Positions 1 through 64,000 of a DNA stretch of 64,000 bases are shown here, piece by piece. The stretch's first letter is position 1. Each line of letters begins with the position of its first letter. The notes below the pieces were generated by a model that was not told where the DNA came from, did not search any database, and saw nothing but the letters and a program-made list of their open reading frames with translations. A program made the position numbers and the translations under genes. The stretch covers positions 1 to 64,000 of the forward strand of contig JACTVG010000008.1 in assembly GCA_015660965.1 (NCBI GenBank), written 5' to 3'. Origin of the DNA: Methanoregulaceae archaeon. GTDB taxonomy: Archaea > Halobacteriota > Methanomicrobia > Methanomicrobiales > Methanospirillaceae.

Positions 1-1
1 A

Positions 2-493
2 ATTTCTCAACAGATAGAATTCACAAGGGATTACCAAGATATTGGTATCAATGCACCTCAGTGGTTTGATGTGAAAAAGATCATCGAGAATGCAATAAAA
101 ACTATTAAATTGGGTCCAGTTGTTGTCTCCATAGAGTTCGATAAACTTGAAATCTTTGCAGATCCCTTGCTTGAAAGGGTCTTTTTTAACCTAATTGAAA
201 ATGCACTAAGACATGGAAAAAAACTTACGAAGATTACATTTTCTTATAAAGAATCTAATGATAATCTGATATTAATCTGTATGGATGACGGTATTGGTAT
301 CCCCCCGGAAAACAAAGAGCTTATCTTCACAAGGGGTTTTGGCTCCAATTCGGGTGAGGGACTGTTTTTTGTGCATCAGCTCGTTGATCTGCAGGGCATG
401 TCAATTCGGGAGACCGGGACGTATGGGGAAGGAGCGCGGTTTGATATCCGTATTCCCCATGGAGCATTTCGCAAGACCGGATCCGGTTATTAA
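2..493 (+). CDS. Sensor histidine kinase, C-terminal part (5' end outside the window)
   Basis: This is the ATP-binding end of a signal-transducing histidine kinase. The reading frame is open from base 2, so the gene starts upstream and only its last 163 residues are present. The N box (NLIENALRHG), the G1 box (DDGIGIP) and a G2-like box (GEGLFFVHQL) identify a GHKL ATPase fold. The segment before the N box (EFTRDYQDIGINAPQW) is the usual linker between the dimerisation helices and the ATPase in the PAS-rich kinases of methanogens. The sensor domains and the phosphorylated histidine are not visible, so the signal is unknown. No response regulator follows it. Confidence 0.9.
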   Translation: MSQQIEFTRDYQDIGINAPQWFDVKKIIENAIKTIKLGPVVVSIEFDKLEIFADPLLERVFFNLIENALRHGKKLTKITFSYKESNDNLILICMDDGIGIPPENKELIFTRGFGSNSGEGLFFVHQLVDLQGMSIRETGTYGEGARFDIRIPHGAFRKTGSGY

Positions 494-624
494 ATCAAAT
501 GGCATTATTTTTACCTGGTTTTTTTATTGTGGCTCTCTATCTCACTCAAACACGGGTTAGTTGTTAAAATTTTAATTACTGATCAGGAAGGTATATCATC
601 TATGTACGCTAAACTATACAAAAA

Positions 625-648
625 TTGTAGTAAATATTTTTACTACAA
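625..648. promoter_or_regulatory. Perfect palindrome, probable operator of the surface protein-MacB operon
   Basis: Two 10-base arms, TTGTAGTAAA and TTTACTACAA, match perfectly around a 4-base centre and end 17 bases before the ATG at 666. Position and symmetry fit the binding site of a dimeric winged-helix repressor overlapping the transcription start. No regulator gene lies next to it, so the binding protein is unknown. A terminator for the kinase is less likely because no T-run follows. Confidence 0.6.
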
Positions 649-665
649 AACTGAGGAAAAACTCC

Positions 666-1925
666 ATGTTCAGTAGTACAAAACCTCCGGCATTCCCGGC
701 ACGCCAGGATTTGACAGTAAAAAATAGACCGGTTCTTTCGGGAGCGAGAAACGTACCCTCCACCTGCTTTGCGGTTTCACGGTTCGGGATATTTCTGTTA
801 CTTATCGTAATAATAGTCGTTCTGGTACTTCCGGCAAGTGCCTATGCAACTCCCGAATCCATTATTACCACAGGAAATGTGTATGTATCCGGTGTCACGC
901 TCGATCCGTCAGTACTTTTCACCGGTGATAAAGGTACGGCAACCTTTTACGTGACCAACGGGAATGCAAACCAGAGTATCGGGGTCAACCACGCCACGTT
1001 TGGCGACAAGGATATCCGTCTCACCAGTGGCGGATACGATACCTCCGCCAATATCGGGCCCCTCCAGACCCGGTCCTTCATCTTTTCCATAGCGACGGAC
1101 GCGTCTGAAGGATCCTATTACCCAACCTTTTCCCTAAGTTTCAGTGAAGCTGGCAGCCTATACTACCGAACCCTAGTACAGGTAGACAATACCCCTCTTG
1201 TGCTGACTATCATCGACAAGCCTGACACCTTCACACAGGACAAAAAAGATACGATCACCATGCAGGTTGCCAACCCCCGAAAAAATGACGTGAAGAATGT
1301 CATCCTCGAAGTGTCCGGCGACAGCATTACTGCAACGCCCTCAAAGGTATACATTGGAGCGCTTGCGTCCGGTGTCGACACGAACATGACCGTTTCGATA
1401 ACCCCCGGCAAGGAATCTCCCGTTAAAATAACGGTGAATTACGATAACGGGGACAACTATCACGCAGTTTCCCTGGAAATGCCCGTATCTTTTACCCCTA
1501 ATAAAAAGCAAGCAAGCCCGCAGATGAGTAACGTGCAGGTGAAACTCGAGAACGGCATCTATCACGTTACCGGAGACGTCACCAATGCCGGGCTAGAGAC
1601 TGCGAACGGTGTCACCGTCACGGCCTTGTCGCCAGCTGTCCCGCAGGACCCGTACAAATCCTATGTCATCGGCGCACTGAAACCGGATGATTTCGGCAGT
1701 TTCGAAGTAACCTTTACGGCAAACGCCGCAACGAGTGTCCCCCTCCAGATGTCTTACAAGGATACGGATGGCAACGTGGTCACTTCCCGGCAGGATGTTG
1801 CAATCACGGTCGCAGACTCTGCACAGACACAGGTTCAGCCAAATCTTCTCCCGGTCATTGTGATCGCTCTCCTCATTGTACTCGCAGGCGGTTATCTCTA
1901 CATCCGGCGGCGAAAGAAGCAGTGA
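666..1925 (+). CDS. Membrane-anchored surface protein with NEW3/CARDB-like domains
   Basis: A 419-residue exported protein. Residues 1-40 are polar, 41-58 form a hydrophobic signal or anchor ending in ASAYA, and about 393-412 form a C-terminal membrane helix followed by RRRKKQ. The extracellular part reads as beta-sandwich repeats of the COG1361/NEW3 type (for example the VKNVILEVSGDSI and VTNAGLETANGVTV segments), often found beside archaeal MacB-like ABC systems. It is 12 bases upstream of the ATPase gene, so it is probably the extracytoplasmic partner of that transporter. An AGGAA ribosome site precedes ATG 666, and a palindrome lies directly upstream. Substrate unknown. Confidence 0.8.
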   Translation: MFSSTKPPAFPARQDLTVKNRPVLSGARNVPSTCFAVSRFGIFLLLIVIIVVLVLPASAYATPESIITTGNVYVSGVTLDPSVLFTGDKGTATFYVTNGNANQSIGVNHATFGDKDIRLTSGGYDTSANIGPLQTRSFIFSIATDASEGSYYPTFSLSFSEAGSLYYRTLVQVDNTPLVLTIIDKPDTFTQDKKDTITMQVANPRKNDVKNVILEVSGDSITATPSKVYIGALASGVDTNMTVSITPGKESPVKITVNYDNGDNYHAVSLEMPVSFTPNKKQASPQMSNVQVKLENGIYHVTGDVTNAGLETANGVTVTALSPAVPQDPYKSYVIGALKPDDFGSFEVTFTANAATSVPLQMSYKDTDGNVVTSRQDVAITVADSAQTQVQPNLLPVIVIALLIVLAGGYLYIRRRKKQ

Positions 1926-1937
1926 GGTCGGTGTATC

Positions 1938-2609
1938 ATGCAACCGGTAATCCAGTTTGAGGATGTGGTTAAGATATACCCGCTCAAGGCGGGGGACGTG
2001 ACGGCTCTCAATCACATCTCCTTTGAGGTACAGCGGGGGGAGTTTATCTCAATCATGGGGCCTTCAGGATCAGGAAAATCAACGTTGCTTAACCTGATTG
2101 GATGCCTTGATACTCCGACATCCGGAGATATCTTCGTAAGTGGAACCAGAGTCCGCGCTATGAATGACGTCGAGCTGACAAAACTGCGAAGGGATCGTAT
2201 CGGGTTCGTCTTCCAGTACTTCAACTTATTTCCACTGTTAAATGTTATTGAAAACGTGAATTTCCCCCAGATGCTGAAATCGGGAAAGGATGTGAACCCG
2301 GATAAGGCGAAGGAGGTGCTCCATGCAGTCCAGCTGGAAGAACAGTTCTATACCCACACATCTACTGAACTCTCCGGTGGACAGCAGCAGCGGGTAGCCG
2401 TCGCCCGCGCCCTCATTAACGATCCCGATATCCTGCTGTGCGATGAACCGACCGGCAACCTCGACTCAAAGACCGGGGCAAGTATCATGGAGTTGATGAC
2501 CGAACTGAACAGAAAGGGTGCGACAATCATCTGTGTAACACACGATCCGACAGTCGCGAAATATTCAGATCGTACCATCCGGATTGTAGACGGGTGCATT
2601 GCATCATGA
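1938..2609 (+). CDS. ABC transporter ATP-binding protein, MacB/LolD type
   Basis: A 223-residue cytoplasmic ATPase powering the adjoining FtsX-fold permease. Walker A is GPSGSGKST at residues 41-49, the signature is LSGGQQQR and Walker B is [12 protein letters not shown], which is the standard spelling in the MacB/LolD/FtsE group. Length is normal for the family. It sits between the surface protein and the permease, and its stop codon overlaps the permease start as ATGA at 2606-2609, so the two are probably translationally coupled. Export of a peptide, lipid or drug is possible; the sequence does not say which. Confidence 0.93.
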
Positions 2610-3817
2610 TCTTTTGGGAAATTGCAAAACGCAATATCCGGATCCATATGTTACGTTCGACCCTTGCGATGCTCGGCATCGTCATCGGAGTCGTGGCCAT
2701 CGCTTCAATGGGTATCCTCGGTAACAGCCTTGTCTCAACGGTCTCTGACAGCCTGAAGTCGGTTGGCGACAGCGTAATCGTAACACCCTACACCGGGGGA
2801 GGTGGGGGCATGGGACAATCCGGGGGAGGCGGAGGCATAGGTGGCGGGAGCTCGGGCAGCCTGAAGCTCTCCGACCAGAATTTCCAGCAGATCAAGCGGG
2901 TTGTGGCACCGAACAAGGCGATCCTGGTCTACCTGACATCGGAACATATGAAGATCGGTGTCGGTGGCGACGACATTGTGGCAACGGTATACGGCCTCCC
3001 GTCAGATGATGTCCCGGACCTGATGAAACTCCAGGCAGGGGATTACAACAACGGGAACTCCGGTTGTCTCGTTGGTCCCACATTTGCCAAGGACCATAAC
3101 CTCAAGGTCGGATCACGGATCTCGATGGGAACGGATGGCAGCAAGGGCACATTACGGGTCACCGGCATCATCGAGGAGAGGGGCATGAGTTTCGATATCA
3201 GTACCGATAATGCCATAGTCGTGACCCAGGCGTGGTTTGAAAATACCTACAACCGGAACGGCGATTACGATGAAGTTGTCGTGAAAGTCAAGACCGGGGA
3301 CACGGCGGACGTAAAAACCGCCATAGAGAAACAACTCAACAAGCGCAAGGACAACAAGATCGTCAGCGTGATGGACAGCAAAGCGACGTTGAGCAGCATC
3401 TATGCAACCTTTGGCACCGTCACGACTTTTGTCACTGCAATCGGCGGGATCTCCATGATCGTTGCCGGCGTCTCGATCTTCAACATCATGATGATGTCCG
3501 TGAACGAGCGGATCAAGGAGATCGGCATCATGCGCAGCATCGGCACCCAGAAAAGAGAGGTGATGAGCATGTTCATCTATGAGGCGGCCATCATCGGGGT
3601 CATCGGCAGCATCATCGGTGGTATATTCAGCGTCTTTGCCGGGTATGCCATCAGCGCCCTGATGCTGAGTACGATCAAGTACCTGTTCACGGTGGCCAAT
3701 GCGTTCTCTGTGGGTGAAGGGGTTTGCTTTGGGATCGTTGTCTGTCTTGCCTGCGGCATCTATCCGGCATGGCAGGCGGCGAACCTGAACCCCATCGATG
3801 CATTGAGACATGAGTGA
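2606..3817 (+). CDS. ABC transporter permease, MacB/FtsX type
   Basis: A 403-residue permease. An N-terminal membrane helix (about residues 17-37) is followed by a large extracellular domain and three C-terminal helices, the MacB layout. The last segment, with [17 protein letters not shown], is the conserved FtsX cytoplasmic coupling region. A glycine/serine-rich stretch at about residues 58-85 is a low-complexity insert in the periplasmic-type domain. The ATG at 2606 overlaps the upstream stop (ATGA) and is preferred over the GTG 12 bases earlier. It forms an operon with the two genes before it. Confidence 0.92.
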
Positions 3818-3871
3818 ACAAAATTCCCACTCCTGATTTTGAGGAGATTAGATGAAAACGATACCTCAGAA

Positions 3872-3963
3872 CGTTCTGTTGCATCTGCGGGACGTTTAAA
3901 TACTGGATATTGAAGTGTTCCGAGGATATCATTTCCATTGAGTCCCGTTAACTTATCAGAACC
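3872..3963. repeat. MITE-like element A (92 bp), IS6-type ends
   Basis: The left end GTTCTGTTGCATCTGCGGGAC and the right end, read on the other strand as GGTTCTGATAAGTTAACGGG, are imperfect inverted repeats like the termini of IS6-family elements. No transposase is inside. The core (about 3884-3925) matches the reverse complement of 44729-44777, and both copies are 92 bp long. No clear 8-bp target duplication flanks it. The remaining bases to 4070 hold no convincing gene; on the minus strand they can be read as a short zinc-ribbon-like scrap (WCPDCSCVIHRRKKR). Confidence 0.65.
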
Positions 3964-4070
3964 TCAAAAAGTTCAATTCCCCACAAAGAAAACGCACTGT
4001 TCTTTTCTTACGACGATGAATCACACATGAACAGTCCGGGCACCACCGCCCAACTAGCTCAAGCTTCTGT

Positions 4071-4253
4071 TTATTTTCCTCTTTGAGTTCCTTGTGTAGA
4101 CCCGTTAGAATAAAATCCAAATAATATTGCGAGGAAACCCCCTATAAAAAATAGCACACCAATAATTCTTATCGAATCACTAAAGGTAATGAAAAAAATG
4201 GATCCAGCGAACATACCGACAATACCAGTACCAATTACACCTAGATTAACCAT
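4071..4253 (-). CDS. Small two-helix membrane protein
   Basis: A 60-residue protein of unknown function. Two hydrophobic segments (about residues 5-24 and 29-47) predict a hairpin in the membrane with a short polar C-terminus. A GGTGA ribosome site lies 6 bases before the ATG, which supports real translation. It stands alone between MITE A and the cyanase gene, transcribed the same way as cyanase. No family recognised. Confidence 0.6.
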   Translation of the reverse strand: MVNLGVIGTGIVGMFAGSIFFITFSDSIRIIGVLFFIGGFLAILFGFYSNGSTQGTQRGK

Positions 4254-4332
4254 TTTTTATTCACCTTAATGTCTAAAAATAATTTGTCTTTCGTTTATTT
4301 CCGAAGCAAGGTTTTCTCTGGAGGAAAAAATG

Positions 4333-4794
4333 TTAAAATTCTTTATACTCGAGATACTTTGCATCCAGCGTGATAATGATCCGTGGTTCACCGGCTTTTC
4401 CGACACCTCGCTTTAAATCTATCGAGAAATCAATCGCACTCGGAATTGCATCTCCTCCCCTACCGGTATCATCCGCGAACAGTTCATACATACGCTCCCT
4501 GAGTGCATCGGCATATACCCCCACCATTTCCATCAGGCGATATTTGAAAGGATCCGCTGCCATCGGGGTTTCTTTCCGGAGAGGCATTCGGGAAAATGCC
4601 TTCTTTACCTCGTTGTCAAGATCGAGAGCCTTTGCAACCGTTTCAAGATCTTTATTGTTGAGACGATGCATTCCGTTCAGGGCAGCAGCGATGAACATCG
4701 GGCTTTTGCCCGTGGTTTCAGAAAGTTTATCAAACGTCATTTTCTTTGTTCTTCTCTTCTCTCTGGCAATTTCTACTGCCGCATGAATATCCAT
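4333..4794 (-). CDS. cynS: Cyanate hydratase (cyanase)
   Basis: Cyanase converts cyanate and bicarbonate to ammonia and two CO2, detoxifying cyanate and supplying nitrogen. At 153 residues it has the normal length. The N-terminal helical domain (LSETTGKSPMFIAAALNG) resembles a degenerate HTH, and the C-terminal domain carries the family active-site core: the arginine and glutamate of YRLMEMVGVY and the serine of SAIDFSID. A strong AGGAGGTC ribosome site lies just upstream of the ATG. No cyanate transporter or carbonic anhydrase gene is adjacent. Confidence 0.95.
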   Translation of the reverse strand: MDIHAAVEIAREKRRTKKMTFDKLSETTGKSPMFIAAALNGMHRLNNKDLETVAKALDLDNEVKKAFSRMPLRKETPMAADPFKYRLMEMVGVYADALRERMYELFADDTGRGGDAIPSAIDFSIDLKRGVGKAGEPRIIITLDAKYLEYKEF

Positions 4795-4873
4795 ATCCTT
4801 GACCTCCTGTCTTGTGGAAAGTTCATTCCACGAAGGAATGTTCCATCGCCATTATATTAACCTTACTAAAAAC

Positions 4874-5009
4874 GGTTCTGTTAAGTTGTTGCGGGATGGT
4901 AAATATTCTCTATATAATCTTCAAGAAAAACGGTCAGAATGGGTAATTAAGTGATTAAAATCAATTCTTGAAGCTACTATTTTTCATCTCACGCTAACTT
5001 AACAGAACC
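4874..5009. repeat. MITE-like element B (136 bp), IS6-type ends
   Basis: The termini GGTTCTGTTAAGTT and AACTTAACAGAACC are a perfect 14-base inverted repeat, with weaker similarity continuing inward (TTGCGGGAT against AGCGTGAGAT). An internal hairpin pairs TCTTCAAGAA near 4918 with TTCTTGAAG near 4965. There is no coding frame. Flanking AC/GT extends the symmetry by two bases. Confidence 0.7.
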
Positions 5010-5107
5010 GTATAACCTAATGTGAATTTGATTCTAATAAATGGTTATCCGGACCGGCAATACTTGAGTCATCCGAACGGTGTAAGGTCTCTTTTTGATA
5101 ACGAGGG

Positions 5108-5139
5108 CGTCCCGAAACCCCCCACAATGCAACAGAACC
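5108..5139. repeat. Solitary IS6-type terminal repeat
   Basis: Read on the minus strand this starts GGTTCTGTTGCATTG and reaches a CGGGAC motif, the same end sequence as the MITE-like elements elsewhere in the window. No partner end was found nearby, so it is probably a remnant. The following 5140-6000 stretch has one open frame (5242-5616) that I do not trust and otherwise nothing recognisable; it looks like decayed DNA. Confidence 0.45.
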
Positions 5140-6007
5140 CACAATAGGGATATTTTTATCAGACGTTACTTTCGGCGATACAAATGGAGGTTCAAAATAC
5201 CCCTTTTGTGTATAGCATCCTATGGTTTATAGATACCAAAATTGACAAGAAATGGCTTGGAATTTAAAAATTTTAGCATTTTAACTCTTAAAACCGTAAT
5301 ATTCTTATTAATTTGGTTCGTTCGTCAAAAAAGGGGTGATATCTGGTGTTTTAAATACCAATATCTACCCGGAAATCAAGATCAAAACGGGAAAATAGAG
5401 TATGATGTGGTGTATTCAAAGCGATTTAAGACCATAAAACCTGGAGTGAAACCAACAGGGTCTGTTAAATTACGTGTAACAACCAAAGAAAGAATGCAAC
5501 TACACAAATCGCTGCGACAATCAAAACAGGAATCCACAGTGGATTATCAACTACTGTTGCGGTTTTATCATTTTTTACCATATATTAACTTGGAACAATT
5601 CTTCACCACAATTTGAGTACACGTCCCAATATAAGAAGGAATGTAACGACAATTACAACGATAGCAATAATCACAATTAATACCGAACACAGAACCTACA
5701 CCACCCCCTCATCAAAAAATTTTATAAAAGCGCATCAAACCAAGTCATGTAAAAACAGTGGTTTTTTCAATGTACCCCATACCAACTATTGTCCGACTCG
5801 CCTTTTTGCCCATAAAAGCCCGCTATTTCGATTTTTGTTTTTTCACGACGGAATATGTGTTTGAATATCTGATCAGGAGACTATTTACTACACCGGAGTA
5901 TGTCGGTCCTGTGCTCGGGTAGATCTCCCTGATTTAAGGTATGGACACGCCTATATATTTGTTCGAATAAGAGGTAGTAAACGCCAAATCCCAGATATGG
6001 TGTGTTT

Positions 6008-6027
6008 CGCAGAATGTTGATTCTGCG
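6008..6027. promoter_or_regulatory. Perfect hairpin upstream of the recombinase gene
   Basis: CGCAGAAT and ATTCTGCG pair perfectly around GTTG, 38 bases before the recombinase start. With the next palindrome it forms a two-site arrangement typical of operators or recombinase-binding sites. Confidence 0.45.
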
Positions 6028-6033
6028 ACAAAC

Positions 6034-6056
6034 TTATTAAATTCGAGATTTAATAA
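6034..6056. promoter_or_regulatory. Palindrome at the recombinase start: operator or dif/att-like site
   Basis: TTATTAAAT and ATTTAATAA are perfect 9-base arms around a 5-base centre, ending 9 bases before the ATG at 6065. Tyrosine recombinase core sites have inverted arms of about this size around a 5-8 base spacer, so this may be the recombination site. An autoregulatory operator is equally compatible. Confidence 0.45.
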
Positions 6057-6064
6057 AATAGAGT

Positions 6065-6985
6065 ATGAATAGCGGTTTTTTTTCAGAGTGGCTGATCACT
6101 TACCGCGAATACCTTAAAATGAGGAATTACTCTCCTCGTACAATGGAAAGTTATACCCAGGTCATCAAACATTTCGCCTACTATGTGTGGTTGCACCGTC
6201 AAAGGGGAGTCACAAAACTCGTTGTTTTTCCGAAAGATTTCGACAGTGCCCGCCTCGAGGCCAGTGTTGAAGTCCCTCCAACAATGATAACCGATTACCT
6301 CTCGTTCATGTCCTCGACGAGGACCTACAAACCAAAGACAACGCACCGTATAATTTCTACACTGAGTTCATTTTATCGGTTCCTCACTATTCATGGCGGT
6401 GTAAAACTGAACCCGATGGTCGGGATCGAACGCCCGAGGATAAAACAGCAGGATATCAAGTACCTCAAACACAGCCAGGTGTTACAACTTATCGATTCGA
6501 TCGAAGATCCTCGGGACAAGCTTATTGTCAGGACGATTTACGCTACGGGAGTCCGGGTTTCGGAGCTCTGCGGTATTAATATCGGAGATATCGATTTTGA
6601 AGAGCATACCATCAAGATCCGGGGGAAGGGAGACAAGACCCGGATGGTGTTCCTTGACAACGATACCGCCGAAGCGATCCGGACGTTTATCGGGAATCAG
6701 ATTGAAGGTCCTCTCTTTATCGGTCAACAGGACAAGAATATCTCCCCCCGGGCGATTCAACACATATTCCGACACTATGCACCTACCGGTATAACACCCC
6801 ATAAGATCCGGCATAGTTATGCCAGTGAACTCTATCGTAGGTCCAAGAACCTCCGTGTTGTCCAGGAGAACCTCGGCCATACATCCATTAAGACGACGGA
6901 AATCTATTTGCACACCGATGTGGACGAGAGACGGCAAGTCTACCAGGATTACTTCCCACTTTCAAACACTCCGAAACCTACCTAA
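6065..6985 (+). CDS. Tyrosine recombinase, XerA/XerD-like integrase
   Basis: A 306-residue site-specific recombinase that cuts and rejoins DNA through a tyrosine. It has an N-terminal SAM-like DNA-binding domain (residues about 6-120) and a catalytic domain with the conserved arginine in TGVRVSELCGI, the HxxR box in HKIRHSYASEL, LGH in LGHTSIKTTEIYLH and the nucleophile tyrosine in that last segment. The length matches chromosomal archaeal XerA and also many integrases of mobile elements. Two palindromes lie directly before the ATG. It stands at the edge of accessory DNA, so either role (dimer resolution or island integration) is possible. Confidence 0.88.
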   Translation: MNSGFFSEWLITYREYLKMRNYSPRTMESYTQVIKHFAYYVWLHRQRGVTKLVVFPKDFDSARLEASVEVPPTMITDYLSFMSSTRTYKPKTTHRIISTLSSFYRFLTIHGGVKLNPMVGIERPRIKQQDIKYLKHSQVLQLIDSIEDPRDKLIVRTIYATGVRVSELCGINIGDIDFEEHTIKIRGKGDKTRMVFLDNDTAEAIRTFIGNQIEGPLFIGQQDKNISPRAIQHIFRHYAPTGITPHKIRHSYASELYRRSKNLRVVQENLGHTSIKTTEIYLHTDVDERRQVYQDYFPLSNTPKPT

Positions 6986-7059
6986 TCACCGTCGGAGAAT
7001 CCCTTTTATAAACCATATGATGCTATATACTAAAGGGGCATTTTTTGCGTGCAAAATGG
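6981..7059. repeat. Promoter-like direct repeat, copy 1
   Basis: About 78 bases shared with 8430-8508 at roughly 75-80% identity by eye, in the same orientation. Both contain CACCGTCGGAGAAT followed by a TATA-like TTTTATAAAC and a second GCTATATAC box. This looks like a duplicated promoter with its 5' leader; the nearest downstream starts are at 7119 and 7172. Confidence 0.5.
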
Positions 7060-7171
7060 AACGATAAAGACCACGTTATTTAGTACATCCCAAAATAGAA
7101 TGAGAGGTTGGTAGGTTTATGGAGATATCGACAAAGCTGGGAGAAATCCAACCAAACGAGCTGGTGAGTTC

Positions 7172-7378
7172 ATGAGGAACGATGAATGCATAATTAAATT
7201 TCTTAATAAAGATGGGAAAGTGCTACAATCTTTTCGAAGAGACAAAGACGGCTGGTTTCAAACAAGTTCTAAGGGAATCGTTCGACGATGTACTGCCGAA
7301 CAAACTCTATCACATTTGTTGCCTCCTCTTGCTGGTGTCAGCAGAGCAATTGTAAAGGTGGAAAAAATTGAGAAATAG
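7172..7378 (+). CDS. Small hypothetical protein
   Basis: A 68-residue soluble, basic protein of unknown family. A GGTGA ribosome site lies just before the ATG. An 18-codon open frame (7119-7175) with its own ATG overlaps this start as ATGA, so it may be a coupled leader peptide. It follows the first promoter-like repeat (6981-7059). No domain recognised. Confidence 0.5.
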   Translation: MRNDECIIKFLNKDGKVLQSFRRDKDGWFQTSSKGIVRRCTAEQTLSHLLPPLAGVSRAIVKVEKIEK

Positions 7379-7461
7379 AAATGCCACCCTCTATTTGTGA
7401 TATCAATTTCACAAAGGTTTCCTTTTTTGAGCTAACTATAATTTCCGAGGATGCTGAGTAA

Positions 7462-7956
7462 CTATCTTTCCTTTTTCACCCCAAGTCCCTGCAGCCACCC
7501 GGATACCTCATCCTGTGCGTTTTTTACGTTGCTGCCACGGACTGCGAGGCCTTCCAGGACGGTTGACTGCGGGCAGAATTTTTTGATATCCATAACACTC
7601 CGCCCCAGGCCGCTTCCCTCATGCGTGCAAAACGGTACAATGGTTTTTCCGGAAAAATCGTATTCCGTCAAAAACGTTGCAACAGGCATGGGTATCGTAC
7701 CCCACCAAACAGGATAACCAACGAAAACCACCTTGTACGATTCCATGTTCTCGACTTTTGTTCTCAGTTTGGGTCTGTATTCCTCGCTGAGTTCCTTCCG
7801 TGCCTGCTCCACGACCTCATCGTAATCGCTTGGATACGGATCTACGGATACAATTTCAAAGATATCGCTACCGATGTTCTCGTGTATCTGATGGGCAATT
7901 ACGCGGGTGTTGCCGGAATGTGAGAAATATGCAGATAGTGCTGACATTTTTTTCAT
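7462..7956 (-). CDS. Flavodoxin family protein
   Basis: A 164-residue cytoplasmic FMN-binding electron carrier or flavin reductase. The N-terminal phosphate-binding loop FSHSGNTRVIA and the later YPVWWGTIPMPVATFL and THEGSGLGRS segments are characteristic of the flavodoxin-4/NADPH-quinone reductase-like group. The start at 7956 is chosen because GGAGG lies 9 bases upstream, although the frame stays open for 13 further codons. It is flanked by two copies of a promoter-like repeat. The redox partner is not evident. Confidence 0.85.
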   Translation of the reverse strand: MKKMSALSAYFSHSGNTRVIAHQIHENIGSDIFEIVSVDPYPSDYDEVVEQARKELSEEYRPKLRTKVENMESYKVVFVGYPVWWGTIPMPVATFLTEYDFSGKTIVPFCTHEGSGLGRSVMDIKKFCPQSTVLEGLAVRGSNVKNAQDEVSGWLQGLGVKKER

Positions 7957-7968
7957 GGATATCATCCT

Positions 7969-8320
7969 CCAATTTCGTCTCTTTAAATGTGCCAAACTAA
8001 TTTACCATTTAAGTTTATATGGAGAGACCCAAAATGCCATGGATATCGCTAACACTACTATTTCAATGATAATTACAGGAATAACAAGACTTAATGATAA
8101 ATGTTCAAGCCAATAAAACACTATCAAATTTATAATAGTAAGGTCTATTGCGATATAGAGGAGTATCCTCGTCGGGAAACTCATCGGGAATGGGAAATTG
8201 GGATCTCTCAAAGGTCTGTGTTCAATTGCCGTGATATCACTAATGAGACTTGCAGAGGAACTGCCATAACACTTTTGGAAATCTGGCTCTAAACGAGATT
8301 TACGAATGAAAGAAGTTGGG
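7969..8320. repeat. Long dispersed repeat, copy 1 (352 bp)
   Basis: Direct repeat of 57726-58077, about 95% identical by eye along its whole length. It carries a small membrane-protein gene on the minus strand. This copy has lost the start codon. The repeat begins next to the flavodoxin ribosome site. Confidence 0.9.
8002..8232 (-). pseudogene. Broken copy of small membrane protein (start codon ATG to ACG)
   Basis: Near-identical to the 76-residue protein at 57759-57989, with two membrane segments and C-terminal SPYKLKW. The codon aligned with the intact start is ACG here, and the next candidates are a TTG (at 8211) or an internal ATG that would remove most of the N-terminus. It is therefore probably not expressed as the full protein, or uses a weak start. 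The body of the frame is undamaged, suggesting the duplication is recent. Confidence 0.7.
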
Positions 8321-8429
8321 CTTTGTTGAATTCCTCAATGATAATCAGAACAGAGAATAAATTCGAACCTTTTGACTATTTTTGAAAGTAACAATCATTG
8401 AATAAGCAACAAAATTTTTTGTGAATCTT

Positions 8430-8508
8430 CCTGACACCGTCGGAGAATTCCTTATATAAACTATCTGATGCTATATACAAAAAGAGTATTTTTTGTATGT
8501 AAAATCTG
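8430..8508. repeat. Promoter-like direct repeat, copy 2
   Basis: Second copy of the 6981-7059 repeat, with CACCGTCGGAGAAT, a TTATATAAAC TATA-like box and GCTATATAC. It precedes a 21-codon frame at 8547 and the exported protein at 8624, so it probably drives the latter. Confidence 0.5.
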
Positions 8509-8546
8509 ACCTTTACACCGACTATAAGTTCAAGGGAGATTTCCCA

Positions 8547-8612
8547 ATGACAACGAATACTTATATCTGTGAAGGGTGTAAGTCATCTCAATACTTAGTA
8601 GTTAAATCGTGA
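8547..8612 (+). CDS. Possible 21-residue Cys-containing peptide
   Basis: A short frame with ATG preceded by an AGGGAG ribosome-like site encodes a peptide with a CxxC pair (YICEGCKSS), ending 11 bases before the next gene start. It could be a leader peptide or the truncated front of a zinc-ribbon protein. Support is limited to the ribosome site and position. Confidence 0.25.
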   Translation: MTTNTYICEGCKSSQYLVVKS

Positions 8613-8623
8613 CGGTGAAAGAC

Positions 8624-9337
8624 ATGAGAAAGCTCAGTAAGCTCATACTAATAATCGTCGTAATTGTCAGCTTTTTTTTCTTTGTTCTCCCTGTGTCTGC
8701 CAGTGACGGGTCCGTAACGCAGAGTAAGCCTTTTACCTTCACAGTTACCGGGGTGCCAAACACCCCGTATTACGTGTGGTTGACGGGAACCTTCTCGATG
8801 ACCGGAGCCCCCGGAGACCAACCCCCCATCATACTCGCTAATCAAGAGAATGTTGTCCAGGATCCGCCCGGCGGACCGTATACCATCGGTTCCTACAAAT
8901 TCAGTAACGGGAATGGTCGTACAATCCTGGAGGACGTTGCACCATCAACTCCTCAGGTGCCGAGTACATCATATTATGCTCTCGCTACGACCGATTCTAC
9001 TGGGCAGGCAACTGTAGAATTCCAGACCTCACCTAATACAGCGACACGGTCATTTACCATACGGAAGGATACCCCCAATCAGGCTATAAATCAGAACACG
9101 GTGATTGGACTTGGGGGCGTTACAAATAACCTGCCGCCAATTCCAACTATCGTGCCGACGATTCAAGAACCCACCGCCATCTCTACAACTCCGATATTGA
9201 CACCAAGTCCAACACCGTTACCGACCACCGTCCCCCTCCCCTTGCCAGCGAAGACGCCAACAAGACCGGTAGCCTTTGACATCGGATTTTGTGTTTTGGC
9301 GGTGGGAATGGGACTTCTTGTTATAAGAAAAGTGTAA
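8624..9337 (+). CDS. Exported surface protein with Pro/Thr-rich stalk and C-terminal anchor
   Basis: A 237-residue secreted protein. A signal peptide (KLSKLILIIVVIVSFFFF ending VSAS) is followed by one beta-rich domain (about residues 30-160) resembling a repeated extracellular domain I recall from Methanomicrobiales surface glycoproteins, then a stalk rich in proline and threonine (about 165-215) and a final hydrophobic anchor. The start at 8624 has GGTGA 5 bases upstream and is preferred over GTG 8609. Probably attached to the cell surface; ligand unknown. Confidence 0.75.
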   Translation: MRKLSKLILIIVVIVSFFFFVLPVSASDGSVTQSKPFTFTVTGVPNTPYYVWLTGTFSMTGAPGDQPPIILANQENVVQDPPGGPYTIGSYKFSNGNGRTILEDVAPSTPQVPSTSYYALATTDSTGQATVEFQTSPNTATRSFTIRKDTPNQAINQNTVIGLGGVTNNLPPIPTIVPTIQEPTAISTTPILTPSPTPLPTTVPLPLPAKTPTRPVAFDIGFCVLAVGMGLLVIRKV

Positions 9338-9534
9338 AATTGTTAATTTTTATACTGTAATTTTTTCAACAGTGTTAGGTTCACATTATTGCACATTGTT
9401 TTGTATAAAAAGCCAATAATAAAGTCAATTTTACAAAATAAAATCAATAAAGTACTGAAGTAAAATAGTAAGTTATATATACTGTATATGTAGAATGATC
9501 TAAAAAATGAGTATACCGGAAGGGAGAATGGAGT

Positions 9535-9708
9535 ATGGCACATCGTAGTGAACGTCGAAGCGTTAGCCGTGGTGTAGAACTTTTTACGATATTTTGTCTT
9601 GCGATAATGCTCTATTTGATTGTCGATGCAATCTTCATGTTTGGATTACACATACAAACAGGTCCCATTGATCTCTTGGTAAATACAATGCGGTCTTTGT
9701 TCCATTAA
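9535..9708 (+). CDS. 57-residue single-pass membrane protein
   Basis: A short gene with a GGGAG/GGAG ribosome site before ATG 9535. The N-terminus is rich in arginine and serine (HRSERRSVSRG) and residues about 16-37 are strongly hydrophobic, so a single-pass protein with a cytoplasmic basic N-terminus is predicted. A hairpin-plus-T-run terminator overlaps its stop codon, which strengthens the call. No family recognised. Confidence 0.6.
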   Translation: MAHRSERRSVSRGVELFTIFCLAIMLYLIVDAIFMFGLHIQTGPIDLLVNTMRSLFH

Positions 9709-9732
9709 TCTCTATTAATAGAGATTTTTTTT
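9707..9732 (+). terminator. Hairpin terminator
   Basis: AATCTCTATTAATAGAGATT is a perfect 20-base palindrome followed at once by a run of T. It overlaps the stop of the 57-residue membrane protein gene. Confidence 0.7.
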
Positions 9733-9751
9733 AGAGATATCTTCGGAATAG

Positions 9752-9904
9752 GTGTACGGTGTTCGACGTATCGTCAACCTGATAGAAAAGCACAGACCTG
9801 AAAACCCAGATTATCAAGATTGGCAAAGTGAGATTGGTAAAAAAATCATATACGTATTTTGGAACCGTTTACAGAGATTAATAAAAATAAAAAATGGCCA
9901 TTAA
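9752..9904 (+). CDS. Possible 50-residue basic protein or gene remnant
   Basis: An open frame from GTG 9752 with protein-like composition (RRIVNLIEKHRPENPDYQDW, then a basic amphipathic tail). No clear ribosome site. It may be the remnant of a longer gene. The rest of the gap up to 10167 holds a bulged hairpin (9983-10018, GCGAG..CTCGC enclosing AGTTC..GAACT) and one copy of a 30-base dispersed repeat. Confidence 0.3.
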   Translation: MYGVRRIVNLIEKHRPENPDYQDWQSEIGKKIIYVFWNRLQRLIKIKNGH

Positions 9905-10021
9905 TTATTATAAAGAGCATCTTTTTGGGTGGATTAATACACATCTTGATTTTCTCATGCGTTCAGTGATGCAATAGAAAAATGAGCGAGACATCAGTTC
10001 GAACCTGAACTCTCGCATAGG

Positions 10022-10053
10022 TATTTTGGGTTATAGGTATGTCTTAAAATGCA
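10022..10053. repeat. 30-base dispersed repeat, copy 1
   Basis: Shares TTTTGGG, TAGGTATGTC and TAAAATGC in register with 52282-52313. Its position in an intergenic gap at the entry to the AT-rich accessory block suggests the end of a mobile element. Confidence 0.4.
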
Positions 10054-10167
10054 ACCTACTCACATATGATATCACTGTTCTACCAAATCGATTTTCTAGT
10101 CAGTGCGCACTTTTCAAAAACGGTAATCAGCTAAACTTATCACATCATTCATATCACTATTATTTTG

Positions 10168-12726
10168 ATGGAGGGACATAATCCAGACTCTATAACAGAG
10201 ACTTATGAAATAAAAGTGAATAATTTGGACACGACAATAACAGAAGAAGTAAAAAAATTAAAAGAGAGCGAAGAACCAATCATCACAGATATTAAAAAAA
10301 TTAATGAAAATATCAAGTCTAAACACGACCAATATAAAAGGTCCATAACGAAAGAAGGGGAAACTTTCAAAACCAAACTTCAGAAAAAATATAATCTTTT
10401 TTTCCAAAGGGCTGGCTCTATTAAGGATAGTTTTGTTTCTGTTTTGCCCCGTCTTTCTAACTCTCAATATTTCGCTGTTATCGTTCTATTCATTAGCATC
10501 ATCTTTTTTATTACACATTTACCATCAATTTCTGATATTTTTCAAGATCCTTTGATAAATGGCATAATCCCCGCTTTACTTGCGATAATCATTATTTGGT
10601 TTATTATTTTCACTCGCGAAACAATTATAAAAATTCGACAAATTGATCCTGATCCAATAAAAAATCTTACATCAGACTTAAATAATATTGAATTTGATGA
10701 AGTGAAAACTTATGATTACGAGGATGATATTGAAGAACAAAAACGATGTACCAATCAACTCGTCTCGTCGGCACAATCTGCGGTAGATATTGTTTTGAGT
10801 AAAGTTCCACTGTATAAAGAATATAATGAGGATGATCATTTTAGGAGAAAATGGGAACTCGGATGCGATGAATATCAAAATGCATTAAAATTCTTTGGGC
10901 TTTATTACAAATCACAATTTTACCAATTAAAGGATAGACCGAATATCCATGCTAAGAGGGCTGACGAATCGGTTTTTGATCGTACGATCCTTAGAGAAAT
11001 TTCACGAATCCTAAACATTCCCGCTGAAATAATTGAAATGTATATTCAATATTATCGGGGAGAAAATACACGAATATTATGGGATGAGATCAAAAAAGAT
11101 CCTAATAACACTATAACAATCTCTAAAAATTTATTTAATTCAAACCAGATTGATATTGATAGATCTAGGTTATCAGAAGATGAATTTCAACAAATCGTTG
11201 TAAACACCAAAGAATTTAGCATAAGCCAATTATCAAAAAATTCATCGTTATATGCCCAAATTAAGTTGAAACTTGCAAATTACGAGAAAATTTTAATTGA
11301 AAATGAAGTACCTCTTTCAAATAAGGAAAATAATTTAATCAATTTAATCAATTTTAATCTCTCTTTTGAGGAGAATTTTTTACACGTTCTATCTGAGAAA
11401 ATTGAGTATATTTTACCCAAAACAAATTCTCTCGCATACAAAAATGCAATTATTGCAATCTTACTTAATGACGAAATTCTCTTCAAAGATAAGGTATGTA
11501 GAAACGCGGCTGAAGACGAAACAATTTTTGTACTTATGACATATCATGAATTATTGAGAGAAAGAAAAGAGAACAATCAATTGTTTAAATTGAATGACTT
11601 ATTAATAAATTTGAATTCGTTAGAATCTACCAAAGAAAGAATTCAAAAAGATATAGAACTTCAAAATCGCTTTAATTATTTTAAAAATGATTTATCTCGT
11701 GGCTATTGGTGGGATGATGGGCTGTCATTACAACGAAAAATGTTTGATGATTTAAAACGGGATTTTAGTCAAAAAATCGAAACCTTGGATAGATCAATTA
11801 TCATCACAAAATTACTTGAAAAAACTTTTACTGAAATCAACATAAACACGGTGGATAAAGCCATTGATGCAAATTTATTTTCAACTTATCTAATTCTAAC
11901 AACTTCTCGTAGAGGGCATCTCCTTGAATTTTTAGATCCAATTAGTATAAGGAATTTGGATTGGACAAAAAAAGATCTTATGGAATTAAAAATTTATGAG
12001 AAAAAATATGGAATAACCTTAATAAAAGACGGTAAACCAAAATATGATTTTACGAATTACTCAACCCGAACAAGAATCGGAGTTCTCCCAAGAAATACAA
12101 TATTTTTAGACTTTGTTCAAGAAATGAAAACCGATATCAACAAAATTTTGCAAGCAGAATCTCAAACCCTTGAAGGGGAAATGGAAGATATTGGGTTGGC
12201 AATTATCCGAGTTACTCCTTCAAAATATAGTTTTGGGTTACTTGATGATGAGATTGAAAAATATTGTAATGTTAGAACAAGAGACTTACATATCGCAAAA
12301 ATTATAGCAGTCTTGGCAAGAGATTACACCTCAAATTCAGAGCAATATCTCATGTCTGCTTTTGATGGAAAAATTAACTTAACTGAAATTTTTAACCAAA
12401 TGTCAATTCTTGAATTAATTCCAGCCAAAGGTATGGATATTTCATCAGATTATGAAAGATTCTTAAGAAGCGACAGTTTAAAAAAGGCAATTTTATCCTC
12501 ATTGGCAAAGGAAGGAATATCCAACATAAAGGGATTATCAAAAACAGTTAGAAGTGGCAGAGAAAATTATGACAAACTGGAATCAATAATTAGAGAGGCA
12601 ATCGTGGATGAATATTTTGAAAGGAATGAAGGCATATTGATTCAATCATCCCGATTGAATTTATTAATGAATGAGTTGATGAAATCACTTGTTTCCATTG
12701 CCTATTTAATGGAAAACATATCCTGA
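10168..12726 (+). CDS. Large unknown protein: coiled coil, two membrane helices, long cytoplasmic domain
   Basis: An 852-residue protein I do not recognise. Residues 15-80 are charged and likely coiled coil; hydrophobic segments at about 101-117 and 131-148 form a membrane hairpin; the remaining 700 residues are soluble and mostly helical, rich in lysine, isoleucine and asparagine. No NTPase loop, nuclease signature or HEPN motif was found. ATG 10168 is preferred over the TTG one codon earlier. The gene is far more AT-rich than the flanks, which suggests transfer. The layout recalls membrane-tethered phage-defence effectors, but that is only an analogy. Confidence 0.75.
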   Translation: MEGHNPDSITETYEIKVNNLDTTITEEVKKLKESEEPIITDIKKINENIKSKHDQYKRSITKEGETFKTKLQKKYNLFFQRAGSIKDSFVSVLPRLSNSQYFAVIVLFISIIFFITHLPSISDIFQDPLINGIIPALLAIIIIWFIIFTRETIIKIRQIDPDPIKNLTSDLNNIEFDEVKTYDYEDDIEEQKRCTNQLVSSAQSAVDIVLSKVPLYKEYNEDDHFRRKWELGCDEYQNALKFFGLYYKSQFYQLKDRPNIHAKRADESVFDRTILREISRILNIPAEIIEMYIQYYRGENTRILWDEIKKDPNNTITISKNLFNSNQIDIDRSRLSEDEFQQIVVNTKEFSISQLSKNSSLYAQIKLKLANYEKILIENEVPLSNKENNLINLINFNLSFEENFLHVLSEKIEYILPKTNSLAYKNAIIAILLNDEILFKDKVCRNAAEDETIFVLMTYHELLRERKENNQLFKLNDLLINLNSLESTKERIQKDIELQNRFNYFKNDLSRGYWWDDGLSLQRKMFDDLKRDFSQKIETLDRSIIITKLLEKTFTEININTVDKAIDANLFSTYLILTTSRRGHLLEFLDPISIRNLDWTKKDLMELKIYEKKYGITLIKDGKPKYDFTNYSTRTRIGVLPRNTIFLDFVQEMKTDINKILQAESQTLEGEMEDIGLAIIRVTPSKYSFGLLDDEIEKYCNVRTRDLHIAKIIAVLARDYTSNSEQYLMSAFDGKINLTEIFNQMSILELIPAKGMDISSDYERFLRSDSLKKAILSSLAKEGISNIKGLSKTVRSGRENYDKLESIIREAIVDEYFERNEGILIQSSRLNLLMNELMKSLVSIAYLMENIS

Positions 12727-12844
12727 GTTAATCTTCATAATTTGGGAACCCGAGGATTCTCATCGATATTTTCAATGATTATTACACTAACACTTTAATT
12801 TGGTTATGATAAGAGTGGCGATTAATTAACCGTCAGCTTTCATA

Positions 12845-12967
12845 TCAATTTCTCCATATCTCGACAAGCGGATAAAGTTGTATATCACTCATTGTCGCGA
12901 CCAAACGAAAACCAAGCGTCAATGTTCCGGTCATAATTAGGAGACCGATAGAGAACCCTATTCTCAT
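12845..12967 (-). CDS. Possible 40-residue membrane peptide
   Basis: A frame opposite to its neighbours encodes a peptide with a hydrophobic first half (MRIGFSIGLLIMTGTLTLGF) and a polar end. It could be a small membrane protein or the broken front of a longer one. No ribosome site is clear. Nothing else was seen in 12727-13037. Confidence 0.3.
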   Translation of the reverse strand: MRIGFSIGLLIMTGTLTLGFRLVATMSDIQLYPLVEIWRN

Positions 12968-13037
12968 TTTGGCATTTTTTATTAGGTTTGTTGTAAAGAG
13001 ACCTCGTGACCATACCATCGCTTTATTTTATCTTAAA

Positions 13038-13445
13038 ATGAAAATGAAACGTATGGGATTGTGGGACATTGTTTACGATTTAATTAAAGAATATCATGCC
13101 GCAAAAACCGATAAAAAAAGACAATTAGAAATTGCCAAAATACTTGCAAAAAAGGCATATTTAAGATTTAATTTTGAGTGGGTATCCGAAAGAGATGCTG
13201 ATACAATAGGCGGGCGTTTCGATGAGCAAAAAAGGATATTGGAGCAATATTCTCAAATGTTTTTAGATCTTGCTGTAGAAATTTATGATATCTTACCTGA
13301 AGAATCAAGCCGGATGAAAAGTGTTGCAACACAGATGAAAAAAGGAGCGTATTCAACATTGACGCACTCTTCAAATGAAATAACTCCTACCGGAGATAAA
13401 TGTGCTTCTATGGTAATGGAATATGTAAAAAATATAACGGAATGA
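13038..13445 (+). CDS. Hypothetical helical protein
   Basis: A 135-residue, lysine-rich, probably all-helical soluble protein of unknown family (frame open upstream to 12969 without a better start). The segment KRQLEIAKILAKKAYLRFNFEW and the YSQMFLDLAVEIYDILPEE segment suggest a helical bundle. It lies alone between the 852-residue protein and the next unknown gene in strongly AT-rich DNA. No active-site motif seen. Confidence 0.5.
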   Translation: MKMKRMGLWDIVYDLIKEYHAAKTDKKRQLEIAKILAKKAYLRFNFEWVSERDADTIGGRFDEQKRILEQYSQMFLDLAVEIYDILPEESSRMKSVATQMKKGAYSTLTHSSNEITPTGDKCASMVMEYVKNITE

Positions 13446-13571
13446 AATTTTAATCATATCTAAGAAAAATCCCTATTATTTATTTTAAACAATTAAAGAC
13501 ACAATGCCACTTTACAACACACTTACTCCTTATACCATATTTTAAATAACCAGTTTCTAAATATTCAAACG

Positions 13572-14339
13572 GTGGAGATTTTGGCGACAGAGAATGAGGC
13601 CAAATTAGAATTTGATTTTACTCTTTTTAACCCCGAACTAGTATGGGAACAATACACAACTTTTGAGGAGGAGTTTATTCATTATTTAAGATATGTACCA
13701 CTTGAAGATGAACATTATAATGTGTATTCAATGCAACTCGGAAATTTATTAAATAATATTGGAAGTATAGTTGATTCATTTCTTAACAATGCTATTGGTT
13801 GTGACTGTTTAAACGATATTCAAAATATTGCCAAGTTTAGGCAAAAAAAAGATCGTAACATGGAAGATCATCGAAAAGTTTTTGAAAATTTTTATAATTT
13901 ATCAAAAAAAGAGATATTCATTCTTAAAGATTTCTCAAAGATAACACCATTTTCAAATTGGAAAGAAAATCAAGCTATCGAATGGTGGGGAAAGTATACG
14001 GATATAAAACATGACAGATTTAAAAATAGAAAGGAAGCAACATTAAAAACAACTCTTGATGCGCTTGGTACTCTTTTTTTATTAAATGTAATTCACCTAG
14101 ATACGAGGGCCATTCTTGTTAGAGATGGGATTATACCTAGCGTTGTATTAAATCCGTATTCACCAACTGGTGGCAGAGAGATCTTCATAAGAATGTCATT
14201 AAAAAAAGAGCCATTGGATGGATATGGAAGTATATATGCGAAAACCCGTTTGTTTGGTTATGTTTTTGAATCAAAATTTAGAAAATTGAATGATAATGAA
14301 AAAATAGGGATATTATCCCCTTACCTTGGGAATTGGTAA
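13572..14339 (+). CDS. Hypothetical protein, possibly HEPN-like
   Basis: A 255-residue soluble protein. Residues about 138-175 (IEWWGKYTDIKHDRF, then ATLKTTLDALGTLFLLNV) resemble the tryptophan/KHDR helix pair seen in several helical abi-type or HEPN-like families, but the canonical R-x4-6-H pair is not evident. GTG 13572 or TTG 13581 could be the start; GGTGGAG suits the latter. Gap 14340-14644 after it holds no supported gene. Function unknown. Confidence 0.5.
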   Translation: MEILATENEAKLEFDFTLFNPELVWEQYTTFEEEFIHYLRYVPLEDEHYNVYSMQLGNLLNNIGSIVDSFLNNAIGCDCLNDIQNIAKFRQKKDRNMEDHRKVFENFYNLSKKEIFILKDFSKITPFSNWKENQAIEWWGKYTDIKHDRFKNRKEATLKTTLDALGTLFLLNVIHLDTRAILVRDGIIPSVVLNPYSPTGGREIFIRMSLKKEPLDGYGSIYAKTRLFGYVFESKFRKLNDNEKIGILSPYLGNW

Positions 14340-14644
14340 TATCATTTTTAAAAAATCCCGTTTTGAGAATATGAAAAGTTGGGTGGATGTGCCTGGACTG
14401 TTCACAACTAGAGCATGATAAAACCTTCTAATAGATTGATTTGTTGGGCAATTTGCATATGATTCTATATCTCTCTCATAATCCTGCAAAATTCCCCATT
14501 TTTTTCTATATGCATATGCATATCGCGAACAAAATTCAATCTGGATGTAGAGCGGTGTCAAAGTTTTCATTGATCAGTTCAAATAGGCAGGCTGACTGTG
14601 GAGAAATTTGATGTTGCTATCAATGAAAATTTAAGGTTTTGGGT

Positions 14645-15289
14645 ATGACAAGCAATCCAGAGCGACTAGCTTATTGGTATCTCCGGCTTAATGGCTTTTT
14701 ACTGTTGGAAGATTTTATCATCCATCCAGATGAGGGCAGTGACCAACGCACTGATATCGATTTACTTGGAGTACGATTTTTCCATCGTGCTGAAAATTGT
14801 ATCCACCCGATGCAAGATGATCCGAGGATAACCCGGTGTAACAAACTATGCAATGTAATTATTACTGAAGTAAAAAAAGGACAATGTGCTCTCAATGGAC
14901 CATGGACAAATCCCAAGGATCGGAACATACATCGGATTTTAACCGCTATTGGCTGTATCCCGCGAGCGAATATTAAAATGGCTGCAAAAAACCTGTACGA
15001 ATCTGGATGCTACCATTATGGGAATATATCATGCCAGTTGATCTCCATTGGTAATTCGCCGGGCAATATTGCAATTCCCAATGTTCCACAAATTTTGTTT
15101 ACTAATGTAATCGAATTTATTTTTAATCGATTCCGTGACTACCAAAAGCAGAAGGCATCTACAGGAAATTGGAGTTCAGATGGACAGAAGTTGAAAGAAC
15201 TTGCATTCAGGTATAATGAAAAAATTGAGTTTGATAAGCAAGTGAGGATATTTTTTGGTCTGATAGATAACGGGGAAATTCCGGTGTAA
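14645..15289 (+). CDS. PD-(D/E)XK-like nuclease, putative defence protein
   Basis: A 214-residue protein with a restriction-endonuclease-like core: TDIDLLG (D37, D39) on one strand and IITEVKKG (E75-V-K77) on the next, spaced as in PD-(D/E)XK nucleases. QRTDIDLLGVRF plus the following EVK and LNGPW is a combination I associate with uncharacterised defence-island proteins. ATG 14645 is chosen over TTG 14639. The next gene starts 29 bases downstream in the same direction, so it is probably co-transcribed with the TPR-HEPN protein. Confidence 0.6.
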   Translation: MTSNPERLAYWYLRLNGFLLLEDFIIHPDEGSDQRTDIDLLGVRFFHRAENCIHPMQDDPRITRCNKLCNVIITEVKKGQCALNGPWTNPKDRNIHRILTAIGCIPRANIKMAAKNLYESGCYHYGNISCQLISIGNSPGNIAIPNVPQILFTNVIEFIFNRFRDYQKQKASTGNWSSDGQKLKELAFRYNEKIEFDKQVRIFFGLIDNGEIPV

Positions 15290-15317
15290 GAATGATCTCA
15301 ATGGCAGAGTTCGAGAC

Positions 15318-16919
15318 ATGAAAATTCACGAGAAACTCGAAAAATCCCGGAATTATTTTAATCAAGAAAACATTCCCAAATCAAAAAAATTACTTTTAGA
15401 AGTTGAGAATGAATTGCAAGAGATTGTAACTTCCGTATATCATTCTCAAATCCAGGCAAATCTTGGATGTTTGATGATAGATCTAGGCGCATTTACACGT
15501 GATAAAGAATTGATCACTCGCGGTAAAATATATACTGAAGATCTCGTTAAAAAGGGCCCTGAAGATGGAATTTCGGTAGGACAATACTATAATTTAGCAA
15601 ATGGTTATATCGCCTTATGGAATTTGGAATCAAAGGAAAACCTGAAAAATGGAAAAATTAATGAAAATTATTTAAATGCAAAAAAATATTTTCGCATAGC
15701 ATTAGATCTGGCAAAAAAATCGACGCACCCCATCGATCCCAAACTTCTCGCTCAAATAAATATAAATCTTGGTAATTGTCTCTGTTCTGTTGGCAGAGAT
15801 GTTGAGGCACTTTCGTTTTATGACCAGGCATTAAAATTCGATAAATCTCTTGGGATGGCATTAGGGAACAAAGCGATTACCCTCCAATATCTTTCATTTT
15901 TAGCCTCTGGTCATACACATCTTTTTCTGCTGGAGTCGCGTCGGTTATACGAAGAAGCACTAAAAAAGCCGATACCTGAAGATGCCCGTCGTACTTTTCA
16001 AAAAGGCTACGATACGGTTAATTCCTTCATCCAAAGACATCAGAGTTTGGTACTAGAAAATCATATCAATTCAGAACCAATATCTCGATTTCATCAATTT
16101 TCACGCGATTTTTGTATTAAATATCAATTGTATCTGACTCCTACGACATTTATTGGAAAAGAATCTGTTTTGGTGTATGGAGATCCCATGTTCATATCCA
16201 GCATGATTGAATCTCTTGATAATGAGTATATCGTTAATCGGCATATCACATTTTTAAATCAAATAAAACAGGATTTTGTTCTTGCCCGATATTTTCTCAT
16301 TCAATCCAATTATCAATCAACGGTGGTTGATACTATCGATCAAGATGTGATACTCTATGATCCTCTTGATTATTCAATTTACAATGCATATGTCCAGCTC
16401 CTTATGCTGTCATTAAAATCGACCATGGATACTTTCGATAAAATTGCTCAGTTTTTACGTGAATATTGTGCTGTTAATAACATTTCAGCAAAAAAGACCT
16501 ATTTTCGAACTATTTGGACTAAGGACAGATCACAGAATATGATGCGTTCAGAATTTAGTTCAAGAAAAAACAAATTTTTATTAGCTCTATTTGATCTCTC
16601 TTTGGATCTCCAGAAAAATGGATATTATCAATATATCTATGAACGTAGAAATGCAATCACCCATCGTTTTTTGATTGTACATGAAATGATGACGCCAAAT
16701 GAACAAACAAATGTGACTTCTAGAATTAGCAGGGAAGATCTTTTTAAAATATCAATAACCGCGTTGCAATTGTTGAGGGCTGTGGTAATATATTTGATTC
16801 TGTTTGTTGATAGTGAAGAAAAAAAGAAGCACGATCCGAATAAAAGGTACGGTCAATTGCCATTAACTCGGGTTTTACGTGATTATCAATGGCGGCCATT
16901 GGATGGCGATAATAATTAA
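15318..16919 (+). CDS. TPR protein with C-terminal HEPN domain (LA2681-like), putative RNase effector
   Basis: A 533-residue protein. Residues about 10-235 are helical TPR-like repeats (INLGNCLCSVGRDVEALSFY and the next repeat). About 330-500 resembles the LA2681-type HEPN domain, with DTFDKIAQFLREY, YFRTIWTKD and the RNase motif RRNAITH (R443/R444 to H449, matching R-x4-5-H). HEPN proteins of this kind are thought to cut RNA after a trigger, often in phage defence or toxin systems. It lies between two nuclease-like genes in one direction with gaps of about 27 bases, a probable three-gene operon. Confidence 0.7.
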   Translation: MKIHEKLEKSRNYFNQENIPKSKKLLLEVENELQEIVTSVYHSQIQANLGCLMIDLGAFTRDKELITRGKIYTEDLVKKGPEDGISVGQYYNLANGYIALWNLESKENLKNGKINENYLNAKKYFRIALDLAKKSTHPIDPKLLAQININLGNCLCSVGRDVEALSFYDQALKFDKSLGMALGNKAITLQYLSFLASGHTHLFLLESRRLYEEALKKPIPEDARRTFQKGYDTVNSFIQRHQSLVLENHINSEPISRFHQFSRDFCIKYQLYLTPTTFIGKESVLVYGDPMFISSMIESLDNEYIVNRHITFLNQIKQDFVLARYFLIQSNYQSTVVDTIDQDVILYDPLDYSIYNAYVQLLMLSLKSTMDTFDKIAQFLREYCAVNNISAKKTYFRTIWTKDRSQNMMRSEFSSRKNKFLLALFDLSLDLQKNGYYQYIYERRNAITHRFLIVHEMMTPNEQTNVTSRISREDLFKISITALQLLRAVVIYLILFVDSEEKKKHDPNKRYGQLPLTRVLRDYQWRPLDGDNN

Positions 16920-16945
16920 TTCTTAAAATATGGATAATCACTTAT

Positions 16946-17800
16946 ATGCCACGAACGAGAAAGCGTTTTTTGTCAGTTTCTGAATTTACTTTTGGGTATC
17001 AATTGCTATTTGAACAAACTTTGGATTACCATGATGAATTGTTGTGCATGCCAATTTTACCAAATCTTCGTCAGGAAGGTTCATTGGGGTGGGATGTTTG
17101 TCTTCCGACAAAGGGTGGGTGCCTTTTTTTTCAATTTAAAAAAAGTGAGTGTATCGTAAATAGGAATGCTGATTGCGTCAAACCTGATGGGTATTATAAT
17201 GAATATTTCCGTACTCCCTGTTTTAGGATAAAAATTTGTGAAAATAGAAATCACAATCAATATGATAAGTTAAAACGGTGGTCACAAAGATTCCCTTGGA
17301 CATTTTATGTTGCACCCGAGATTTCCAATGACACAAATTATCTTGAATATTCTTCTAATTTTTCTGTAACTGAACATTCACGTTTTATCAACTTGGGAAA
17401 TTGTCGCACATATCCTGAAAATGATAGAAATTCTCATTATATTGTTTATCATCCAGAAGTTGTTGAACCCAGAATTTGTTCAGAAGATAGTCACCCTATT
17501 GAAGGATCTATTTTTGGAAGAGAGTTGAGAGTTTTTCTCAATAAAAAAATTCAAGACCCAGCAGAAGAGTTGAAAAAAATCGATACAGCATTCGTGGATA
17601 AAATATTAAACAGTTGCTTTGAAATAGCCGGTGTAAAAGATAGAGCTAAAAAGAAGAGAGAATTAATCCAAAATAGGTTAATAGGCAAACGATATAGCGA
17701 AATGACTATAATTGATAGGAAGCTCTTTTTGATTTCACATCTTTTATCTGCATATTTTGGACTATCTCTGGTTATTTTTGGACCTCAAAAAAAGTTATAA
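16946..17800 (+). CDS. Unknown protein with nuclease-like D...QxK strand pair
   Basis: A 284-residue soluble protein. GSLGWDVCLPTKGGCLFFQF followed by KK gives D50 and Q63-F-K65, a spacing compatible with the QxK variant of the restriction-endonuclease fold, but other core elements are not certain. It is the last gene of the probable operon with the PD-(D/E)XK and TPR-HEPN genes. Its C-terminal third is helical and lysine-rich. It could equally be the specificity or inhibitor partner of the HEPN protein. Confidence 0.5.
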   Translation: MPRTRKRFLSVSEFTFGYQLLFEQTLDYHDELLCMPILPNLRQEGSLGWDVCLPTKGGCLFFQFKKSECIVNRNADCVKPDGYYNEYFRTPCFRIKICENRNHNQYDKLKRWSQRFPWTFYVAPEISNDTNYLEYSSNFSVTEHSRFINLGNCRTYPENDRNSHYIVYHPEVVEPRICSEDSHPIEGSIFGRELRVFLNKKIQDPAEELKKIDTAFVDKILNSCFEIAGVKDRAKKKRELIQNRLIGKRYSEMTIIDRKLFLISHLLSAYFGLSLVIFGPQKKL

Positions 17801-17856
17801 AAACCAGTATATAATTTTCAATAAGTTGATATTATGTCTGTTTAATAGACGGAACA

Positions 17857-18054
17857 ATGAAAAAATTCGAGATTGGATTCTGGCATCCATTTGGCGTTCA
17901 TGCAAAAGAATCACGAGATGAGATCTTATCAAGGAAATTACAAGAACTCAAATCAAATGGCTGGACATTTTGGTCATTTCAATACAGGAAGACGTTGGAA
18001 AAATGGTATGAAAACAAAAAAAATAAACCACTCGTAGATATTCCAGGATTTTAG
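17857..18054 (+). pseudogene. Truncated hypothetical gene cut by a rhomboid fragment
   Basis: The first 50 or so codons (MKKFEIGFWHPFGVHAKESR, then NGWTFWSFQYR) look like the front of a real conserved protein. At about 18004 the frame runs into DNA copied from the 5' part of the rhomboid gene (read backwards) and stops within it. The gene is thus cut at a recombination junction. A TATA-like box (AGTATATAA) lies near 17810. Confidence 0.65.
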
Positions 18055-18121
18055 ATTGGAGATAATACGATCAAATTTTTCCTTGAAATTATCAATCGTA
18101 TCCTAGTTCTCCATGGATTCA
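18004..18121 (-). pseudogene. 5' fragment of a rhomboid protease gene
   Basis: About 115 bases match 23545-23657, the start of the intact rhomboid gene, at roughly 90% identity. The codon matching CAA 4 of the intact gene is TAG here, and the frame is lost later, so it is dead. It is in direct orientation with the intact copy and abuts the truncated gene at 17857. Confidence 0.8.
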
Positions 18122-18162
18122 CGCATGCGATGTAGCGTCCCTTAGACTAATCAGCACTATAA

Positions 18163-18286
18163 AAACCATCATTTATATAACCGCTCTCAAAAGCTGAATA
18201 CAATCAGTGTGTATCTTTATGATTTCAATCACCGTTTACGATGGGGCCCAATCCATCGGCGGGAATAAAATCTATGTTGGAGAGTC
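18163..18286 (+). repeat. Promoter and first 23 codons of an MBL-fold gene, copy 1
   Basis: Direct repeat of 33426-33546, about 90% identical. It contains a TATA box (ATTTATATAA) about 40 bases before ATG 18219 and codes ISITVYDGAQSIGGNKIYVG, the typical N-terminus of an RNase J-like metallo-beta-lactamase-fold protein. After residue 23 the match ends and the frame runs antisense into the restriction gene until 18407. A gene fragment, not functional. Confidence 0.8.
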
Positions 18287-18315
18287 TTCAAAGGAGATTT
18301 TTATACCAAGATCTA

Positions 18316-21300
18316 TTAATAAAAATTATTCAAATTTACATAACCTTGCTCGATTAAAGCTATTTCATCATCTGCTAAATCATAAATTCTATAGATTTCT
18401 CTATTAATTTTTAACTTCAATGACTGAATTGATTCTGTCATTGCTTTTTGAACTCTCTCACTCAAATCAGAATTTTTTAATTTATTTTTTAATTTCTCAA
18501 TCTCATCATATAATTCTTTGAAAAGTTGATTATTTACTGGAATGGAGGGAAGAGGGATTTTTCCAACATAATAATTGTCAAAATCCATGCCTCGAATGGC
18601 ATCAGAAAATATGAAGTGATATGCATACCATGATACGAAATTTGAATTAAATAAGCATGCGATAAATTCTAATGAAAAATTTTCATTATCGATTAAAAAT
18701 GTATTTTCTACTGTATCTACGGATAATACACCCCTTTTGTCAACAACAGACATTATTTTTAGGTGGTAATAAGGTTGGGTGATATGAGCAACAATTCTTT
18801 GAGATAATATTTTGGATTTTTGCAAAGCAATTATTTTATCATTTTCTGTATCTTTCAATTCGTCTGATAAAAATTCACTTGAATCCTCTAGACAATATTG
18901 GTGGATGTGAGCTCCCCTATAAACAGGAAAATTAGATGGTTTTTGGATAATCGCACTTTGTAATGGCAATCCACGTGTCGTATTTGACACGGATTTTAAA
19001 AATAATTGGGGTTTATTTATTTTTTCAAAGATCTTCAAACTTTTACCAATAGGATGTAAAAGAATTGTATCCGTTAATTCAATATACGATTTATCCATTT
19101 CATTAGTATCGGGATTTTTAATTGATTTTATACAATATTTATCAGAAAACGAGCTATTTTTTAATATTATAATTACTTGTTCAAGTTTAACATCTTTAAA
19201 CGCTTCACTAACGTCTGCGATTGCTCTTAAATTATCTTTGATTAATTCTCTTCCAACTATCCATTTTTGACTAAAGGTTAGTGCTTTAGGAACAATAAGA
19301 CCGATATAACCCCCATTTTTTGATAAAAATGTTGCTTTCTCTATAAATGCAAGTTCAGATCTAACAAATCTTTTAGTACTTGCTAATGTTTCATCAATAA
19401 AAATCCGTTCTTCATCACTAATTTTGATACCATAAGGAGGATTCCCAATTATTATATCAAAACCCCCATTGTCGATAACTTCAGAAAAGTCAATGTTCCA
19501 ATGAAAAGGGGTTATTAATTTGATTTTTTCCGATAATTCGTTCGGTTTACCGTGCTTTTCTCGAAATTTTTCATTAATATTATAATAAAATGACGGGGAG
19601 ACCATTGAATAAATTGAATCCCTTATAATATCAAGGATATATTTTATTTTAACAGCTTTACTACCTTCTTCCATTTTGTATAATGTTTTTAAAATCGAAT
19701 ATGCTTTTTTAAGATTTGATATATAATTTTTATTGTAAGTCGTTATCAACTCCTTACTTTCTAAAAATAATTCCTTTTTTCTAATGTCATCATGATATAC
19801 AATATCAAGTGTTGAAAAAATAATTTCAATATTTTTGTCGATTGGAGAATCTACTGAATCTTGAGTTATTTCTTCTTTTAACCAACCAACTAAACTATTT
19901 CCACAAATTATATTATAATCAATATTAGGTAATGTATCAATTTGGTTGGTGTTGGATACATCTAAATCTTCAATAAGACTTAGCCATAATCGAAGTTTTG
20001 CAATTTCAACTGCTGAGCTTTCTACATCAACACCAAATAAGTTATTCGTGATTATCGATTTTTTAATATGATATAAATCGTGATTTTGGTTACATAATTC
20101 CAACAATTTTGTTTTGATATAAATGAGTTGTTTCAAAGCAGAGGTTAAAAAATGACCACTACCACATGCTGGATCTAAAATTTTGATTTTATCAATTTCA
20201 TAATAGATTTTTTGAAGGATTAATTCTCTTTTAGGTGGATCTGCAAAAAAATCATCTATTGTTACATAGTGCTCAATTTCACTTTGTTTATACTTTTCTT
20301 GGGATAATACGTCTTTAATTCTTTCTAAAACTGATGAATCAATAGTGTTTCTACAAATGAATGTTGTGATAGCATCTGGAGTATAATATGCCCCTTTTGC
20401 TTTTCTGAGATTATTTTCCCCAGAACCGGTTAAATAATTAATAGTTTTTTCAAAAACATAACCTAAAATATCTGGATTTAAAGAGTTCCTACCTCCATTC
20501 AATGTGAAAGAATACCGTTTTAATATTTCATTTATTATCAATTCAAGAATTTCATTATCTACATCACATTCTTTTTCTCGGTCAATAATATCTCTAAATA
20601 ATCCCCCATTTAAATAAGGAATATTTCTGAAAAGATTTATTGATTTAATTTGTGATTTACGCTCATTTGGCTCAGTATTTAAAACATCATAAAAAAGATG
20701 TTGTAATTTCGATTTGTAAAATGTGTCCATTGGATTTTTTGTGGTTTTGTACTCGTTAAATAATGAAGATATTAAATCTTGATTCTCTAAAATTCTATCT
20801 TCTAAAAATTTTATAAATATTAACCTGTTCATTATGGTAATAGCAAATAACCTTTTTTGGTTTTCATTGAACCCTAATGGAAAAGATATAGAATCTAATA
20901 AACATTGATATTTTTTATTACCTTTTTTATCAAAACCAAAAACAAGTTTAATGTAATCGTCATAGAATTTTCTCGTTATTGTTTCTTTTTCAATTATTAA
21001 ACAATTTGACAAATAGTCAATTGAATCTAATATTGTCTTTTTTCCAAACGTACGATAAAATTCTTCAATTGTTTGAACAAAATCATCATTAATTTGTTCC
21101 TGTCCAGCATATTTTTTAAAAATTGGACTGAGATCAATTTTTTTAATGATATCGAAAGAAAAAGATTCTGAATTATATTTGATTAATACCCATTCAAAAC
21201 CATTTGTTGTAATGCCCAAATCTGAGTCAAAAGATTTTTTATTAAGATAATTCTCTAACTGATTGATTCCACATCCTTTACCAGTTAAATCTTTATTCAG

Positions 21301-21651
21301 AGGCTCTGCTTCAAAAAGGATTTTTTTATTTCTTACAAAAATTGAATAATCGGCTTCTTTTTGATCGCTTTTATCTGGTGAACATGTACTTTTAATATAA
21401 TCGTCTTTTTCAAAGTCTAAAAATTTGAAAAATCGTAATATCACGTTTTCTATTGTAAAATCTTCGGGACTTTCAAATAATCCTGTATCTTGTGTTTTTA
21501 AAATAGTTCCATTAATTATATTTTTAAAAACAATCTTATCTTTAGTTTTTTTCTGCAAATCTTTGAATATCTTTTTAGTACATAAATTGAATTGATTAAT
21601 TTTTTCTTGCGAAATTCTTTCTTCAATTTGTTTAAATTTTAACTGAACCAT
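18316..21651 (-). CDS. Type IIG restriction-modification enzyme (Eco57I-like methylase fused to nuclease-like domain)
   Basis: A 1111-residue single-chain enzyme. The N-terminal domain (about residues 60-200) resembles HsdR_N-type nuclease domains (DYSIFVRNKKILFEAEPLNK ... GITTNGFEWVLI), but the usual ExK is E-A-E. The middle holds an N6-adenine methylase: the conserved KGAYYTPDAITTFI box, motif I ILDPACGSGHFLTSAL and motif IV IIIGNPPYG. The C-terminal third should be the target-recognition domain. It is 29 bases downstream of the Mrr gene, same strand. Very AT-rich, so likely acquired. Confidence 0.88.
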   Translation of the reverse strand: MVQLKFKQIEERISQEKINQFNLCTKKIFKDLQKKTKDKIVFKNIINGTILKTQDTGLFESPEDFTIENVILRFFKFLDFEKDDYIKSTCSPDKSDQKEADYSIFVRNKKILFEAEPLNKDLTGKGCGINQLENYLNKKSFDSDLGITTNGFEWVLIKYNSESFSFDIIKKIDLSPIFKKYAGQEQINDDFVQTIEEFYRTFGKKTILDSIDYLSNCLIIEKETITRKFYDDYIKLVFGFDKKGNKKYQCLLDSISFPLGFNENQKRLFAITIMNRLIFIKFLEDRILENQDLISSLFNEYKTTKNPMDTFYKSKLQHLFYDVLNTEPNERKSQIKSINLFRNIPYLNGGLFRDIIDREKECDVDNEILELIINEILKRYSFTLNGGRNSLNPDILGYVFEKTINYLTGSGENNLRKAKGAYYTPDAITTFICRNTIDSSVLERIKDVLSQEKYKQSEIEHYVTIDDFFADPPKRELILQKIYYEIDKIKILDPACGSGHFLTSALKQLIYIKTKLLELCNQNHDLYHIKKSIITNNLFGVDVESSAVEIAKLRLWLSLIEDLDVSNTNQIDTLPNIDYNIICGNSLVGWLKEEITQDSVDSPIDKNIEIIFSTLDIVYHDDIRKKELFLESKELITTYNKNYISNLKKAYSILKTLYKMEEGSKAVKIKYILDIIRDSIYSMVSPSFYYNINEKFREKHGKPNELSEKIKLITPFHWNIDFSEVIDNGGFDIIIGNPPYGIKISDEERIFIDETLASTKRFVRSELAFIEKATFLSKNGGYIGLIVPKALTFSQKWIVGRELIKDNLRAIADVSEAFKDVKLEQVIIILKNSSFSDKYCIKSIKNPDTNEMDKSYIELTDTILLHPIGKSLKIFEKINKPQLFLKSVSNTTRGLPLQSAIIQKPSNFPVYRGAHIHQYCLEDSSEFLSDELKDTENDKIIALQKSKILSQRIVAHITQPYYHLKIMSVVDKRGVLSVDTVENTFLIDNENFSLEFIACLFNSNFVSWYAYHFIFSDAIRGMDFDNYYVGKIPLPSIPVNNQLFKELYDEIEKLKNKLKNSDLSERVQKAMTESIQSLKLKINREIYRIYDLADDEIALIEQGYVNLNNFY

Positions 21652-21680
21652 GATTATTTCAAACCTTAATTTTATTTATT

Positions 21681-22580
21681 TTATTCATCACTGAAAAAAT
21701 CTTCATCCATTTTGTTTATGATATAGCGTGATTCCTCGGTTACTCCAACACCATGATCTATCATTAATTGTGTCAATTGTTCGCCATCAATTAGAACGAT
21801 TTTTTTCTCTATCCGTTTTACATACTCGTGAGCATCTGGAGTAAACTTTGATGTTGTTATAAAAACTCCTTTTTTACTTCTCTGACCTTCAAGACTTCCT
21901 GCAAAAGCCTGAATTTCTGGTCTACCAACTGATTTTTCCCACCTTTTTGCTTGTATATTTACAACATCCAATCCAAGTTTATCTTCTTTTATTATTCCAT
22001 CAATACCATCGTCTCCAGATCGACCTATTGCTTGTCCAGCGTCAATCCTTGAACCTCCATATCCTAGTTCAACAAGTAATTTCACAACCAATTTTTCAAA
22101 AAAAGTTGGGGAACTTTTCATAACTCTATTCAATAAATCATGAGAGAGTTGTGTCCTTAACTCCAAATAACTAGATTCCAATTGTTCTTGGGGCGTTGAA
22201 ATTTCACTATCATCGATTTTAGGTTCAATTTCTCTTCTAAAACTTTTAAATTCAACATATTCTGGAAACTTTTCTAGATATTTCATATTGATTTTTTCAG
22301 GCTTTTCCTTTATGACATCCAAACCCCTATTTGTTATTACATACCTACCTCTTGATGTTCGATTTAACAAACCAGACTTAACTAAATAGGTTATAGCCCA
22401 ACCAACTCGATTATCATACCTGTATTGATTACCACTGGGTAGCAGGTCGTTTATTTCTTCTTTTGTTAATTTTAATTTTACAGCTAGTGTATTAATTGTC
22501 TCTTGTTTTGTATGTTCGAGTTTATCTCCATAATATTGTAAAACTGGGAGCATCAGTGTTTGGAAATCAGGAACAGCCAT
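21681..22580 (-). CDS. mrr: Mrr-type restriction endonuclease
   Basis: A 299-residue nuclease that typically cuts modified foreign DNA. The N-terminal winged-helix Mrr_N domain (MAVPDFQTLMLPVLQYYG onward) is followed by the catalytic domain: FFEKLVVKLLVELGYGG, the DDGIDGII strand and QAKRW (Q-x-K form of the active site), then VFITTSKFTPDAHEYV. The start at 22580 fits the family N-terminus; an ATG five codons earlier (22595) is also open. It precedes the type IIG gene on the same strand. Carrying a modification-dependent enzyme beside two methylases implies compatible specificities. Confidence 0.9.
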   Translation of the reverse strand: MAVPDFQTLMLPVLQYYGDKLEHTKQETINTLAVKLKLTKEEINDLLPSGNQYRYDNRVGWAITYLVKSGLLNRTSRGRYVITNRGLDVIKEKPEKINMKYLEKFPEYVEFKSFRREIEPKIDDSEISTPQEQLESSYLELRTQLSHDLLNRVMKSSPTFFEKLVVKLLVELGYGGSRIDAGQAIGRSGDDGIDGIIKEDKLGLDVVNIQAKRWEKSVGRPEIQAFAGSLEGQRSKKGVFITTSKFTPDAHEYVKRIEKKIVLIDGEQLTQLMIDHGVGVTEESRYIINKMDEDFFSDE

Positions 22581-22838
22581 ACAATCACAATTCATGACTA
22601 TGTCCCATATATTGATAAAATAATTGTAGGTTCTATTTATTACTTTTAAGTACCTATCAAAGAACGATTAAACGCAATTGCCCATTTTTAAAAATGTCCT
22701 GTTTTGACGGCATTATACGTTGGGTGGATGTGTTCAGAATGCGTCGAATTTATAAATATTTAGGAGTTGTTAGGTTCGAATTCATCTCGCCGAAAGGAAA
22801 TAGCACAAAAAGGACATACGTGGGGGATACGTTACAAT

Positions 22839-23654
22839 CTATATCCCTTTTACCACATTGATGATTTTTATCAGGTAATTTCCATACCAAAAAATTCCTA
22901 TAATGATAGCAAAAACCAACGTTGCATTGAAATATTTCCTCTTTTCAGTTATCACGTCAAATAGTAATAAGACAATCAACCCGGTGATAAATCCTCCAAA
23001 ATGTGCAATTCCGTTGCTGTTCAAACCATCGACATTCAAGAACAATCCGAGTTCAAGACCTCCTATACCGATCATCGCGGAAATAAAGGCTAACAGACCG
23101 CATGAAAAGTAAAAGCGAATTTTGTGACCGGTAAAATATTCCGGGTGGTCAAATAGCTCTAAACTCCCTTTCAAATTCCAAATTACGATGCCAGCTAGAA
23201 TATATGCAAAAAATGCAGCATCAATTCCAGAAAAACCCTGTGAATTACCATTTATTCCTAAGATATGCCAAAATCCTATTGTAAGAATTGAAGTTATTAC
23301 CGGAACAATAAGAAGTGAACAACTTGCCATTATCCAAAACCTGCGCTTATTGTTCTCAAATGCAAAAATTACAAGTATTGCAATTATGTAGACGAGTACA
23401 TTGGAGATCAGGTGAGGGTACAATTGCGAATGTGTATATTCGTTCAAAATGTACGTTTGCAGTCTCCAAACTTCTGCTGTATTTAAAATGAAATAATTAT
23501 TCTTGATATCTTGGGGTAAGACATACGTTAAAAATAACAAAACGGGTATGAAAAAAACAAAAATAAACCACTCGTAGATACTCCAGGATTTCAGATTGGA
23601 GACAATGCGATCGATTTTTTCCTTGAAATTATCAACTGTATCTTGGTTCCCCAT
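22839..23654 (-). CDS. Rhomboid family intramembrane serine protease
   Basis: A 271-residue integral membrane protease with about seven hydrophobic segments. The catalytic serine is in GFSGIDAAFFAYI (GxSG) and the catalytic histidine in GIAHFGGFITG; HLISNVLVY provides the conserved loop-helix H..N motif. The gene is divergent from vsr, 69 bases apart. A 115-base copy of its 5' end lies at 18004-18121. Why a membrane protease sits inside a restriction island is unclear; it may be a passenger or a host gene caught between insertions. Confidence 0.88.
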   Translation of the reverse strand: MGNQDTVDNFKEKIDRIVSNLKSWSIYEWFIFVFFIPVLLFLTYVLPQDIKNNYFILNTAEVWRLQTYILNEYTHSQLYPHLISNVLVYIIAILVIFAFENNKRRFWIMASCSLLIVPVITSILTIGFWHILGINGNSQGFSGIDAAFFAYILAGIVIWNLKGSLELFDHPEYFTGHKIRFYFSCGLLAFISAMIGIGGLELGLFLNVDGLNSNGIAHFGGFITGLIVLLLFDVITEKRKYFNATLVFAIIIGIFWYGNYLIKIINVVKGI

Positions 23655-23723
23655 AGGTTCACATTATCAATGAAACAGAAAGTAGTAAAAGCATTATTAA
23701 AGTAATCTTTAAGATTTTACTTA

Positions 23724-24128
23724 ATGACCGATGTCCTCACTCCGGAACAACGAAAATATAATATGTCCCGTATCCGGGGAAAAAATACTAGCCCTGAGAT
23801 AAAACTGCGGAAGCTCTTATTTGCCAATGGAATCAGGGGATATCGTGTTCATTACAATCTCCTAGGTAAACCAGATATTGTATTCACAAAAAAGAAAATT
23901 GTGATATTTGTTGATGGTTGTTATTGGCATAGATGCCCGATCTGTTTTCGGGAACCTGAAACAAGGAAGGAATTCTGGATAAAAAAAATTGAGTCAAACG
24001 TTGAACGAGATAAAAAAATCAATAAGCAGTTACATAATGAAGGATGGCTGGTAATCCGCTTTTGGGAACACGAAGTAAAAAAGGAATCAGAAAAGGTGAT
24101 TAAACAAATAATGAAAAAATTATTGTAA
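23724..24128 (+). CDS. vsr: Very short patch repair endonuclease
   Basis: Vsr nicks beside T:G mismatches that arise when 5-methylcytosine deaminates. The 134-residue protein has the family N-terminus (NMSRIRGKNTSPE), LLGKPDIVF with the catalytic aspartate, VDGCYWHRCP with zinc and catalytic residues, and GWLVIRFWEHEV. Vsr normally accompanies a cytosine-5 methylase, here the one at 31509-32861, although it is transcribed toward the AIPR end of that operon. Confidence 0.95.
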   Translation: MTDVLTPEQRKYNMSRIRGKNTSPEIKLRKLLFANGIRGYRVHYNLLGKPDIVFTKKKIVIFVDGCYWHRCPICFREPETRKEFWIKKIESNVERDKKINKQLHNEGWLVIRFWEHEVKKESEKVIKQIMKKLL

Positions 24129-24212
24129 AATATCTGAAATAATTTCATCACATGAAAATTAAAAAAAATCACATCTATTTTCAAAATAATCTGAATGTAT
24201 TAATTATTCATG

Positions 24213-26144
24213 TCATTCAACAATTTTTTCGAATTCATCATTAGGAATATTTTCATCGTTACTCGTTTCTAATAGATATTCTTCATCCCTAGACATCCCG
24301 TTTATGTTTCTCACAAGCCAGTTGTCCCGTTTCCTGACCTCCTCCTCACTGATTAGTTCCACTTTGAGATTTATGGGAATTTCAATTTTTATTTTTTGAA
24401 CTGAATCCCAGCATTCTTTCTTTTTGCACCATTCGGAAATATTTCTCATCCCGGATGGACTATCTGTTATTTTCATTCGGACTTCTGAAGCAAGGTGAGT
24501 GATGAAATTTTCAAGTGCTGGTGAAATCTCCTGTTCATTCCAGATTTTTATCAAATCAATTTTTTTATTGGTCAATTTAGAAAGCAAAGCAATAGTATAG
24601 GTAACATAATTTCCTTTATACGGTCCGAAATTAAGATTTTTAATAATTTTATCGGTTTTTTTGAACAAAATTGCCTTTGCAATTAGAAGTGAAAAATAAT
24701 GCTTATCAGGTGATTGCGGACCCGTCTCCTTTTGTCTCAGAACGAAAGCTCGAAAATTTTTCTGATTGCCAAGACTAACAACATTCGGCATCTGGTCCCA
24801 AGAATTTTCGTATTTTCCTAGATCTGTTTTTGTGAATCTCTGACTAGTGGGATTTCTATCTGAAAACAAACGTTTAAACTTGGCTGTTGATTGCCGATCC
24901 TTTTCAACCTGATACTGGCCCCGCGCCCGTTCATAATACCAGTGGGTCTCCTGCTGACTCCCCCTTTTTGCATGAGCCCAGATTGATCTGGAAATTTTTT
25001 CAATCTCAATATGGAACAACTCATTGGCTGCAAAATCAGACTCGGAAATTTTGTTCTGGCTGTTTGCATATTCTGAGATTTTTGGAACGATTACATCCAT
25101 GTCTTCTTGGTTTTTGAGAACCGTCAGTTTAACTTGAACAAAAATGTCAGAAATATCACATTTTTCTTTATAGTATGTGTAATGAATGGCTGCAGTTGTC
25201 TGAGCACCATTCACAATCTGGAAATCACGAATCCATGTGATAGTAGGAATACTATTACTGTTTTTTTCTATTATGACTTTTTCAGCTGTACACGAAATTC
25301 CATTGTTGTATGCAAGAAACATGCAAGGATTATTCCGGATTGTTTCGCGGATTCCTTTATTGACTTTCCCTTTCATCTGAAGGAAGACCCGTATATTTCG
25401 TTCAAGCAGCTTAGGTCCATATGCTCCGTACAAATCAGCTATCATTTTGCCAGGCATAATTGCGAGATATGATGTATATTGAGGATTGTCCTTGGGCATC
25501 TGAAGACATTCGAGTGGTTCGCCGAATTCTTTAATAAAATCAATTTCTATCGGTTCAGCCCGTTTTCCTGAACTTTTATATCTGAATAATCTCTGCAAAT
25601 CCCATATCTGATGAGATATTCTGATTGATCCTTCTGTTTCATCATCTATTGGATCCGGTTTGACAATTCCATCGGTCAATATAAAAAGACGTACTCCTGC
25701 AATGCTATCACGATTGTTATAAATCGTATCTGCAAGATCGAAGGCTGGATTCGATTCTTCTATTTTCGCATACTTTTTATGAATTGCATTAGTAAAAAAA
25801 GTCCTGAGTTTTTTAATATGTGAACTGATTTCGCTTTTTGATATTGTACTTTGGGAGTATTTACCGGTATATATTGTAACAAACAAATCATAGAATATTC
25901 CTTCCCTACAATCACCATCTATTTCGCTACGTATATTGCTATTATGAGCATTGATTTTAAATCCCCTTCCCTCCAGCCGGCATAAATGATGGTCCTCAAT
26001 CACTGAAAAATCTTCCAGATACTGGAGGAATTTTTCTGTAAACTGTTCTTCTGTAAATAATTCGGAATCCTGATCCGGATCGGAATCGATTATATCGTGG
26101 TGGAAATTTTCAACAAAAATTTCAAATTCGTTCTCAGTTGTCAA
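24213..26144 (-). CDS. AIPR family protein of the MORC-Z1 restriction system
   Basis: A 643-residue protein of the AIPR (abortive phage infection) family, shown by NPCMFLAYNNGISCTAEKV, WIRDFQIVNGAQTTAAIHYT and the later VPKISEYANSQNKISESDF. It is the last gene of a five-gene operon and starts at a TTG that overlaps the stop of the PD-(D/E)XK gene, with GGAGGTG just upstream. AIPR proteins occur with Z1 helicases and MORC/MutL-type ATPases in restriction loci and are thought to act on DNA or RNA; the catalytic role is not fixed. Confidence 0.88.
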   Translation of the reverse strand: MTTENEFEIFVENFHHDIIDSDPDQDSELFTEEQFTEKFLQYLEDFSVIEDHHLCRLEGRGFKINAHNSNIRSEIDGDCREGIFYDLFVTIYTGKYSQSTISKSEISSHIKKLRTFFTNAIHKKYAKIEESNPAFDLADTIYNNRDSIAGVRLFILTDGIVKPDPIDDETEGSIRISHQIWDLQRLFRYKSSGKRAEPIEIDFIKEFGEPLECLQMPKDNPQYTSYLAIMPGKMIADLYGAYGPKLLERNIRVFLQMKGKVNKGIRETIRNNPCMFLAYNNGISCTAEKVIIEKNSNSIPTITWIRDFQIVNGAQTTAAIHYTYYKEKCDISDIFVQVKLTVLKNQEDMDVIVPKISEYANSQNKISESDFAANELFHIEIEKISRSIWAHAKRGSQQETHWYYERARGQYQVEKDRQSTAKFKRLFSDRNPTSQRFTKTDLGKYENSWDQMPNVVSLGNQKNFRAFVLRQKETGPQSPDKHYFSLLIAKAILFKKTDKIIKNLNFGPYKGNYVTYTIALLSKLTNKKIDLIKIWNEQEISPALENFITHLASEVRMKITDSPSGMRNISEWCKKKECWDSVQKIKIEIPINLKVELISEEEVRKRDNWLVRNINGMSRDEEYLLETSNDENIPNDEFEKIVE

Positions 26145-27162
26145 TTAAACACCTCCTCAATTCCGATTGGAATTCTTCTTCATTTAATCTGAATGATATA
26201 CATGCAGACAAATCGATAGTATACTGCACATCTCCAACCCCGTTTTTTAAATCATTCTCGATAATTCTTGGAAATCCCCCAATCACACGGAAAATATGAC
26301 TTTCCCTGTCTACATAACCCCTGTTTTCATATTTCGCCTGATGTTTATTGAGATATCCCGCTCTGAACAGATGGACTTCAAATTCATTTACCGGACCGTT
26401 CTGTGAACAGATCAACTCCCTGATTTGGTTGATAATCCCCGGGAGAGTTTCCCCCTTTCCATCAATTTCCCGTATAGAAAGATGAAATAAATAGAGTGCC
26501 TGCAGACCAGAATCATCCAGCTGCTGCTCGCTGGCAACGGGAATTTTCTGATGTTGTTTGGCTATACTTGTTTTCACTTCAATACCAATACCCGAAATCT
26601 GGAAATCCGGGTTTAATCTGAAGGGGCCTTTCCATGAATTTACTGCTTTTTCAATCCCCGCCAGAGGTATTAGCACATCACGTAAAAATCTTAATTCCCC
26701 ATATAAACCTCTCTGGTATTCCGCGCTTAATCCCTGAAAACCATAAATATCTAGGAATTGTTTCCACATTTCCAGACGGTTTCTTATTGAGCGGACCAAA
26801 GCGATTTGTGTCGGTTCGCCAAGAGCGGTCTGAAAAATATCACTACAAAGGGTTGAAAAAATATCCTGAAAAACGGGATCGTTCAGAATGAGTCCAAGAG
26901 TAACGTATTTCTCCTGATCATCAGGAATATTGACTTCGGTTATTTCAAATCCCTTAAAAACGGGAAGTTTCCGGAATTCAGATACATTTTGCTTTTTGAG
27001 CCTTATCAGTAGCATCCGTCTGTCAGCAGGTTTTTCAATGCCCAGAAAAATGTCATGGGGGATATCTGGAGATATTCTTCGGATTAAAATCCCCGGATTT
27101 GAGGTATCTCTGGATGATTCTTCAAGAATCTTCCATATGGAATCAAAGTCAGTAACTATCAA
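26134..27162 (-). CDS. PD-(D/E)XK motif protein (DUF4420 type)
   Basis: A 342-residue predicted restriction nuclease. The N-terminus RRISPDIPHDIFLGIEKP is typical of DUF4420 proteins. Further on, GLYGELRFLRDVLIP and the strand GIGIEVKTSIAKQH (E-V-K) form the nuclease core. The frame is open to 27246, but a TTG at 27162, 7 bases after GGGAG, gives the family-like N-terminus and overlaps the Z1 gene by only 14 bases. It overlaps AIPR at the other end. Confidence 0.85.
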   Translation of the reverse strand: MIVTDFDSIWKILEESSRDTSNPGILIRRISPDIPHDIFLGIEKPADRRMLLIRLKKQNVSEFRKLPVFKGFEITEVNIPDDQEKYVTLGLILNDPVFQDIFSTLCSDIFQTALGEPTQIALVRSIRNRLEMWKQFLDIYGFQGLSAEYQRGLYGELRFLRDVLIPLAGIEKAVNSWKGPFRLNPDFQISGIGIEVKTSIAKQHQKIPVASEQQLDDSGLQALYLFHLSIREIDGKGETLPGIINQIRELICSQNGPVNEFEVHLFRAGYLNKHQAKYENRGYVDRESHIFRVIGGFPRIIENDLKNGVGDVQYTIDLSACISFRLNEEEFQSELRRCLIDN

Positions 27163-29914
27163 ATTCCTGCTCCCAATAAATATTGTTGACTTTATATCTG
27201 ATACTGACAGCTTTATCGCTACGCGGAAAACTGAATGCAAGACCAATTACCGGAATTGTTAGACCAACTGGTTCGGGATCCAACGGATAAATCAATAATA
27301 GACCTCTTTTTGGAGGACGAACAGATCGGATATAAGGACCGCTTGGAATATCTGATTCGGATGCGTCTATCTCTTTTTTGTCAGGATCGCTTCGCATATT
27401 ATTCAATGCTTGTTTGACCTCCTCCTCGCTAAGATCAATTAGCTCATGTTTCGGACTGATAATCTGCCCTTTTTTTATTGCGTAAAAATCATTTCGATTT
27501 TGATCAGGACGGCGTACGGTCAGACCAATCGGGTATTCATTGAAATTATGGGAATTTTTTGCATTCTGCTTACTAATCAATGCAATTGTCCAAGAGTTCA
27601 ATTCCCCCAAAGCGTTCTGATTTTCAATATATTGCCTTATCAAATCAGGTCTGGTCGTTTTTGAATAATCATGAAATGAAAAATCGTCAAGTATCTGAAA
27701 AATAATTTCCGGCGATACATTATTCCAGACAGGAATATCTTTGATTTTTTTAGTTTCTTTCCCCAATTGCATAATCACATTGTTGATGACCTTCAGATTG
27801 TGTTCAAGAATCGAGGGATCTTTCTTAAAAAATACTGTCGGTACAAGCGAATTCGAGTATGAGAGATCCATCTCAGTGCCTGACCTCATCTTATTGACTG
27901 CTGTTATTCGCAGACCATCAGGATGCGTCCTCACCCTCAACCCATAATCCTTGGGTGTCGCTTTAAGAGATGCCATATAATCAAATTCATGCCGGAGCTC
28001 CTCTGAAGCGAAATTGATAAAACGGTACCATTCGACGAGTTCCTGTGATGTGTACAAGCGACAGAGATCAATATAACCGGGTCTGAATCCAAACCATCTA
28101 CCCATCTGCATCAGTGTGTCATACATCCTTGAAGCCCGAAGGTAATAACTAACAGTGAGCCCTTCCAGGGTAAGTCCACGGGATAATTTATCTCCACCGA
28201 TAGCGATTACGCTGATTCCCTCAGGATTATCCTTGTAGTCAAGGGCATCTTTAGCGGTACCGTTAATCGTTTTAACACGAATTCTGGATGCTGCTTCATA
28301 TAAGTTGGCTTTCACAGAATCCCAAGTTATCGTAATTAAAAGGGGATCCTGCATTTTTTCCTTTATTTCATTTATTTTAGGGGTGTAGTCGTTTTTCCAG
28401 AGTTCTTCCATCTCATAGTAAATATTATCTTTAGCATCCTGCTTTCCGTATTCAAGCTGACGTCTCTGGGACGTTAACTCAATTTTTACTAGATCAGCAA
28501 GTTTTTCCTGCACTAAAATGTACCGGGTTACATGAACTAACATCGAGTTGTGGTTGTTTTTTTCACCACGGGCTTTTCGAGCTGCACAGGATATTATAAA
28601 AGTTTTAATAGCAATCTTCAATGACTCGGGAAGAATTTTCGGGATAAAATCCTTCGAATGATTATCCGGAATTAATTTTTCATAATCATTAATAGTTTTG
28701 ATTATCGGGAGACCCGAATCCCGTTCGATTTCCGACTCATCTTCAGAAGAAAAACCGAAGAGTTGTGAAGGGCCGATATAATTTGGTGGAGCCGGTAAGT
28801 TAATGATAAAATCCCTAGGGAAAAGATCTTCGCCATGTGTTGTGGTTTCACCTTCAGGAAAAATGAAAATATTTGCAAACGGGGTTGCTGTATATCCTAC
28901 GTAGGTACTTTTCTCAAAATGATGTAACAGCTCACGGATTTTTCCATTAATGGCACTGACATCGTAATCAGCTAAATGCTGACCGTTCTCATCAACGGGT
29001 ATTGGATTTGTATTTACTGATGCATTGTCTGCTTCATCATCAATAACAAGTAATGGAATATTCCGAACTACCGTTTTCCCGGTTTGCGGATCTTTCTGAC
29101 CTCTTACATTAATTGCCCATTTGATAAGATTGGAAAGTACTGATTTATTCTTTTTAACCACAAGTATTACCGGATCTGCCCCACCAGGTAAAACTCCAAC
29201 CTGAATAGCAACCTTTTTATTGAAATCCCCGTTATCCTCACTGCTAGTCAGTGAATGAACAGTTATAAATTCCTCACCGGGGAGTTTTCCCACACCAGTC
29301 CGCAGGTTTTCCGTGTCAAATTTTCGGCTCTGGCGAGTGTCGAATCCTAAAAATCCCTCATCAAGGCGTATCTGTGTCTGGCTTCTGAGACTTTTGTGCA
29401 TACCCGCAAGAACAATAATCAGCTTATAGCCAGCATCAGCGGCTTTACAGATTAACCCGGTATAATTAGATGTTTTACCAGATTGTACCTGTCCAACAAC
29501 CATCCCTCTTCGGTCCCATTCACCTTCACGAAGGGGATCCTCAAGGAGTTCGAGGATACGATCTGTAAGTTCATCCATACGGATAAGTGAAGACTCGGGA
29601 AGACCTTTGTCTTCCATGAGATATCTTTGATACCTGTTCCAGAATCTCCAGCCAATCTGACTTTTCTTTGTTGGCAGCCAGATTACATGATCTTTCTGAT
29701 TATTCTCAAGAACTGTTGCTCTCCCCTTCCATATCTCACAACGTGACTCAATATCTTTGACAAGATAATCTGAATCAATAATTTCCGTACTTCCTTCAGC
29801 TTTAAGCATCGATAAAATAAGAGTAACTTTCTGCCGAATAATTTCACTTGTGAGGTTGTGAACTCCGGTTAACATCACAAGAACCAATTTTCTGGCCTTT
29901 TCATAATCACTCAT
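27149..29914 (-). CDS. Z1 domain helicase-like ATPase
   Basis: A 921-residue protein with superfamily 2 helicase motifs in the Z1 spelling: GQVQSGKTSNYTGLI (Walker A), LLVIDDEADNASVN (motif II), YVGYTATPFANIFI (motif III), then SRGLTLEGLTVSYYLRAS and DTLMQMGRWFGFRPGY (motif VI). ATG 29914 overlaps the ATPase gene by 8 bases and is preferred over the longer frame (30022). It probably moves along or remodels DNA for the adjacent nuclease. Z1 proteins with MORC-type ATPases, AIPR and DUF4420 are a known restriction-system association. Confidence 0.9.
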   Translation of the reverse strand: MSDYEKARKLVLVMLTGVHNLTSEIIRQKVTLILSMLKAEGSTEIIDSDYLVKDIESRCEIWKGRATVLENNQKDHVIWLPTKKSQIGWRFWNRYQRYLMEDKGLPESSLIRMDELTDRILELLEDPLREGEWDRRGMVVGQVQSGKTSNYTGLICKAADAGYKLIIVLAGMHKSLRSQTQIRLDEGFLGFDTRQSRKFDTENLRTGVGKLPGEEFITVHSLTSSEDNGDFNKKVAIQVGVLPGGADPVILVVKKNKSVLSNLIKWAINVRGQKDPQTGKTVVRNIPLLVIDDEADNASVNTNPIPVDENGQHLADYDVSAINGKIRELLHHFEKSTYVGYTATPFANIFIFPEGETTTHGEDLFPRDFIINLPAPPNYIGPSQLFGFSSEDESEIERDSGLPIIKTINDYEKLIPDNHSKDFIPKILPESLKIAIKTFIISCAARKARGEKNNHNSMLVHVTRYILVQEKLADLVKIELTSQRRQLEYGKQDAKDNIYYEMEELWKNDYTPKINEIKEKMQDPLLITITWDSVKANLYEAASRIRVKTINGTAKDALDYKDNPEGISVIAIGGDKLSRGLTLEGLTVSYYLRASRMYDTLMQMGRWFGFRPGYIDLCRLYTSQELVEWYRFINFASEELRHEFDYMASLKATPKDYGLRVRTHPDGLRITAVNKMRSGTEMDLSYSNSLVPTVFFKKDPSILEHNLKVINNVIMQLGKETKKIKDIPVWNNVSPEIIFQILDDFSFHDYSKTTRPDLIRQYIENQNALGELNSWTIALISKQNAKNSHNFNEYPIGLTVRRPDQNRNDFYAIKKGQIISPKHELIDLSEEEVKQALNNMRSDPDKKEIDASESDIPSGPYIRSVRPPKRGLLLIYPLDPEPVGLTIPVIGLAFSFPRSDKAVSIRYKVNNIYWEQEFDSY

Positions 29915-31427
29915 TTCTAATTTCACTCTCTTGACTCTGAATAAAATCTTTGACGAAATCCGGATAATCAGAAAAAGGTTCCATTTGCTCCAGCCTTTTT
30001 TTGGCATCTTTTTTGGAAACACCCGTGTTAATCATCGAATCCCAGATCTCTTTTAACACCATCTGCAATTCACCTGATGGAGCATCCTCAAATGGTTGCT
30101 GAATTTTATCCGGATTATTAGAACTATTTAATATAATAAGTGGAACTGGAACGGTTTCTTCGATCAATCGCAGCATTGTCTTGATTTTATTTTTATTTTC
30201 ACCGGAGTTCTGAAGGATATTAGCAACAATCGGATGATCACGATTTATTGAATAATGATACATTCCGTGCTGTACAGATGTTGACCAAGGGAATGAAAAC
30301 GAAGCGGCACTGCTTCTTTCAGCAACCTTTCCGCGATATCGGTAAATATTAATAGCTGGTTCAATCGTCAGTTTTGCAATTTGTTTAAATTTATCTCTGA
30401 TAAGGGGGGGCGGTCGTGCAACCGATTTTTTTACATCAATTCTCCACTCACCGTCAAGAGAATTAGGTAGATCCACTAAAATTCTTGCAAGTTTTGTATG
30501 CTGTTCCTTCCTGAATCCAAGTCCGAGCCAATCTCCTTGGACAATCAGACGTTTATTTCGATAAATATAGAATCCTTGGCGCTCGTTCCATCCTCCGGGA
30601 CCCCCGGCAATTTCATATAATTTATCATTATCAAATTTTGAACGGTGTGGTAAAATAAAAGGCTGGATTGTAATTTCCTTTCCATTAAATATCACATGTT
30701 CCATAGGCAAACGTTGTGTTGAGGGGTGATTGGTGAGAAACGGATCCCATGGTTTAACCTGTCGGCCATTAATCATTATTTTCAGATTTGTATTTTTTTC
30801 AAGATACCGGTGAAATACCATCGCAAGATGATCTTTAACAACATCAATCTGCCCTAAAAAATGATCTTCGTGTTTTTTGTTATCCGAATTAGTTCCTTTC
30901 GTTATCCTGTCAATTTTTTCCCATAGTACTATTGTTCCACTCTTAAATTCATTTAAAGAAAGAAAGATTGGCGCAATATTTTCTTTATCTGGTTTTAATA
31001 ACCGCCATTCTCCGCATTCGTTGATATAATCCAAATCCCAGCACCGAACAAATATTTCCCCCGCTTTCCGTTTTGATCCCACAGTTAATTTCCGGCACTG
31101 GGAAAAAGAGGCTGTTTTTAATCCGAGACCAAACCTACCAAGATCTTTTTCATCTCTCTCCTCAAGCGGATTCTTACTTCCAGGACGCATTGCATTAGTG
31201 AGAACCTTCTCGGTCATTCCGATTCCATCATCAATGAATGAGATTGTTGACCGTTCTCCTTTCCAGTTAAAATCAATCCCAATATTATGTGCTTCTGCTG
31301 AAATACTGTTATCAATAATATCCGCGATTGATGTCTCCAAATGATATCCAAAAGCCCGGAGAGATTCAATCATTGCCCCAGGATCGGGAGGAATCTCATC
31401 GTAGAAATCATAAAGAGTGGTTTTCAT
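29907..31427 (-). CDS. GHKL ATPase, MutL/MORC type
   Basis: A 506-residue ATPase with the GHKL motifs SIADIIDNSISAEA (N box), FIDDGIGM (G1) and GRFGLGLKTASF (G2), followed by a transducer-like region. The group includes the prokaryotic relatives of eukaryotic MORC ATPases found in restriction loci, where the ATPase probably clamps DNA. It is second in the operon, after the cytosine methylase and overlapping the Z1 gene. The C-terminal 100 residues are specific to this subfamily. Confidence 0.88.
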   Translation of the reverse strand: MKTTLYDFYDEIPPDPGAMIESLRAFGYHLETSIADIIDNSISAEAHNIGIDFNWKGERSTISFIDDGIGMTEKVLTNAMRPGSKNPLEERDEKDLGRFGLGLKTASFSQCRKLTVGSKRKAGEIFVRCWDLDYINECGEWRLLKPDKENIAPIFLSLNEFKSGTIVLWEKIDRITKGTNSDNKKHEDHFLGQIDVVKDHLAMVFHRYLEKNTNLKIMINGRQVKPWDPFLTNHPSTQRLPMEHVIFNGKEITIQPFILPHRSKFDNDKLYEIAGGPGGWNERQGFYIYRNKRLIVQGDWLGLGFRKEQHTKLARILVDLPNSLDGEWRIDVKKSVARPPPLIRDKFKQIAKLTIEPAINIYRYRGKVAERSSAASFSFPWSTSVQHGMYHYSINRDHPIVANILQNSGENKNKIKTMLRLIEETVPVPLIILNSSNNPDKIQQPFEDAPSGELQMVLKEIWDSMINTGVSKKDAKKRLEQMEPFSDYPDFVKDFIQSQESEIRNE

Positions 31428-31508
31428 TTCAAATCATAAGGAATGCGAGATCAAATCCAGCATAATCCATAATATCATCTGGTTAGTATTATCTATTGTG
31501 CTAAATTT

Positions 31509-32861
31509 TTAAATTACTTCAAGCATTTTCTTAACTATTCCTGCAATTCCAGCAGCCATTAAAGGGGGAACTGCATTCCCAACCTGTTTGAATTGTTCCG
31601 TCCTCGGCCCTTCAAATTTATAATTATCTGGGAACGACTGACAGCGGGCGGCTTCCCTAACAGTGAAGGATCTGCACTGCCGAATATCCGGATGTATATA
31701 ATAATGCCCGTCTTTGGAGATATGAGCCGTAATCGTCGATGCCGGCTTTGTCCACCACTGCACTTTGAACCTGTCTACAAATTTGTCGAGATGCCGGTGA
31801 TGAGGGATAAGATCTGGTCGCTGGCCGATGAGTTCTTTCAGAGTTGCAGCCTTGTCTGTTTTCCTATGATGTTCAATAAAAAACCTGTACCGATCGAGAT
31901 CGCTCGCCATATGACTTCTGGCAAAATGATTGAGAACCCCTGGAGAAAATTTTCTCATTTCTTTCTGGTACAATCTGAGCCGTTTATTCTTTCCGTACGG
32001 TCCGAAATATATGTTGTTCCCTTTATCCGGTTTTAAGGAAGGAAGATCAGAAATTGCATCTCTCACGGTGAGATTACCTTCTTCCGGATCAGGTCTTGTC
32101 TGTTTTAATATCTCAAAAATTTCCTTGATTTTTCTGTTTTTTTGTTCCAGTTTTTTCCGGTAACCGATAAGAATCAGACGCTTCCGATTCTGGGGGATAC
32201 CGAAATTTAAACTGTTGAGGAGATAACTGTGGGGATCATCAGCCACTTCATGGAGGGGAGGAATTATCTCATAAGCGGGCTTTAACGATGAAAAATCTGC
32301 CAGTAATTTTTCAAATATTCTCTGACCTCCATCTCTAACTGAAAAAAGCCCTGGGACGTTTTCATAAATGAAGATATCCGGTCTGAAATGCTCCATCAGC
32401 TCAAGATAATGAATATAAAGATAATTTCTTCCCAGATCATCTCCGTTCTTCTGGATTCTCGCCCGGTTGATTATTGAATACGGCTGACAGGGCGGCCCTC
32501 CAAGAAAAACATGAATTTTTGTTGCGTTGTGATATTTTTTGCTTGCCTCAATTTTTTCTATTGTCGTTTGAAGTGTTTTTTCCTCGAGCTCGACCTGAAT
32601 TACCCGGTGATTTATGGATTCATGCAGGTGTTCCATCTCATTAAAAATCTGTTCCCGACTAATAGCACCTTTAACATAATCACTATACAATTCGAGATGT
32701 CCAAGTTTGTTTAATTCATGGAATAAATGTCGGGTTTTTAGCGTTTCACACGCAGGTTCATTCATTTCAACTTGGGCGATGACTTCAAATCCCGCTTGAA
32801 TAAATCCTTCGCTAAGACCCCCGCAACCCGCGAAAAGATCAATGGCAAAAAAGGATTTCAT
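31509..32861 (-). CDS. DNA (cytosine-5-)-methyltransferase
   Basis: A 450-residue modification enzyme making 5-methylcytosine. Motif I is FAGCGGLSEGFIQAGF, the catalytic loop is GGPPCQPYS, motif VI is YENVPGLFS, and motifs IX-X appear as REAARCQSFPDNY and QVGNAVPPLMA. An insertion of about 60 residues lies between motifs I and IV. It is the first gene of the MORC-Z1 operon, 81 bases before the ATPase, and presumably protects host DNA. The Vsr gene matches its product. Upstream lie two MITE-like elements. Confidence 0.95.
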   Translation of the reverse strand: MKSFFAIDLFAGCGGLSEGFIQAGFEVIAQVEMNEPACETLKTRHLFHELNKLGHLELYSDYVKGAISREQIFNEMEHLHESINHRVIQVELEEKTLQTTIEKIEASKKYHNATKIHVFLGGPPCQPYSIINRARIQKNGDDLGRNYLYIHYLELMEHFRPDIFIYENVPGLFSVRDGGQRIFEKLLADFSSLKPAYEIIPPLHEVADDPHSYLLNSLNFGIPQNRKRLILIGYRKKLEQKNRKIKEIFEILKQTRPDPEEGNLTVRDAISDLPSLKPDKGNNIYFGPYGKNKRLRLYQKEMRKFSPGVLNHFARSHMASDLDRYRFFIEHHRKTDKAATLKELIGQRPDLIPHHRHLDKFVDRFKVQWWTKPASTITAHISKDGHYYIHPDIRQCRSFTVREAARCQSFPDNYKFEGPRTEQFKQVGNAVPPLMAAGIAGIVKKMLEVI

Positions 32862-32901
32862 GATGTCTTAATCGTATAGGAATATGTTTTTTATCATTAT
32901 T

Positions 32902-32990
32902 GGTTCTGTTGCTTTGTCGGGACTTGAGGAAAAAGATTCCTCGTAATATCTATTCCTGATTTGACCAAAGTCCCTTAACGCAACAGCACC
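32902..32990. repeat. MITE-like element D (89 bp), IS6-type ends
   Basis: Left end GGTTCTGTTGCTTTGTCGGG and right end, read on the other strand, GGTGCTGTTGCGTTAAGGGA are imperfect inverted repeats. It sits between the cytosine methylase start and element E, so it may contribute the promoter of the MORC-Z1 operon. Confidence 0.65.
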
Positions 32991-32999
32991 ATAAAAAAC

Positions 33000-33419
33000 G
33001 GTTCTGATAAGATGACGGGACTTGAAGCAAAAAAGAAAAGTCTGATAAATGGCGGGACTTTGAAACAAAAATTAAAATTTTTAGTACAGAGACTTTATTT
33101 CATCAAAAATTGTTTATCTTTTAGAATGAACAAATCTGATTGGAGAAAATCAAAAATTGATGAATTTAGAGTTGAATTTATTGGTGATAATGGCGAGATA
33201 TCGTCAATAACAAATAATGAAATTGAAGCAAAAAAACTCGCAATCTCATTAATTGGTATTTCAAGTGTTTTAGAAGAGTCAAATATTAGAGGTACTTGAG
33301 GTGTTAGGAGAGAGTTCCATAATATCTCCCAATAGAACATTATTTGAAGAATTTTAAAAAGTCCCGCGATTTATCACTCTATTTTGAAAGTCCCGAAGTC
33401 CAGTTAAGTTATCAGAACC
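33000..33419. repeat. MITE-like element E (420 bp) with nested inverted ends
   Basis: The ends are GGTTCTGATAAGATGACGGG and its partner GGTTCTGATAACTTAACTGG on the other strand. A second inner pair (TGATAAATGGCGGGACTTT at 33044 and its match near 33356-33380) makes the ends about 70 bases long. It is only 9 bases from element D. It ends 7 bases before the MBL-gene repeat, so the element marks the island edge. Confidence 0.65.
33126..33299 (+). CDS. Small protein inside element E
   Basis: A 57-residue frame from ATG 33126 (MNKSDWRKSKIDEFRVEFIG) with balanced, protein-like composition; the frame is open further upstream to 33012 through the terminal repeat. It may be a passenger or regulatory peptide of the element, or a degraded transposase part. 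No family recognised. Confidence 0.35.
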   Translation: MNKSDWRKSKIDEFRVEFIGDNGEISSITNNEIEAKKLAISLIGISSVLEESNIRGT

Positions 33420-33425
33420 GTAAAG

Positions 33426-33546
33426 ACTATCATTTATATAACCGCTCCCAAGACATGAATACAATCAGTGTATCCTCATGAGTTCAATCACCGTTTACGA
33501 CGGGGCCCAATCTATTGGCGGGAATAAAATCTATGTTGGAGAGTCG
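33426..33546 (+). repeat. Promoter and first 23 codons of an MBL-fold gene, copy 2
   Basis: Second copy of the 18163-18286 repeat, same orientation, bracketing the 15-kb restriction island. TATA-like TTTATATA at 33433 precedes ATG 33478 by the usual distance. The coding part SSITVYDGAQSIGGNKIYVG continues for 14 more codons (GCRGLWWKRGG) and stops in ATGA overlap with the next gene at 33591. Confidence 0.8.
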
Positions 33547-33594
33547 GGGTGCAGGGGGTTGTGGTGGAAAAGAGGGGGTATTGAGGCATCATGA
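33478..33594 (+). CDS. 38-codon leader frame made from an MBL-gene 5' end
   Basis: The truncated metallo-beta-lactamase-fold N-terminus keeps its promoter and start and ends exactly in the ATG of the following gene (TGA at 33592-33594). This layout allows translational coupling, so the fragment may now serve as the promoter and leader of the gene at 33591. The MBL catalytic HxHxDH motif is absent. Confidence 0.5.
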   Translation: MSSITVYDGAQSIGGNKIYVGESGCRGLWWKRGGIEAS

Positions 33595-34148
33595 TTTCAC
33601 TAGATCATTCAAACATTCATCAAGAAATTCAACAATATCTGAAAAAAATTAATTCTATTGAATTTCCAGAACGAAGAGGAAATAATATCGAATACATGCT
33701 TTCCTTGAAGAGAGGAATAATTCACAAGGGACCTTATCCTGATGTCAGTATTTTCGAAGCTTCGAACCGTATTTTTTCAGATATCGTGATTCTCTTCGCT
33801 ATTCGACAAATCCTATTAAATCCTCAACTTGGATCGATTCGCCTTCCCTTCGATCAATATGAAGTAAGGTTAGGCGCTGAAAATGGATTCGATATTGAAG
33901 CAATAAAAGGAGATGAGAAGTTAGTTGGTGAAGCATTTAATGTTGCGCAGTCGTTTTTTCCCGATAAGAAAAGGAAAATGAAGGCAAAACTTGAAAAAGA
34001 GACCACTTGTGATTATAAAATTTTGATATTTAATGCAGATGCAGTCTTGAATCCTGATTATTACAGACAGATCTCTACAAAATCTATGATATATCTCCCA
34101 GTTGATTGGCAAAAGGGGATTGCGGATGTAATGCGTCGAATTAGGTGA
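33591..34148 (+). CDS. Putative PD-(D/E)XK-like protein of unknown function
   Basis: A 185-residue protein. The segment YEVRLGAENGFDIEAIKGDE then LVGEAFNVAQSFFPDKKRKM recalls the nuclease-like fold (D101, E114), and I associate GEAFNVAQSFF with uncharacterised restriction-type proteins. Its ATG overlaps the stop of the MBL-derived leader frame. It is convergent with the helicase-nuclease gene. Could instead be a non-catalytic defence accessory. Confidence 0.55.
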   Translation: MISLDHSNIHQEIQQYLKKINSIEFPERRGNNIEYMLSLKRGIIHKGPYPDVSIFEASNRIFSDIVILFAIRQILLNPQLGSIRLPFDQYEVRLGAENGFDIEAIKGDEKLVGEAFNVAQSFFPDKKRKMKAKLEKETTCDYKILIFNADAVLNPDYYRQISTKSMIYLPVDWQKGIADVMRRIR

Positions 34149-34151
34149 ACC

Positions 34152-34304
34152 TTAATTGATGCATAGCTCAATTGCATTGATATGACCGATACGCCTGCAT
34201 ACTTCCAAGTTCTGGCCCAAGTAGAGACAACCTACGGATAAATCCCCACGATTTATCTCATTAAGATGGGCAGCGTATCCATAGCTAAAAAATGATGTTG
34301 TCAT
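34152..34304 (-). CDS. Possible 50-residue protein or 3' gene remnant
   Basis: A frame starting 17 bases after the helicase-nuclease stop reads HLNEINRGDLSVGCLYLGQN and looks protein-like. It may be a small downstream gene or the tail of a deleted gene. No family recognised. Confidence 0.3.
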   Translation of the reverse strand: MTTSFFSYGYAAHLNEINRGDLSVGCLYLGQNLEVCRRIGHINAIELCIN

Positions 34305-34320
34305 AAATCGATGGCAGAAA

Positions 34321-37300
34321 TCATGATCCCTCTTTTTCCCCAAATTCACAGAGTTCCGCATATGCACACCACTGGCAGCGCTGGTATTCCGGATTTGCCG
34401 GAAACTGTTCACTTGTTATGCCATTGATGAGGGTGCTGAGTGTTTTCTTGAACCCCTCAATCGTTTCTTCTGTTGGGGCATACGGAACCCGTTTGTCATC
34501 TTTTAAGTAAAAGAATTCCGCTTTTTCGGGAAGTGCGCCATACAACTCCTGCACCGCGAGGCAGTAAATATTGAGCTGAATATTCTCATTCACTGCTTTT
34601 TTAGTAAGCTCGGCGGGCTTTTTTCCGGATTTGAAGTCGATCACTACGTAGGATCCTTTCGGTGTCTGCTCTATACGGTCAATGTACCCGTGAATGGTGT
34701 GGTCGGCAAACGTGAAGAAGAACTCTTTCTCCACTCCAATTGTTGTGTTGGGGTTTGACTCCTCCCACGCAAGGTACGTATCGATAAGCGTGGATGCAGT
34801 CTCTCTCGCCTCTGATTCCTGGGTTACCGATTCGTACACTTGGGATGACCAGAACTCGTCAAGGAGTGCTAAGGCCTGCTCACGAGGTAAACGGGATGTA
34901 TCAGGATTTTGTGTGAGATTCTCAATCACGGAATGAAGAATAGAACCGAATTCGAGCTGGACCGCAGGAGGAGTTGGGATTCTGTAGAGATAGGAAAACT
35001 TGTAGGAAAGCGGGCAGTCCTGGTATGTTTTGAGTGCGGATGCAGAGAACGATTGAGTTGCAGACACGATTGACTGGTGGGGTGGGGTGATGATCGTATC
35101 AATTTCGGTACTCGTATCTGCATGGGCAAGGAAGGCATCCCGGTCAAACTCCGGTGTCCCTTGTTCTGCAAATTCCCGCACCCGTTCCAGAGTGACAAGA
35201 TTCTGGAGCGCCGTGGAAAGTCGCATATCAGATATTGCCCGGATCGTCTGTTCCTGCAGTGAAGTCCGAAGTCCTTCGATTGGAGTGGTATCCAGAACCG
35301 GCAGATCGGCTCCCCGTGCAGGTGGCTCGATCACGGTGATGAGCGGGTTATCCCTGAATAGAATCTCATCCAGGAACGGCGAGGGTTTACTCTCTTTCTT
35401 GTTGGTCCCGTACCATTTCGAATAGATGAGATAGAGGCGTTCCTCCGCACGGGTCATTGCAACGTAGAGGAGACGGCGTTCCTCCTGGATGAACAGGGCT
35501 TTCTCATCGTCGCCGGTCTTGAGTCCCTTAGCAAGATCCTCAGGCACGATGAACTGTTTACTCCGGTACTTGAGCGGGAAACGGTTCTGGGCGAGATCCA
35601 CAACAAAGACAACGGGAAATTCCTTACCTTTGCTCTTGTGAACCGTAAGAATGTGAACCGAGTTGCTCTCCTCCCGCTCTTCAATATCGACAGTGAATGC
35701 GGAGAAGAACTGCAGGTACTCCAGAAAATCACCGATGGTTGCATGACGGGTGATCATGTCGTATTCCTTCGTTATCTCGTAGAATTTGGCAAGATACAAC
35801 CTCACTTGGACCGCATCATCCCGAAGTGCCGAGCGATAGAGCCCAGAAGCCTGCATCATCACTTCATAGACCAGTTCAGGGAGGGTATGTCGCTCCTTCT
35901 CTTCTATGAAGTGATGGAGCATCCGGACGATCTCGGTGATTTGTTGTGCATGATCGGGAACAATCACGGCTGCATCCTGAAGTGCTTCGTACACGCCATC
36001 ACTGCCATCATCCGCTTTCTTTGCAGCGGTTGCGTTGATCTTCTGTACCACAATTTCAGGAACCGTACAGACCTTTAAGATCCGGTTGAGCGAAATGCCT
36101 GCCGTGAGCGGGTTGTCGATAATACGCAGGTACGCAATCATGTCCCGAATGACTGGCAGGCGCAGGAAGTCCACGTCGCCCTTGTATTCGCACGGGATGG
36201 TGTGCCTTCGCAGAGCGGTCTGGAATTTCTGCCCGTCAGCTCGTGAACGGCAGAGAATGGCAACGTCGCGGTGTTCGAGTGGCCGTTCTTTCCCGTCCTG
36301 ATGCGAAAAGAAATTTGTCCCGAGTAGCCTGCCAATCTCCGATGCGACATATTCCGCTTCGCCGTCTTCATTGCCACAGGCCGCGACAACGACAGAATCT
36401 CCTTCCGTTTTTTCTGTAAAGAGTTCCTTGTGCTGCCGGTTGGGCGCTTTTGCCATCAGCTGGGTTGCAAGAGCAAGGATGGTCTTTGAGTTCCGGTAAT
36501 TCTGGTCCAGAAGTGTTTCGGCATGCTCAGCGGCCCATTTCTTGAAGTCTTGGATGTTCGTGAGGTACGCACCCCGGAACCGGTAGATGGTCTGGTCATC
36601 ATCACCAACGACGCACAGGTTATCGCTAGCGATCTCTTTAATCAGTTCGAGTTGGGCAAAGTTCGTGTCCTGGAATTCATCGACAAGGATGTACCGGAAC
36701 CGGGAACGGTAGGCGGATCTTATGGTCGGATTTGTCCTGAACAGCTTGACGGCCCCATCGATCATATCGTCGAAGTCGATCAGGTTCTCATCTCGCTTAT
36801 ACTGTTCGTATGCCCGGTAAACTTTTAGGAGATCGGTGAGCAGTAGGAGGTATTCCCGTTCATCGTCATCGATTTGGGCGACTTGTTTTCTGTCGAGGTA
36901 TTCCCGAAGAATTTCGGGTGTGATAAGTTCATCCCTGAATGCACTGATTCCTTCAATAACCGCGTTCACAATCTCGGCGGCATTATTTCCCACCTTGATA
37001 TGCTCAAACCCGAACGCGTCAATGTTGCGCAGCCCCCACACGAGCTGGTTGGTCTTACTAATGATTCCTCCGGAAACGCTGAGTCCGCTCGCAAGGACGT
37101 TCTCCCTCAACACATCCAAACAGAATGAATGGAACGTGTGGATGTCGAGGTCGAGATGCGGGCGTTGTTGTTCGATACGATCGCTCATCTCAGCTGCAGA
37201 TTTCTCCGAGAAGGTGAGGGCTAATATTTGCGAGGGTGGGACGCCCTGGTCAAGCAGGTGGAGGATCTTTTCCGTGATGACCCTAGTTTTACCGGAACCG

Positions 37301-37368
37301 GGACCGGCGAGGATGAGCTGGATACCACAGTTTTTCACGGCCTTGGTTTGTGCGGGGTTGAGGGACAT
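34321..37368 (-). CDS. UvrD/PcrA-type helicase with C-terminal Fe-S PD-(D/E)XK nuclease (AddB-like)
   Basis: A 1015-residue helicase-nuclease for processing DNA ends. Helicase motifs: GPGSGKTRVITEKI, VDEFQDTNFAQ, LDQNYRNSKTIL, VHKSKGKEFPVVFVVDL and RRLLYVAMTRAEERLYL. The C-terminal nuclease has YQDCPLSYKF, VVIDFKSGKK (catalytic D and K) and CQWCAYAELC, so four cysteines could hold a 4Fe-4S cluster as in AddB and Cas4. The start MSLNPAQ at 37368 is chosen because it leads straight into the Q motif. It is divergent from the NERD helicase. It may be host recombination machinery or a defence enzyme. Confidence 0.9.
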   Translation of the reverse strand: MSLNPAQTKAVKNCGIQLILAGPGSGKTRVITEKILHLLDQGVPPSQILALTFSEKSAAEMSDRIEQQRPHLDLDIHTFHSFCLDVLRENVLASGLSVSGGIISKTNQLVWGLRNIDAFGFEHIKVGNNAAEIVNAVIEGISAFRDELITPEILREYLDRKQVAQIDDDEREYLLLLTDLLKVYRAYEQYKRDENLIDFDDMIDGAVKLFRTNPTIRSAYRSRFRYILVDEFQDTNFAQLELIKEIASDNLCVVGDDDQTIYRFRGAYLTNIQDFKKWAAEHAETLLDQNYRNSKTILALATQLMAKAPNRQHKELFTEKTEGDSVVVAACGNEDGEAEYVASEIGRLLGTNFFSHQDGKERPLEHRDVAILCRSRADGQKFQTALRRHTIPCEYKGDVDFLRLPVIRDMIAYLRIIDNPLTAGISLNRILKVCTVPEIVVQKINATAAKKADDGSDGVYEALQDAAVIVPDHAQQITEIVRMLHHFIEEKERHTLPELVYEVMMQASGLYRSALRDDAVQVRLYLAKFYEITKEYDMITRHATIGDFLEYLQFFSAFTVDIEEREESNSVHILTVHKSKGKEFPVVFVVDLAQNRFPLKYRSKQFIVPEDLAKGLKTGDDEKALFIQEERRLLYVAMTRAEERLYLIYSKWYGTNKKESKPSPFLDEILFRDNPLITVIEPPARGADLPVLDTTPIEGLRTSLQEQTIRAISDMRLSTALQNLVTLERVREFAEQGTPEFDRDAFLAHADTSTEIDTIITPPHQSIVSATQSFSASALKTYQDCPLSYKFSYLYRIPTPPAVQLEFGSILHSVIENLTQNPDTSRLPREQALALLDEFWSSQVYESVTQESEARETASTLIDTYLAWEESNPNTTIGVEKEFFFTFADHTIHGYIDRIEQTPKGSYVVIDFKSGKKPAELTKKAVNENIQLNIYCLAVQELYGALPEKAEFFYLKDDKRVPYAPTEETIEGFKKTLSTLINGITSEQFPANPEYQRCQWCAYAELCEFGEKEGS

Positions 37369-37493
37369 TAATGGAAAGTTGGGGGGCATAGAGGAAAAAG
37401 GTGCGGTAGGAGCTGCGGGATGATGAGGCAATTTCAGGTTAAAGAAAGTTATTCAATAGGAAAAGTTCATTGTTGCAATTAGAGTGAACAATA

Positions 37494-39374
37494 ATGGCTG
37501 AATTCATCCCTGATCGGCTTCCAGCGAGAGCCAGTCGGGGAGAAGATCGTACATTCAGTCTTTTGAAGAAACTTCCGGATGATTATCTCGTTTATTATGA
37601 ACCAAATATCGATAACCGGCATCCAGATTTTATTGTTATTGCGCCAGATCTCGGCGTCATAATTATTGAAGTGAAAGGATGGTATTTTGATGATATCATG
37701 AAGGGAGATCATTCAGAAATTACTGTCATTTCCGATAATCGCGAGCGGCAGGAGATCCATCCACTAGAACAGGCCCGGAACTACATGTGGAGGCTCGCCA
37801 GGGCATGTGAGAAGAGCCCAAGCCGCTCGCTGCTTCTCCATCAAAATGGCCTCCATAAAAATAAGTTCTTCTTTCCGTTCTGTCATTTTGTGGTATTGTC
37901 CAATATCACCCGTGACAATATTTTGAGGCGGAAGGATCAGAACGTATCGGAAATTTTCAAGATGGATAATACCCTCTTCCGGGATGAACTGGTAGCCCTC
38001 GAAAACGCATCCCCCGAAGAGCTACGAAACACGTTGATGCGGTTCTTCGACCCGTTCTGGGAAATCACGCCATTCACACCGCAACAGGTGGATGTCCTCC
38101 GATCCATCATTCATCCGGAAATTATTCTGAGTTACGTGCCTTCAAAATCCCTAACCGAAAAGGAAGCGGAGAAATGTTTTGATCTTGTTGTTCTTGACCG
38201 CCGGCAGGAGAACAATGCTCGGAAAATAGGTGAAGGCCACCGGATTATTTACGGTGTTGCTGGCTCCGGAAAGACCGTGCTCCTGATCGCACGGGCGAAA
38301 TGGCTGCATGAACGCGATCCCGAATCGAAGATCCTTTTGCTCTGTTACAACGTCGTATTGAGTGTCTATCTAAAACACGTACTGGTGGATTATCCCCGGA
38401 TTCAGGTGTTTCATTTTGATGGTTGGGCAAAACACAGTGGAATTCACTCGCGAATGGAAGATCCTTCGAAAGGTGTTCTTGAAGATGATATAAGTCTTGG
38501 GAACCGATTGCTGGAACATCTCAGGAAGCGAACCGGGGATTACCGAAGCTACGATGCGATTCTTGTTGATGAAGCACAGGATTTTCCCCCAATCTGGTTC
38601 TCCTGCATTTTAGAAGCCCTGATTGATCCCCTTGACGGGGACCTGTTGATTGTCTGTGACGGGAATCAGGGCATCCGACTCATCGATGCGGTGAGCTGGA
38701 AATCGCTTGGGATCAAGGCACAGGGGAGGACAATCCATTCGGCATTTGATCTTGACCGAAATTACCGGAATACGAAGGAGATCCTAAGACTTGCCTCACA
38801 TTTCACTGCGAAAAATGTCAGGAATAACGAGGATTCTATCTCCATTATCCCGGTCGATCCGAGTCAGGCAATACGGAGCGGCCCCAAACCGATCTTATTA
38901 AAGTGCGACAATCGGACCGATGAATGCCAGAGAATAATCAAAGTCATAAAAGTATTACTCGAAGGCAACGTACCTTTCAACGATATTAAAATAACTTTGA
39001 ATCCGCAGGATATTGGAATCCTCTACATCAAGAAACTGATAAAGGATAAAGATGTTTTCCAAAAATTCTTGAAAGATCTCACAACAATTGCTCCGGTCAC
39101 ATGGCTGAACCAGGATTACTTCGCACGGACAAAGGTCTTTGAACAATCCATCAAGGTCCAAACCGTAGCTTCGTCAAAAGGGCTCCAGTACCAGGTCGTG
39201 TTCGTTATGTGGGCCGATCTGTTTGAGCCGCATACCCGGGCGGATCTGGATCTGCAGCAGCGATATCTTTACGTTGCGCTGACCCGGGCCTCGGATATTT
39301 TGATAATTACATGCTCGCAGCCGAGTGCGTTTATTGAGAGGATGATTGCAAGCGGAGATGCAGAGTGTAAGTAA
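37494..39374 (+). CDS. NERD-domain superfamily 1 helicase
   Basis: A 626-residue protein. Residues about 15-170 form a NERD nuclease-related domain (SRGEDRTFSLLKKL, HPDFIVIAPDLGVIIIEVKG with D and E-V-K). The helicase part has YGVAGSGKTVLLIARA, DAILVDEAQDFPPIWF, DRNYRNTKEIL, VASSKGLQYQVVFVM and QQRYLYVALTRA. NERD fused to UvrD-like helicases, such as the staphylococcal anti-phage nuclease-helicase Nhi, is known in defence. The gene is divergent from the other helicase with 125 bases between. Confidence 0.88.
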   Translation: MAEFIPDRLPARASRGEDRTFSLLKKLPDDYLVYYEPNIDNRHPDFIVIAPDLGVIIIEVKGWYFDDIMKGDHSEITVISDNRERQEIHPLEQARNYMWRLARACEKSPSRSLLLHQNGLHKNKFFFPFCHFVVLSNITRDNILRRKDQNVSEIFKMDNTLFRDELVALENASPEELRNTLMRFFDPFWEITPFTPQQVDVLRSIIHPEIILSYVPSKSLTEKEAEKCFDLVVLDRRQENNARKIGEGHRIIYGVAGSGKTVLLIARAKWLHERDPESKILLLCYNVVLSVYLKHVLVDYPRIQVFHFDGWAKHSGIHSRMEDPSKGVLEDDISLGNRLLEHLRKRTGDYRSYDAILVDEAQDFPPIWFSCILEALIDPLDGDLLIVCDGNQGIRLIDAVSWKSLGIKAQGRTIHSAFDLDRNYRNTKEILRLASHFTAKNVRNNEDSISIIPVDPSQAIRSGPKPILLKCDNRTDECQRIIKVIKVLLEGNVPFNDIKITLNPQDIGILYIKKLIKDKDVFQKFLKDLTTIAPVTWLNQDYFARTKVFEQSIKVQTVASSKGLQYQVVFVMWADLFEPHTRADLDLQQRYLYVALTRASDILIITCSQPSAFIERMIASGDAECK

Positions 39375-39392
39375 AAAATTTACTATTTTTTT
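39370..39392 (+). terminator. Hairpin and T-run after the NERD helicase
   Basis: AGTAAAAAATTTACT can fold with 6-base arms and is followed by ATTTTTTT, overlapping the helicase stop region. Confidence 0.45.
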
Positions 39393-39435
39393 ATGCTTAT
39401 CGATGCTTGCGCTTCTCGCCACGTGGGCAACCCCC

Positions 39436-39999
39436 TCACCCGTGAAATACTCCCTCTAGACAATACACCGTCAGCTTCTCCACCGTTCCAGCTTCCATGC
39501 ATCGAGGCGTTAAGTCGCAGGCCGGGCACATCTTGTAACCTAGTTCCTTCTTATCCACATTCAACGTCCCTCGTCTTTCATGGAGATCGTGCAGCAGCTT
39601 CAGGTATTTGCCTTCTGCAATTCGTGGGATCTCATCTTTTGCTCGGAGCCCTTTCCACTCATATAGCCGCCTGCCGCTTTTGCTGGAATTGCACGACTGG
39701 CAGACTCGAATCGCATTGTCGGGAATGTCCGGGCCTCCACAAGATCGCGGCAGGATGTGCTCTGTAGTCAGCGAGCCTTTTGTTCCGCAGTAGATACATT
39801 CATCTGGTTTCTCATGTTCCCGCAACCACTCGCGGATGGTCGATGACCAGATGATTTTTCCATCTCGGAGCTGGGTAAAACGGCTCATCTGGAAAGCCCG
39901 TTGACCTTCGAGCCCGGCAGACTTTGAGATCAGCTTTGCATACTGCCAAAAGATTTGGTCACGGATAGTTTTGACAGCTGGCGGTGGCATAAATAGCAT
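39436..39999 (-). CDS. HNH endonuclease
   Basis: A 187-residue protein with a zinc-ribbon HNH domain: CIYCGTKGSLTTEHILPRS, DNAIRVCQSCNSSKSGRRL. The two CxxC pairs bind zinc and the H and N residues of the middle form the metal site. The N-terminal 60 residues (RDQIFWQYAKLISKSAG) are typical of genomic HNH proteins of archaea. ATG 39990 is an alternative start. Convergent with the NERD helicase; it may restrict foreign DNA. Confidence 0.85.
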   Translation of the reverse strand: MLFMPPPAVKTIRDQIFWQYAKLISKSAGLEGQRAFQMSRFTQLRDGKIIWSSTIREWLREHEKPDECIYCGTKGSLTTEHILPRSCGGPDIPDNAIRVCQSCNSSKSGRRLYEWKGLRAKDEIPRIAEGKYLKLLHDLHERRGTLNVDKKELGYKMCPACDLTPRCMEAGTVEKLTVYCLEGVFHG

Positions 40000-40070
40000 A
40001 CCGCCATGGTGAGATAAGAAGATATTGCTGGCTTATTTTTTTTATTTTTACAAAATATTATTATTATGAA

Positions 40071-40562
40071 ATGATATTTCAACATATGAGCCCGGAGGAA
40101 TCTATTAGAAATAATGAACGGGAGCAATCTCTCCAAAAGTATATCAATTACAAATTTACTGATCCGACAATAATTACACGAGCGCTTACTTGGCGATCTT
40201 ATGCGGAAGAACATAAAATGCCAAATAAATGTCATATGAACGGACTGGCAACCCTTGGTGATTCAATTATTAATCTCTTAGTTATCCAGTCAATCATTAA
40301 ATCCGGGGAAATCGATAAGGGGAAAATTACTTCAAGTAAAATCACCAGGGTAAAAAATTCCCGCCTCAAAAAAATCGCAGAAAAACATGACCTCCAACAT
40401 TTTATTTATTGGGATGATGGAGCCATAAACCAAAAGATTTGGGAAAATTCAAATAAAGTGTTGGCAACATGCATCGAATCGATTATTGGTGCGGTGTTTC
40501 TAGATAGTGAAAGATTAGAAATCGCGGACAAGATTTTTCAATTTTTTGAACTTGTAAAATAA
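40071..40562 (+). CDS. RNase III-like protein, catalytic-domain only, with altered active site
   Basis: A 163-residue protein matching the RNase III fold: FTDPTIITRALTWRSYAEEH, the signature region MNGLATLGDSIINLL and VLATCIESIIGAVFLD. No double-stranded RNA-binding domain follows. In the signature the first glutamates of the usual ERLEFLGD are replaced, leaving the key aspartate of GDS; in the second site the aspartate before the conserved IES glutamate is threonine. The two most critical acids therefore remain. RNase III is uncommon in archaea. ATG 40086 is an alternative start. Confidence 0.7.
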   Translation: MIFQHMSPEESIRNNEREQSLQKYINYKFTDPTIITRALTWRSYAEEHKMPNKCHMNGLATLGDSIINLLVIQSIIKSGEIDKGKITSSKITRVKNSRLKKIAEKHDLQHFIYWDDGAINQKIWENSNKVLATCIESIIGAVFLDSERLEIADKIFQFFELVK

Positions 40563-40593
40563 TATTGTTGAAAAAATGAATTTCAAAGGGTTA

Positions 40594-41469
40594 TTATTTA
40601 CTTGAAAATTGAAATTCCGGACCTTTTTTATAAACCTCGAAATAATTCCCGATCAGATCAATTTCTAGTTCTTTGAGATTATGTGCAAGAACGGGTTTTT
40701 CCACAAGATAATATGAAAAGTGCAGGTGTTTTTCATCCCACGATTTTCTGCTGTGCTCCTGGAGGCGGTTTGAACAATTCGTTGACTGTCCGATGTAGAC
40801 GATTTCCTGTGAATCCCCATCAACAAGGAAATACAATCCTGCCCTGGTCGGTACACTCCCAGTATTCTCTATGTTGAGAGATTTTCTTCCGCTCCATGTG
40901 AATCCCATCCAATTTGGATCACCGGGTTTTCCGGTCACGGATAGCGGTGGAATACTTGGCCCACCTGCCGGATTATCCAGATGGTTTTCCGCAAGTTTCC
41001 CGCCACGCCGCCCCTCTTTCCGGTTGGTAGATTTTCGGTATCGCTTGTGAAACCGCCCAAAATTGCAGAGGGTCGATTCACCATATTGTCTTCGGTACTG
41101 TGCCAACAGATAACTCTCCCAACCCCTTCTTTCATTTTGCGGTGCATCCAAACAAGCAGCAGAACACTCGTACGAAAATCCTTCGGCATCATGCCAGGCC
41201 CACAAGGAGGGAGCTGCGGTATGGGGGTCATTCCATGGCATCAGGTCCTGCCTTATGAGCGTATGACGAAGTTCATTCAGCCGGTCTCGTAATGATCTGC
41301 GGGTTTCCCCAATATACATCAGAAAATCTTTGCCGGCAGGTCTGACCCGATATAGACCAGGCTCTCGTGGAATGAGTTTAAACTCCTGACTTGTTGCGGA
41401 GAAGGGAACCCAAGGAGTCCAGGAAAGTTTGCACCAGAAAGGAGTGAAATAATCCATATGAACTCTCAT
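40594..41469 (-). CDS. Protein with two GIY-YIG nuclease domains
   Basis: A 291-residue protein carrying two GIY-YIG-like modules. The first (residues about 36-75) has EPGLYRVRPAGKDFLMYIGE then RRSLRDRLNELR; the second (about 205-245) has RAGLYFLVDGDSQEIVYIGQ then STNCSNRLQEH. Each has the two tyrosine-containing strands and the arginine. Most GIY-YIG proteins have one domain, so two could form an intramolecular pair cutting both strands. The central part is charged with a WESYLLAQYRRQYGESTLCNF helix. Confidence 0.85.
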   Translation of the reverse strand: MRVHMDYFTPFWCKLSWTPWVPFSATSQEFKLIPREPGLYRVRPAGKDFLMYIGETRRSLRDRLNELRHTLIRQDLMPWNDPHTAAPSLWAWHDAEGFSYECSAACLDAPQNERRGWESYLLAQYRRQYGESTLCNFGRFHKRYRKSTNRKEGRRGGKLAENHLDNPAGGPSIPPLSVTGKPGDPNWMGFTWSGRKSLNIENTGSVPTRAGLYFLVDGDSQEIVYIGQSTNCSNRLQEHSRKSWDEKHLHFSYYLVEKPVLAHNLKELEIDLIGNYFEVYKKGPEFQFSSK

Positions 41470-41496
41470 ATTGACATATATTCGATTTGATTTTTG

Positions 41497-42423
41497 TCAT
41501 GTCAACGAAAATAATCGTATCACAGCATTTCCTTCTGCAATTTTCTGATTTATTATGTTCACAGGTTTGAGTGGATTCAGATCATAATTCCAATGTGTAG
41601 TACTCATACTCCCCTGATTCCAGATCACTCCTGTTGGCCAGCGTTCAGGTACTTTTCTATTGAAAAAGACAGCGGTCCCGAATACCGGGCATGCCCACTG
41701 CCGTGAAGCCCCGGCAAATCCATGCCGTGCAAAATATGCTTCTCCGGAAGGTCCCTGACCTTTCGGATAAAAACAATGGACAAATTCAAGGATTGCATTC
41801 ACTCCCGGATTTTTAATATTCTGATTTTTTATGCCGAAACTATCATAGCACATTGCGAGATAGTAACTGGCATTCCCGAATTTGAATATCCGTGATTTTC
41901 CTTCTTCAGGTGCATTAAAATTCTCCGCCAGGTTCACGTGCCCTCGTTCGGCCTTCGCCGGATAAAATTTCCTGCCAAGTGCAACGATACCTGATCGATC
42001 TATAGCAACTGCAATCTGATCCCGAGCATACTCTTCAGGATCAAGGGATCCATCAATACCGAAACATATAATGATCTTTTTGCCGGTGGATGCGAGATAT
42101 GATGCAACTGCACTCTCAATCTGTGGATAGATTGATGATGGTGGTTTGTCATGAGTATAAAACATTCTGGCCGGAAAAACAATAATCCCATTTTCAAGAT
42201 GCTGAGTTATAAGAGAAGTTACAATAGTTTTCAAGGTTTGTAGTCGTTGTTCGGTGTTGTATTGATTATCCCCAGCAGATTCGATAATAATTGTCGCAAG
42301 CTGGATATTGGCCAATGAGTTAAGTTGAAATTCATTTTTTAATGGATCTTCGATTAATGCCACTTTTTGAGGTTTGGGGAGAAAAGTTATTTTTTCTGGT
42401 TCTGTGAGAAGAGTGGGTCTCAT
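41497..42423 (-). CDS. Carbon-nitrogen hydrolase-like protein (nitrilase fold), altered active site
   Basis: A 308-residue protein with the nitrilase-superfamily outline: NGIIVFPARMFY, a lysine in ALGRKFYPAKAERGH, and the nucleophile cysteine in YYLAMCYDSFG. The glutamate that normally follows FP in the first motif is alanine here, so amidase activity is doubtful. It follows the double GIY-YIG gene (transcribed first, same strand, 27 bases apart). A role in the same locus, perhaps as a sensor or NAD/nucleotide-related enzyme, is only a guess. GTG 42432 is an alternative start. Confidence 0.6.
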   Translation of the reverse strand: MRPTLLTEPEKITFLPKPQKVALIEDPLKNEFQLNSLANIQLATIIIESAGDNQYNTEQRLQTLKTIVTSLITQHLENGIIVFPARMFYTHDKPPSSIYPQIESAVASYLASTGKKIIICFGIDGSLDPEEYARDQIAVAIDRSGIVALGRKFYPAKAERGHVNLAENFNAPEEGKSRIFKFGNASYYLAMCYDSFGIKNQNIKNPGVNAILEFVHCFYPKGQGPSGEAYFARHGFAGASRQWACPVFGTAVFFNRKVPERWPTGVIWNQGSMSTTHWNYDLNPLKPVNIINQKIAEGNAVIRLFSLT

Positions 42424-42599
42424 GAAGTTCACAGTTGTTTCATTCGAATTGATAATGATGAAGTTATCGGATCAATTTAACACAATTAATTTAGTAAATT
42501 ATGAGGCTACCCTATCCCACATTCCGACGATAGTCAACTGAACAAGTTCCTATATTTCAAACCGATTAATTTATCGTATTAACTAAATCAGATACGCAC

Positions 42600-43421
42600 A
42601 TGAAAAAAATATATTTGTTAATTCTTGCAATTGTATTCATTTTAATCGCTGGTTGCACTTCTCAAATGCAACAATCACCACAACGCCCGACTTCTATTGA
42701 AACAACCCAAATGGTTACAGTCACATCCGTGCTTCCAACCTTAACTCCTCAACTAAATACACCACAACCCACCCCAATCACAACCCAAACTCTGCAGACG
42801 GTATATTCAACCACCGATATTAACAAACATTTCATCGATATCGCTTTTAGTCAAGATAATAATGTAATTCAAAAATGGAATGCCCCGCTTTTATCTGTGG
42901 CAATTACTGGAACCTATACAAAAGATGATTTAGCAAATTTAAACGATTTTTTCAAACAATTTAATATTCATTCATCATACGTAAAATTGCCTTCTCAAGT
43001 TAAAGAAGGGCAGCAAGCAAATATCGTCTTGAATCTCTTACCGGAATCAGGGCTAAATAATTTGAATCCCGATACGAGTTGGAAACCTATTCATAATCCA
43101 ATTTCAGGAAAAATTATCGGCTACTACAAAACCATGACTTATTTGGCAACATCTACTAATTTTGTATACCTCGATGGTAGTTTAAAAGGTGATGAGCGTA
43201 AACATTGGATTCTTCACTCTGTTTTATACGACTTAGGATTTATGGGCGAAACAGGTCAATATCCTGATAGTATATTCTACACGAACGGGAATACCGTACC
43301 ATCACCGAATAGTATCGATTGGAAAGCGATCGAATTGATGTACGGTTCAAAAATCTCAAATGGGATGTCACTTAGCGATATTAAAAATATATTATTCATT
43401 GAAACAAGTACCGTCAGTTAA
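42600..43421 (+). CDS. Lipoprotein with DUF2927-like domain
   Basis: A 273-residue exported lipoprotein: signal MKKIYLLILAIVFILIAGC with a lipobox cysteine at residue 19, a threonine/proline-rich linker to about residue 75, then a globular domain. The segment ERKHWILHSVLYDLGFMGET and following YPDSIFY resembles the DUF2927 family of predicted zincin-like proteins, but no HExxH is present. It stands alone with a TATA-like sequence about 40 bases upstream (GATTAATTTATCG). Confidence 0.65.
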   Translation: MKKIYLLILAIVFILIAGCTSQMQQSPQRPTSIETTQMVTVTSVLPTLTPQLNTPQPTPITTQTLQTVYSTTDINKHFIDIAFSQDNNVIQKWNAPLLSVAITGTYTKDDLANLNDFFKQFNIHSSYVKLPSQVKEGQQANIVLNLLPESGLNNLNPDTSWKPIHNPISGKIIGYYKTMTYLATSTNFVYLDGSLKGDERKHWILHSVLYDLGFMGETGQYPDSIFYTNGNTVPSPNSIDWKAIELMYGSKISNGMSLSDIKNILFIETSTVS

Positions 43422-43562
43422 AATAGAATAAATAGGTTAAAAATTTTATATTTTTAGGCTTTGAATAACCCATCCACAATGCAGGTGCTGCCAGTGATGC
43501 GTATATGGGGAACTGTGTGAATTCAGGGGAAAGAGAAAATATAATTTGGATATTAGCTATAT

Positions 43563-44096
43563 TCAATCAAATTTCAAATTCAAGTGTGGTCGTTCAATGC
43601 CATTTCTATCCCAAAAATCTGAGTCGATGGTATCCTTAATTTCTTTTAATATGTTGTTATTATACTGAATAATACCTTCAACACTCTTTTCCAGTATTTT
43701 TAATTGAGTTTTCCATTCTTTACCCCGTTGTTTTATAGGAAGGTTAGCGTGAATAGCGTGCCGTTCCTCTTCACGTGAGAGTACCGTTAAAACTATTGAG
43801 TATTCCCTTACTAGACCCGCAATTCTCGCATTGGTCGCTCGGAGGATTATTTCACGTATACCCTCTAAATAGAATGTCTGCATATGCTTGACAGCATCCG
43901 CTGGGTTCATTGGATTTAATTTGAATTTTTCAAGGGTTTTCATGAGCTCAGCTAACCTTGCTTCGCCATTTTTTCCCTCTAAGTTCTCATCAATAGATCT
44001 CCATATTTCCCTGTTGGCGTATCGGGCTTTCTGTTCCGGTGTGAGTGAATCATACATCTTTTCTGCATCTTTTTTTAGTTTATCAACACTTGTCAT
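43563..44096 (-). CDS. Hypothetical protein, second of a coupled pair
   Basis: A 177-residue, mostly helical soluble protein of unknown family. LTPEQKARYANREIWRSIDE and LSREEERHAIHANLP are notable; the RHAIH run is not a convincing HEPN site. Its ATG overlaps the stop of the upstream gene (ATGA at 44093-44096), so the two are likely made together. Confidence 0.6.
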   Translation of the reverse strand: MTSVDKLKKDAEKMYDSLTPEQKARYANREIWRSIDENLEGKNGEARLAELMKTLEKFKLNPMNPADAVKHMQTFYLEGIREIILRATNARIAGLVREYSIVLTVLSREEERHAIHANLPIKQRGKEWKTQLKILEKSVEGIIQYNNNILKEIKDTIDSDFWDRNGIERPHLNLKFD

Positions 44097-44440
44097 GATT
44101 TTGCATCTCCTTCCGATGATTGCAATGCCTCGATCTGTCGCTTGAGGTTTTCAATCTCAACGTCTTTTAATTGGCCAAATGCTTCGATCTTTTGCTTTAT
44201 TGTCTCAATGTCGTGGTCTCTCAAAATCGCAGCATACACTCTTATTGCGGCAATGCAGATCCGTGCATATTGAATGCGAGGACTGTCGAGTTTTGAAGGT
44301 TTAAATAATAGAGCGGTGCTGCGTCGATGTAGCATCCAGATCAATTGCGAAGCCATCAGCTCAACTTCATCACGGGTATATTTTTTCCCGAGAGTGAGGG
44401 GAGGTTGGTTTCCTTTAGATTCGTCCAATAAATGAGACAT
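44093..44440 (-). CDS. Hypothetical protein with C-terminal coiled coil, first of a coupled pair
   Basis: A 115-residue soluble protein. The first 85 residues are helical (VELMASQLIWMLHRRSTALL, QYARICIAAIRVYAAILRD), and residues about 85-110 (IEAFGQLKDVEIENLKRQIE) form a heptad coiled coil. Overlap with the following gene indicates a two-subunit unit, perhaps a small complex. A TATA-like box occurs about 85 bases upstream. No family recognised. Confidence 0.6.
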   Translation of the reverse strand: MSHLLDESKGNQPPLTLGKKYTRDEVELMASQLIWMLHRRSTALLFKPSKLDSPRIQYARICIAAIRVYAAILRDHDIETIKQKIEAFGQLKDVEIENLKRQIEALQSSEGDAKS

Positions 44441-44697
44441 TAAACTTTTCCAATATTCATTTCCTTCCTCATTGGGTTTAAAACATTAATGAGTAAAGGA
44501 TAATAGTCTGGGAGACGCCTTCAGACCACTACATTTTATATACTAGTGTGTTATTTATCAAAAGTTCAGAGAAGAAGATTCGCTTAGAAAGCGGAATCCA
44601 ATACCCATTCTAAAGAGTTTAAATTTTTCATGGAATTTATTCCATCCCCTTATGTACTCTCTAAAACAAAAATATGGCATAATGAACTCGATAAGAG

Positions 44698-44789
44698 AGT
44701 GCTGTTGCATTTGTGTATTTCAAGGGGATTAATCATCTCGGAACACTTCAATGTCGAATAGTTAAACGTCCCGCAGACGCTCTGTAACC
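44698..44789. repeat. MITE-like element F (92 bp), relative of element A
   Basis: Reverse complement of element A without gaps: the same 92-base length, with about 36 of 41 central bases matching (around CTGCGGGACGTTTAA and TTGAAGTGTTCCGAG). Its ends (AGTGCTGTTGC, CTGTAACC) are more decayed. The surrounding 44441-44820 gap also has a TATA-like ATTTTATATAC near 44533 and a small hairpin ATGGAATTTATTCCAT near 44634, possibly a short RNA, unproven. Confidence 0.6.
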
Positions 44790-44820
44790 TGCTCTAAAAA
44801 CCTACATATCAATAAAAAGT

Positions 44821-45639
44821 TTAACCAATCTTAAACGAGGTCATAGTTATGGAACCAGCGATAGCTTTATCGTTGAAATAGGTAAGGGCCTCGTTCTCAT
44901 GTTTTAGAGCAATGGCATACAGCATCGGCAAATAGTGTTCTGGTGTTGGGATCGCCAACTGGACAGCGTGACCAAGACGCTTGTAATCGGCAAGCTCGTT
45001 GAACCTACCTTCGTCAATCAACGTTTTGAACAGTGCACTTGCCTCCAGTGCCCAATCGAACCCAAACGGGGTATTGAAATCATCATTCTGCAACGCAACC
45101 ATACCCAGGTTGTGGACCATGTTCCCGCTACCAACAATGAGTACGCCCTTCTCTCGCAGCGGTGTCAGCTCTTTTGCAATGGTCAAGTGATAGGGACTTG
45201 GCTTCGTATAATCCAGACTCAACTGGACTACCGGGATATCGGCATCGGGATACATCCTTTTGAGCACGATCCAGCACCCGTGATCCAACCCCCATCCAGT
45301 ATCAAGACCGACAGCTACGTTGGTAAGAGCATTCTTGGTCTCGTGCACCAGCCACGAACTTCCCCGTGCCGGGTACTGCACCGTGTATAACTCTCGGGGG
45401 AACCCGTAAAAATCATAAATGGTTCGGGGGTTCTCCATGGCCGTGACAAACGTTCCATTCGTTACCCAGTGTGCGGAAATGCACAGTATCGCCGTTGGCT
45501 TCGGTAACGTCTTGGCAACGGCTTGCCAACCTAAAGAAAATTCATTTTTTTCAACGCCATTCATCGGACTCCCGTGCCCGACAAACAGTACCGGCATCCG
45601 TCGTTCAGGAACTGAATTTTTCTGCGGTATAGATATCAC
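44821..45639 (-). CDS. LigB-type extradiol dioxygenase (YgiD/DODA-like)
   Basis: A 272-residue non-heme metal enzyme of the class III extradiol family. Metal-ligand histidines are visible in VLFVGHGSPMNG, CISAHWVTNG and GNMVHNLGM, with IPTPEHYLPML near the end. The frame is open to 45948, but upstream codons overlap the divergent gene and its promoter. GTG 45639 fits the family N-terminus (SVPERRMPVLF); ATG 45597 is possible. A TATA-like TTAAATAG lies about 40 bases before it. Methanogens lack an obvious aromatic substrate route and oxygen, so a non-oxygenase role is possible. Its 5' end recurs at 61.5 and 62.3 kb. Confidence 0.88.
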   Translation of the reverse strand: MISIPQKNSVPERRMPVLFVGHGSPMNGVEKNEFSLGWQAVAKTLPKPTAILCISAHWVTNGTFVTAMENPRTIYDFYGFPRELYTVQYPARGSSWLVHETKNALTNVAVGLDTGWGLDHGCWIVLKRMYPDADIPVVQLSLDYTKPSPYHLTIAKELTPLREKGVLIVGSGNMVHNLGMVALQNDDFNTPFGFDWALEASALFKTLIDEGRFNELADYKRLGHAVQLAIPTPEHYLPMLYAIALKHENEALTYFNDKAIAGSITMTSFKIG

Positions 45640-45754
45640 CCCTATAGTGAGGATTATCGAAAGTCTCAAACCAATACTATTTAATGTCCTGAAAATATCT
45701 TTCCATTGGTATCCGATATTTGCGTATATCTTATAGATACCGGGAGATGTAGTA

Positions 45755-46192
45755 ATGCCAACTGTTGAGGAAAACATGCGTCTCATGCAGACGCTGGATG
45801 ATGCCTGGAACTCCCAGGATTGGGCAGTGTTCGAAAAACGCCACGCAAAGGATGTAGACGTTTTCTGGCCAGGACAGGAGAAACCAACCCATAGCCGGCC
45901 ATCCCACAAGGAAGAAGCAATAGCATTCTTCAAAATATTTCCTGACAATAAGGTCGGGAACCGGCCCTACAAGGTTCTGTTCGGCCAAGGAGACTGGACC
46001 TGTTCTGTCGCAGATTTCACGGGAACATTCAAGGGCCCGATGACCACCCCGGATGGTAAAGTGATACAGCCCAACGGGAAGAAGTTCAAAGTAGAGTTCT
46101 GCACGGTCGCTCACTGGAAGAACGGGGAGATCATTGAGGAGAAACTCTTCTACGACAAGATATCCCTGATGCAGCAGATCGGCCTGATGTGA
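45755..46192 (+). CDS. SnoaL/NTF2-like ester cyclase family protein
   Basis: A 145-residue alpha+beta cone-fold protein. The opening MRLMQTLDDAWNSQDWAVFE and final EEKLFYDKISLMQQIGLM are typical of ester cyclase-like SnoaL proteins. It is first in a co-oriented group with a Rieske protein 28 bases later and a CDGSH protein, suggesting a redox or stress-response operon divergent from the dioxygenase. Substrate unknown. A relative is at 56505. Confidence 0.82.
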   Translation: MPTVEENMRLMQTLDDAWNSQDWAVFEKRHAKDVDVFWPGQEKPTHSRPSHKEEAIAFFKIFPDNKVGNRPYKVLFGQGDWTCSVADFTGTFKGPMTTPDGKVIQPNGKKFKVEFCTVAHWKNGEIIEEKLFYDKISLMQQIGLM

Positions 46193-46220
46193 GAGCCGAG
46201 TGTAAAGGGGCGTTGAGCAC

Positions 46221-46634
46221 ATGAGTTTTGTCAAAGTTGCTAAGGTAAGCGAGATTCCTGCAGGAACCATGAAACACATTGAGGCCGGCGGAAAAGAGAT
46301 CTGCATCGCGAATGTCAGCGGGAAATTCTATGCGATCGGTGACCGTTGTGGTCACGAGAATGCCCGGCTCTCAACGGGGCCACTTGAAGGAACGGTTGTC
46401 ACCTGCCCCATGCATTTTTCAAAATTTGACGTAACAACCGGAAAATTACTCTCCGGGCCTAAACTGGAGACCGGCGGGGCTGTCAAAATGTTCGAACGGT
46501 GCCCCGAAGATGTCCAGAAAGCGATGACGCAAATGTTCCGGCGATTAGCGGAGAGTCAGAGTCAGATCAAAACGTACGATCAGCAGGTTTACGAAGTGAA
46601 GGTGGTTGGCAGCGACGTGCTTGTTCAGCTTTAA
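46221..46634 (+). CDS. Rieske [2Fe-2S] ferredoxin
   Basis: A 137-residue soluble electron carrier. The cluster ligands are CGHENARLSTG (C-x-H) and TCPMHFSKFD (C-x2-H). The N-terminal FVKVAKVSEIPAGTMKHIE is as in the NirD/biphenyl-type Rieske ferredoxins. A C-terminal extension of about 50 residues is unusual for the shortest members. Middle gene of the small redox operon; its partner may be the dioxygenase or CDGSH protein. Confidence 0.9.
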   Translation: MSFVKVAKVSEIPAGTMKHIEAGGKEICIANVSGKFYAIGDRCGHENARLSTGPLEGTVVTCPMHFSKFDVTTGKLLSGPKLETGGAVKMFERCPEDVQKAMTQMFRRLAESQSQIKTYDQQVYEVKVVGSDVLVQL

Positions 46635-46657
46635 ATTTGGGTGGGGAAAATACCGCA

Positions 46658-47359
46658 ATGACACACCAAACAAAAAAATCTCAGGAACCAAAAAACGATC
46701 CCATGAAAATCACTGTCAGCAAAAACGGCCCCTATATCGTTACCGGGAGCGTCCCCCTCATCCATGAGGAGATCTGCAACGATGACGAGGGCTACTGCCG
46801 GACCTGGTGGGAGGCAAAGAAGTTCCCTGTACAGGAACAGTACGCTCTCTGCCGGTGCGGCCAGTCGAAGAACAAGCCGTTCTGTGACGGGACGCACGCA
46901 ACAATCAATTTCAACGGCACTGAGGCCGCAGGGAATGAGCCATACCTCCGGCACCCCCGGATCATCAGGGGCCCGGAACTGGAACTGCTTGATTACGAGA
47001 ATCTCTGTGTCCATGCCCGGTTCTGCATGCGGGCCGGCGGGATCTGGGACCTCACACAACGTTCGGATAACAAGGAAGCCCGGGACACGGCAATCGAAGA
47101 GGCCTGCAACTGCCCGTCAGGCCGGCTGGTCATCAAGGATCAGGAGACCGGCAAGGCCATCGAGCCGGCACTGGAGAAGTCCATTGTCGTCATCGAGTAT
47201 CCTGCACGCGGAGAACACGGGCCGTATTGGGTGCGTGGCGGTATTCCGGTAATTTCTGCTGATGGAAAACCCTACACGGTCAGGAACCGGTTCACTCTCT
47301 GCCGGTGCGGGAAGTCGGGCAATAAGCCGTTCTGTGACGGGAGCCATGTGGTGAGATGA
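46658..47359 (+). CDS. Multi-domain CDGSH iron-sulfur protein
   Basis: A 233-residue protein with two CDGSH-type [2Fe-2S] domains: CRCGQSKNKPFCDGTH (residues about 62-77) and CRCGKSGNKPFCDGSH (about 215-230). Between them, CVHARFCMRAGGIW and ACNCPSGRL form a divergent 4Fe-4S-like Fer4_19 module. ATG 46658 is preferred (GTGGGG upstream) over the longer frame that overlaps the Rieske gene. Last gene of the redox operon; likely an electron or cluster carrier. Confidence 0.9.
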   Translation: MTHQTKKSQEPKNDPMKITVSKNGPYIVTGSVPLIHEEICNDDEGYCRTWWEAKKFPVQEQYALCRCGQSKNKPFCDGTHATINFNGTEAAGNEPYLRHPRIIRGPELELLDYENLCVHARFCMRAGGIWDLTQRSDNKEARDTAIEEACNCPSGRLVIKDQETGKAIEPALEKSIVVIEYPARGEHGPYWVRGGIPVISADGKPYTVRNRFTLCRCGKSGNKPFCDGSHVVR

Positions 47360-47639
47360 CAGCGGCTCAGAACAGGAAAAATGTGAGAGTCAGAAGATGA
47401 GGCTGTAGCAAATTGTATGGAGTGAAGACGTCCGAACAATTCAGGTAGCAGGTCATTAAGAAACATCCTGAACACAAAATAGTAAAATCAGGATTCATAC
47501 TTCTGACGTATAAAATGATAAATAAGTAAGATTTTGATCGAGCTATTTCAGTACTTCCGAAAGTAGATTTTAATGTATTTAAATTCATTTTAGTTTATAA
47601 GATAGCAGAAAAAGTGGTTGAAAAAGTAAAGGCGCTCGT

Positions 47640-48233
47640 ATGACGACACGCATTTCTGAAGTTATCCACCGGTGGCTGGGCTATGAAGCAGTCGTTCCAT
47701 CAATAGGCGGATCGTTCAAAGACCGCACAATTCACTGGCTCAGCCTGTTCCGGAACCGGATAATTCTCCTTACCATCGGGACTTTTTGTGCAGGCTTGTA
47801 TATGTTTGCCAGCCTCGGTAGCTGGTCCAACCCGAATCTGTTTATCATCGGAATCCTGGTAGGATTGTCAATCTCGGCAATTGTCGGGATCTGGTACTGG
47901 CGGATATTCAACGAGGTGCTCCATGACGGCCCGGTGGTACTCTGGAACCAGGATAATAAAACGTCGCGAATATTAACGATTGTAACCGTCGTGGTATTTA
48001 TCTGTATACCGGTTCTCATCCTTCAAATCAACGTGATTCCCGGTGTTGATTTGACAAAGATAAATGCCTTCTTCGGCGGATTTGTTGCTGTGTTATTTTG
48101 GGGACTGCTCATCAGCATATGGATATGGGAATCAGGTACTCACCACCAGCTGCACTATGATGGCATGGTACTCGAATTAGACAAGGACGATAAGTACAGT
48201 ACTTCCAAAAGTAACTTCCAAATTAAAAATTAA
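47640..48233 (+). CDS. Hypothetical four-helix membrane protein
   Basis: A 197-residue integral membrane protein of unknown family with hydrophobic segments at about residues 40-60, 67-87, 110-130 and 140-165, and a polar tail. HRWLGYEAVVPSIGG at the N-terminus looks conserved. The 280 bases before it hold no gene. It stands alone. Confidence 0.6.
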   Translation: MTTRISEVIHRWLGYEAVVPSIGGSFKDRTIHWLSLFRNRIILLTIGTFCAGLYMFASLGSWSNPNLFIIGILVGLSISAIVGIWYWRIFNEVLHDGPVVLWNQDNKTSRILTIVTVVVFICIPVLILQINVIPGVDLTKINAFFGGFVAVLFWGLLISIWIWESGTHHQLHYDGMVLELDKDDKYSTSKSNFQIKN

Positions 48234-48302
48234 GTGAGAAACCCCCTTCACTTGTCTCTAACGGACATCAATTTTGCGTTGAATTCCGTTAAAAAACACT
48301 GT

Positions 48303-48470
48303 TACACAAACTCACCTTGGCACACTTTCACGGAGTCCTTGCCTCTCCAATATCTATGTCAATTCTGATGACAATGTCATGGAAAAATTAACCCTTTGGT
48401 GTATGGACAATGAAGCCGTAGACAAGGCAAGGGAGAAAGATCCAACGATCGGGTTCATTCCCTGCAATTT
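48303..48470 (+). pseudogene. Truncated copy of the small Cys-protein gene
   Basis: About 165 bases (upstream leader plus the first 29-30 codons, MEKLTLWCMDNEAVDKAREK from ATG 48379) match 52327-52491 at roughly 88% identity. After CCCTGC the sequence diverges and the frame soon stops. It is the 5' fragment left on the left side of the large surface-protein segment. Confidence 0.8.
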
Positions 48471-48574
48471 CTTTTCCGTCACGGAATAGTTTAGCTGCAT
48501 CGTGTTTGTATTTTGTACCGGCTACTTCCTGAACGATCCAGTACCTTGAACCTTCTCGTTCAAGCCGTAATCAT
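48468..48574 (-). pseudogene. 5' fragment of an unknown gene, tail to tail with the previous fragment
   Basis: Read from ATG 48574 on the minus strand, with one frameshift near the start, it gives LEREGSRYWIVQEVAGTKYK then HDAAKLFRDGKEIAG, clearly protein-like. It ends exactly where the truncated Cys-protein copy begins. TATATATCT lies upstream near 48645. The rest of 48575-48811 shows no gene. Confidence 0.5.
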
Positions 48575-48811
48575 CCTATGACGAACCTTCCCGATAGAAT
48601 CACATCTTTTTTTTCTGATTCAAAGTATATTTCAAAATAGATATATATCACCTAGAACGATTATGCCTTATCCTGACCCGGGGCTCGGACCATCACCGAA
48701 TGGTACAAGGGTTTCATCGAATCAGCCAGTTATCACATCGTTCAGGATCACAGGAATTCAGGATATCGATATTTTTCATTTAACATCACATCAACTGGTA
48801 AGGAGGCGTGA

Positions 48812-51800
48812 GTGAGAATGAACACCTTTCAACGGATAGCCTTTGGAGTATTTCTGGTTGCCATTGTGCTGCTTGGAAACATCGCAGGGGCAACATCATT
48901 TGCATATGTTACGAACTATAACAGCAATACCGTATCTGTAATCAACACAGAAACAAATGTGGTAGTAGCAACCATCAATGTCGGAACACATCCCCACGGA
49001 ATAGGGATCACTCCGGACGGATCAAAAGTCTACGTGGCGAACTCTGGTGCTAACACCGTATCGGTCATCGATGCCAGGCATAATACATATATCGATACGA
49101 TAAGTGTTCAAAATACCCCGGTTGGTGTTGCAGTCACCCCTTCCGGAAACGGTGTCTATGTAACAAACTTTAACAGCAACACGGTTTCGCTCATAGATAC
49201 CACGACAGATAAGGTGGTAGATGGTATCCCTGTAGGACGAGGACCATATGGAATCGCTGTGACACCGGGGGGAAATGGGGTTTATGTAGCGAATACACAC
49301 GACAATTCGGTCTCACTAATTGACACTGGACCAAACACGGTTGTAGACGTTATTCCAGTGGGAAATACTCCAACGGGAATTGCCGTAACTCCTGCGGGAA
49401 ACGGAGTCTATGTAACAAACATGTACGACAACACCGTCTCTCTTATTGACACGGGGCCCAACACAGTTGTAGATGTTATCCCCGTAGGAAAAAACCCAGT
49501 GGGAATCGCCGTGACTCCACATGGAAATGGTGTCTACGTAGCCAACCAGAATGACAATAACGTTTATCTCATTGATACAGGACCCAATACAGTCGTTGAT
49601 GTCATACCCGTTGGAAGGGAACCAGTTGGTATCGGGATAACGCCGGCGGGAAATGGAGTATATGTGTCGAACTGGGGGGATAATACAGTTTCGTTAATTG
49701 ACACTGGGCCAAACACGGTTGTAGACGTTATTCCAGTGGGATCAGGACCCAATGCTTTTGGAAATTTTATTGGGCCAAACCATGTTTGCGGCAATGGAAT
49801 TGTGGAATCTGGGGAACAATGCGACGATGGGAACACCAATTCGGGAGATGGGTGCTCCGCGACCTGTACCGTTGAGTCTGGGTACACCTGTTCCGGCAAT
49901 CCCTCAGTCTGCGTTTCATCCACGTCATACTGTGGTGATGGAACAGTAAATCCGGGTGAACAATGTGACGATGGGAACACCCAATCAGGGGATGGCTGCT
50001 CCGCGACCTGTACCATTGAGTCTGGGTACACCTGTTTCGGCCATCCCTCAGTCTGCGTGCCGACATACCCATACCTTTATGGTTACCAGTTCAAAAACTT
50101 CGGCCGGGACAATCTGCCCTGGAGCCTCTTCGAGAATACTTACGGATCCGACGCGGTTGACATTTTTGGTTTTATTCCAATTCCCCGTCCCTCCGCCGCA
50201 GTCTTCTACGAATACGGTTTTAGGCACATTGCAAAAGAGGGATCCTGTTTTGGCATGGCAGCAAGCAGCAGCGTACTCTACCAGAACGGACTTAAAGCCA
50301 GCGATCTGGGATTGAATCCGAACAATCCCCTACCTGCCTGGACCATCTTCCCGAGATTCCTTTCGAAAGCATATGACTGGGTCGAGTACTACCACGTGAG
50401 GCAGGCAGACACAGCCTGTCAGGATGATGAGAACAATAAGTACTATAACGTCATGACCACTTACAACGAGCTGAAGCGGCGGATGTCGTCACCAGACATC
50501 TGGATTAAAGACCCCATGGTTCTGAATATCTATCAAGTGAATAATTGGGGGCATTCGGTGACACCCACCCGCATCCTGGAGTCTGCAGATGGCACACAGG
50601 CCGATGTGAAGATCTATGATAACAATTATCCTAACGAGGAGCACACGGTTCATTTCGACCTTGTTCATGGAACTGCATATGATGCCGATTATTTTAGTGA
50701 GCCTCTGTCGGATGTCAATGGAGACAGCCTCTCTTCGATCGAGGCAAAACCCGAAATGGGGTACTACAATTGGGTGGACTTGACTGGACACCTCCTCTTC
50801 ACCGATAGCTCAGGCAATCATATGGGCTACGATCAGGGAAGCTTCGTCGAGAATATCCCAGGAGCGTACCGAGTCAAGTTTGTCGATGATTCTGGAGGAC
50901 CCGAGTCGTATTATATCGGGAATCTTGCCCTGAAACGACAGCTTTTGGGTGCTACAACGGGAATTGCTACCATTAATATCCCAGAACCCAACAGCCTTGC
51001 AACGGTCGCTGCTGCGGTCTCGCCCACATCTATCGATGAGATCCAGGTGCCCCCCGACGTCTCGAAGGTCGGGTTTAAGTCTGGTCAGGGAACGGCCACG
51101 CTGACACTAACCCTCGACAAGGAGACGAGCCAGTATGCCCGAGTAGCCGAGGTGGGCACCTCCGGACTCTCCCCCGGCTCCGTGGCTAGGGTGGAATTTA
51201 CCCCGGATCTCGGTCAGGTGAGGATCACGAACGTTGGGCCGGCATCCCAGTACAGTTTCACCATCAGCCAGATCGGTAGTAATTCGGGAAGCTATGTGAG
51301 CCCGGCTTCGATCCTCGTCCCAGCCAATTCGGTTCTATTGGTAACGCCCCAAAACTGGAATGACCTCTCCGGCACCCCGATCAAGGTGACCATAACACCG
51401 TCCATCACCTGGTCCAACCCGCCTGATATTTTATATGGAACTGCTCTCACCGCGACTCAGCTGAACGCAGTTGCCGATGTTCCGGGGATCTTCATCTATA
51501 CTCCACCAGCCGGAACCGTCCTGAATGTTGGCCTAAACCAGAATCTCCACGTTGACTTCACGCCTTCTGATACTACGATATACACTGGCGCAAGCAAAGA
51601 TGTGACGATCAATGTCCTAAAGGCCACTCCCACGACTACGTTAACTTCTACGCCCAACCCATCGGTATCCGGGCAATCTGTTTCGTTTACTGCTACGGTG
51701 ACTCCAACCTCATCCGTAGCCAAAACACCAACAGGAACCGTCACGTTCGTGGAGGGGACAACAACCCTAGGAACCTCGACACTAACTTCCGGGTATGCAA

Positions 51801-52156
51801 CCCTTTCCACGAAATCGCTTTCTGTTGGTTCACATTCGATAATCGCTGTATATAACGGCGACAGCAACTTCGCGACCAGCAGTAGTTCTGCGATTACCCA
51901 GACAGTCCTCACTCCTGCTCAAGCAATAAATAATTTAAAAACTGCTGTAAATAATCTGAATATTCCTAGTGGTGGTGGATTAATTGCTAAACTCGATGCG
52001 GCTTTCAACTCTCTTGCGAAAGGTAACACAAACGCAGCTGTCAACCAGTTGAATGCTTTCATCAACCAGGTGAATGCGCAAAGTGGGAAGCAATTGACCG
52101 TTGCCAAGGCAAATGACTTGATCGCCCAAGTCCAAGCGATTATTAATTCTATTTAA
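48812..52156 (+). CDS. Large surface protein: YVTN propeller, DUF4215 repeats, papain-like domain, Ig-like domain, FIMAH-like end
   Basis: A 1114-residue exported protein. After a signal peptide (residues about 5-28), seven or so YVTN beta-propeller repeats ([19 protein letters not shown] type) run to about 310. Two Cys-rich DUF4215 repeats ([16 protein letters not shown] and [16 protein letters not shown]) follow. At about 420-640 a papain-like region has [11 protein letters not shown] (C479) and WGHSVTP (H581) with YDNNYP after it. Then an MBG-like segment, a Big_3_5 Ig-like domain (about 940-1035) and a helical FIMAH-like end. GGAGG is 5 bases before GTG 48812; ATG 48818 is also possible. 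Probably a cell-surface adhesin or peptidase. Confidence 0.85.
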
Positions 52157-52281
52157 TAGAACAATCATTTTTTTCTGGCAATAGTCCGCCTTCATTTCAC
52201 AGCTGATCTTACACTTCCATTCTTAGGTGATATCAGAAGTGAGGTGGTGGCATTTTGGCAGATAACTATAACCCCACATTG

Positions 52282-52313
52282 TTGTTTTGGGATTTAGGTA
52301 TGTCATAAAATGC
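52282..52313. repeat. 30-base dispersed repeat, copy 2
   Basis: Matches 10022-10053 in register (TTTTGGG, TAGGTATGTC, TAAAATGC). It lies just before the intact small Cys-protein gene, at the right edge of the surface-protein segment. Confidence 0.4.
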
Positions 52314-52402
52314 CAAGTATCACTTTTACACAACCTCACATTGGCACACTTTCACGGAGTCCGTGCCTCTCCAATATTTGTATCAATCCTGATAACGATG
52401 TC

Positions 52403-52585
52403 ATGGAAGAATTAACCCTTTGGTGTATGGACAATGAAGCAGTAGACAAGGCTAGAGAGAAAGATCCAAAGATCGGGCTCATTCCCTGCAAAGGACCGGA
52501 CTGCCCGCGATATGAGGGGGGTCGGTGCATCCTGATCTGCAGGGTCGGGGAGCATGGCAGCGAGTACGGCTATGCAACACTATAA
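52403..52585 (+). CDS. Small Cys-rich protein (intact copy)
   Basis: A 60-residue protein with a likely metal site: LIPCKGPDCPRYEGGRCILI contributes four cysteines with that of LTLWC nearby. The frame is open upstream to 52310, but the repeat structure and ATG at 52403 favour the short form. A truncated copy lies at 48303-48470, and the large surface protein lies between the two. Possibly a zinc-binding regulatory protein. Confidence 0.6.
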   Translation: MEELTLWCMDNEAVDKAREKDPKIGLIPCKGPDCPRYEGGRCILICRVGEHGSEYGYATL

Positions 52586-52832
52586 AAGAGTCCACGCTAC
52601 GTCAGATATATTGACAGTTGGCAATTATTGCAAGATTCTGATACTCCTTACTCGTGAAGGTGTACTTAAGATCTTTTTCCAGCCCAGTTATTTTACTATA
52701 TTCCATAGTATCATGATAAAAAATATATTACATAAAATCATTTGAAACGCGGGATTCCTCGCCGATTTAAAAATCCCCAAATTGTAATAGGTAATATATT
52801 ACCGTTTTAACATAATCTCACATGGTTATTTT

Positions 52833-53630
52833 ATGGATATCGGGGCACTAGTTTCGGACTCGTTAACATATTCACAGGAAGCGCTCGTTGGAAAATGGAC
52901 TAGGTGGGCAATCTTCATCATCTTAGCGCTCCCGTTCTCGCTCGTACGGTTTGTCTTCGATCCAAAGACAATCACGAAGGGTACTAGCATGAACTGGAAT
53001 GCAATACCGTGGGGCCAGATCGCGGTTCTTGCCGGCCTCGGTATCCTCCTCTCTTTCTTCATCTCGGGCTATGTTGTCCGAATATACCGGGGAACAAAAC
53101 CAGCTCCCGACTTCACCGGGTGGGCAGACCTTTTTATCGATGGCATCAAGCTTGCTATCGTATGGCTCCTCTGGCTCCTTCCTCTTATCATCGTGCTGGT
53201 AGCAGGAGTAGCCATCGCGCTCGTTAGCCACCTTTCCGCCAGGGCAGCGGCTTCGAATATCGCTCTTCTACTCTTTTTGCTTCTCTTCCTTCTCGTGGAG
53301 TTCGTCCTCTTTGTCATCGTCATCCTTTTTGGAACCCTCGGTGCAATCCGGTTTGCCCGGACGAGAAGTATCCGTGAAGGGATCCGGTTTTCGCACATCC
53401 TCACAACCATCCGGACCATGGGATGGTTGTCGTATATCCTTTCCCTCATTATTTTCATTGTTACCACGGTCATCTATGTTGTTATAACTGCTATCCTCTC
53501 TTTTATCCCGTACATTGGCTGGATTCTCGTCCTCATCATAAGCCCGGTCTTCATGATCTTTACCGCCCGGTACTTCTCGCTTATTTACAATCAGGGTGAA
53601 CCGCACGAGATCTCCCCAGCACCCGTATGA
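52833..53630 (+). CDS. DUF4013 family membrane protein
   Basis: A 265-residue protein with about six membrane helices. The N-terminal ALVSDSLTYSQEALVGKWTR, GYVVRIYRG, RFARTRSIREGIRFSHI and C-terminal ARYFSLIYNQGE are the usual landmarks of DUF4013 proteins common in methanogens. Function unknown. A C-terminal fragment of a paralogue lies at 58802-59023. Confidence 0.85.
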   Translation: MDIGALVSDSLTYSQEALVGKWTRWAIFIILALPFSLVRFVFDPKTITKGTSMNWNAIPWGQIAVLAGLGILLSFFISGYVVRIYRGTKPAPDFTGWADLFIDGIKLAIVWLLWLLPLIIVLVAGVAIALVSHLSARAAASNIALLLFLLLFLLVEFVLFVIVILFGTLGAIRFARTRSIREGIRFSHILTTIRTMGWLSYILSLIIFIVTTVIYVVITAILSFIPYIGWILVLIISPVFMIFTARYFSLIYNQGEPHEISPAPV

Positions 53631-53781
53631 TAATCACCTCTTTTTTACTATTCCGTGTCCCGCTCTGCGTTTCTGCGGGTATTTGAGTTTGGTAATCGAT
53701 TCTTTTACTTCGGTAAAACTCTCTCGTCACCCACCAACACATCAGAACCTAGAAAATTTTTATCGAAAAACCGTTTGGCCG

Positions 53782-54384
53782 CTAATGTCGAATCCCGACG
53801 GTTACTAGGAAATGCCCCAACAACAACCGTCGTTGCAGATGGACTTCCAAACCTGCCTGTTCAAACATTTCTCGTACTTCCGAGTGATTACGAAATTTGC
53901 GATGATGAATAAATCTCAATAAGAATGGTGGGAATACGATGTCAGCGAGGAGGAATTGACCACCAGGACGTAAGACACGACTGATCTCATCCATACCCTG
54001 TAATTGGTCTGACCAATGATGAAAAGAAGCAGTACTGAAAACGAGATCGACTGACATATCTGGGAGAGATATCGATTCTGCAGGACTAACCATAAACGTA
54101 GAATCCGGCATCATTAGTCGGGCTTTTTTCACCATACCTTCTGCCGGGTCAACCCCAATCAGCCGAGCGTTAGGCCAACGTTCCCTAGCTTTTCGCAACA
54201 GTCTCCCGGTTCCGCATCCAACATCCAATATACTTACTGGAGCAGATTCCACATTGACTAAACCAAGAACCCCTTTATGGATATGATCGAAATATAGGCG
54301 TTGCAGCCATGAATCCTCATAAGTGTTTGACCGACGATTGAAAGCCTCGATATCATCGGTGATGTTCAATTCAGTGAATATCAT
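53782..54384 (-). CDS. Class I SAM-dependent methyltransferase
   Basis: A 200-residue small-molecule methyltransferase. Motif I is ILDVGCGTGRLLRKA, motif II IGVDPAEGMV, and the later SVDLVFSTASFHHW and RVLRPGGQFLLADI are typical of the UbiE/Methyltransf_11 group. ATG 54384 is preferred to the longer frame. Substrate unknown. Stands alone and convergent with the DUF4013 gene. Confidence 0.88.
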   Translation of the reverse strand: MIFTELNITDDIEAFNRRSNTYEDSWLQRLYFDHIHKGVLGLVNVESAPVSILDVGCGTGRLLRKARERWPNARLIGVDPAEGMVKKARLMMPDSTFMVSPAESISLPDMSVDLVFSTASFHHWSDQLQGMDEISRVLRPGGQFLLADIVFPPFLLRFIHHRKFRNHSEVREMFEQAGLEVHLQRRLLLGHFLVTVGIRH

Positions 54385-54591
54385 AACTGTCGAGCGCCAC
54401 AATTAATGTCCGTTTTGTTGACAGAGTTTTTGTTAGCTTTGGATATGTTCTTGGTCTTTGTTGAAATTGATTTCGTTGTGATAGACTAACGCGGGAGTCA
54501 TCCTGTCTAGGACCTTCCGCTCTCGCCAGTATAACAACCTTCATTCCCCCTTTCGTCCCATGTACACTTGAGTAATACGAGTGATACTGCC

Positions 54592-54984
54592 ATGAACACT
54601 ACCGATCCGTTCTTTGCAAAGGATAATTGGGCAAAAGATGCAGGTATTGAACACCTGGATGTCTCGCCCGGTAGGGCAAGAGTTCGGATGCGGATTGAAG
54701 AGCGGCACAAGAACAGCCACGGAACCGTGCACGGCGGTGCGATCTTCACCCTCGCCGATACCGCGTTTGCCCTTGCCTTCAACTCTCACGGGGTCCCGGC
54801 AGCCGCCATAAACGCCCATATCTCCTACGTTAAATCAGCCTCTGGTGGAACCCTGTATGCGGATGCCGAGGAATTCTCGATCAACCCGAAGATCGCCACC
54901 TACACGGTAACGGTAACAGATGATGATGGAGAGAAGATTGCGATCTTCCAGGGCATGGTGTACCGCAAGACCCCAAGAGGGTAA
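54592..54984 (+). CDS. PaaI-type hotdog thioesterase
   Basis: A 130-residue hotdog-fold acyl-CoA thioesterase. NSHGTVHGGAIFTLADTAFA carries the HGG motif and the catalytic acid on the central helix, as in PaaI. ATG 54592 starts the family N-terminus; TTG 54568 is an in-frame alternative. Same strand as the UbiD gene 89 bases later, though co-transcription is uncertain. Confidence 0.88.
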   Translation: MNTTDPFFAKDNWAKDAGIEHLDVSPGRARVRMRIEERHKNSHGTVHGGAIFTLADTAFALAFNSHGVPAAAINAHISYVKSASGGTLYADAEEFSINPKIATYTVTVTDDDGEKIAIFQGMVYRKTPRG

Positions 54985-55073
54985 CGGGGACTATTCAAAA
55001 GAGTAAACGTTTGAAAAGGAGTATCAGAAATCTATGGCAATACAGAGACGGATTGAGCGGTGGAGTGGTCTCG

Positions 55074-56309
55074 ATGCGTGAGTTCATAGAAACGATGCGA
55101 AAGCACGGGCTCCTCATCGATGTACATGAGCCCTGCTCCCCCAATATGCAGACAGCAAAGATGGCGGCAACAACCGACAAGATGCTCTTCTTTCACAATG
55201 TAAACGAGACCCGAGCTGTGATGAACGTGACTGCAACCCGGCAGGCACTCTCCCTTGCGCTTGGGATCGGTGAACACGAAATACTCCCAAAGCTTGTCAA
55301 AGCCACGTATCAAGGCAAGGTTGTCAAAGACGGGAACCTTTCCATGAAAAAACCTAATCTATCCCAAATTCCGGTCATGCACCACTTCCCAAAGGACGCT
55401 GGAAAGTATATCACGGCTGGTATAGTTTTTTCGCAGTATGGTGGTGTCGAGAACGCCTCCATCCACCGCATGCTCGTACTGGATAGCCACCGTGTTGCCG
55501 CACGCCTTGTGGAAGGGAGGCATACATACTTGATGCATGGTCAAGCACTTGCGGATGGTAAAAAGCTACCTATAGCAGTTGCAATCGGAACACATCCTGC
55601 GGTTACATTTGCATGTTGCACACGAGTTCCAGAAGGAAAAGAGCTTTCTTATGCTGCAGAACTTCTCGGAGGGGAAATTACCGTTAAACGGTGTTCAAAC
55701 GGGGTGCTCGTTCCTGAAGCTGAAATTGTCTTCGAAGGATACATCGGTGCCAAACGAACAGACGAGGGGCCATTTGCCGATATTACCGGGCTTTATGATC
55801 CGGTGCGATGCGAACCAGTGATAGAATTCACTGGCATGCACCTCAAACGCGATTTCATCTATCATAGCATCCTGCCCGGGGGCAACGAACATAAGCTACT
55901 GATGGGTGTCCCCTATGAGCCCAAGATCTACAGGGCTGTTGCTGGTGTGACGCAGGTCAGGAACGTTGTCTTGACTAGGGGCGGTTGCGGGTACCTCCAC
56001 GCTGTCATCCAGATCAAAAAGAGCACCGAGGGAGATGCAAAGAACGCGATCATGGCGACATTTGCCGCCCATACCTCACTCAAACATGTCATCGTTGTCG
56101 ATGACGATATCAATCCAGCGGATCCCGAAGACGTGGAGTATGCGATTGCAACACGGGTAAGCGGGGACCGGGACGTCCTGATAATCAGCGGTGTACGAGG
56201 ATCATCGCTAGACCCTTGCCAGCTTGAGGATGGAACCAATGTCAAGGTCGGAATCGATGCGACTATGGTTTTGGGCAGGGAAGCTGATTTCGTGCGGGCA
56301 ACATGGTGA
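55074..56309 (+). CDS. UbiD family decarboxylase (possible anhydromevalonate phosphate decarboxylase)
   Basis: A 411-residue prenylated-FMN-dependent decarboxylase. ENASIHRMLVLDSHRVAARL provides the conserved arginine region, EIVFEGYIGAKRTDEGPFAD and GLYD the catalytic glutamates, and KDFIY/KRDFIYHSILPGGNEHKLLM the UbiD core. In archaea a UbiD homologue acts in the modified mevalonate pathway of isoprenoid synthesis, which fits this length. ATG 55074 is chosen over the longer frame (55011). The UbiX partner gene is not in the window. Confidence 0.88.
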   Translation: MREFIETMRKHGLLIDVHEPCSPNMQTAKMAATTDKMLFFHNVNETRAVMNVTATRQALSLALGIGEHEILPKLVKATYQGKVVKDGNLSMKKPNLSQIPVMHHFPKDAGKYITAGIVFSQYGGVENASIHRMLVLDSHRVAARLVEGRHTYLMHGQALADGKKLPIAVAIGTHPAVTFACCTRVPEGKELSYAAELLGGEITVKRCSNGVLVPEAEIVFEGYIGAKRTDEGPFADITGLYDPVRCEPVIEFTGMHLKRDFIYHSILPGGNEHKLLMGVPYEPKIYRAVAGVTQVRNVVLTRGGCGYLHAVIQIKKSTEGDAKNAIMATFAAHTSLKHVIVVDDDINPADPEDVEYAIATRVSGDRDVLIISGVRGSSLDPCQLEDGTNVKVGIDATMVLGREADFVRATW

Positions 56310-56433
56310 ACGTCTATGGAACTTGAACGCGGTTCTTGAACTCACGAGCCCGACCCCGGAATATCGATTTTGATGTCGTTATTTTTGAATAACGGTACTA
56401 GATAAATCCGGGATTCCTTTTCCGGACCATCTG

Positions 56434-56456
56434 TTAGGTGTGGTGTAAAGTGACAC
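56434..56456. repeat. 23-base repeat, copy 1
   Basis: TTAGGTGTGGTGTAAAGTGA plus CAC recurs at 63977-63999 with two differences, same orientation. Possible end of a mobile element. The other bases of 56310-56504 hold no gene. Confidence 0.45.
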
Positions 56457-56504
56457 TGTGACCTTAACCGTAATAACTTTCTCATAAACGCAAAATGATT
56501 ATAC

Positions 56505-56939
56505 ATGACACTGACAACAACAGACAAAGCGAATATCATTATCGTTCGGAAATTTTTCGAGGTCGGACCATCGAAAGGCGACCTAGCAGCTGCCGACGCC
56601 CTTCTCCACCCCGAATTCTCTCTGCACACCCCCTTGCCAACACCCGGGCCCGGGATCGAGGCGATGAACAACGTCATCACAACCTGCCGGGCTGCCTTTC
56701 ACGGCCTGCATGTGACCATTGACGACATCATGGCGGATGGGGATAAGGTGACAGCCCGCTTCACGGCACGGGGCGTGCACAACGGGGAATTTATGGGCCT
56801 TCCACCGACAGGAAAACCGATCACCATGACGGGTATCGAGATTTTCCGCATACAGGAAGGAAAGATCGCTGAGCTGTGGGGCGAGGCGAATCTGATGGGG
56901 TTGATGCAGCAGCTGGGCATTTTGCCCGGTTCGGCATAA
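56505..56939 (+). CDS. SnoaL-like polyketide cyclase family protein
   Basis: A 144-residue ester cyclase-type protein. ARGVHNGEFMGLPPTGKPIT and IFRIQEGKIAELWGEANLMG are hallmarks of the family. It is followed by cupin and small Cys-protein genes in the same direction. It is a distant relative of the gene at 45755. Substrate unknown. Confidence 0.85.
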   Translation: MTLTTTDKANIIIVRKFFEVGPSKGDLAAADALLHPEFSLHTPLPTPGPGIEAMNNVITTCRAAFHGLHVTIDDIMADGDKVTARFTARGVHNGEFMGLPPTGKPITMTGIEIFRIQEGKIAELWGEANLMGLMQQLGILPGSA

Positions 56940-56981
56940 CCAGACTACAATAAGAAGGAAAAATACAGGAGTATAGATAGT

Positions 56982-57347
56982 ATGGTGGAATTCAAACCGG
57001 AACATCCGGATAAACAGGACAAAAAACGTGAGGAACTGTATGCAAAAGTCCTCTCTCTCAAAGATGTAGTTTCCTATCAGGACGGGACCGTTTCGAGCCG
57101 GATGATTGTCAACAAAAAGACTGGGAGTATCACCGTCTTTTCATTTGACGAGAATGAGGGACTCTCCGAGCACAAGTCGCCGTATGACGCGGTGGTTACG
57201 ATCATTGATGGTGAATGTGAGGTCTGGGTTGCTGGTCAGACGTTCCAAATGAAAGAGGGGCAGACCATCATCTTTCCCGCAAACGCTCCCCACGCTCTCA
57301 GCGCCATCACGAAATTCAAGATGATGCTGACCATGATCCGGGAGTAA
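56982..57347 (+). CDS. Cupin domain protein
   Basis: A 121-residue single-cupin protein. GLSEHKSPYDAVVTIIDGEC and GQTIIFPANAPHALSAI are the two cupin motifs; histidines and a glutamate could bind metal. Only 3 bases separate it from the next gene, so the two form an operon. Role unknown, perhaps isomerase or sensor. Confidence 0.85.
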   Translation: MVEFKPEHPDKQDKKREELYAKVLSLKDVVSYQDGTVSSRMIVNKKTGSITVFSFDENEGLSEHKSPYDAVVTIIDGECEVWVAGQTFQMKEGQTIIFPANAPHALSAITKFKMMLTMIRE

Positions 57348-57350
57348 CCA

Positions 57351-57632
57351 ATGGGCGGGGATGATAAGGACGGGTACTACTGCACAATCTGCGGTGGTAT
57401 CCCTCCGGACAAGATTACGACCAGGCGAATCCTCATCGACGGCAAAGAGACGGGGATTGACCAGCTGGACTGGATCATCGATGAGGTAAAAAAACTCAAC
57501 CTGTCTGATACTACGGCAATCGGTGAAGAGCTGATCAAACGCACCCAGAAACTGAACTATGTTCCGACTAAAAAGATCGAAGAGTACAAATCGGCCTTGC
57601 TCATTGAATACCACAAAAAAGTATCTCAATGA
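57351..57632 (+). CDS. Small conserved-looking protein with N-terminal CxxC
   Basis: A 93-residue soluble protein: YYCTICGGIPP gives a CxxC pair, then a charged helix and EELIKRTQKLNYVPTKKIEE near the end. I recall similar short proteins in methanogens without a known function. It follows the cupin gene by 3 bases. Confidence 0.6.
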   Translation: MGGDDKDGYYCTICGGIPPDKITTRRILIDGKETGIDQLDWIIDEVKKLNLSDTTAIGEELIKRTQKLNYVPTKKIEEYKSALLIEYHKKVSQ

Positions 57633-57725
57633 TGACCTTCCTAGCACCCCATCCTGATCCGAGAATGATGGAGATACTCTCCCTATCTAGGGGAACTTTT
57701 GGCTCTGTAGAAAACTTATATTCCC

Positions 57726-58077
57726 CCAATTTCGTCTCTTTAAATGTGCCAAACCAATTTACCATTTAAGTTTGTATGGAGAGACCCAAAATGCCATGGA
57801 CACTGCTAATACTACTATTTCAATGATAATTACAGGAATAACAAGACTTAATGATAAATTTTCAAGCCAATAAAACACTATCAAATTTATAATGGTAAGG
57901 TCTATTGCGATATAGAGGAGTATCCTCGTCGGGAAACTCATCGGAAATGGGAAATTGGGATCTCTCAAAGGTCTGTGTTCAATTGCCATGATATCACTAA
58001 TGAGACTTGCATAACAACTGCCAAAACACTTTTGGAAATCTGGTTCTAAACGAGATTTACGAACGAGAAGAGGTTGG
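57726..58077. repeat. Long dispersed repeat, copy 2 (352 bp)
   Basis: About 95% identical to 7969-8320, direct orientation, nearly 50 kb away. It carries the intact version of the small membrane-protein gene. Confidence 0.9.
57759..57989 (-). CDS. Small two-helix membrane protein (intact copy)
   Basis: A 76-residue protein: polar start MAIEHRPLRDPNFPFPMSFP, then hydrophobic segments at about 22-42 and 46-66, and C-terminal SPYKLKW. Family unknown. The duplicate at 8002-8232 has ACG in place of this ATG. Confidence 0.65.
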   Translation of the reverse strand: MAIEHRPLRDPNFPFPMSFPTRILLYIAIDLTIINLIVFYWLENLSLSLVIPVIIIEIVVLAVSMAFWVSPYKLKW

Positions 58078-58225
58078 AACGAAAAGGGGGGATTTCAATG
58101 TCAATACCAAATGCCCCATAGCAGCACCTTTTCACTCGTAGTTTAATGCTCTTTTCTGAAAATTCCGCTTGTTTCTCTCAACCACAAACCTGTTGACTCC
58201 CCATTTTAGAATTAGCTAAGAGAAC

Positions 58226-58633
58226 ATGGTATGGGAGAGACTTGCAGCACAGTGTAGCGTCATTATATTTATCTTATCGATAGTGGCTGTATGGTTCGTC
58301 ATTCCAAGTGTCTATGCTTCAGATACGGATCATACTCTATTGAATCAGAATGCCGAGGTTGTGCGGCTCCTTAACGTAAGTATTTCTAATATCTCGATCA
58401 CGAATCTTACTATTCCAAGCGACCTTCAGACAACACCAGCACCTATCACGCTCTTCCATTTCGAACACAATCAAACGTCATTATCGGGTCCACGATATAT
58501 GGCATATGGGCCATGGGTTATTGAGTTAAAGATCCAACCTCCACCAGTGTCTTTCATTCTATTAATCGCTATAATTGTTCTCGTTCTTGGCCTATATTGG
58601 GTGTATTCGAAAAAACGCTTAGATAAAAAATGA
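58226..58633 (+). CDS. Exported protein with C-terminal membrane helix
   Basis: A 135-residue protein. A signal-like segment (SVIIFILSIVAVWFVIPS ending VYAS), an extracellular part with several N-x-S/T sites (NVSISNISITNLT) and a C-terminal helix (residues about 108-128) followed by SKKRLDKK. Likely a small surface protein. No family recognised. Confidence 0.6.
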   Translation: MVWERLAAQCSVIIFILSIVAVWFVIPSVYASDTDHTLLNQNAEVVRLLNVSISNISITNLTIPSDLQTTPAPITLFHFEHNQTSLSGPRYMAYGPWVIELKIQPPPVSFILLIAIIVLVLGLYWVYSKKRLDKK

Positions 58634-58801
58634 GACTGATCTCAAAAAAGCATTGATGATTTCGATACCCCAATGGCAGAGGTTTGAAATCTCGGTCATG
58701 GCCTAAATCTTTTCAAGTCAAAACCTCTTCTCATTCAATTCAATAAGTTCAATTTTCCATAGCAGCACTCCTTGCCCCGTTTATAGTTATAGCAGTTTTG
58801 T

Positions 58802-59023
58802 CTCTTCGGTAGGTTTTGGGACCTTGACCACAAGCACCCGGAAAACACCGGTGCTCTCATTGTTCTACTCGTTGTGGCAGCAATATTTGGTTTTATTATG
58901 TCCCTCTTTATGCTGATTCCAATCCTTGGATGGATCATTTATCTCTGTCTAATATCGCCACTTGCCCTCTTTGGAGCCCGGTATATTTGTCTTGTCTACG
59001 ACAGTGCCGGACCTGCTGCCTAA
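58802..59023 (+). pseudogene. C-terminal fragment of a DUF4013 protein
   Basis: The frame reads NTGALIVLLVVAAIFGFIMS, then PILGWIIYLCLISPLALFGA and RYICLVYD to a TAA, matching the C-terminus of the intact protein at 52833-53630 in type. No start or N-terminal part is present, so it is a remnant. Confidence 0.65.
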
Positions 59024-59048
59024 AACAATTTCTTTTTTCGTTTTTATC

Positions 59049-59156
59049 TTAACTTATCTTGTTTCTGTAAATGTTGTCGACTCGGTTAAGACCCACTTCG
59101 GGTTCAATTTCATCAAAGTGGCCGGCAGGAAATAATTTTTTTAATTTGGTTTCCGA
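59049..59156 (-). pseudogene. 3' fragment of an unknown gene
   Basis: The minus strand reads SETKLKKLFPAGHFDEIEPE followed by VGLNRVDNIYRNKIS and stop, protein-like but without a beginning. It converges with the DUF4013 fragment; two gene tails survive where both fronts were deleted. Confidence 0.4.
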
Positions 59157-59165
59157 TACCTGTGC

Positions 59166-59990
59166 ATGCGTATTGATAAGTTCAGGTTTTTCCTCGGTAT
59201 CGTTCTTGCAGTCGCAATTGTTTTCTGCGTGGCGGCGGTCTATACCGGTTTTGTAAAACATGTTCCGGCAGCCTCACCGGATCGCGATACCCTCTACCAG
59301 ATCTCGACCATCGATGCGCTGATGCAGGGTGTATATGACGGGAATGGCATGATCGCGGACCTCAAAAAACACGGCGATTTCGGGATCGGGACGTTCGACC
59401 GGCTGGACGGTGAGATGATCATGCTGGATGGCCGGGTCTGGCAGGCAAAAGCCGACGGCACCGTCTCTTTGGCGGCCGACAACCAGACAACGCCGTTTGC
59501 CATGGTCACGTACTTTGACAGCGATATACGGCAGATCACAACGGAGCATGCCATGAACTTTTCAGAGTTCACAACTGCGATGTCGGCACAACTTCCCTCG
59601 CAGAATATGATCTACGCGGTAAAGATCCACGATACTTTCCCGTCGGTTACCGTACGGGCGATCCCGGCGCAGGAAAAGCCGTATCCCACGCTCACCGATG
59701 CGGCAAAGCACCAGAAAATCTTCACGTATACAAACGTCACCGGGACGGTCGTAGGATTCTACATGCCGCCATTCTTAAAAGGTCTCAATGTAGTGGGCTA
59801 CCACCTCCACTTCCTTGCCGATGACCACCAGAGGGGCGGGCATATCCTCGATCTGACCGTGCCTCCGGGAAGCACCGTCCAGTATGACGTGACACCGGAC
59901 TTTACCATGGAGATCCCGACCACCGGGGCGTTTGCCGGTATGAATTTTTCAGCGGACGAGAGTGCAGCGCTTACAGCGGTCGAGCGGTAG
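59166..59990 (+). CDS. budA: Alpha-acetolactate decarboxylase, exported form
   Basis: A 274-residue enzyme converting 2-acetolactate to acetoin. The family core is clear: TIDALMQGVYDGNGMIADLK, GDFGIGTFDRLDGEMIMLDG, and the zinc site GYHLHFLADDHQRGGHILD (H-x-H and GGH). An N-terminal hydrophobic segment (FRFFLGIVLAVAIVFCVAAV) predicts export or membrane anchoring, unlike cytoplasmic bacterial versions. The NapH-like gene follows 72 bases later. Substrate supply by acetolactate synthase is expected, but export makes the role unclear. Confidence 0.9.
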   Translation: MRIDKFRFFLGIVLAVAIVFCVAAVYTGFVKHVPAASPDRDTLYQISTIDALMQGVYDGNGMIADLKKHGDFGIGTFDRLDGEMIMLDGRVWQAKADGTVSLAADNQTTPFAMVTYFDSDIRQITTEHAMNFSEFTTAMSAQLPSQNMIYAVKIHDTFPSVTVRAIPAQEKPYPTLTDAAKHQKIFTYTNVTGTVVGFYMPPFLKGLNVVGYHLHFLADDHQRGGHILDLTVPPGSTVQYDVTPDFTMEIPTTGAFAGMNFSADESAALTAVER

Positions 59991-60062
59991 CTTGCCGGCA
60001 CGGTTATTTATTTTCCCGTAGTGCAGTTATACACATAGTGAAGGATGAAACGGGGTGCGTAG

Positions 60063-60830
60063 TTGGCAGTTGCGGGAATTCCACCGATACTCGGGCTCAT
60101 CTATGTGATCGTCGGTATACCTCTTGTGGCATACCTTTTGCATAAAGGGAAATTTTTTAAGAAAATTGGTATCGCATTTACCCTGATCTCGGTCGTCCTG
60201 GGATTTCTGATATTTGCACCTATGGCTCCGTTTCAGCTTCAGTCCGTTGTTCTGAACGATACTGCGGCTCTTGGTGCACCTGTCGGGGTAGCCATCGGTC
60301 TCTTGATCCTATTCATTCTCATTGTTTTTGTCACAGGACGCATTTTCTGCGGGTACCTCTGCCCTATCGGGGCGGTACAGGAACTTGCTTACCATGTTCC
60401 GGTGAAGAAGGCGATGCCGGTGGAGAAGAACGTCCTCTTTGTCATACGGCTAATTGTTCTTCTGATATTTTTTGCCGCTGCGTTCTTCCTGTCAACGGGG
60501 ATCCTTTCCTATTTCGGGATTATTCAGTTTTTCAACCTTGACATAACCTCAATCTTATTCGTGGTTTTCTTGGTCCTCCTTTTTGTCTCGCTCTCGTTCT
60601 ACCGCCCGTTCTGCCGGATCATCTGCCCCCTCGGTGCCCTGTATTCACTTGCAGCAATGAAGAGTCTTTTCAAATTCCAAAGGTCCGAGGCGTGCACCGA
60701 GTGCAAAAAATGCGAGGCTGAATGCCCGACGAACGAGGCTAAACGGGAAGACGCAAAAGGGGAGTGCTACCTCTGTGGCAGGTGCGTTGAAGTTTGTCCT
60801 GCCGATGCTATCTCGTACTGCCGGAAGTAA
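60063..60830 (+). CDS. NapH/CcoG-like membrane [4Fe-4S] protein
   Basis: A 255-residue electron-transfer membrane protein with about five helices. Cys motifs CGYLCPIGAVQE and CRIICPLGALYS lie at membrane edges, as in NapH and NosR-type proteins. The C-terminus has two 4Fe-4S sites, CTECKKCEAECPTNEA and CYLCGRCVEVCPADA. The TTG start at 60063 is the best candidate with GGGGTG upstream. It may deliver electrons across the membrane to an unknown enzyme. Confidence 0.88.
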   Translation: MAVAGIPPILGLIYVIVGIPLVAYLLHKGKFFKKIGIAFTLISVVLGFLIFAPMAPFQLQSVVLNDTAALGAPVGVAIGLLILFILIVFVTGRIFCGYLCPIGAVQELAYHVPVKKAMPVEKNVLFVIRLIVLLIFFAAAFFLSTGILSYFGIIQFFNLDITSILFVVFLVLLFVSLSFYRPFCRIICPLGALYSLAAMKSLFKFQRSEACTECKKCEAECPTNEAKREDAKGECYLCGRCVEVCPADAISYCRK

Positions 60831-60889
60831 AATGCTGCAGTATAGGTATCGTTCCTATGGTAACTCGTTGCAACCTTTCCTTACACTGA

Positions 60890-61450
60890 TCATTCGATCA
60901 ATACCATACCAAACCGGTTTACTTTGGGGGACTTTTCTGCCATTATCTCTTCATAGTCTTTTTTCAATACCTGGATAGAAAACCCATTGTTCCTTACGGT
61001 GGTGAAAACATCTATCCCGCAAGACTCCATCGAAGGACGTGCATCCCCGGGATACACACACTGTCCTTTTGCACATTGTTCGCATAGCAAACAGGGACCT
61101 TCTCCAAGCGCGAACGCTTTGTAATATCCCGCGAAAAACAGCTCTTTCTCCAGTGTGACAGCAATTTCTGTCGGATGAGTTTTACTCTGGAAGCCCTTTT
61201 TATAATGGATCAGCAACGCATTTTCGTAGCACTTTATCACTTCCCTGGTCTCCAGATAATTAGGGCTGTTCGGCGGGCAACAGAGGCTGGAACCATACAT
61301 ATCACAGCCATAGTGGCATTTCCAGCGAACCCAGGCAGCGGTGACGATGCTATCCGTTTTAATGATCTTGGCATCGTCAGCACCGAGCTTCTTCGCACGA
61401 TCTATGAATTTCCCATATTTTTCCATAACAATTCTCTTCATACTTTCCAT
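60890..61450 (-). CDS. DUF2284 metal-binding protein
   Basis: A 186-residue Cys-rich protein: RWKCHYGCDMYGSSLCCPPN and GPCLLCEQCAKGQCVYPGDA, with MESCGIDVF, are the DUF2284 landmarks, probably an Fe-S cluster or metal site. The start ATG 61450 is chosen (GGATCA upstream). Convergent with the NapH-like gene. Function unknown. Confidence 0.88.
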   Translation of the reverse strand: MESMKRIVMEKYGKFIDRAKKLGADDAKIIKTDSIVTAAWVRWKCHYGCDMYGSSLCCPPNSPNYLETREVIKCYENALLIHYKKGFQSKTHPTEIAVTLEKELFFAGYYKAFALGEGPCLLCEQCAKGQCVYPGDARPSMESCGIDVFTTVRNNGFSIQVLKKDYEEIMAEKSPKVNRFGMVLIE

Positions 61451-61543
61451 TATGATCCAGGTAAAAAATAGATTATTTCTTCTGATTTTGGGATGACCAG
61501 CGTTGGCGATTTCCCATCCCGGTTGCAAGGTTCGGGTTCTGAA

Positions 61544-61632
61544 TCTTGCAGCGGTTTAGGTATCGCTCCCATGGTGCTCTTAGAGATTACCTAAACTATC
61601 GTTGTATTCTGTTATGATTATAGTGATTCAAT
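61544..61632 (-). repeat. LigB dioxygenase gene 5' end, remnant copy 1
   Basis: Direct repeat of 62335-62429; 71 bases (61562-61632) differ at one position. On the minus strand it is the promoter and first codons of a gene like the dioxygenase at 44821-45639, cut after about 10 codons. It forms the left border of the toxin-antitoxin segment. Confidence 0.75.
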
Positions 61633-61717
61633 GATTTTTTGTCCGTTGGTAACTTCATCCCCGCATCACCATGCATACACCAGTAGCCTGATAAGATCAT
61701 CAGTACTACTTGTATAT

Positions 61718-61948
61718 ATGGAGACCATTCCCATCAGGATCCGGAAAGAGACCAAAGACGGGCTCATGAAATTCCGGGTGCACCCGCGTGAGACCTATGA
61801 TGAAGTCATTGCCCGCCTCATGTCCTCCCAGACCGACCAGGATCCCATCAGCGAAGACACCCTCAAGGCGATTGAGGACGGTCTCTCTGACATCCGAAAG
61901 AAGAAGACTCGTGAGCTCAACGAATTCTGCGATGATCATGTGATCTGA
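61718..61948 (+). CDS. Antitoxin of a RelE-type pair
   Basis: A 76-residue protein with N-terminal strand METIPIRIRKETKDGLMKFR, then a long helical tail, like the DUF7557/RHH-type antitoxins of archaea. Its stop codon touches the toxin start (61948/61949), so the two are coupled. It likely binds DNA and represses the operon. Confidence 0.75.
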   Translation: METIPIRIRKETKDGLMKFRVHPRETYDEVIARLMSSQTDQDPISEDTLKAIEDGLSDIRKKKTRELNEFCDDHVI

Positions 61949-62218
61949 ATGTATACGGTCCATCTTACACGACGGGCACAGAAAGATCTCCTTGATCTCC
62001 CAAAGACACAGGCACACCGTATCCGCACAGCCTTAAACGATCTCGCCCAGGAGACTGAACCGTGGCTGCTCGTAAAAAAACTCCAGGGCCATGAAGAAGT
62101 CCCGCTTTATTCCTGCCGGGTCGGCCAGTACCGGATTATCCTGACCATCGATCACGGACATCTCGTAATCTTCGTCATTACGATCGAGCACCGCCGTTCC
62201 GTGTACCGTCATATTTAG
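61949..62218 (+). CDS. RelE/ParE family toxin
   Basis: An 89-residue toxin that probably cleaves mRNA on the ribosome. YTVHLTRRAQKDLLDLPKTQ, VKKLQGHEEVPLYSCRVGQY and RIILTIDHGHLVIFVITIEH are the RelE landmarks; the C-terminal HRRSVYRHI supplies the usual basic residues. Directly follows the antitoxin. Confidence 0.88.
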   Translation: MYTVHLTRRAQKDLLDLPKTQAHRIRTALNDLAQETEPWLLVKKLQGHEEVPLYSCRVGQYRIILTIDHGHLVIFVITIEHRRSVYRHI

Positions 62219-62305
62219 GCCGGAAACCGTTATGCTGCAATCGCCCGTGCAATCATGTCAACAGTTCCATCCGTTTTAATCGCATACTTGGAATAATATA
62301 CCCGA

Positions 62306-62429
62306 TAAACAGTACCGGCATCCGTTGTTCAGGAACTGAATCTTGCTTTTGTATAGAAATCGCTCCCATCGTGCTCTTAGAGATTACCTAAACTATCGTT
62401 GTATTCTGTTATGATTATAGTGATTCAAT
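62306..62429 (-). pseudogene. LigB dioxygenase gene 5' end, remnant copy 2
   Basis: On the minus strand this reads ISIQKQDSVPEQRMPVLFIG, matching SIPQKNSVPERRMPVLFVG of the intact gene at 45.6 kb, plus its upstream region shared with 61562-61632. The gene body is missing. It forms the right border of the toxin-antitoxin segment. Confidence 0.75.
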
Positions 62430-62450
62430 AATATTCTCTGCTACTAAAAA

Positions 62451-62475
62451 CTACTAATTTGTGCTAGATTAGTAG
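62451..62475. promoter_or_regulatory. Inverted repeat 1 upstream of fic
   Basis: CTACTAAT and ATTAGTAG flank a 9-base spacer containing TGTGC. Same 8-9-8 geometry as the next two sites, with different arms. Confidence 0.45.
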
Positions 62476-62537
62476 TTCGTCCAAAAGGAAATGAAATCGT
62501 GAATTGATAAAATTTCTTCACTGCCATCACAAATTTT

Positions 62538-62562
62538 CTGTAAATTGTGCAAAAATTTACAG
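62538..62562. promoter_or_regulatory. Inverted repeat 2 upstream of fic
   Basis: CTGTAAAT, spacer TGTGCAAAA, ATTTACAG; identical to the site at 62594, whose start lies 56 bases downstream. A probable operator for a dimeric regulator. Confidence 0.65.
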
Positions 62563-62593
62563 TACTTTTATCATGATTGCGATCTAACAGATT

Positions 62594-62618
62594 CTGTAAA
62601 TTGTGCAAAAATTTACAG
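62594..62618. promoter_or_regulatory. Inverted repeat 3 upstream of fic
   Basis: Exact copy of the 62538 site, ending 18 bases before ATG 62637. Binding here would block expression; the Fic protein has its own C-terminal winged helix and may be the regulator. Confidence 0.7.
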
Positions 62619-62636
62619 GAACACTGAGGGGCTGGC

Positions 62637-63971
62637 ATGAAGATTCCACAACGTCCACCTGATGGAAAAACGGCATGGGACGAGCATCAGAATGAGATAA
62701 ATGATTTGTTGAACGCATATTATAATACACTTCCCGAAGGATCGAAAGATATCCGGGAACTGGTACGAAAATATAACGATACCGAATATATCCATTGGGA
62801 TGAACTAAGGCGAAAAAAACTCCCGCGTGATCCAGTACTCATTTGGACAATCCTGAAAATTCTCAGGGAGAACGACTATATCAAGTTAGAGATAGGTAAA
62901 GTACTTTTCTTTTATATCGTCCTCCGCAAGTTTTTAAAACAGCTCCACCTCATCGACAAGGCATCACCTGCCTCGCTGGATCGGTTGCTTGACGGGTCTT
63001 TGGCAGTTGTGAATCGACAGCAATACCTCATCAGTTCGCTGATGGAAGAGGCGATCGCATCCAGTCAACTTGAAGGTGCGGCAACAACCCGTCAGATTGC
63101 TAAAAAGATTTTACGTGAAGGAAAAAAACCGAGGACTCACTCAGAACGGATGATCGTGAACAACTACCGGACTATCAACATGGTACGGGAGAAAAAAGAT
63201 CTTTCACTTACCCCAGATCTAATCCTTGAAATTCACCGTGAGATCACGCTGGGCACCCTTGAGGATGAAATGGATGAAAACCAGTTCCGCACCACCGATG
63301 ATATCGTTGTACGGGATAAAAGAGATCCCACGCTGATTTATTATCACCCACCGAAAGCGGCAGAGATCCCTGCGATGATCGAAGGGCTCTGCACTTTTGC
63401 CAATAGTGACGATGAATTCATTCACCCGATCCTAAAAGCGATCATTATTCATTTTCTCATCGGGTATATCCATCCATTTAATGACGGAAACGGGAGAACC
63501 GCACGAGCTCTCTTTTATTGGTATGTATTGAAAAACCGATACGATCTCTTCGAGTACTTGTCCATATCGAGAATTTTCGTGAATGCTCCTGCAAAGTATA
63601 CACAAGCGTACCTGTTGACGGAAACCGATTTCAACGATATGACCTATTTCATTGATTTCAATATCGGAATTATCAGCAGGGCAATGGATGATCTTAAACA
63701 GTATATTGAACGCAAGCAGCGCGAACAGAGAGAATCAATTAAAATTGTCGATCAGATACCAGATCTCTCATTCAGGCAAGCGGAGATCCTCAAGGATATT
63801 ATAAAACATCCGGATCGACCCTATAGCGTCGGTGAAATTGCCGGAAAATATAAAGTCTCTTTGCAGACAGCAAGATCTGATTTGCTTTTCCTCGAACAAA
63901 TCGGAAAAGTCAGAAAATTCAAAATGGGAAAGGGATATGCATTTATCAAAAAAAGAGATGAGGCGCATTGA
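62637..63971 (+). CDS. Fic family protein with C-terminal winged helix
   Basis: A 444-residue AMP-transferase (or related). The Fic core is HPFNDGNGRTARALFYW (H279 to R287), and SSQLEGAATT (S142 to E146-G147) is the N-terminal inhibitory motif that blocks ATP until displaced. The last 70 residues (FRQAEILKDIIKHPDRPYSV then GKYKVSLQTARSDLLFLEQI) form a winged helix, so it probably binds the repeated inverted sites upstream. It may modify a target protein or repress itself. GAGGGG precedes the ATG. Confidence 0.9.
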   Translation: MKIPQRPPDGKTAWDEHQNEINDLLNAYYNTLPEGSKDIRELVRKYNDTEYIHWDELRRKKLPRDPVLIWTILKILRENDYIKLEIGKVLFFYIVLRKFLKQLHLIDKASPASLDRLLDGSLAVVNRQQYLISSLMEEAIASSQLEGAATTRQIAKKILREGKKPRTHSERMIVNNYRTINMVREKKDLSLTPDLILEIHREITLGTLEDEMDENQFRTTDDIVVRDKRDPTLIYYHPPKAAEIPAMIEGLCTFANSDDEFIHPILKAIIIHFLIGYIHPFNDGNGRTARALFYWYVLKNRYDLFEYLSISRIFVNAPAKYTQAYLLTETDFNDMTYFIDFNIGIISRAMDDLKQYIERKQREQRESIKIVDQIPDLSFRQAEILKDIIKHPDRPYSVGEIAGKYKVSLQTARSDLLFLEQIGKVRKFKMGKGYAFIKKRDEAH

Positions 63972-63976
63972 ATTGA

Positions 63977-63999
63977 TTAGGTGTAGTGTAAAGTGACAT
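63977..63999. repeat. 23-base repeat, copy 2
   Basis: Match to 56434-56456 with two differences. It begins 6 bases after the fic stop and the window ends inside it, so its full length is unknown. Confidence 0.45.
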
Positions 64000-64000
64000 C

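Follow-up and report, generated by a model that had tools for sequence, protein, structure and literature searches.

Results

An intact toxin–antitoxin pair between two gene starts

The window, the whole 64,000-nucleotide stretch of DNA analyzed here, contains a toxin–antitoxin (TA) pair on the plus strand that is bracketed by two copies of a direct repeat. Read on the minus strand, both copies run into codons resembling the start of ligB, a LigB-family dioxygenase gene, and an intact ligB gene lies elsewhere in the window. The features that bear on the locus are as follows.

60833–60861, minus strand: further relic of a ligB start
60890–61450, minus strand: DUF2284 gene, 186 aa, downstream of repeat copy 1 (PF10050, 143.5 bits)
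61450–61572, minus strand: 40-codon ORF that opens at the ligB-like start of copy 1 and ends in a stop sharing one base with the DUF2284 start (TAATG)
61562–61632, minus strand: repeat copy 1, about 60 nt of upstream region followed by ATGGGAGCGAT, with an ATG at 61572
61663–62245, plus strand: segment homologous to the hsdR–hsdM interval of type I restriction–modification (R-M) loci (82–83% DNA identity)
61718–61948, plus strand: antitoxin, 76 aa, DUF7557 (PF24434, 28.4 bits; cut-off, 25)
61949–62218, plus strand: toxin, 89 aa, RelE/ParE superfamily (PF05016, 42.6 bits; cut-off, 23)
62234–62245, minus strand: trace of an hsdR 3′ end
62301–62369, minus strand: ligB 5′ coding relic of copy 2, 23 codons, cut off at about 62301
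62359–62429, minus strand: repeat copy 2, same sequence as copy 1, with an ATG at 62369
44821–45597, minus strand: intact ligB of the DOPA-extradiol-dioxygenase type (NF007914, 281.6 bits; cut-off, 233)

The antitoxin gene lies directly upstream of the toxin gene in the same operon, with the junction TGAATG. Its small size and position, together with a toxin score above the family-model cut-off, assign the pair to the RelE/ParE type II systems, although the toxin scores below the cut-off of the curated NCBIfam model RelE_StbE (21.8 versus 27.9). The toxin also matches PDB entry 3g5o (Rv2866) with E = 2e-8. Both ORFs are intact. The host is very probably a methanogen of the order Methanomicrobiales, to which GTDB assigns genomes classed in its family. 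Comparison with relatives gave dN values of 0.06–0.07 and dS values of 0.87–0.90 for the antitoxin and dN values of 0.08–0.10 and dS values of 0.6–1.5 for the toxin; the resulting dN/dS of about 0.05–0.17 indicates purifying selection on the pair. Judged from its sequence, the pair probably still functions as a type II system, in which the predicted toxin would act as a RelE-like ribosome-dependent mRNA nuclease and be neutralized by the antitoxin. It is not derived from ligB.

Geometry and distribution of the repeat

The initial annotation described a 71-bp direct repeat with one mismatch around a RelE module, and we confirmed this arrangement. The two copies agree at 70 of 71 positions, are spaced 797 nt apart, and bracket the intact TA pair; the single mismatch falls at 61573, next to 59 identical nucleotides (61574–61632). 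A looser repeat spans 109 nt (61530–61638 and 62327–62435) at 88% identity with E = 2e-35, which excludes a chance origin. Both copies end in ATGGGAGCGAT on the minus strand, and beyond the 71 bp, where both carry ligB-like codons, the homology between them drops to about 68%. In these codons, 12 of the 38 nt next to the repeat are mismatched, compared with 1 of 71 within the repeat (Fisher p = 8e-6). The near identity is limited to the upstream part and 11 coding nucleotides.

The genome is a 2.43-Mb draft of 170 contigs with an estimated contamination of 3.61%. It holds three copies of the repeat, namely the two in the window and one on another contig (C157:21640–21725, 87–88%), in which 4 of 48 upstream positions differ from both window copies. 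All three share an identical 23-nt core, and a search allowing up to three mismatches located it nowhere else. No match to the 71-bp repeat was found in 148 related genomes, none to its exact 20-nt core in GTDB species genomes or IMG/VR, and none to the surrounding 0.9 kb among phages or plasmids.

Three element types were considered for the repeat and rejected. A MITE or insertion sequence does not fit, as the inverted repeats listed for the region include no terminal ones and the copies end at different places. For an RNA element, Rfam returned only one sub-threshold match, to mir-19, which is attributable to chance; the 109-nt repeat has no unusual fold on either strand (z of −1.2 to +1.0). 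A regulon motif was discarded because the 23-nt core is confined to the three known copies.

Relics of the ligB start

The minus-strand translation of copy 2, MGAISIQKQDSVPEQRMPVLFIG, aligns with that of the ligB gene, IGVISIPQKNSVPERRMPVLFVG, and the DNA is 84% identical over 73 nt (62301–62373 versus 45577–45649, E = 2e-17). Copy 1 reads MGAIPKPLQDSEPEP and retains about 14 ligB-like codons before it diverges; with 10 of 36 positions mismatched to ligB, its resemblance is weaker than that of copy 2 but clear. We assign the stretch at the relic starts to ligB because the ligB of relative L052 (68% identical) opens with a similar stretch, RVIPQNDSFDREKMPVLFVGHG. No complete ligB coding region with the catalytic domain is present at the repeats, where the relics stop after 23 and about 14 codons.

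The only full ligB copy in the genome is the one at 45.6 kb, whose homology to the relics reaches 45649 and which carries ATA where the relics have ATG. It has its first codons in common with them but not the upstream sequence (35 of 48 positions mismatched). Thus, the earlier description of the repeats as the promoter and first codons of a gene like this dioxygenase holds for the codons, whereas the upstream part is absent from the intact gene.

The further relic at 60833–60861 matches copy 1 at 24 of 29 positions and begins 3 nt past the stop codon of a convergent Fer4_5 gene. None of 2000 first-order shuffles of a 1-kb sequence reached this score, and matches to copy 1 elsewhere in the window reach at most 18 of 29. 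Contig C157 carries a ligB 3′ end (26 codons), a dispersed repeat, and a ligB start arranged head to tail, as would be expected of a former tandem. At two relics, no more than 3 nt separate the relic start from the stop codon of a convergent gene (60830 and L004:4642), as if deletions had stopped at a gene that needed to be retained. Genome-wide, there are four or five relics of the ligB start, which bears out the view that the TA module is framed by LigB gene 5′ ends.

The dispersed repeat is a separate, MITE-like sequence of about 80–95 bp with about ten intergenic copies, several of which are bounded by imperfectly inverted termini (GTTCTGTTGC.. / ..GCAACAGAAC). The intact ligB is closely followed by one copy, and another adjoins the ligB relic of C157.

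Window: 3881–3962; 44738–44820
Contig C157: 16205–16282; 21759–21840; 23962–24042; 27684–27723; 49890–49971
Other contigs: C105:64724–64793; C154:173714–173795; C156:7379–7458

Genes next to the repeats

The neighboring genes encode alpha-acetolactate decarboxylase, Fer4_5, DUF2284, and Fic proteins, and there is no recombinase or transposase among the genes neighboring the repeats. For the DUF2284 neighborhood, the best relatives are only about 44% identical, so its ancestral arrangement is unreadable. Copy 1 may now serve as promoter and leader of the DUF2284 gene. No gene follows copy 2 on its strand; if this copy is active, its transcription would run antisense to the toxin.

An inverted repeat (62448–62474, ACTACTAAT / ATTAGTAGT) lies in the interval that separates repeat copy 2 from fic. 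The palindrome CTGTAAATTGTGCAAAAATTTACAG occurs twice, with 56 bp in between (62515–62618), just upstream of the gene for a Fic protein that carries an HTH domain (62637–63971); the two copies are likely operators for fic autoregulation.

Type I R-M loci around the pair in relatives

The segment that holds the TA pair matches two relatives over its full length (L024 and L025) and a third over 61663–62214 (L023), at 82–83% DNA identity. In L024, L025, and L026, a type I R-M locus holds the same pair, placed antisense between its hsdR and hsdM genes. The genes beside it in relatives are hsdR (EcoEI_R_C and ResIII) and hsdM/hsdS, and these flank the pair in L025 and L081 but not in the window. 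The R-M locus is intact in L025 and L024 and near-intact in L026; stops and fragments of R-M genes surround an intact TA pair in L080 and L029, and in L027 the R-M genes are reduced to an hsdR tail of 27 aa and a tail of hsdS.

Of the hsdR 3′ end, the window itself retains a trace of 12 nt, GGCGATTGCAGC (codons of ..AIAA), identical to L024 and L025 at the homologous place. Past this trace, no hsdR codons are recognizable in the window, and 55 unassigned nt separate it from the ligB relic at 62301. A type I hsdM is absent from the genome, in which the best N6_Mtase match scores 24.9 bits, compared with 201 for the hsdM of L081. Taken together, the graded decay among relatives, the hsdR remnant, and the missing hsdM indicate that the TA pair is probably the survivor of a lost type I R-M locus, now an orphan among ligB relics. 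The initial annotation did not recognize this origin. Addiction may have allowed the pair to outlast its locus.

The window also contains a large ORF (18316–21651, 1111 aa) with weak N6-methyltransferase matches, which possibly belongs to another restriction or BREX-like system.

Discussion

Homogenized relics as the probable source of the near identity

We favor a scheme, to which we assign a probability of about 0.6, in which an orphan TA pair from an R-M locus came to lie among decayed ligB starts that were made alike by gene conversion or local duplication. The pair would first have stood antisense between hsdR and hsdM, and the R-M genes would then have been lost while the pair and its own upstream region were kept. 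The ligB family would have undergone several duplications followed by decay, so that starts accompanied by their upstream region persist at three sites and the one intact gene lacks that region. Finally, the near identity over 71 bp would most likely have come about by gene conversion, or by a recent local duplication, involving two relics of the same orientation that lie 0.8 kb from each other. No relative has the same neighborhood as the window, so both this order of events and the role of conversion are inferred rather than observed.

The abrupt jump in divergence suggests that the promoter part was converted or recently duplicated. The initial annotation took the near identity as a sign of a recent event; this holds for the upstream part and 11 coding nucleotides, to which the identity is confined, but the mismatches in the adjoining codons are harder to reconcile with one fresh insertion than with older relics that were homogenized or with a duplication at a later time. 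Conversion between two older relics is most likely the simplest account.

Alternatively, a single event could account for both pair and repeat: insertion of the TA pair, driven by template switching or microhomology, could have duplicated 71 bp of one ligB start, so that the repeat is its scar. The near identity of the copies agrees with such an event, as do the boundaries, with no more than 31 nt between the end of copy 1 and the beginning of the TA homology and with copy 2 lying on the other side. We nevertheless consider it unlikely, since the ligB-like codons at about 68% homology past the 71 bp indicate that two diverged ligB starts predate the near identity, and the relic at 60833 provides a further start similar to copy 1.

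Recombination would be superfluous if the upstream parts were functional promoters held alike by selection. The path from copy 1 through the 40-codon ORF into DUF2284, with its TAATG overlap, would suit such a role, and so would a core that is shared by all three copies and absent elsewhere. However, neither copy 2 nor the C157 copy is followed by a gene on its own strand, and complete constraint across 59 consecutive bases would be unusual in a promoter, which makes selection alone an improbable explanation.

We regard as very unlikely that the repeats are active recombination sites and that the TA pair, perhaps with DUF2284, is a cassette excised between co-oriented ligB starts. Three co-oriented relics (62344, 61547, and 60833; spacings of 797 and 714) do separate two single-function modules, and homologous recombination could make use of the 59 identical bases. 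Yet the third relic comprises only 29 nt, the repeat is confined to one genome among those searched, the C157 copy has no adjacent cassette, and the neighboring genes include no recombinase. The suggestion that the process may still be active finds no support: the neighboring genes are not recombinases, the C157 copy occurs elsewhere without a TA pair, and no empty or variant site was found in the 148 relatives, IMG/VR, GTDB, phages, or plasmids. It is equally hard to credit that the ligB-start repeat marks a boundary at which single-function modules such as the TA pair and DUF2284 are swapped or lost by recombination. Were that so, co-oriented repeats would make the region a small array of a cassette-like kind, and what endures and is copied would be the promoter with the first codons rather than the gene. 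An assembly artifact, conceivable in a draft of 170 contigs with 3.61% estimated contamination, can be practically dismissed, as the repeat is shorter than ordinary reads and its copies differ in their flanks and at one position and lie inside one 71.7-kb contig.

Significance and relation to known systems

The locus offers modest, testable points on genome decay and is not a new system. Gene starts with their upstream sequence outlast gene bodies here, and a neighbor possibly reuses them. The relatives L024, L025, L026, L080, L027, and L029 form a graded series that could test whether TA pairs outlive defense loci, and it bears on whether addiction lets them do so.

The locus is an orphan TA pair with duplicated gene relics, both of known kinds. 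Like other RelE/ParE type II pairs (archaeal aRelE, 1wmi; Mycobacterium tuberculosis Rv2866, 3g5o), the pair has the antitoxin–toxin order, a toxin that belongs to the fold family by sequence, and intact ORFs under purifying selection; it differs in its DUF7557 antitoxin and its RelE_StbE score under the cut-off. TA genes tied to type I R-M (HsdRMS) loci are known, for example PIN-GNAT-EVE proteins (PMC7641849) and the TA systems of the immigration control region (PMC12707154). The pair resembles these in belonging to an R-M locus, as in L024–L026, but there it stands antisense between hsdR and hsdM, and the window keeps it alone. We found no published description of this antisense arrangement in a search that mostly lay outside the subscription literature. 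As in gene relics homogenized by conversion, the near-identical tract ends abruptly inside a longer diverged homology, with the difference that here the tract consists mainly of the upstream region and first codons.

What the first reader, a model, noticed from the sequence alone, without database searches (positions are those of the whole stretch)
62451..62618. Three 25-base inverted repeats of identical geometry upstream of fic
Two are exact copies (CTGTAAAT-TGTGCAAAA-ATTTACAG) and a third has different arms but the same 8-9-8 layout with TGTGC in the spacer. Fic here ends in a winged helix, which suggests an autoregulated AMP-transferase, perhaps with activity tied to DNA binding.
Basis: partly seen in the sequence, partly recalled or inferred. 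Interest (0 to 1): 0.52.

Follow-up and report, generated by a model that had tools for sequence, protein, structure and literature searches.

The report
Self-repressing Fic enzyme with matched operators
The repeated palindromes in front of this archaeal enzyme gene look like binding sites for the enzyme's own DNA-reading tail, because across many related archaea the palindrome changes in step with the few amino acids expected to read it.

Summary
Two identical 25-bp inverted repeats (62538-62562, 62594-62618) and a third with other arms (62451-62475) lie upstream of fic (62637-63971), in a 2.4-Mb draft archaeal genome whose family includes Methanoregula. They are not chance: of 90 relatives, 72 have such a palindrome within 200 bp upstream, against a mean of 10 in shuffles. 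Fic is a class II AMP-transferase with a C-terminal winged helix. The half-site frame CT-nnn-AAT is conserved, and the triplet nnn matches the three residues at the start of the recognition helix in 111 of 112 distinct proteins; one, L014, has no site. Two helix rules fixed on one order held in 13 of 13 proteins outside it. By this code the window's Fic (S408-L409-Q410) reads CT-GTA-AAT, the two identical copies. The third repeat (CT-ACT-AAT) is the site type of a sister Fic that this genome lacks, so it is probably non-cognate. Best explanation: direct autorepression, as shown for Yersinia CccR, but with a different, compact operator and in archaea. Coupling of DNA binding to AMPylation was not tested. 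About a quarter of such sites in 108 family genomes are not at fic.

The parts
62441..62475 (+). Distal class-B site: direct half-site CTACTAAA (62441-62448) plus inverted repeat CTACTAAT-TTGTGCTAG-ATTAGTAG (62451-62475); probably non-cognate for this Fic
   Evidence: same arms upstream of the sister Fic subfamily
62538..62562 (+). Class-A operator, copy 1 (-99 from the start codon)
62594..62618 (+). Class-A operator, copy 2 (-43 from the start codon), identical to copy 1, 56 bp start to start
62565..62573 (+). CTTTTATCA between the two class-A sites, a possible TATA element (inference only)
   Evidence: read; not tested
62637..63971 (+). fic gene, 444 aa, class II Fic AMP-transferase with C-terminal winged helix
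63060..63077 (+). Inhibitory motif SSQLEG (residues 142-147, glutamate E146)
63471..63497 (+). Catalytic Fic motif HPFNDGNGR (residues 279-287)
63771..63950 (+). Winged helix-turn-helix (residues 379-438; recognition helix 409-421, wing strands 425-430 and 433-438)
63858..63866 (+). Codons for S408-L409-Q410, the residues that covary with the operator triplet

Best explanation
The two identical 25-bp inverted repeats are operators for the Fic protein they precede. The C-terminal winged helix, probably as a dimer with one subunit per arm, reads the half-site CT-GTA-AAT and represses its own promoter, keeping a potentially toxic AMP-transferase low; the SSQLEG motif gives a second, enzymatic restraint. 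Shown here: the sites, their conservation, a predicted winged helix, and covariation of the arm triplet with residues 408-410. Inferred: binding itself, dimer mode, repression rather than activation, and the purpose. The distal repeat is the operator type of a sister Fic class and is probably a relic of a replaced fic, or a site for another regulator.
For: Position: sites lie mostly at -36 to -60 and -95 to -120 from fic starts; 72 of 90 genes have an 8-9-8 repeat with at least 7 of 8 pairs (shuffle mean 10.2, maximum 19 in 200 rounds), 32 of 90 a perfect one (mean 0.53). Strict motif test, same 90 genes: helix class A 16/16 with A arms, class C 16/16 with C arms, class B 53/53 with B arms (7 of these with an 8-bp spacer), L145 with D arms; L014 none; of 3 genes without the helix in the contig, 2 hit and 1 missed. 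Genes outside the order: the prior rules held 7/7 (C) and 6/6 (B); 11 proteins with the new helix AYD[TS]AR all have CT-ACC-AA, and 2 with SYATAR have CT-[AG]TT-AA. Among 112 distinct proteins the arm class needs at least 5 changes on a tree built without the winged helix and agrees with the helix class wherever a site was found; ACC arms arose twice, each time with an acidic residue at position 410 and alanine at 408. In the own genome class-A sites occur only here. The model gives a wing and a recognition helix starting at 409, and matches Fic-wHTH structures along 87-442.
Against: No binding or expression data. The five arm changes are too few for a phylogenetically controlled sign test (independent pairs 1-2 per class). 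Helix classes were defined after seeing the first 90 genes; only B and C were tested out of sample. Six of 21 class-A and 8 of 41 class-B sites in 108 genomes lack a recognisable fic. Of 20 upstreams of remote Fic and 8 bacterial plasmid or phage relatives, none has these operators.
Confidence: 0.87

Rival explanations
1. The repeats are operators of another, unlinked regulator that controls fic.
For: Some sites of classes A and B lie away from any fic; the window's class-B repeat has no cognate Fic in G000.
Against: Arm class follows the recognition helix of the adjacent Fic in 111 of 112 proteins, with matched changes in separate lineages. An unlinked regulator would not be expected to change with each Fic.
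Confidence: 0.07
2. The repeats act as RNA hairpins (terminator or leader structure) rather than as DNA sites.
For: The 25-mers fold at -7 and the 29-mer at -10.6 kcal/mol, better than all 200 shuffles; any inverted repeat does so. Some orphan class-A-like repeats are flanked by A and T runs like a two-way terminator.
Against: Arm sequence, not only pairing, is fixed within a class and tracks the wHTH; a direct half-site at 10-bp period recurs in other genes, which does not help a hairpin.
Confidence: 0.04
3. The repeats belong to a small mobile or repeated element and came to fic by chance.
For: A noncoding segment of about 180 bp with class A and B sites (and in L109 a class C-like one) is repeated in G051, G052, G067 and G081 without fic.
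Against: That element has no match in G000 at the call's threshold, and operators at fic occur in many genera with a class set by the protein.
Confidence: 0.02

Closest known systems
CccR of Yersinia pseudotuberculosis (PMC9755527, PDB 7XUX)
   Same: Class II Fic with C-terminal HTH; reported to repress its own promoter through an inverted repeat; structure matches along 87-439
   Different: CccR's operator is reported as two 10-bp arms 26 bp apart; here two complete 8-9-8 repeats 56 bp apart. CccR is a secreted T6SS effector; nothing here points to secretion
CbFic2 of Coxiella burnetii (PMC10628234, PDB 8CIL)
   Same: Class II Fic with wHTH; DNA binding reported to change enzyme activity
   Different: Studied with random DNA; no operator described in the passages seen
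SoFic (PDB 3EQX, 3ZCN; PADLOC SoFic defence model)
   Same: Best PADLOC match, E 5.5e-43; fold match along 87-440
   Different: Far below the NCBIfam SoFic cut-off (54.5 of 550 bits); DNA binding of SoFic was said in 2023 not to have been shown
BlaI/MecI-type repressors (PDB 1P6R, 2P7C)
   Same: The profile's positions 360-426 match the penicillinase repressor wHTH, E 4.4e-4
   Different: Only the DNA-binding domain is shared

Membership tests
Class II Fic AMP-transferase | Motif HPFx[D/E]GN[G/K]R | tested here: met
   HPFNDGNGR at 279-287; Pfam Fic 70.7 bits, cut-off 24
Class II Fic AMP-transferase | N-terminal inhibitory helix [S/T]xxxE[G/N] | tested here: met
   SSQLEG 142-147; the pattern is found in 88 of 90 relatives
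Class II Fic AMP-transferase | AMPylation activity | not testable with these tools
   needs enzyme
Autorepressing Fic-wHTH (CccR kind) | C-terminal winged helix | tested here: met
   HTH_DeoR 21.4 bits, cut-off 21; model elements; matches covering the domain
Autorepressing Fic-wHTH (CccR kind) | Inverted repeat in own promoter region | tested here: met
Autorepressing Fic-wHTH (CccR kind) | Direct binding and repression | not testable with these tools
   covariation only
Autorepressing Fic-wHTH (CccR kind) | Operator with 26-bp spacer between arms, as in CccR | tested here: not met
   9-bp spacer; so not the CccR operator type
SoFic equivalog (NCBIfam NF046030) | Score above the curated cut-off | tested here: not met
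   54.5 against 550 bits

The most novel reading that the evidence does not exclude
Operator occupancy is an allosteric switch: bound to its paired operators the Fic dimer is held in one enzymatic state (inactive or de-AMPylating), and loss of occupancy, for instance by titration onto incoming DNA or onto operator clusters, releases AMPylation. The triplet-to-helix code then keeps sister Fic systems mutually insulated, and clusters of A, B and C sites without fic are decoys or sensors.
Probability: 0.13. Interest if true: 0.78.

Novelty: new variant of a known kind. Interest (0 to 1): 0.52.

Why it matters
It turns a general suggestion (HTH domains fused to Fic may regulate fic; Kinch et al. 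2009, PMC2686095, passage seen) into a testable protein-DNA code with over a hundred natural examples, gives a clear promoter and binding assay for archaeal Fic proteins related to a defence gene, and supplies natural, mutually distinct repressor-operator pairs. It would also allow a direct test of whether DNA binding gates AMPylation.

Tried and rejected
First class-B pattern used an 8-bp spacer and found 2 of 108 genomes; the true spacer is 9, while a basal clade does have 8. A spacer scan with perfect arms was uninformative because AT-rich palindromes nest at all odd spacers. Remote Fic: 20 upstreams fetched and scanned, no class A-D arms. Bacterial relatives: 8 loci, no such operators; L240 and L245 have palindromes of other sequence. 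The search for related loci: genome contigs gave 2 loci; viral contigs none with the single protein, 51 with the alignment, of which 11 were used for the fold. Independent-pair sign tests are underpowered. Mutual information ranks residue 410 second of all window columns, but other top columns (97, 109, 110) look like clade markers only. Literature: searches listed no archaeal Fic operator; the library lacks most subscription papers.

Rows dropped: L033 (same contig as L007); L142, L218, L219 (no usable start or N terminus), leaving 90; L143, L144, L213 lack the helix; one identical protein removed, leaving 112. In one search, with free triplets, 109 of 112 agree: exceptions are L014, one AYG protein (read as L176, which carries both ATC and ACT sites) and one AYQ protein scored AAT. 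In one search triplets were limited to the known classes and L176 was set to C by hand, giving 111 of 111 with a site.

Full report
What is there. The window is bases 1-64000 of a 71,661-base contig of a 2.43-Mb, 170-contig draft genome. Fic is encoded at 62637-63971. Upstream lie two identical 25-bp inverted repeats and a third with different arms. A ParE-like toxin gene (61949-62218) and a DUF7557 partner gene lie before them.

Protein. Pfam finds Fic and, just above cut-off, HTH_DeoR. The catalytic motif HPFNDGNGR and the inhibitory motif SSQLEG (E146) are intact. PADLOC's best match is the SoFic defence model, but the score is far below NCBIfam's SoFic cut-off. A 13-sequence model (mean pLDDT 83.9, pTM 0.79) shows a C-terminal winged helix with its recognition helix at 409-421. 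Structures aligned along 87-442, so through this domain, include Coxiella CbFic2, SoFic and CccR (7XUX) (7XUX identified).

Operators in relatives. In 108 family genomes the protein finds close relatives (58-63% identity), a second group (about 39-49%) and remote Fic. Close relatives carry CTG[TA]AAAT repeats, the second group mostly TACTAA repeats. Order-wide, 89 of 232 genomes have a match at E at most 1e-60. Of 90 fic upstreams, 72 have an 8-9-8 repeat with at least 7 of 8 pairs within 200 bp, against 10.2 on average in 200 dinucleotide shuffles. Where two sites occur they are mostly 55-60 or 64-72 bp apart; the window's class-A pair is 56 apart.

The code. Half-sites share CT-nnn-AAT. The triplet is GTA or GAA (class A), ACT (B), ATC (C), ACC (D), or ATT/GTT (E). 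Class follows the residues just before the conserved [TS]AR of the recognition helix (window 408-410): [SA][LM][PQ] to A, [VAT]Y[QE] to B, AY[AG] to C, AYD or ARE to D, SYA to E. With strict motifs 86 of 86 proteins in the four classes present in the order carry the matching site; L014 (ANATAR) has none. The rules for B and C were written before genomes outside the order were seen; there they held 13 of 13, while AYD (11) and SYA (2) were new helices with new, consistent arms. On a tree without the winged helix the arm class needs at least 5 changes and the helix class 6; class A is one clade, and D arises twice. In both D lineages residue 408 is alanine and 410 acidic; in the E pair, 408 changes from alanine to serine. 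This argues for direct reading of the triplet by residues 408 and 410, but few independent changes exist.

The third repeat. It is the class-B operator, with the extra direct half-site 10 bp upstream that many class-B promoters show. G000 (99.88% complete) has no class-B Fic: its only other match is a remote one downstream, G000:C105:65607-65840. The mixture is not unique: L017 and L032 (class-B Fic) have class-A-like distal repeats, L021 (class B) a class-C distal repeat, and L176 (class C) a class-B distal repeat. Replacement of one fic by another at the same place would explain this; so would regulation by something else.

Sites away from fic. CTGWAAAT-N9-ATTTWCAG has 21 sites in 16 of 108 genomes, none in the reversed control; 15 of 21 are within about 300 bp upstream of fic. 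TACTAAW-N9-WTTAGTA has 41 sites in 29 of 108 genomes, with 10 control matches by my tally; 33 of 41 are upstream of fic or a fic remnant. The rest include a repeated noncoding segment in G051, G067 and G081, also seen in G052. In G067 and G081 it lies next to a gene that I read as a type I restriction subunit from its sequence, not from a search. These show that the sites are not exclusive to fic.

Mechanism. The most likely mechanism is direct autorepression, as published for CccR (passages seen). Binding, repression and dimer mode are inferred. Whether DNA binding changes AMPylation is open: CbFic2 suggests yes (abstract and passages), CccR suggests independence. A possible TATA element lies between the two class-A sites; this is only a reading of the sequence. 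A SoFic paper (PMC12249575, passages) reports a small downstream antitoxin for E. coli SoFic; I did not look for one here.

Novelty. Fic-HTH autorepression is known, and regulation of fic by fused HTH domains was proposed in 2009 (passage). In the searches listed I found no description of this operator type, of operators for archaeal Fic, or of the covariation. I therefore call it a new variant of a known kind.

Noticed in passing
61530-61638 and 62327-62435: A 109-bp direct repeat (88% identical) flanks the ParE-type toxin-antitoxin pair upstream of fic, as if the pair had been inserted by or with a duplication.
   Followed up: partly
L109:9900-10145, L073:1480-1735, L110:8470-8860, G052:C77:39589-39781: A repeated noncoding segment of about 180 bp with class-A and class-B sites (L109 also a class-C-like repeat) and no fic nearby, at two kinds of genomic place; in L110 it is partly duplicated in tandem.
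   Followed up: partly
L118:4821-5083 and L119:5410-6160: Fic remnants that still keep class-B repeats upstream, evidence of fic gene loss with operators left behind.
   Followed up: partly
L074:4984-6057 (contig 64983-66056): A second, remote Fic gene about 1 kb downstream of the first; its upstream stretch shows no 25-bp repeat of these classes by eye.
   Followed up: partly
L238, L242: Fic relatives on bacterial plasmids sit next to toxin-antitoxin genes (RelE/HigA; plasmid stabilization system), as in the window.
   Followed up: no
L221, L223, L231, L234: Several fic promoters outside the order carry direct half-sites at 10-bp period before the inverted one, suggesting that more than one dimer can bind.
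   Followed up: no
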